A DNA stretch of 22,831 nucleotides, from the IMG/VR virus record IMGVR_UViG_3300020446_000086, positions 1-22,831 of that record; one strand, 5' to 3'. Positions 1 through 22,831 of this stretch are shown one piece after another. The stretch's first letter is position 1; each line of letters begins with the position of its first letter. This DNA comes from a virus. The translations under genes were made by a program, and so were the position numbers. The notes beneath the pieces were generated by a model. The model was not told the origin of the DNA. It ran no database searches and saw only the letters and a program-made list of their open reading frames with translations.

Positions 1-2
1 GT

Positions 3-797
3 TATAATTATAAACCTCCTACCAATCCTCCAATGAAAGAAGACCCATATTCTGGTGGAATTGGAGAAGACCTACCAGAAGGATATCCTGGAAGATTAAA
101 TAAACCTGGAGAATTTCCTGGATTACCAGCAGATGGTGCAGGTCAGACCCTATTAGATAAATTAAAAGATAAAGCCGATGCTTTTTCACCAGAAAACTTA
201 TTAGAAGATGCTAAGAAAGGACTTGTTGGAGCAGCCGAACGTTTTCTTTCAGATAAATTAAGTGGACTTTTATTAGGTAATGTTTATGGCCTTAATGCTC
301 TATCTACAATACAAGATGCATTTAATGCAGGAGGACTTAACGGACTTAGACAAATAGGTATGGCCGCAGCAGAAGCTTTAAGAAAAGAAAATGATGCTAT
401 CCAAGGAGAAATGGGTGATATGGGATACTCAACATTGCCTGAAATTCCTCTTAGTGCTGAGAATATAATAGAAAATGTTCCAAGCGAAACAGCTTTAGGT
501 AACAATAATATTAATGATGCTAGAAGTGCTCCAGAAGTACCACTTTCGGCAGAAAACATACTACCTAATGCTGCAGCAGAAAGTCCACTAGTAGGCACTC
601 GAATAATTGAAGAATCAGCTCCAGAAACAGCATTATCCCCTGAAAATATATTTCCAGGTCCTGGCGCTCTAGAGCCGCCATTGGCTAATGCAAACGTATA
701 TCCTATTTTACCTTTAGAGCCACCATTAGAACCGGGTCTCAAAGCATGGGAAGATACAGAACCGGAACAGGACTCAGATTTAGGCTCAATTAACTAA
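3..797 (+). CDS. Pro/Ala-rich repeat protein of the tail cluster, 5'-truncated by window edge
   Basis: Function not recognised. The frame is open without a stop from base 3, reading YNYKPPTNPP before the ATG at 33. That ATG has no A-rich leader or Shine-Dalgarno sequence, unlike other starts here, so I read this as the 3' part of a longer gene. The visible protein has a Pro/Gly-rich beginning, then an amphipathic helical stretch (about residues 40-130 counted from the ATG at 33) with Ala/Leu/Lys-rich helices. Residues 136-235 carry degenerate repeats of about 15 residues built on [PA]-L-S-x-E-N-I. The end is acidic. A related SPENLL string occurs earlier, near residue 52. No signal peptide or membrane segment is evident. 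It sits 2 nt before a mini-gene and just upstream of the hub OB-fold gene, so a tail or baseplate role is likely by context only. Confidence 0.7.
   Translation, partial: YNYKPPTNPPMKEDPYSGGIGEDLPEGYPGRLNKPGEFPGLPADGAGQTLLDKLKDKADAFSPENLLEDAKKGLVGAAERFLSDKLSGLLLGNVYGLNALSTIQDAFNAGGLNGLRQIGMAAAEALRKENDAIQGEMGDMGYSTLPEIPLSAENIIENVPSETALGNNNINDARSAPEVPLSAENILPNAAAESPLVGTRIIEESAPETALSPENIFPGPGALEPPLANANVYPILPLEPPLEPGLKAWEDTEPEQDSDLGSIN
438..737 (+). repeat. Degenerate ~15-residue coding repeats ([PA]LSxENI units)
   Basis: Within the first gene, about seven units follow each other, each beginning near Pro/Ala-Glu. Examples are PEIPLSAENI, PSETALGNNN, PEVPLSAENI, AESPLVGTRI, PETALSPENI, LEPPLANANV and PLEPPLEPG. 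Odd and even units look alternately better conserved, so a 30-residue double unit is also a fair reading: PEIPLSAENI and PEVPLSAENI are the closest pair and start 31 residues apart. The DNA copies have diverged, so this is an old protein-level repeat rather than a recent expansion. Confidence 0.6.
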
Positions 798-799
798 AT

Positions 800-946
800 A
801 TGGAACAAGAAATAAAGGATAAAATAACAGCTTTTTGTTTAAGATTAATAAAAGGAGAAGTTTGCGATTCACCAGAAGACATTCAATTATACTTAAATTA
901 TTCAAAAGAAATAGAACAAACCCTTAAGGATTGGTCAGAAAATTAA
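800..946 (+). CDS. 48-residue hypothetical protein
   Basis: A short open frame starts 2 nt after the previous stop and ends 14 nt before the hub gene. It reads from MEQEIKDKITAFC to the end LKDWSEN. It is highly charged and probably helical, with two Cys (positions 13 and 22) and no membrane segment. Tight spacing between two genes on the same strand, and the absence of any other frame covering the gap, support a real gene. Function is unknown. A small chaperone or adaptor for a tail protein is possible but unsupported. Confidence 0.6.
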   Translation: MEQEIKDKITAFCLRLIKGEVCDSPEDIQLYLNYSKEIEQTLKDWSEN

Positions 947-960
947 GATAAATAAACTAT

Positions 961-1656
961 ATGGAGTTACAAGATTTATATAGAGATAATTTACGAGACA
1001 CTCATTGGTTAGGAGAGGTGATGGATAATGAAGACCCTCTTGTAAGCGGAAGATGTAAAATTAAAGTCTTTGGAAAGTTTGATACCGTAGAAGATGAGGC
1101 TCTTCCATGGGCTACTCCACAAAACAGAATGATTCCAGGTTCTCATGCAGTTCCTCGAGTCGGTGATATTGTTTCGGTTAGATTTGATAATGGAAGCATA
1201 TATCATCCTGAATACTTTTTTCAAGTAGATCAAAACGACGACTTAAAGGCTGATATTTTAGAAGCAAGTGGAGAACCCCATAATTGTGTTTCTTTAATAT
1301 ACGATGCTGAAAGAAATATCAGAATATATCATTCTCCTGAAGATGGTTTAGTTATCACAAGAGGAGAAGGTGCTAAAGAAAGACCCATCATACAATTAGA
1401 TGAGGCAAATATGATAAAAATATCAACAGATGCTGATATTTATTTAGATGCAGGAAATGTTTATCTTTCTAATACTGGAGAAGGAAGTGAAGATACTGCA
1501 GAACCTGTTACAAGAGGTAAATCTCTTGAAGCAGTGTTAGAAGAGTTAAAGAATTTATTTAATGCGCATGTACACCCTACTGGTGTTGGTCCAAGTGGAG
1601 CACCAACTCAGCCATGGGCTCCAGATCATGCATCATATCAACAAGAAGGGAAATAG
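961..1656 (+). CDS. Baseplate hub OB-fold protein, T4 gp5-like N-terminal and stalk parts, no lysozyme
   Basis: Likely the central hub or spike-base protein of the baseplate. Residues about 15-90 form a gp5-type OB-fold: a WLGEV strand, then DPLVSGRCKIKVFG, a central LPWATPQNRM segment and GDIVSVRFDNG. Residues about 120-165 are short beta strands resembling the start of a stalk (IQLDEANMIKIS, ADIYLDAGNVYLS). The C-terminal segment LFNAHVHPTGVGPSGAP is a form commonly seen at the end of gp5/gpV-like spike proteins. At 231 residues it is far shorter than T4 gp5 (575 residues), and I see no lysozyme domain between the OB-fold and the stalk. The start at 961 is preferred over the ATG at 1021 because the later one would remove the conserved WLGEV strand. 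The next gene starts 2 nt after its stop. Confidence 0.82.
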   Translation: MELQDLYRDNLRDTHWLGEVMDNEDPLVSGRCKIKVFGKFDTVEDEALPWATPQNRMIPGSHAVPRVGDIVSVRFDNGSIYHPEYFFQVDQNDDLKADILEASGEPHNCVSLIYDAERNIRIYHSPEDGLVITRGEGAKERPIIQLDEANMIKISTDADIYLDAGNVYLSNTGEGSEDTAEPVTRGKSLEAVLEELKNLFNAHVHPTGVGPSGAPTQPWAPDHASYQQEGK

Positions 1657-1658
1657 TT

Positions 1659-3239
1659 ATGCCGGTAATGTGGCCACAATTTATCGATAAAATTAAGACA
1701 ATAATCTTAGATGAAATGACTTCATTTGATGGAGAAGTAGAAGATGCTGCAAAAGAATTTGGTAAAAGAGTTGCTGAAGAATATGATGCTGCTATTGCAA
1801 ATGCTCAATCTCCAACAGGTCAAATGTGGGCTGGAAATGGAGTTATTGATGCAATGATAAAATCCTATGAAGATGCCTTTGTTCTTTTAGTCGAAGAAGG
1901 TAAAGCAGAAAAAAATAAAATAGAAGATGACCTTGATGAAGATGGGAATAAAATACCTGGAACGGGAAAAGAAAGCAATCCTGAATTTGCAGACCCAGAT
2001 CAAGATTTACCACCTCCACCTGTAGTCGATCCTGAAAAATTAAGAAATTTTGTTACTGGACCTTCAGGTGCAGGAACATATAAACAAGTCCATGGACTTC
2101 ATACTTTTGAATACTTTGAATTTCATATAGAAGAAAAAACACCTGACACCGAAGAAGAGGTAACGAATGATGATGGTACAACGACAACAATAGTTACGCC
2201 AGGAGAAGTATTGTTTGATGGTTTAAAAGCTGGAGATGACCTTGCAAAAGTTACAGCAATTGTATCAACCCGGTTATTACACCAATTTCAATTTTTGTCT
2301 AGTAATAAAAGAGATACTTTTTTGACATGGCTTGATACTTTAACAGCGGTACCGAATGATAGCCAAACACAGGCCAAAAAAGATTATTTTAATAATGTAA
2401 AAAATACTATTACGAGTGCTGGGTTAAATACAACAAATTCTAACGGAATATTAGATTTAATGATTAATGTAAAAAATACAGTTAGAAGTGAAATAATTGC
2501 AGCGTACGGTTACAAACCTAATACAACAATTATAGATACTGACCAGGATAATGTTGAGGTTACTTTTCCATTTGACGTAAGACCTCTATCAAGATTAATT
2601 GCGGCAGAAGATGCACACCCAGACAGACCCCATATTCCACCAATTATGAATAAGTATTTTATCACTTATTTTACTTTTACAGGGGCTAATAAAGCTTGGA
2701 ATTTTACAGAAAATCAAATTGAATCAACATGGGCAAAAGATTTAGAAGACCATTACTATGATTGCCCATCTGTTTCAGAAGAGGCTGATATTTTATCAGG
2801 AACTGGAGGTACTCTTTTTTCTATGTCAAAACAGGAGGTCCTAGATGAAAAAGCAAATGCAGAAGGTGGAGAGTCTGCTTCACCGGACCCTTATGAAGAA
2901 ATCGCTAAAGCAACAATATTATATTGGCAATCTGCGGCAGTGCAACCATTAAAAGCAAGTCCTTCTGTTCCACCATGTTTGATAACCACACCTCTTCAGG
3001 GTATATACATTCCAATAAGTTATGGAAGTGCAACAATGTTAGGTAACGATATTAGAAAAGCTTTAAATGCAGGAAAACTTATAGAAGACAATGCAGATTT
3101 GGCAGCAACATTAGTTGCTGGAGGGTTGGCAGTAGCATACGCTAAACATTTATTAATGTTAAAATTTATTTATGCAGGAGGAATAAGTACTCCCGTTGGT
3201 CCTGTTCCAATGATAGGAGTTGTTCCCGCTGTTTTTTAA
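1659..3239 (+). CDS. Phage structural protein of unknown role next to the hub gene
   Basis: This is a 526-residue protein without a recognised enzymatic motif. I take the ATG at 1659 (MPVMWPQF), 2 nt after the hub stop, because AGAAGGG at 1644-1650 lies about 8 nt upstream and could serve as a ribosome binding site. An in-frame ATG at 1614 would add 15 residues entirely inside the hub gene. The N-terminal 80 residues are helical. An acidic Pro-rich linker (DPDQDLPPPPVVDPEK) follows near residue 125, then a mixed middle part. A compact Gly/Ala/Val-rich C-terminal segment (about residues 440-526) contains GIYIPISYGSATMLGNDIRK and ends VGPVPMIGVVPAVF. The hydrophobic end resembles a buried or assembly domain rather than a clear transmembrane helix. 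Its position between the hub and the rest of the baseplate suggests a virion component. Confidence 0.75.
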   Translation: MPVMWPQFIDKIKTIILDEMTSFDGEVEDAAKEFGKRVAEEYDAAIANAQSPTGQMWAGNGVIDAMIKSYEDAFVLLVEEGKAEKNKIEDDLDEDGNKIPGTGKESNPEFADPDQDLPPPPVVDPEKLRNFVTGPSGAGTYKQVHGLHTFEYFEFHIEEKTPDTEEEVTNDDGTTTTIVTPGEVLFDGLKAGDDLAKVTAIVSTRLLHQFQFLSSNKRDTFLTWLDTLTAVPNDSQTQAKKDYFNNVKNTITSAGLNTTNSNGILDLMINVKNTVRSEIIAAYGYKPNTTIIDTDQDNVEVTFPFDVRPLSRLIAAEDAHPDRPHIPPIMNKYFITYFTFTGANKAWNFTENQIESTWAKDLEDHYYDCPSVSEEADILSGTGGTLFSMSKQEVLDEKANAEGGESASPDPYEEIAKATILYWQSAAVQPLKASPSVPPCLITTPLQGIYIPISYGSATMLGNDIRKALNAGKLIEDNADLAATLVAGGLAVAYAKHLLMLKFIYAGGISTPVGPVPMIGVVPAVF

Positions 3240-3335
3240 ACACTTTAACCTTTATTAAATATAATAAAAATAATTGACATAAAAAAATCTGGATAAAAAA
3301 AGATATATAATTAACTAACGCTTAAAAAAATAAAA
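3240..3335 (+). promoter_or_regulatory. 96-nt intergenic region with late-promoter-like GATATATAA
   Basis: This is the longest gap in the window and contains no gene. GATATATAA at 3302-3310 is shared exactly with the gaps before the genes at 4583 and 18661. It lies 25 nt before the S1-like start and is followed by the A-rich leader AAAAAAATAAAA directly at the ATG (3336). No GC-rich hairpin that could act as a terminator is visible. Promoter function is inferred from recurrence and position. Confidence 0.4.
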
Positions 3336-4538
3336 ATGATTGAATTAAAAGCAAACGAAGACTTCTTCGATGCCGATGGCAATTTCGACTGGGAAGGATA
3401 TGAAGCAACTTGTCCTAAAATATTAAGAAAACCCAACCCCCACATTAAAGTTAAAGACCCACTCCATAAAGTTTATTGCAGAGAACCTTATGCTCAAGAA
3501 ATGTACAATAAAATGATTGGGCACATGGAAGAAAATGACATTATTAGTGTTATAGAACAGGGTGCCGCCTATGGTGGTAAAGTATATTCAACTAGTAATA
3601 ACATAGCAACTGTTGATATAGGCTATAGACAACTTGTGTTTATTAATCTTGACAAAGAAGATGATAATTTTAAAAATATTACAGATGGGGATGAAGTAGA
3701 AGTTACTATCACATCTAACCCGGATGATGACTCTAAAAATTTAACAGGGTCTATTTCTGAAGGAATGCGAAGAAAGGTATTTAGTGAAATGCATAGTGCT
3801 ATAGAAAATCAAGACTCTGCCTGGTTAGGAAACGTAAAGAAAATGATGGAAGATGCTGGTTATATGGTTAATGTTAAAGGCATTGATTGTTTTATGCCAG
3901 GTAGCCTTGCAGGTATTAATAAACTGCATGATTTTTCAACTGTTTTAGACAAAGAATTATATGTTGTTCCTGTAAGTTATTCAAAAGAAAGAGGAACAAT
4001 TGTTGTTTCTCATCGAGCATATCTTAAAACTTTAATACCTGAAGCTATTAACGAAATCAGAGAAAATATGGACAAAGATGTTAAGGGAACAGTAACAGGA
4101 AGTGCTAAATATGGAGTATTTTGCGAGTTTCATGATTGCTTAACTGGAATGATTCATATTAATGACTTAAATGGTGATTATTTAGCAAGACATAAAAATA
4201 GAGAAATTGCACCTGGAGAAGAAATAGTTTTTAAAATAAAAGATATTATTTCTAACGATAAAATAACACTAACTCAAAAAGACAATGTTGTAGTAAACCC
4301 TTGGAATGATATTCAAAGTAAATATAAAGTTCCTGTAGAAGTTGAAGCAACTGTAAAATCTTGTAAAGATTATGGTTTATTTATTGAAATAGAACCGGGA
4401 GTAGTTGGTTTATTACACGTTAGTGAATTTGAAAACTCAGAAGATATTAAAAATTTCAGTGCAAAAGATATATTAGATGTTATTGTTACCAGAATAGAAC
4501 CTTCAACCAAAAAGATATTTTTAAAGTTACCAAAATAG
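3336..4538 (+). CDS. Ribosomal protein S1-like protein with four S1 (OB-fold) domains
   Basis: Predicted single-stranded RNA-binding protein. After a 65-residue N-terminal extension of unknown role, I read four S1-type units. The first, about residues 66-144 (GKVYS...NIATVDIGYRQLVFI), resembles S1 repeat 1. The second, about 150-230, has VNVKGIDCFMPGSLAG and ends VVSHRAYL, as in S1 repeat 2. The third, about 243-318, has KGTVTGSAKYGVFCEF, then GMIHINDL and KITLTQKD. The fourth, about 331-400, has ATVKSCKDYGLFIEI, GLLHVSEF and KIFLKLPK. Repeats 3 and 4 keep the usual G-x(2,3)-Y/F-G-[VL]-F-x-E and G-[ML]-[IL]-H-[IV] signatures. At 400 residues it is shorter than typical bacterial S1. It stands among structural genes behind its own promoter-like element, so a role in phage translation or RNA handling is more likely than a virion role. 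It could derive from host rpsA. Confidence 0.85.
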   Translation: MIELKANEDFFDADGNFDWEGYEATCPKILRKPNPHIKVKDPLHKVYCREPYAQEMYNKMIGHMEENDIISVIEQGAAYGGKVYSTSNNIATVDIGYRQLVFINLDKEDDNFKNITDGDEVEVTITSNPDDDSKNLTGSISEGMRRKVFSEMHSAIENQDSAWLGNVKKMMEDAGYMVNVKGIDCFMPGSLAGINKLHDFSTVLDKELYVVPVSYSKERGTIVVSHRAYLKTLIPEAINEIRENMDKDVKGTVTGSAKYGVFCEFHDCLTGMIHINDLNGDYLARHKNREIAPGEEIVFKIKDIISNDKITLTQKDNVVVNPWNDIQSKYKVPVEVEATVKSCKDYGLFIEIEPGVVGLLHVSEFENSEDIKNFSAKDILDVIVTRIEPSTKKIFLKLPK

Positions 4539-4582
4539 ATAGTAATTTAATGTGATATATAAATAAATTAATTTAGTGTCAC
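4539..4582 (+). promoter_or_regulatory. T4-type late promoter box before the amidoligase gene
   Basis: This 44-nt gap contains GATATATAAATA at 4554-4565, which includes TATAAATA (4558-4565), the exact T4 late-promoter -10 consensus. The next ATG is 17 nt after the box, so a transcript starting shortly downstream would carry a very short leader. The motif core GATATATAA recurs at 3302 and 18621. There is no TTGACA-like -35 element nearby, in keeping with T4 late promoters, which depend on phage factors instead. Confidence 0.5.
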
Positions 4583-4584
4583 AT
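4550..4584. repeat. Inverted repeat ATGTGA/TCACAT around the promoter box
   Basis: ATGTGA (4550-4555) is the exact reverse complement of TCACAT (4579-4584), with 23 nt between them that hold most of the promoter-like box. The right arm overlaps the AT of the start codon at 4583. Six base pairs with a long AT-rich loop make a weak structure. It could be an operator for a dimeric protein or a chance match. Confidence 0.3.
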
Positions 4585-5899
4585 GCTTACATATCAAATT
4601 ACGAAAGAAAGAAGTAAAGAAGAAATCTTATTAGACTCCTTAGTTGGAGTAGAATTTGAATTCTATTCTGAAAAAGCACCTGAAAAAATAGCAAAAGAGT
4701 TAGGAGCTCTTTTGAAAAAGAAGGTTAGAGTAGAAGACAAGGCACATAGTGATTTTAAACCTACTGACAAAGAGTTTAAAATCGAGCCTGATATGAGCGG
4801 TGGAAAAGGACTGGTAGAGCTTGTCACTGGAGCACTTCCTTATGAAGAGTCTAGATTAATAATAATTAATGTTTTAAATTGGATCGACGTCCACGGTTAC
4901 ACAACAGATAAAAGCTCGATACACTTAAATGTAAGTTTCGATCCAAAGAAAACTGATAAGCCAGGCCTTATTTCTAAAATGGACCCTTTAAGGTTTGTTT
5001 TAGATTTTAATGAAAGAGAAGTTTATAAAATATTTCCTAATAGAAAAGATAGCGTATATGCTAAGTCTATTAAATGGGTGGTACCTAAAATAGAATCAAA
5101 TTATTTTAATGGGTTACATATAAATTCGCACTCTTTTAATTTTGCAAAAGAAAAATATTACGGAGTTAATTTTGAAAAATTAGCAAGTGGTTATTTGGAG
5201 TTTAGATATGTTGGTGGAAAAGACTATCATAAAAAAACTTCAAATATACTTTACCTTTTAGATAGGTTTATTTTACAACTTTGGAATTCAGCAACTGAAT
5301 CTGGGAAGTATAGCGACTTAAACCTTATTGAATTAAAAAGAATTCTAAATAAAAATCATAAATACGTTGATATATTAAAGGACTACAAAAATATTAAAAA
5401 ATATTATAAAGAAGTAGAATTACTTATAGATTTAAAAGACAACGATAAAATAGTTTCTCTATATTGGGATAAAATAAAACATGCTGTTGTAAAATTACTT
5501 AGTCATGGTAGTTTAGAAAAGGGTGTTATAAATTATGATAGTGATTTAGGTAGGGTTCAAGTAAAAGATGGAATATTAAAATTGTGTTATGAATTAGAGG
5601 GCTATGACTTCATAGATTGTGTTGTATCTGGTTCTCTAGAATTTTGTGACTTTTTTAGAAGTGAATTAAAATCTGTCAATATTAAAAGATGTAACTTATA
5701 CCAAAACACGGCGGTTGAAGATTCAAAAGTAGAGTCTTGTTATGTTAACCAAACTTGCCTATTAAAAAACTGTTATGTTTTTCAATGGGACTCTGTTTTT
5801 AAGGGAAGAATGCTTGGTGGAATATTTAGACATGGTCAAATAGGCCCCACTGCTGAATTTGATAAAACAGAAATAATAAATAGTAAAAAAATAAATTAA
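4583..5899 (+). CDS. Amidoligase-like enzyme (glutamine-synthetase-fold ligase family) with C-terminal beta-helix-like tail
   Basis: Putative ATP-dependent carboxylate-amine ligase. The N-terminal 220 residues carry the hallmarks I associate with the putative amidoligase family: GVEFEF (metal-type glutamates 24 and 26), EPDMSGGKGLVELVTG (Glu68, Asp70, Glu79), a helix ending LNWIDVHGY, SSIHLNVSF (His114), GLHINSHSF (His179) and YLEFRYVGG (Glu206, Arg208). Residues about 220-330 are Lys-rich and helical. Residues about 340-415 form short Cys-led turns (DCVVSG, FCDFFR, RCNLYQ, SCYVNQ, NCYVFQ) resembling a pentapeptide or parallel beta-helix fold, which might bind a partner. Family members make peptide-like bonds, and the substrate here is unknown. 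It starts behind its own promoter-like box and ends 1 nt before the neck gene. The family call is from motifs only, without a search. Confidence 0.72.
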   Translation: MLTYQITKERSKEEILLDSLVGVEFEFYSEKAPEKIAKELGALLKKKVRVEDKAHSDFKPTDKEFKIEPDMSGGKGLVELVTGALPYEESRLIIINVLNWIDVHGYTTDKSSIHLNVSFDPKKTDKPGLISKMDPLRFVLDFNEREVYKIFPNRKDSVYAKSIKWVVPKIESNYFNGLHINSHSFNFAKEKYYGVNFEKLASGYLEFRYVGGKDYHKKTSNILYLLDRFILQLWNSATESGKYSDLNLIELKRILNKNHKYVDILKDYKNIKKYYKEVELLIDLKDNDKIVSLYWDKIKHAVVKLLSHGSLEKGVINYDSDLGRVQVKDGILKLCYELEGYDFIDCVVSGSLEFCDFFRSELKSVNIKRCNLYQNTAVEDSKVESCYVNQTCLLKNCYVFQWDSVFKGRMLGGIFRHGQIGPTAEFDKTEIINSKKIN

Positions 5900-5900
5900 T

Positions 5901-6752
5901 ATGAGTACGATTAGATCGGGAGAACATGGACATGATTTTGAGCAAGGTAAATCTTTTCAGCCTACTGCATGTTTAGATGCATTTATGGATGAGGTAGGTT
6001 CTGAAATTACTGGAGCATGTATGGTTCCTTTAAATTTACCTAAAGCAGAAATTTATAACATTATTAAAAGAGCCATCAAATGGTTCAGAAAAAATTACGA
6101 ATATAGTTTAAAAGAGAATTATTTTCATGTACCTCACGGCACGTTTGATACAGATTCTTTTAGAGAAACAAGAGTGTTGAATTTTCCCGGTGAAGATCCG
6201 GTTACTGGAGCTGGAGAAGTATTTTCCATATATGGAGTTTACGATTTAGGTTCCGGTTGGGGAGGAGGTGGAAGCGGCTTAGACCTTAGATTTGCAGATG
6301 GAAATGATTTTTCATTAGATAAAATGCTTTTTAGAAACTCATATTTAGGTACTGGTGCCGCAGGTTCTGCAGAAGAATTACAATATTATGTAATTAATCA
6401 AAGCTATTTTGACCTCGCCAGACAGATATTAGAAAACCCAATAAGCTTTCACTATTCTCAACTTACAGGAGAATTGAAATTTATGGGAGATACCCCAAGA
6501 GGAGATGTAATTATTGAGTGCTATGAAAGTATAGATAATTGCGCACTTTATAACGATGAAATATTTTTTAGATATATTGCAGCAAAGGTTAAAATAGCAA
6601 TAGGTTCAAAACTTTCTGTTTTTAAGTTTCAATTACCAGGAGGAGTTGAAATAGATTATGATGGAATTAGAGATATGGGCCAAGAAGAAATGGATAAAAT
6701 ATTAGAAGAAATTAAGGGAGACGAAGGAGTTGACTGGATGTTTCACTCGTAA
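5901..6752 (+). CDS. Neck protein, T4 gp13-like
   Basis: Predicted head-tail neck component that links the head to the tail. The N-terminal part shows the usual short amphipathic segment LPKAEIYNIIKRAIKWF, then a beta-rich middle with a flexible Gly-rich loop near residue 120 (SGWGGGGSG). The C-terminal half matches the typical pattern of this family: FHYSQLTGELKFMGDTP (a beta hairpin), then IIECYESID, LYNDEIFFRYIAAKVKIAIG, the FQLPGG motif and an acidic final helix (GQEEMDKILEEIKG). At 283 residues it is close to the family size (T4 gp13 is 309). The start at 5901 is the only ATG that keeps the whole domain and follows the previous stop by 1 nt. Its placement directly before the gp25-like gene differs from the order in T4. 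A gp14-like identity is the main alternative. Confidence 0.68.
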   Translation: MSTIRSGEHGHDFEQGKSFQPTACLDAFMDEVGSEITGACMVPLNLPKAEIYNIIKRAIKWFRKNYEYSLKENYFHVPHGTFDTDSFRETRVLNFPGEDPVTGAGEVFSIYGVYDLGSGWGGGGSGLDLRFADGNDFSLDKMLFRNSYLGTGAAGSAEELQYYVINQSYFDLARQILENPISFHYSQLTGELKFMGDTPRGDVIIECYESIDNCALYNDEIFFRYIAAKVKIAIGSKLSVFKFQLPGGVEIDYDGIRDMGQEEMDKILEEIKGDEGVDWMFHS

Positions 6753-6770
6753 AAAAGAGATAAATAATTA

Positions 6771-7127
6771 ATGGAATTGTATATTAATATACCGGGAGAC
6801 CCAAACTATGACCCTAAAATTGTCTCTTCTCAAAATGAGGTAGAGCAACTTAAAACGCAAATAGAAATGATTCTATTTACGAAAAAAGGAGATGTAATGG
6901 GCAATCCTAATTTTGGTGCTAATATAGAAGATTTAATATATGAGTTTAATTTTAATGAAGATAGTTTAAAAAGAGAAATAATGGAGCAGCTTATGAGTTA
7001 TTGTCCTCTTTCAAATAAATATAATGTTAAGGTAGATGTAAAATTTACTAGAGGACTTATAAGAGATGCTGCAAAACTAGAAATTACTATTGATAATAAA
7101 AAGGCAGTAGAAGTTTTAGTAACATAA
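6771..7127 (+). CDS. gp25: Baseplate wedge protein gp25-like
   Basis: Small baseplate wedge protein that, in T4, helps clamp the inner wedge and is related to the sheath-initiating TssE/gpW-gp25 family. At 118 residues it is near the family size (T4 gp25 is 132). The diagnostic stretch is in the middle: IEMILFTKKGDVMGNPNFG followed by ANIEDLIYEFN, which is the family pattern of a helix leading to a G-(E/D)-x(3)-(N/P)-x-F-G-turn. A helix (SLKREIMEQLMSYC) and two closing strands (VKVDVKF, AAKLEITI) follow. GATAAATA (6759-6766), a possible NATAAATA late-promoter box, sits 4 nt before the ATG. The gp6-like gene follows after 18 nt, the standard pairing in contractile phages. Confidence 0.9.
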   Translation: MELYINIPGDPNYDPKIVSSQNEVEQLKTQIEMILFTKKGDVMGNPNFGANIEDLIYEFNFNEDSLKREIMEQLMSYCPLSNKYNVKVDVKFTRGLIRDAAKLEITIDNKKAVEVLVT

Positions 7128-7145
7128 AAAAATTAAAAAATAAAA

Positions 7146-8999
7146 ATGGCTGAATTCAAATTCATAGATAGGGCTAGAACAACCGCAGAAAAAATATTAG
7201 AGGATAGTAAAATCTATCTTGGAAGAGTGTATGAAAGGGCTGGGGATTTTTTAACTACAGCATCTCCTTTTACTCAAATTTTAGAGGTGATGGCTGAAAT
7301 CAATGAACTTTTAATGTTCTACATCGAAGATTCTACAGTAGAACAAAACATATATACTGCACAGCATCCAGAATCTATATATGGTTTATCTAGACTAACA
7401 GGTCACGATCCAACCAGAGGGTTTGCCGCAACAGGAGAAGTTAGGTTTAGATGGAAAGCAGGTGTTGTTGAAAATGTAGCTGGTGAAAATTTAATAATTG
7501 CTAAAAATACAAAAATACAATACGATAATAATGGTCAACCCTATTTTTTAAGAACCTCTAAAGATGAGTTTCTTTTACCAAAAACAAGCACTAATTGGAT
7601 ACAGGCTAGTATATGTCAAGGAGAATTACTTAAACAAACAGTTACAGGCACAGGAGAACCTATGCAAAGTTTTAATATAAAAACAAATGGAATGACAGAC
7701 CATTCTGGTTGCAAAGTTTCTGTTAATGGTGAACAATGGACAAAGTTTGATAGTATGTATGAAATGAGACCTACTGACAAGGGTGTATTAATTAAAACAG
7801 GAATAAGCGGTGGAATTGATATTTATTTTGGAACAGGAAATTTTGGAGTTATTCCTCCAGAAGGGTCAACAATAGAATTAGAATATATTAAATGTTCAGG
7901 TGCTGAAGGAAATCTTAATCAATCTGGAGATTTAACATTTACGTTTACAGATAGTGCCTTTGATTCTTTGGGAAATGAATATGACCTTAATGAATTTTTG
8001 GACTCAGAAACAATTGTAACCCCTTTTATGGGAGCAAATGCTGAAAGCCTTGAATTTACAAAAATGATGACGCCGATGGCAAGTAAAAGTTATGTTCTTT
8101 CTAACCCAGATAATTATGAGTATTTTCTGTCTAAATATGCTCAATTCAGTTATTTAGACGTTTATAACACGACAGATGATGGTTATTTAGATGATGATAA
8201 CGTGATGTATATTTTTGCAATTCCAGATTTAGAAAAAAGATTATTAAAAGGTACAGACTATTTTTCGGTTCCTATCGAAGAGTTTTTCTTTAATAAGAGC
8301 GAAACTGATAGGTTCTTGGGGGTAATAGAAGATAGTGGACAACAAATGGTAACAAGTGAAGCATTATTTGTAGAGCCTCAGGCTGTTAAATATAGAATGG
8401 ATATATCTATAAGATGGTTTGAGGGTTTTAAACAAGACGATATTTTTAATGATATTAGAACTGCTATTAGTAATTATTTACTTAAAATAGTTAGAAGAGA
8501 TAAACTGCCGAAGAGTGACATAGTCGCACTTATCGAAGCAGTTCCGGGGGTTGATGCCGTAAATGTTCAATTTGTATCAAGTGTTGAAGAAGAGGCTAGA
8601 AGAAACGGATATTATACATACAAACAAGTGACTGTTACCCCCACAACCCCCGAGCTAGAAGGAGGCGAAGGAGAACAAAAAAGACTTGTATTCTTTAAAA
8701 GAATTGAAGAGATTAAAAAAGTAACACTTGACAGACCAGAAATGTTAATTCCGGTAAGCGGTGAACAGTCTGTAAAAGATTGGTACAATAAAATAGGATT
8801 GGATAAATACGGAGATATTATTTTGGACAAAGAAGAGGTTGCCGTGTTCAGAGGAGGTTGGGAAGACCGAAACGGAGATTTAGTAAAAGATGAACCTTCC
8901 GTTGGAGAAATGGCTTCTTTATCTATTTACTTTGATAACCCTCCTGTTCCTCAAACAATTTATAGTAGAATTCAATCAGGAAATAGAAGAGCATTATAA
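7146..8999 (+). CDS. gp6: Baseplate wedge protein gp6-like (baseplate J family)
   Basis: Main structural protein of the inner baseplate ring. It is 617 residues long, compared with 660 for T4 gp6. The N-terminal helical part (about residues 5-90, with TASPFTQILEVMAEINELL and a SRLTGHDPTRGFAATGEV turn) is characteristic of the gp6/J family. Beta domains follow. At about residues 400-480 comes the usual C-terminal core: a VEPQAVKYRMDISIRWFEG strand pair, a helix IFNDIRTAISNYL, then KSDIVALIEAVPGVDAVNV. The last 130 residues are a charged extension ending NPPVPQTIYSRIQSGNRRAL. The start has the A-rich leader AAAAAATAAAA directly upstream (7135-7145). Its stop overlaps the next start by 1 nt (TAATG). 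Confidence 0.9.
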   Translation: MAEFKFIDRARTTAEKILEDSKIYLGRVYERAGDFLTTASPFTQILEVMAEINELLMFYIEDSTVEQNIYTAQHPESIYGLSRLTGHDPTRGFAATGEVRFRWKAGVVENVAGENLIIAKNTKIQYDNNGQPYFLRTSKDEFLLPKTSTNWIQASICQGELLKQTVTGTGEPMQSFNIKTNGMTDHSGCKVSVNGEQWTKFDSMYEMRPTDKGVLIKTGISGGIDIYFGTGNFGVIPPEGSTIELEYIKCSGAEGNLNQSGDLTFTFTDSAFDSLGNEYDLNEFLDSETIVTPFMGANAESLEFTKMMTPMASKSYVLSNPDNYEYFLSKYAQFSYLDVYNTTDDGYLDDDNVMYIFAIPDLEKRLLKGTDYFSVPIEEFFFNKSETDRFLGVIEDSGQQMVTSEALFVEPQAVKYRMDISIRWFEGFKQDDIFNDIRTAISNYLLKIVRRDKLPKSDIVALIEAVPGVDAVNVQFVSSVEEEARRNGYYTYKQVTVTPTTPELEGGEGEQKRLVFFKRIEEIKKVTLDRPEMLIPVSGEQSVKDWYNKIGLDKYGDIILDKEEVAVFRGGWEDRNGDLVKDEPSVGEMASLSIYFDNPPVPQTIYSRIQSGNRRAL

Positions 9000-9286
9000 T
9001 GAGTAATTACGGATCAGGCAAAATAGTAAGAGGTTTAAAAAAATACAAAACACCTAAGAAATATAGTGTTAAAAAGTCTAGAAAAGATGATAAAAAATAT
9101 CTTGGATATGATTATTCAGATACTATTATTAAAAGTTCTGTTTCTAGTCACATATTAAGAAACGATACGGTGAATAGGTTTATTGGTTTCATTCAAGACT
9201 ATTTTATGAATACCATAAAGCAGATTAGAATGATGAAAAACTGGAAAAATTACACTGTAGAAAAAGACGATAAATACATTAGATAA
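8999..9286 (+). CDS. Small, very basic hypothetical protein between gp6 and gp7-like genes
   Basis: A 95-residue protein that overlaps both neighbours by 1 nt through TAATG junctions, so it is almost certainly translated by coupling with them. Its first 40 residues are extremely Lys-rich (KKYKTPKKYSVKKSRKDDKKY) and likely disordered or RNA- or protein-binding. The second half could form a helix (FIGFIQDYFMNTIKQIRMMK). There is no known motif. In T4 no small gene sits between genes 6 and 7, so this may be a wedge accessory or assembly factor. Real gene very likely, function unknown. Confidence 0.75.
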   Translation: MSNYGSGKIVRGLKKYKTPKKYSVKKSRKDDKKYLGYDYSDTIIKSSVSSHILRNDTVNRFIGFIQDYFMNTIKQIRMMKNWKNYTVEKDDKYIR

Positions 9287-12200
9287 TGGAAGAGTATAAA
9301 AATTTAAGATTTTTTAATGGTACTCAAAACGAATTAAATCTTGATTTAGATGAAGATGGTATTTGGAGAGGGACTATTCATTTGCCTGAAGTTTCTGTAG
9401 GTTTATATGAAACTCTGAATATTTTTATATTAGAAGAGGTTAGAGATTCTAATGGACTTCCATTTTTTAGTACTCCTATTTCTACACAACTGTATCCTTC
9501 TGGTTCTAAATTTAAAATAGAGTGGGCTGACTCAAAAAGAAGTATTAGTAAAGATATTTTTATATATGATGCTAAACTAGAAAACAATGTTGTAAAAATC
9601 AATGAATATAGTTCTTTCAAATTAGATACGCTAGATCACACTGGAGTATCCCCCTTTGTTGATGGAGATATCAAAGAGGTTGCACAATATTTTAACGATG
9701 CTTTTCAAATTAATGTAGCTTTAAAGTCTGCACATGAAAAAACACATAATAGAACACTTAAAATTACTGATACAAGTACTGATAGGGTAGTTGCTAGAAT
9801 TGGAATATATGGAGAAACGGTAGCTGAAGATGAAAGGTTTAGAGACCTTTTACAAAATTTTGGAGCAAGTTTAGATGATGGAGATTTTATGCTATTCAAA
9901 GAGCATGATATTAGTGAATATAGCCCGGACTATATTTTGTTAAATCGTAAAAGAAAAGAACTTCTTTTAGAATTACACAACATAAAACCCTTTGTAGGAA
10001 CATATAAAGCTGTTCTAAACGCTATTGACTTTTTTGGATATAACAATATAACATTAAAAGAATATTGGTTAAATATAAATCAAGACAGTGATAGCTTTGG
10101 AAAATTAAAAGCTGTTCCGGTTCCTGATGTAAATACCGGTTTTTCTTACAAAAAGAGAAAGAAATTTAATTTGCCTTCTTCAACTATGAAGAAGACTAGC
10201 AGATTTTCTTTAGTTTATAAATTAAACCAACCTACGGGAGAATTTGATCAGTGGGATATTCCTGAAGTAGATGAGGTTTTTGATTTTACACCTGAAGAAA
10301 TATTAATAAAATTATATGGTCTTAAAAATAAACTTCAAAGAGAGTATCTCCCATTACAGGCTAAAATTGTAGATATAACAGGAGAAGGAAGTTATTTTGA
10401 CCAAAAAAATATAAACACTTGGAATAATCAACAGTCTATTGTTTCGTTTGACGAAGGTAAAAAAGTAGAATTTGAAATATTTCCAAAAGATAAACAATTA
10501 TATGTAGAAAGTTATGCTCTTGTAAATAAAGGAGATGTTTTAATAGGTGCAACTGGACACACAAGAGTAGAATTTGGAGAATTTGGAAGTTTGAATAAAA
10601 ACTACAAATATCTAGGTACTGTTGCATCTGCGACAAACACAAATGCAGAATATATTACTTCAAAAGTAATTGCAGGTTATAGACTTAGAATAAAATCTTA
10701 TGAGTATGACCCTGGAAACCCAGATAACCCGCTGGCCACTTCGATTAACGGTACAGATTTACAAGTAGGTAATTATATTAAAGCTGATAATGGTGATTTT
10801 GTAGAAATTGTAAATATTCAAACTTCTAGTGGTAACTTATTAATTGATATCGATCCTTCGTTTGTTTGGAATTCTTCTTATGAATTTAACGATGAGGCAC
10901 TCGCAATTTCAGCACCTGGTACCCAAACAGGAACTACAACAATATTACCTTCATGGAACCTTGAGAATTCAAATCATGAAAACGAAATAGTTTTAAATGA
11001 TATTGAAAACTTTTATAACGAATATTATGATGTTAGCAAAAACGTATGGAACGATAATCTTTTTGGACACTATGACATTCCAGTAGGGGCACCTCTTATT
11101 TTAAAATGTACTTCCCTTCCTCAAAGTTGGGATAGCGCTGAATTTTTATGGAATGATTCTAAAGACCCATATATAACTTGGGATAATTGGTGGCAACAAC
11201 ATGTTTATGAAATAGAATGGCAAATAGATGGACCTAACGGATATTCACAAACATTTAGAGGACCTGTCGGTTATTACGAATCTGATGGAGTACCAGCCCC
11301 TAATGAAACATATACTTTTCATCCTGAATTTTTGGAATTAGGAATTATGGTTCCGTTTGAGGGTGAATATGATGTAACTATTAAATTAATGGACCTTTAT
11401 GGTTTTACAAGTTTTGACAAAAAAGAAAAAATGTTTGATGTTAAACTAAAGCCTTTAGAACTTTATGGAATATATCAATGGAAAGACATTCACAATTGGA
11501 ATACATGGAAATCTCCATGGGAAGAGAGTGGAGGATATTGGGACCTTGCAACTGAAAATTTAGAAAATGTTCAAAATAGTCATCAGAGTCTTTACTTAAC
11601 AATGGATAGGGCTAATTATCTACATGACCTCAGTCAAGGTAGAAGGTTTTCAATGGTTAGAAGATATATTGATTTAGACCCAACCAATCCTACAGGTTAT
11701 TTAGAAACAGGAGGTCCCTATTTATGGGAAGAATTAGATGATATACAATGGTTAGATGGTAAACATAATTGGTGGAATGCTACAAGGGTTGGTATGGACT
11801 TAACCTCTAGTTTTAAAATGAAATATATTTTTCAAGGAAATCAATTGGTGATAGAGCATCTTAACCCAACTTCTAAGCAAATGGAAATAGGATATCATGT
11901 GATAACTTCACCGACACCAGTAGATGTTTATGACCTTCCAGCATGGCAAGCAATTGCAGATGAACTAAACGCATCAACAGACCCTGTAATAGAAAAATTT
12001 AATTATAACCCTGTTTATGAAGATACTAATAATGATGGTACAAACGATGAATTTCATTTTATTTTAGCGGTTGGTAAAAATTATTCTTTAAATAATGATT
12101 TTGAAACAGTTGAATTAAATCAAAATACAGCATCTTCTCCAGGTTTAATATTAGGAGAGGTTCATTATGTTCCATATAACCCTACATTTGATACGACAAG

Positions 12201-12459
12201 AATAATAAATGGATGTGCAGATGTTGAAAGGTCAACTCATGTCACTGTTTCTTATGATAAAAGTGAGATGCCAGGTATAAAGAGCATGGTCTGGAAGATA
12301 TATAACGATACTAACCCGAATTTTAATGATATATATTATGATAATATGTGGTTAACTTATGTTTTTAAAAACCCAGGAGCTTATAGAATAGCTTTAGAGG
12401 TGGAAGATACTAATGGCAACAAGAATTCCACAGAAAAAAACATGATATTTGTAAAATAA
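9286..12459 (+). CDS. Large baseplate wedge protein with gpI/gp7-like segment and PKD/Ig-like C-terminal domains
   Basis: This is 1057 residues long, similar to T4 gp7 (1032). Residues about 1-210 are beta-rich. Residues about 222-265 (LLNRKRKELLLELHN, KPFVGTYKAVLNAIDFFGY, LKEYWLN) look like the helical core of tail protein I/gp7, which joins the wedge to gp6. Long beta-rich segments follow, including two PKD/Ig-like stretches. One, at about 640-725, runs from YEIEWQIDGPNG to EGEYDVTIKLMDLYG. The other, at the C terminus, is about 985-1057 with VSYDKSEMPGIKSMVWKI and YRIALEVEDTNGN. The region from about 620 to 860 is unusually rich in Trp (YITWDNWWQQ, YQWKDIHNWNTWKSPW). It starts by 1-nt overlap. 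GATAAATA at 9269-9276 lies just upstream but within coding sequence, so I do not call it a promoter. Confidence 0.72.
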   Translation: MEEYKNLRFFNGTQNELNLDLDEDGIWRGTIHLPEVSVGLYETLNIFILEEVRDSNGLPFFSTPISTQLYPSGSKFKIEWADSKRSISKDIFIYDAKLENNVVKINEYSSFKLDTLDHTGVSPFVDGDIKEVAQYFNDAFQINVALKSAHEKTHNRTLKITDTSTDRVVARIGIYGETVAEDERFRDLLQNFGASLDDGDFMLFKEHDISEYSPDYILLNRKRKELLLELHNIKPFVGTYKAVLNAIDFFGYNNITLKEYWLNINQDSDSFGKLKAVPVPDVNTGFSYKKRKKFNLPSSTMKKTSRFSLVYKLNQPTGEFDQWDIPEVDEVFDFTPEEILIKLYGLKNKLQREYLPLQAKIVDITGEGSYFDQKNINTWNNQQSIVSFDEGKKVEFEIFPKDKQLYVESYALVNKGDVLIGATGHTRVEFGEFGSLNKNYKYLGTVASATNTNAEYITSKVIAGYRLRIKSYEYDPGNPDNPLATSINGTDLQVGNYIKADNGDFVEIVNIQTSSGNLLIDIDPSFVWNSSYEFNDEALAISAPGTQTGTTTILPSWNLENSNHENEIVLNDIENFYNEYYDVSKNVWNDNLFGHYDIPVGAPLILKCTSLPQSWDSAEFLWNDSKDPYITWDNWWQQHVYEIEWQIDGPNGYSQTFRGPVGYYESDGVPAPNETYTFHPEFLELGIMVPFEGEYDVTIKLMDLYGFTSFDKKEKMFDVKLKPLELYGIYQWKDIHNWNTWKSPWEESGGYWDLATENLENVQNSHQSLYLTMDRANYLHDLSQGRRFSMVRRYIDLDPTNPTGYLETGGPYLWEELDDIQWLDGKHNWWNATRVGMDLTSSFKMKYIFQGNQLVIEHLNPTSKQMEIGYHVITSPTPVDVYDLPAWQAIADELNASTDPVIEKFNYNPVYEDTNNDGTNDEFHFILAVGKNYSLNNDFETVELNQNTASSPGLILGEVHYVPYNPTFDTTRIINGCADVERSTHVTVSYDKSEMPGIKSMVWKIYNDTNPNFNDIYYDNMWLTYVFKNPGAYRIALEVEDTNGNKNSTEKNMIFVK

Positions 12460-12471
12460 AAAAAATAAAAA

Positions 12472-13023
12472 ATGGCAGTTACAGAAATTTTAGGAACAGA
12501 TTCACTATCTTCATCAAGAGTTACAATAAATGATAATTTTTTAGATGTACAGGATGAAATAGGGGATTTGAAAGGACTATTAAACCCAGCAACAAATCAA
12601 TTAAATAACGTAGATATTACGGCAAAATCTATAACTATTTCAGGTTCTCCTGGTACCGCAACTCTTTTAGCTACTACAGCAACATCATTAGATGTTACTG
12701 GAAATACAAAGATTGACGGAGCAGTTATAAAAGCCGGAGTACAAGGATCTATCGGTTCTGGTATTCCATCAATGCCAACAACTCTTGCTCATTCAACATA
12801 TTTTGTTGATTTAGCAAATGCTACGGCACAGACAATTAACTTAGGTTCTGGAGCAGATGGTCAGGAAATTATGATGATCGCTACTTCTGTAGGAGCAGTT
12901 GATGCCAACGCTATCGCGGCGGCAACATCCGTTGACTTTGATGAAATAGGATCTGCATTAACTTTGAGATTCTTTGTTAATAGTTGGTATGTTGTAGGTT
13001 CTCATAAGTGTACAATAACATAA
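12472..13023 (+). CDS. Small beta-rich structural protein, possible fibre or decoration protein
   Basis: A 183-residue protein. It begins with a short helical region (SSSRVTINDNFLDVQDEIGDLKGLL) and a run of Ser/Thr-rich beta strands (ITAKSITISGSPGTATLLATT) of the kind seen at the start of phage fibre or whisker-type proteins. It ends with strands such as TINLGSGADGQEIMMIATS and FFVNSWYVVGSHKCTIT. It is rich in Ala, Thr and Ser and poor in Lys, unlike its neighbours. The A-rich leader AAAAAATAAAAA touches the ATG. Trimeric beta structure is plausible from composition but not proven. Confidence 0.65.
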   Translation: MAVTEILGTDSLSSSRVTINDNFLDVQDEIGDLKGLLNPATNQLNNVDITAKSITISGSPGTATLLATTATSLDVTGNTKIDGAVIKAGVQGSIGSGIPSMPTTLAHSTYFVDLANATAQTINLGSGADGQEIMMIATSVGAVDANAIAAATSVDFDEIGSALTLRFFVNSWYVVGSHKCTIT

Positions 13024-13040
13024 TAAAAACAAAAGAGTAG

Positions 13041-14963
13041 ATGGCAACACCGTTAGTAAGAATACCACAATTACAGGGAGGAACTATGTATGCTTTTGCT
13101 AGTGGAACTAGAGATTTAACAAAGGCATTCAATAACCCCGACTTAAAGTTTGACTTTACAAAGTACGCACTATTAGATTTGCCTAATTTTCAGGCTCCTT
13201 CAAGTGGGGAAAATACTATTCAATATAATAGTCTAGTAGAACATAGCGGTCTTAACTTTGTTCCCACAACTCAAGCAAATATAGATTTTGCCCAAACCTT
13301 TCAAAATTATGCGCTTAACCTAGAAGAGCTTCTTTTACAAGACGATGATTTTGATTCAGCACTATTACACACAGATGCTGAGAAAATATTTTTTAAATTA
13401 CTAGAAAAAAGTGGAGCTATTAGGTTTAAATCTGCCGACTCTAATGAATCTACAACTGGTGGTTTATTTACTGAAGAGTTTAATGCTGCTGGAACAGGAG
13501 CTGATTATGAAAGGGTTATAAAATATTTAGGAACAATAGATGTAAATAACGACATTCAATATAAAGGAAATGCATATCACGAAATATATGTAAATGTTCC
13601 TTCTAGTATTGGTTTTACGCCTACTGTTCTATTTAATACAACAGACTATAATTCTACACAGAATTCTATATTGGGTGCACCAGAAATAAACGGAAGAGCT
13701 GGAACTACACACCCAGACCCTAATCTTAATATGAACACTCTATCTGATTTAGCGGGTAGTGAGTATGATATTAATGTTAATACCACGACAAGTTTAGGTA
13801 TTGAATGGGCAATAGATAATTATACCAATATAGTAAATGACCCTAAAGTTAATGACCTACAAGATTTTGCTAAAAAAGGAGATGATTTTAGATTTAATGC
13901 AATATTAATCTATTATGATATATACAGTGAATCGGTTCCAGCAAATAGGTCTACTAATTTGTATGGTATATTAATATTAGACAATCCACAAGATAACCCT
14001 GGGGCATCTGCAAGTTCTTATATTCCTGAACTTATTAAATATAAACCAAACGAAATTACCGGTTTAAATGGTAACGCTTTCGGTTTAAAATTAAATCTTA
14101 AATTTAACTCATCTCTTGATAATGTTGGTGTTGAAGTAAATATCAATGACTTTACAACATTTTCAATGGACCTTTTTATGGACACTACAAGTTCACTCGA
14201 ACATGCTGCTAAGGTTTTAAGAGATGCAAACATAAGATATACAACAATAGCAAAAAGATTAGACGACGTTGAAGCTTTAGTAACTTCGACTGACACGATA
14301 TTAGAATTAAAACAGAGACTAACTTCATTAGAAACAACCTATGAAAATGCAAAAACAAATTTAGCAGATTCAGATTCTCTTTTACAATTAATAACAAATA
14401 CAAATACAAGACTTAAAGATGTTATAGCTGGTAAAATAGACTCAGAACTTCAATATAATACTGATGTAATTTTTAGTGGTCCTGGAATAGTAGTTGATAA
14501 ATCTGTTTCAAACAAAATAAAAATTAAAAACGATCAAAAAGGATATTTGTTTAATAAGCCTTTCAGGTGGAATGAAAATACAGGTTCTGTTTACACATTA
14601 ATTAGTGATGTTGATAAATATGACCCAGCCACTGCAACAAGTTATGGAATATGGACTAGACTAAAAGATTTTTCAAATCAACTTAGAATGGTAGGTTTAG
14701 TAGACACCAACGTTGCCGATAATAATATAAATATATACCTTGACGACAAATTAGTTAAATGGAGTGAAGGACAAACCTTTAAAATTGTTTTTGAAAATTT
14801 GGATACAGATGGATACAACATCATTGTATGGACCGACTTTTTAAATAATTTTAATACACAAGTAGGTAGTATAAGTGCTGCTGATTTAAGTAGCGACCCT
14901 TATTTTGAAATAGTTTGTTTAAATGAAGCGAATCTTAGTTTCGCAATTGACATAATAAGATAA
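13041..14963 (+). CDS. Structural protein with central coiled coil, probable baseplate or fibre component
   Basis: A 640-residue protein. The N-terminal domain (about 1-380) is mixed alpha/beta and rich in Asn, Asp and Thr, with no enzymatic motif. Residues about 383-466 are a long heptad-like region (AKRLDDVEALV, ILELKQRLTSLETTYENAK, LLQLITNTNTRLKDVI), suggesting an oligomeric, perhaps trimeric, stalk. The C-terminal domain (about 470-640) starts with beta strands (VIFSGPGIVVDKSVSNKIKI) and ends in strands, like a trimeric head or attachment domain. Head-stalk-head layout and position after the wedge genes fit an outer baseplate or short fibre protein. I cannot tie it to a named T4 protein. 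Confidence 0.65.
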   Translation: MATPLVRIPQLQGGTMYAFASGTRDLTKAFNNPDLKFDFTKYALLDLPNFQAPSSGENTIQYNSLVEHSGLNFVPTTQANIDFAQTFQNYALNLEELLLQDDDFDSALLHTDAEKIFFKLLEKSGAIRFKSADSNESTTGGLFTEEFNAAGTGADYERVIKYLGTIDVNNDIQYKGNAYHEIYVNVPSSIGFTPTVLFNTTDYNSTQNSILGAPEINGRAGTTHPDPNLNMNTLSDLAGSEYDINVNTTTSLGIEWAIDNYTNIVNDPKVNDLQDFAKKGDDFRFNAILIYYDIYSESVPANRSTNLYGILILDNPQDNPGASASSYIPELIKYKPNEITGLNGNAFGLKLNLKFNSSLDNVGVEVNINDFTTFSMDLFMDTTSSLEHAAKVLRDANIRYTTIAKRLDDVEALVTSTDTILELKQRLTSLETTYENAKTNLADSDSLLQLITNTNTRLKDVIAGKIDSELQYNTDVIFSGPGIVVDKSVSNKIKIKNDQKGYLFNKPFRWNENTGSVYTLISDVDKYDPATATSYGIWTRLKDFSNQLRMVGLVDTNVADNNINIYLDDKLVKWSEGQTFKIVFENLDTDGYNIIVWTDFLNNFNTQVGSISAADLSSDPYFEIVCLNEANLSFAIDIIR

Positions 14964-14969
14964 TAATAG

Positions 14970-17900
14970 ATGGACACACAAAACTCATTTAGTACGATAA
15001 TTAAACAGTTTACTCAGATGAACGCTAATACGATAGAAACTTTCGACCGTATTAATAAGGCGATAACATCTAGTGATGATGCTCTTACAGTTTCTGTAGA
15101 CCTTTTTGGTACTCCAGACGATGATGGAAATACGACTATAAAAACATATCAAATTCCATCATTTGGTTTTTTAGATAGAGAAATAAAAAGATTAGAAAAT
15201 AATCTTAAAGCTCTTTCTGGAGTCGGTACAGCAGACACTACTATAAAATTATCAGACGGGAGTTTTAAAAGATTAATTACTAAAAAATTAAAAACACCGG
15301 CAAACGATTTAACATCGCTACCGATGCCTACAACATTCGAAACAACTGATAATGACTTTTTTGAAGACTTTTTAAACCCATTATTGACAGTTAAATTTGA
15401 TGTTAGCGGTCAAATAGCTTCGGATACTGAAAGGGTTCTTGTTAAAAGAATAATATTTCCATCAAATGATGATTTTGCAAAAAGCTATTTTGAAGATAAC
15501 TATCTCAATGCTGATCAGTTAGACTATAATAATGTCTTAAAAAGTATTATTGTAGATTCTGTTAATGTAACTATCGATGAGCAAATAAGAGACCTTCCAT
15601 TTAAGGCTATTCAATATTACGGAGGGTTTGATGTTACGGGTGTTGAAAATGTTGAAAAAACATTTGTTGTTGACGGTGAAGACAAGGTTAAAGTCGTTAA
15701 ATTATATACTGTTAATAAATTAACATATAATAATAGTCAAAGAGAATTAAAAGAAACGGAAGTATTAGCAGTTGGAGACCAATTAATGGTAAATAGTGGT
15801 AATAATTCTACAAGGTTTGAAATAGAAAATATTTATGCAGGAACAGGACAACTTCAATTAAAACTTATTGAAGGGTTTGATGTTATTCAAGTAGGGGCAG
15901 ATCAATTAAAAATATATAAAGCTTTAGAAGATCAGGTTTCTTTAAGTATTAATGTTGGTTTTGATGAGAGACAGATTGTTTTCTTTAAATCAATAGACCC
16001 AAGTTCAAAAATAATTGCAGAAAATTGGTCACCTGGTGTTGGTTTCTTTTCTAATAACTTAGAAATTACAAGACCTTCTGGGGAAACAGAAAATTTATCT
16101 TCTTTTTATAAAAACAGTGTTGCAGACTTTGGTCAATTTATTAAATCATTAAAGGATGATTTTATTCCACCAATTACAGTAGGAATTAAACCACCTCCAC
16201 CAGAAATAAGCGCAGATAACTTTAAGGTTGTACAGATAAATAATCACCTTACAGATAATGATGCTTTTGAAAATATTAAAAATCTTTCTAATGACAAAAT
16301 TAATGTTTTAGAGAGTATAAAGAAATTAGATGAAACAATTGTTTCAAAAAGAAGTGAGATTGCTACTAAAAAATATACGTCAGATGTTCAAAAAAATACT
16401 GACAAAAATAACCTAGCATCTCTTGTTGAAAAAAGAAGTAGCGAGGCAAAACTCTACTCTTCTATCGTAAATCAAATTAAGAGTATTAATTCAGATCAAA
16501 ATATAACTGAAATTAAACCTAAATTTAGAGTAAGAGGTTTTTGGAAAGTTCCAGCACCTATCGATAGTGAAGATACATTGCCACAAGAAATAATCAAATT
16601 TAAGTTACAATATAGATATGTTTCTGTAACCGGAAAAGCATCTAATGTTGAACAAATACCAGTTGAGTTTAAAGAGGGTGGTAAAAAGAAAAAAACCACT
16701 GCAAGTTTTTCTAATTGGGTTGGTCTAGAAACACCAACAAGAGAAAGAAAACAGGACCCTATAACTGGAAAATATTATTGGGTTACAGAATCAATAGAAG
16801 ACGGTCAATCAATTAATTTTAATCAATTAGACCTTCCTATTAATCTTGGAGAAAATGTTGAAATTAGACTTAAGGCCATTTCAGAAGCAGGATATCCTGC
16901 AAATGCTATGGAATCAGAGTGGAGCGATCCAATTAAAATAAACTTCCCTGACGGTCTTTTGAATACAAGTAATGTTATTAGTCTTGTAGAAGAAAATGCT
17001 AAAGAAACTACTTATGTGCAGCTTGTTGATGAATTAGATTCTAAAGGGCTATACACACATATTAGTGATAGTTTTATTGCAAATGAAAAATATTATTCTC
17101 ATGGTTCAACAAACATTGCCTCAGGTTTTTTAACTGAAGAACAAACACCTATTAGTCTTTTTGACAAATTAATAAGTTTGCAACAAACAATAGAGGCTCT
17201 TAAAGAACAGATAGAAAATGCAGAAGGAGAACTATTGGTAACAGTTGTTGATGATGAAGGAAAAACTATAGAAATTCAGAAAAACACAACAAATTCTATT
17301 TTTGCAGGATATTATACAGATGAGGTTGCAGATTTAAACATTAAGAAAGGACATATTGTCACAAAAACATATAAGCTTCTTTTAGAAAATACAAAAGCGA
17401 CAGAATTAGAATTAGTAGCAAGAATGGTTGGTAATAGAGAAGAGGCGGTATATCCATCTTCAAGCACTGGAGCTGAAGTGTTACATCAATTGGGAACACA
17501 TGACTACACGACGGGTTCTAATATAAATCTGGCTCCAAGAATAGAAAATGACACATATTATACAGTAGAAGGAAAATATGATTTAGTTCCTATTCAATAT
17601 CAAAATATGTCTGAAGATGAAAATCAACTATTTACATTTAATAGTTTTTCTCCATATCAATCTGCTCAAAGAAAAGGGCAATGGATATACAGTAGATATA
17701 TGGACGTCGCTGGAGAAAAGCCACTATATGGAAATGCTCCTCCCCTTTATCTGTCACAAATTTATTTTAACCCTAATGCTACTCCACCTGTAGAATTAGG
17801 AGCAGATGGTTTCGAATGGCAAGGATCTTTTCCAACAGGACTAACCGCTGGAAACACAAACACCGACTTTATCTGGGATGGAAATACAATAACCCCAGGA

Positions 17901-18605
17901 GTTGTTGCTACCGGAGATGTACCAACTGTAAACGGTGGGTATGATAACCTTTTAATGTATCATATAGACCATCCTATAATTCAAGAATACATCGCTTCAG
18001 GTAGTACTGCCGGTGTTAATGTTAACGAGGCTAGAATGCCGAAATGGAGCTCTTTATTTTCTCAAAACATAAATGGAGAATTACAAACTGCTTATGGGTA
18101 TGATGAAAATGCGTTAAACCCCTATGCAGACCCACCATTAACAGGAAGGGGTTTTAAAATGTCATTTGAAGAAAATGATCAGTATTTATTAGGTGGTAGA
18201 TCTGTTGGTGCATTTTTATTCTTAAACCCTGTTAGCATAGGTTCGCTTGTTGTTGATGGTGATAATAAATTTGGAAGAAAAAGAATAGGACCTTTAGATA
18301 CTAAACAGGTAAACTCAAAAGTACCTAAGTCTCCAAATTTGTCTGTAGATATTGTATTTCAATATAGAATGACCGACTATTTTGGTGTTAAAGCAACAGG
18401 AGCCGTTGATTCTTTCCCTGGAAGAGTAGCTGGTAGAAATAATAATCAAATTTCTAATTTGACATATTCTAAAAAAATAGGGTTAGATATTTTTGATTCA
18501 AATGACAATCAATTTTCTTTTGATTTAAGGGTTTTTGCTAAATATAAACCTATAGGTCTAAACTTAAATAACACTGGAAAAGTACAACTTACTCAGTCAA
18601 CATAG
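14970..18605 (+). CDS. Very large multidomain structural protein with coiled coils and a fibronectin-III-like domain
   Basis: A 1211-residue protein starting 6 nt after its neighbour. Residues about 1-400 form beta-rich domains. A Pro hinge (GIKPPPPEIS, near residue 410) precedes a long coiled coil (about 430-507, INVLESIKKLDETIVSKRSEI). A fibronectin-III/Ig-like domain lies at about 515-660 (FRVRGFWKVPAP, IKFKLQYRYVS, VEIRLKAISEAGYP, SEWSDPIKINF). A second coiled coil is at about 728-755 (LISLQQTIEALKEQIENAEGELL). Thereafter it is Gly/Asn/Tyr-rich beta structure to the end. This looks like a host-facing tail component (outer baseplate, fibre, or fibre connector). No enzymatic motif is seen. 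Confidence 0.65.
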   Translation: MDTQNSFSTIIKQFTQMNANTIETFDRINKAITSSDDALTVSVDLFGTPDDDGNTTIKTYQIPSFGFLDREIKRLENNLKALSGVGTADTTIKLSDGSFKRLITKKLKTPANDLTSLPMPTTFETTDNDFFEDFLNPLLTVKFDVSGQIASDTERVLVKRIIFPSNDDFAKSYFEDNYLNADQLDYNNVLKSIIVDSVNVTIDEQIRDLPFKAIQYYGGFDVTGVENVEKTFVVDGEDKVKVVKLYTVNKLTYNNSQRELKETEVLAVGDQLMVNSGNNSTRFEIENIYAGTGQLQLKLIEGFDVIQVGADQLKIYKALEDQVSLSINVGFDERQIVFFKSIDPSSKIIAENWSPGVGFFSNNLEITRPSGETENLSSFYKNSVADFGQFIKSLKDDFIPPITVGIKPPPPEISADNFKVVQINNHLTDNDAFENIKNLSNDKINVLESIKKLDETIVSKRSEIATKKYTSDVQKNTDKNNLASLVEKRSSEAKLYSSIVNQIKSINSDQNITEIKPKFRVRGFWKVPAPIDSEDTLPQEIIKFKLQYRYVSVTGKASNVEQIPVEFKEGGKKKKTTASFSNWVGLETPTRERKQDPITGKYYWVTESIEDGQSINFNQLDLPINLGENVEIRLKAISEAGYPANAMESEWSDPIKINFPDGLLNTSNVISLVEENAKETTYVQLVDELDSKGLYTHISDSFIANEKYYSHGSTNIASGFLTEEQTPISLFDKLISLQQTIEALKEQIENAEGELLVTVVDDEGKTIEIQKNTTNSIFAGYYTDEVADLNIKKGHIVTKTYKLLLENTKATELELVARMVGNREEAVYPSSSTGAEVLHQLGTHDYTTGSNINLAPRIENDTYYTVEGKYDLVPIQYQNMSEDENQLFTFNSFSPYQSAQRKGQWIYSRYMDVAGEKPLYGNAPPLYLSQIYFNPNATPPVELGADGFEWQGSFPTGLTAGNTNTDFIWDGNTITPGVVATGDVPTVNGGYDNLLMYHIDHPIIQEYIASGSTAGVNVNEARMPKWSSLFSQNINGELQTAYGYDENALNPYADPPLTGRGFKMSFEENDQYLLGGRSVGAFLFLNPVSIGSLVVDGDNKFGRKRIGPLDTKQVNSKVPKSPNLSVDIVFQYRMTDYFGVKATGAVDSFPGRVAGRNNNQISNLTYSKKIGLDIFDSNDNQFSFDLRVFAKYKPIGLNLNNTGKVQLTQST

Positions 18606-18660
18606 TGGCCTATTAATCGTGATATATAATCATAAGCGATTATAAAATAAATACGAAAGA
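18606..18660 (+). promoter_or_regulatory. 55-nt intergenic region with late-promoter-like motifs
   Basis: GATATATAA at 18621-18629 is the third exact copy of the motif found at 3302 and 4554, 31 nt before the ATG at 18661. AATAAATA (18646-18653), fitting the NATAAATA form reported for T4-like late promoters of marine phages, lies 7 nt before that ATG. Either could be used. No Shine-Dalgarno sequence is visible. Confidence 0.4.
18614..18642. repeat. Nested inverted repeat TAATCG/CGATTA enclosing GATATATAA
   Basis: TAATCG (18614-18619) pairs exactly with CGATTA (18637-18642), and inside it TGAT (18620-18623) pairs with ATCA (18629-18632). The promoter-like motif is in the middle. The stem is AT-rich and there is no following T-run, so an intrinsic terminator is unlikely. 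An operator or cruciform is possible. Confidence 0.3.
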
Positions 18661-21600
18661 ATGGCTAAGAGTATTAGAACAGATATTGAAAATAATGGCA
18701 AGGTAGACAATCTATCTCGGCCTCTTTTAAGAACAAATCCTAAGTTAACAACAAATGTAAAATTGGTTATTGCAAATGATGGTTTGTTTTTAGAAAGTTT
18801 CAATGCAGACCCAAAACTTGCAGGAGCAGCTTATAAAAAATTTAGAGTAAAACCAAAAGGAGAATATTCTTATGATGTTGCTAAGTTTTGGAATAGTAGT
18901 AAAACTCCAGTAGACCTTTTGTATAAAGTTAAGCGAGATTTTTCTGATTTTTCAATATTAGATACTTATGATAAACAAATAGAAGAAACCTATTCTTATG
19001 GTACTTCTACAAATTACTCTAAACTTTATAGTGAAGATATTAAAATTTTAGCACCTATATGGTTAGATAAAAATATTCCAGGAAAGTTTCTTATTTATAG
19101 AATTAATGAAGCTAAGCCGTCGTTAAATTACGAAAATACTAATAGCTTAGAAAGAATAAATGAAGACCTTTCTAACGCAACACTTATAAAAACATTCGAT
19201 CTTTCAAAAGATTCTGATATTGGTAAATACTTAAGGAATCATGTAGAAAATGAAAATTTTCCAACATCACCAATTAAAATGTCATTTGAAAGGTCAGAAA
19301 AAACTATTTATAACGGGATAGACCTTATAAAAGGAGGGTTTACTTCCAAAGGAGAGTTCCAATACAATGATACTGTTAAGGTAGATAAGCCTTTAATAGA
19401 ATATAATGACTTTGTAACTGACGGTTTTTTCAGAAATAATACAGCATGTGCTAATCTCATAAATTTAGAATTCATGTTTAATGATGATGAGTCGGAAGAG
19501 TTCACAGTCAATAGGTATTTTGGTATATTTGTAGATGAGCACCGGGTTGGAAGTGGAAATGTCACCAGAATAGGCGGTGATAAACTTATATTTTCGAATA
19601 TTGAACATGAGTTTGATAACCTTTCCCAAGATTGGATGGCTCTTCCTTTTTCTAAATTTTTTAAAGAAAAACCTATTTTAGGATGGGTTAAAAGTAGTGA
19701 AAAATACCATAATGTTAAAAATGGTAGAAGCTGGATAGAAGAACAATATGAGACTAAAATAGACTTAAACAATTCTGAACCTGGTAAATTTTTAGATAAA
19801 ATTTTAAATGGTTCTACAATAGATGCTACACCTAACCCTAATCACGAACCCGATTATTTAAAAATAGAAGTCACAGATGTCCCTAACAATAACGCAAGCG
19901 TCGTTATTGCTAATCTTAAAAAACAAAGATTTACAATTCAGGTTGTTGAGGTAGGGACTACAGGAGCTGCCAACCAAATAACAGACGACGCTGGTGTTGT
20001 ATTATCTTGGACTTCACAAAATACGGAAGAAGCAACTTTAGACGAAATAGTTAATCAATGGCCAACAACTGGTACATTTGCAAAATATTCACCCTATGTA
20101 AATGAAAGAAACGGAAAATGGGTTTTAGAAGCTATAGAGAATGAGGTTAATATGGAGCAAAGTCACACTTTTACAGAAAGTAATGCTGGAAATAATCTTA
20201 TAAAAATAAAACATACCGTTAAGCCTGTTGAGGTTAATGCTTCAACTTTTTTTGCGGATGACACTTTGCAAAGAGGTAGGGTAGATGGAAAAAGATTTTC
20301 AAACCAGGGTGACTTAAAAAATATAGCATTCGCCCTTTCTGAGGTTATTAGATTAAATACAAGATTTGATGTTTTATTGAAAGATGCTGTAATATATTTA
20401 AAATCGCCTATAAACGGTTTTAATAGATGTATCGCTGGTTTTTTTACACAAATATCTAATAACTCTTTCATAGATTTTGGAGATAGTGCAGATACTCAAA
20501 ACAGTTTAGAAATATCTTCTGCTTTTTTAAGTCAATACAATTCTTATAAATTTAATGGAGGAAGTAATGCTAATCAATCTCTATATATACCAGCGGATGA
20601 GGCTGATGAATTTAATGTAGGAGACTATTTATTAGATATTAAAAATAGATTTAATAAAATAATATACATAGCTGAAGATGCTAGAACGATAAACACTGAA
20701 TTTAAGAAAATAATTCTAGAAAGAAAAAATGATGGTTTATCAGGTGTTTTAGGAATATATGAAGATTTTAGAACAACTTGGGGTTATTTCGACGCATACG
20801 ATATTTACGATCTTAATTTTGATTTTTATGATGATTCTAATTCTAATATAAAAGAACTTTATTATGAAAGTTTAAAAGAAGACCCTGCAACAGGGGCTAA
20901 TATTTATGGTTATTGGTATCCAGGTGCTAACACTGCACCTAAACAGGCATATAATGACATGGAGTCTTTAGAAACCAAGGAAATAGAATATTTTGCTAAT
21001 TTAGTACCTCTCTTAAAAAATGAGAGACAAGATTTAGTATTTGATATAGGTAATTTACCGCTTAATGCTTCTCCTAATTTAGTTTCTAAAAAGAGAAGAG
21101 AAATCATAGCTTCAGAATTTGAAAGACTAGAAGAAAATAATACTACACAATTTTCTACAGTTTCTAGAGTTGTTCCTTTTATTAATAAATGGTGTCTTAA
21201 AGATTCTACAAATGTTAGACAAAACCCATACTATATGAATGTTAGTGAGGTTTTTGGAGATACTAATTTTTCACCAGATTTTAATAAAGAAGAAAGAGAA
21301 CCTTTAGCAATGACCCATGAATGGTTTTATATGGATAAACTTCCTGGATATTTTGTTGATAAATCAAGGTTAAATAGTGTTTTTAGCTATGTTAACCCAT
21401 CAAAAGACTGTCAAATAGACCTTAATGATTTTTATAGTATAGACCATGATTATTTTAAATCTTACTTTTTATCTTATGGTTTAGAAAGTAACCATCCCTC
21501 GAAGGCACAGTGGGGAGATACTGATTTAGTAAAAAAATATTCTTTTTTGACAGGAGGTGATAAACAAAAATTTAGCGAGACTATATTTAACGGTATGAAG

Positions 21601-22831
21601 TTTACCTTTAAAAATAGAAAAAAACAAATAAAAGAGGTTACAAAAGAATTTGTTCCTTCTTCAGATTTTAATAATTATAGATTTTCTACGGTTTTAAAAA
21701 CAAAATTCGATCCTAGTTTTTCAAATGAAGTTAATTTAACAGTTGTTCAAAATAAAAAATTCAAATATATTGTTTTTTATGTTGAACTTATTTTATCAGA
21801 TGATAACTTTGATTGGTTAAATAGAAAAATGCTTTATGAATTAGACCATAAATTACAATATGACCCCTCAACAGGAGATAGCACCTATGCTGATATACCT
21901 CTATCGGGGGCATTAGACCTAAGTTCTATAAGTTTACCTTCATCTCCTAATGGTTTTACAGTTATTAACGGAGTTACACATGCAAATGGAACTACACCTT
22001 TATATACGGGTCAGCTTTTAAAAGATCCGGAAAGCGGTGATTTTGGAATTATAAGTGCTATAATAGCAGGTACAGAATACTATTTACAGGTTTCTAATGT
22101 TATTAACGATTCTACATTTGAAGTCAGGGGAGGTTTACTTAACCCCTTTACTGGTGGTTATCAATCACCTGCTGCCTTTACATTAAACGAAATATTAACG
22201 GCTAATTATTCATATTCTGGTGGTGGAGTATTTGCACATTCTTCTCTTTTAAACAGGCTATGTATAAGAAACATATCTGAAAGGGTAAATCTTACAGACA
22301 AGGTTGATTACGTAACAGTAGAAGATGATGGAACACTTAAAAACGATAAATTTGTAATGAGAATAGATAATGGCGTTGAAGTTATTAAAGAGGCTTCTTT
22401 AACAGTGAATGTAGACACTGAAAAACCAAAAGCGTTCGGTTTATCTAATAAGGTGATAGGTTACAAAATAAACAAGAGAGAAGAGTCTTATTTTTCTATA
22501 ATGAATAGGCAAAATGGTGAATACACAGTTGATATGCGACCTGTAATTACTTTTAGAGAATTATTTTCTTGTCAAAAATTAGAACCTGATTCTGGTTGGG
22601 GAGGTGTATATCAAACACCTACAGACTCCTTTGATTATAATAACCCTATTGAAGAAGAAATTGCAACTGCTATTTATAAAAAATTAAATTATTGTAGAAC
22701 TCAATTTAATTTAGGTAGAGTTTTTGAAGACCCTTATTGTCCTTCCGATAGTAAGTGGGGAATTATTAAAAATCACTTTTTTCATAAGGTAAATGAAGTA
22801 GACACTGAGGGTGTTATTAGACTATCCGAGC
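18661..22831 (+). CDS. Giant phage structural protein, 3' end beyond window
   Basis: The frame starts at 18661 (MAKSIRTDIENNGK) and stays open through 1390 codons to the last base, so the gene is truncated by the right edge. The N terminus (SRPLLRTNPKLTTNVKLVIANDGLFLESF) resembles the start of very large virion proteins common in large marine and gut myoviruses, where a TNPKLTxNVKL-like string is a recurrent signature. That is recognition from memory, not a search. The rest is rich in Asn, Asp, Phe and Tyr, has many short beta strands, and shows no catalytic motif, signal peptide or transmembrane helix. It likely forms part of the outer tail or a fibre network. It has its own promoter-like region. 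Confidence 0.75.
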   Translation, partial: MAKSIRTDIENNGKVDNLSRPLLRTNPKLTTNVKLVIANDGLFLESFNADPKLAGAAYKKFRVKPKGEYSYDVAKFWNSSKTPVDLLYKVKRDFSDFSILDTYDKQIEETYSYGTSTNYSKLYSEDIKILAPIWLDKNIPGKFLIYRINEAKPSLNYENTNSLERINEDLSNATLIKTFDLSKDSDIGKYLRNHVENENFPTSPIKMSFERSEKTIYNGIDLIKGGFTSKGEFQYNDTVKVDKPLIEYNDFVTDGFFRNNTACANLINLEFMFNDDESEEFTVNRYFGIFVDEHRVGSGNVTRIGGDKLIFSNIEHEFDNLSQDWMALPFSKFFKEKPILGWVKSSEKYHNVKNGRSWIEEQYETKIDLNNSEPGKFLDKILNGSTIDATPNPNHEPDYLKIEVTDVPNNNASVVIANLKKQRFTIQVVEVGTTGAANQITDDAGVVLSWTSQNTEEATLDEIVNQWPTTGTFAKYSPYVNERNGKWVLEAIENEVNMEQSHTFTESNAGNNLIKIKHTVKPVEVNASTFFADDTLQRGRVDGKRFSNQGDLKNIAFALSEVIRLNTRFDVLLKDAVIYLKSPINGFNRCIAGFFTQISNNSFIDFGDSADTQNSLEISSAFLSQYNSYKFNGGSNANQSLYIPADEADEFNVGDYLLDIKNRFNKIIYIAEDARTINTEFKKIILERKNDGLSGVLGIYEDFRTTWGYFDAYDIYDLNFDFYDDSNSNIKELYYESLKEDPATGANIYGYWYPGANTAPKQAYNDMESLETKEIEYFANLVPLLKNERQDLVFDIGNLPLNASPNLVSKKRREIIASEFERLEENNTTQFSTVSRVVPFINKWCLKDSTNVRQNPYYMNVSEVFGDTNFSPDFNKEEREPLAMTHEWFYMDKLPGYFVDKSRLNSVFSYVNPSKDCQIDLNDFYSIDHDYFKSYFLSYGLESNHPSKAQWGDTDLVKKYSFLTGGDKQKFSETIFNGMKFTFKNRKKQIKEVTKEFVPSSDFNNYRFSTVLKTKFDPSFSNEVNLTVVQNKKFKYIVFYVELILSDDNFDWLNRKMLYELDHKLQYDPSTGDSTYADIPLSGALDLSSISLPSSPNGFTVINGVTHANGTTPLYTGQLLKDPESGDFGIISAIIAGTEYYLQVSNVINDSTFEVRGGLLNPFTGGYQSPAAFTLNEILTANYSYSGGGVFAHSSLLNRLCIRNISERVNLTDKVDYVTVEDDGTLKNDKFVMRIDNGVEVIKEASLTVNVDTEKPKAFGLSNKVIGYKINKREESYFSIMNRQNGEYTVDMRPVITFRELFSCQKLEPDSGWGGVYQTPTDSFDYNNPIEEEIATAIYKKLNYCRTQFNLGRVFEDPYCPSDSKWGIIKNHFFHKVNEVDTEGVIRLSE

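Follow-up and report, generated by a model that had tools for sequence, protein, structure and literature searches.

What would an enzyme that resembles amide-forming ligases do among the structural genes of a contractile-tailed phage? The question is raised by a stretch of viral DNA of 22,831 bases, which was analysed as a whole and is called the window here; its source record is itself a virus record. An open reading frame within it had been described in the initial annotation as an amidoligase-like enzyme in a virion gene cluster. The gene and its two domains are the following.

4583 to 5899, + strand: two-domain amidoligase gene, an intact ORF of 438 aa with an ATG start
4616 to 5302, + strand: GS-fold amidoligase (PF12224-type) catalytic domain, residues 12-240 (AF2 pLDDT 92; VIA-align Z 12.0 and 12.6 to 4bax; the Atu_ph07 homologue passes PF12224)
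5522 to 5890, + strand: pentapeptide-repeat (beta) solenoid, residues 314-436 (AF2, Foldseek, PF13599 and a periodicity test)

The ORF is confirmed as a real gene, and not a chance one, by its relatives in IMG/VR, by a dN far below dS and by its invariant residues. Compared with the closest relative, dN is 0.22 and dS about 2, and both domains are under purifying selection (dN/dS, own code). In IMG/VR one scan confirmed 189 related stretches, and a second yielded at least 555. Among 50,697 phage records searched by tblastn there are eight, namely six uncultured huge-phage records (462-735 kb) and two records of Agrobacterium phage Atu_ph07. Thirteen large phage records hold one full-length family copy each, while Atu_ph07 holds the N-domain. 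Short peptide patterns, which may miss distant relatives, found no close cellular one among 84,980 prokaryote species, each represented by a single genome. The public records of 634-735 kb with the ligase are five, two of which are equally long and perhaps represent one genome twice. A study of huge phages (PMC7162821) has five genomes above 634 kb, all Mahaphages with predicted Bacteroidetes hosts. The word amidoligase is absent from that huge-phage paper (PMC7162821), and in a jumbo-phage review it occurs in the reference list only.

The fold of the protein was predicted by AlphaFold2 from a 71-sequence alignment of the window protein and IMG/VR loci, with a mean pLDDT of 92.4 and pTM of 0.87 for the full protein, and 92.0 and 0.89 for the N-domain alone. 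The top structural matches of the model in Foldseek and VIA-align are glutamine synthetases; GCS, PafA/Dop and YbdK are absent among the best 50 matches listed by the two programs. In VIA-align the full model aligns to 4bax with Z 12.0 and rmsd 3.3 over 182 residues (model 10-241), and the N-domain model with Z 12.6 and rmsd 3.3 over 177 residues. In glutamine synthetase the strands follow the order ExE, acidic pair, His strand and ExR strand. The family has the same succession, its third strand carrying His/Asn, and this agrees with the ranges of the structural alignment, in which E. coli GS 112-399 is paired with residues 4-302 of the N-domain model. The predicted fold is therefore the glutamine synthetase one and not an unrelated one, as the initial annotation had expected of an amidoligase.

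Sequence profiles lead to the same family by way of the relatives. The window protein has no amidoligase match in Pfam, PHROGs or NCBIfam, no Pfam match of any kind, and none to PF12224 even at E 10. The PF12224 search that had been proposed earlier thus leaves the protein itself unmatched, but it does recover 21 of its 71 relatives at E<=1 (best 1.3e-8) and the Atu_ph07 homologue, AUZ94978. The latter is reached by the family profile at E 1.5e-21, and hhalign gives probabilities of 97.6% and 98.1% between the family and this PF12224-positive protein. As relatives match PF12224 and the Atu_ph07 homologue exceeds its cut-off, the family is Amidoligase_2 by homology. Searches of PDB sequences (phmmer and profile) returned no match for the N-domain and weak pentapeptide matches for the C-domain, and the family profile showed no link to E. 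coli GlnA, the one GlnA sequence compared (hhalign probability 0.8%). Among the viral models of BFVD, an uncharacterized full-length protein is the best match (TM 0.87), and next come phage proteins named ‘Amidoligase enzyme’, including that of Atu_ph07. The assignment to the GS-fold amidoligase family is almost certain, and it stands via the relatives rather than on the window protein alone.

Whether the enzyme may be active depends on its catalytic residues, the conservation of which was scored over 71 non-redundant members, down to 29% identity. The motifs quoted in the initial annotation are all found in the ORF: GVEFEF (residues 22-27), EPDMS (68-72), VELVTG (78-83), IHLNVSF (113-119), GLHINSHSF (177-185) and LEFRYVGG (205-212). 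The conserved segments are as below.

4646 to 4663, + strand: GVEFEF, strand 1, with Glu24 and Glu26, the expected Mg/ATP ligands (invariant, 71/71)
4778 to 4831, + strand: KIEPDMSGGKGLVELVTG, with Asp70, Ser72 and Glu79 (invariant, 71/71; Glu68 in 68/71)
4916 to 4939, + strand: SIHLNVSF, with His114 and Asn116 (67/71; Q/S in four members)
5012 to 5059, + strand: Glu144, Arg154 and Tyr159 (invariant, 71/71)
5153 to 5170, + strand: KYYGVN, with Lys191, Tyr192, Gly194 and Asn196 (invariant, 71/71)
5195 to 5218, + strand: LEFRYVGG, with Glu206 and Arg208 (invariant, 71/71)

The residues that are the same in all 71 members are G22, E24, E26, D70, S72, E79, E144, R154, Y159, K191, Y192, G194, N196, E206, R208 and G211. 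They include every key residue named beforehand (Glu24, Glu26, Glu79, Glu206 and Arg208). Of the two histidine strings that had been proposed, IHLNVSF holds (H114 and N116 in 67 of the 71), whereas the histidines of GLHINSHSF vary even in close relatives, so that it is not a motif. Judged from this residue pattern, the ligase is very probably catalytically active.

The second domain is an addition to the initial annotation, which had not seen it. In the AF2 model it forms a solenoid of short strands (pLDDT ~97), and its Foldseek matches are the pentapeptide structures 6fls, 2xt4, 2xtw and 2bm4. The C-terminal domain of the window protein has no Pfam match; across the family PF13599 is found in 50 of the 71 members at E<=1 (best 1.7e-7), and a five-residue periodicity is detected in 70 of the 71 (shuffle test, p<0.05). 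Pentapeptide repeats serve elsewhere as docking or DNA-mimic surfaces.

The other genes in the window are those of a contractile-tailed phage, and the features around the ligase are the following.

961 to 1656: baseplate spike/hub OB-fold protein
3336 to 4538, + strand: S1-like protein (ribosomal protein S1, multiple S1 domains; NCBIfam S1 models to 8.5e-45)
4555 to 4565, + strand: promoter-like element ATATATAAATA, 18-28 bases before the ligase start codon
5901 to 6752, + strand: neck / head-tail adaptor (Ad2-like; phrog_211 at 1.2e-13, with matches to annotated Tenacibaculum phage neck proteins)
6771 to 7127, + strand: gp25-like sheath initiator
7146 to 8999, + strand: gp6-like baseplate wedge

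The neck gene begins 1 base past the ligase stop, and the large proteins encoded downstream of the gp6-like gene are probably tail or fibres. Across 91 loci of the clade to which the window belongs, the genes run hub/spike, S1-like, ligase, neck, gp25, gp6 and tail. Many huge phages have this block rearranged, with part of it on the opposite strand, and tail genes still lie within a few kb of the ligase (e.g. L084, L086, L108, L135, L142 and L149); no recognised tail gene was found within 8 kb of it in L087, from a 735-kb phage. Pairs of loci with more similar ligases also have more similar neck, gp25 and gp6 proteins (Spearman 0.90-0.91), which implies that the ligase has been inherited with the virion block and is not a passing cargo. 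The placement in a virion gene cluster that had been noted at the outset is right and also old, as the tail/baseplate/neck linkage survives the rearrangements. The ligase is, nevertheless, not required for such virions, since no copy is detectable in two Lak phages, PTm1, PAU, pT24 and MA9V-1, whose neck proteins are the nearest among named isolates and MAGs, by a profile that finds 14 of 14 ligase-bearing large records.

Several other proteins stand out in these loci. A conserved tail-region protein (window 33-797; L083 1661-3340) has a C-terminal half made of a degenerate repeat (ETALSPENIFPG..., DGTLNHGSINNENVYN). In 45 huge-phage loci (e.g. L105 9411-11045) the ligase has a DHH-phosphoesterase-like protein nearby, often one with an N-terminus that resembles the T4-type capsid targeting sequence (CTS). 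Similarly, proteins with many KxTxxERYGVDxxxK-like units are often found near the ligase in huge phages (L083 11062-12267, L087 9334-10122 and L098 12345-13436) and look like homing-endonuclease-type insertions.

The element before the ligase is of a recurrent kind. In 22 of 24 and in 42 of 47 non-redundant loci (64 of 71 together) ATATATA stands in the 60 bp before the ligase start, against 2-3% of 60-bp windows at large, and this enrichment suggests that the ligase may have a promoter of its own. The same heptamer precedes S1 in 21 of 23 loci, gp25 in 13 of 21 and one tail-region gene in 28 of 29, and is a candidate for a promoter class of these phages, set shortly before selected virion genes. 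In the window it occurs at 3303, 4555 and 18622 on the + strand. The exact T4 late-promoter box TATAAATA was also considered; it is present upstream of the ligase in the window, in its nearest relatives and in a few others, but with five copies in the window against 5.5 expected it is uninformative by itself. Action in the late phase is reasonably probable, a timing read from gene context only. The promoter-like element within the tail/neck block makes late action on a late phage product the most likely course.

Taken together, the favoured reading is that of a carboxylate-amine ligase, dependent on ATP and Mg and specific to phages, which is active and serves late in infection, when virions are assembled, a composite for which the balance tips slightly in favour. 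The N-terminal GS-fold domain (~12-240) would bind MgATP via Glu24, Glu26, Glu79 and their neighbours and, as expected from the family, would phosphorylate a carboxylate that is then attacked by an amine to give an amide or isopeptide bond. The C-terminal solenoid probably docks the substrate or dimerises the enzyme. The target would most likely be something that the phage makes late, for example a protein of the tail, the neck or another part of the virion; that a virion protein in particular is the substrate is possible and is proposed tentatively. The initial annotation had offered a Lys-rich 95-residue neighbour as one candidate, which finds no support as a general target: the public phages contain a single weak match to it, though the ligase occurs in five further huge-phage records among them.

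The family relationship itself brings in another role. The ligase belongs to the same family as the amidoligases of phiEco32/LUZ24-type podoviruses, and by analogy with them it might alter the side-chain peptides of peptidoglycan and so block superinfection; a cell-wall role has been proposed for phage amidoligases (PMC10580990, PMC5498523). The podovirus enzymes are part of a cassette of amidoligase, GATase, ATP-grasp, second ligase and cyclotransferase, which are early genes in UFV-P2 (PMC3890496, PMC5498523), and this peptidoglycan-modification cassette is proposed to block superinfection (PMC3890496, PMC5498523, PMC10580990). The ligase described here is not in such a setting. GATase_6 (PF13522) is found in 0 of the 14 large ligase-bearing records, where positive controls were detected in 14 of 14, and with this partner missing throughout the podovirus arrangement is not what these phages carry; the second amidoligase (PF14395) also scored 0 of 14, with a control that was equally empty. 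GGACT-type gamma-glutamylamine cyclotransferase genes do occur somewhere in 6 of the 14 large records (those of L084, L086, L087, L100, L135 and L160), which would suit a cell-wall role, but they lie far from the ligase. As the ligase gene also sits among virion genes and carries a solenoid, modification of the cell wall would appear unlikely.

The position of the gene can likewise be read in other ways. RimK modifies ribosomal protein S6. In a comparable manner the ligase could tag a ribosomal protein, be it S1 of the phage or of the host or a different one, and thereby steer late translation. The S1-like gene is directly upstream of it in the window's clade (91 loci), both genes have the same promoter-like element, and, with Atu_ph07 set aside, 11 of the remaining 13 large records also have an S1 homologue. 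Yet S1 is tens to hundreds of kb away in the huge phages except LR756500, Lak phages have S1 and no detectable ligase, and in Atu_ph07 the ligase domain is present but S1 finds no match, so that this target is improbable. The phage S1 homologue is, in its own right, a gene inside the baseplate/neck block of the window, with homologues in 11 of the 14 large records and in the Lak phages. There is just as little probability in a ligase that is packaged in the virion, ejected with the DNA and acts, as infection begins, on proteins of the host. The N-termini of huge-phage ligases (MKKYSEKFIHE, MRKYSEKFLND) do resemble the T4-type CTS; such N-termini occur in 45 of 817 huge-phage ORFs, several ligases included, against 17 of 3280 internal Met controls, and residues 1-6 of the window model are predicted to be disordered. 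The window and its marine relatives, however, lack a CTS-like N-terminus (0 of 300 ORFs), and the pattern was defined with the data already in view. T4-like CTS are seen on many unrelated huge-phage proteins (MKYILEYEEFLLEN, MKKYGEFINES, MLKRYAEFINEEA), with examples at L083 6931-7314 (-) and 12271-16944, at L087 179-4536 (-) and 5505-6497, and in L100, L112, L119 and others; these N-termini suggest that huge phages may have a large set of head-packaged proteins. A dead GS-fold protein that is retained for virion structure or assembly would also suit a gene among structural genes, and His114/Asn116 are lost in four members. A scaffold would not need the acidic/Arg/Lys set, which is invariant down to 29% identity, and this explanation is very improbable indeed.

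The reading as an active ligase of the late, virion-assembly phase can be extended, speculatively and with rather low probability, to a self-contained protein-tagging enzyme of huge phages, in which a GS-fold ligase is aimed by its solenoid at one partner and made with the virion. In the largest phages it would perhaps be packaged by a CTS and ejected, and virion or host proteins would have amino acids or peptides attached to them. The ligase is kept intact in hundreds of contigs of environmental phages and in the five public records of 634-735 kb. Modification of virion or host proteins by it, if real, would represent a kind of covalent change so far uncharted in the largest phages, with a well-defined active site and a definite knock-out prediction. 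Assays have a concrete starting point in the alignment of the family, in the absence of the GATase partner and in the added solenoid. The enzyme class is already known; what is new here is its fusion to a pentapeptide solenoid, its setting in the virion block and how widely it occurs in the largest phages.

Known systems resemble the ligase to different degrees. AlbG, QnrB1, MfpA and the C. botulinum PRP share the solenoid fold and five-residue period of its C-domain, but the solenoid here has only ~120 residues and is fused to a ligase, and gyrase binding is without support. The LUZ24/tf/phiEco32-type podovirus amidoligases are of the same Pfam family (PF12224) with a GS-like fold; they differ in being encoded with GATase, ATP-grasp and a second ligase, whereas the present family is without GATase_6 in the 14 large records, and a pentapeptide solenoid is unreported in their published descriptions (PMC3890496, PMC5498523). 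The likeness to GlnA (4bax, 8fbp, 8pvg) lies in the fold and in the order of the conserved strands (Z 12-12.6, rmsd 3.3 over 177-182 residues), at 9-18% identity; only the catalytic domain is matched, and the ligase adds the C-terminal solenoid. Atu_ph07 AUZ94978.1 (A0A2L0UZM1, ‘Amidoligase enzyme’ in UniProt) contains a homologous GS-fold domain with the same motifs; it scores 30.2 bits against PF12224 (22-bit cut-off) and is encoded within one gene of the portal gene, but has a large insert after GFEFE, 23% identity and no pentapeptide-repeat domain. Finally, A0A6J5PQ40 of an uncultured Caudovirales phage (BFVD/UniProt, uncharacterized, 439 aa) has the same fold over its whole length (TM 0.87) at 24% identity, and this whole-length match implies the same two-domain plan.
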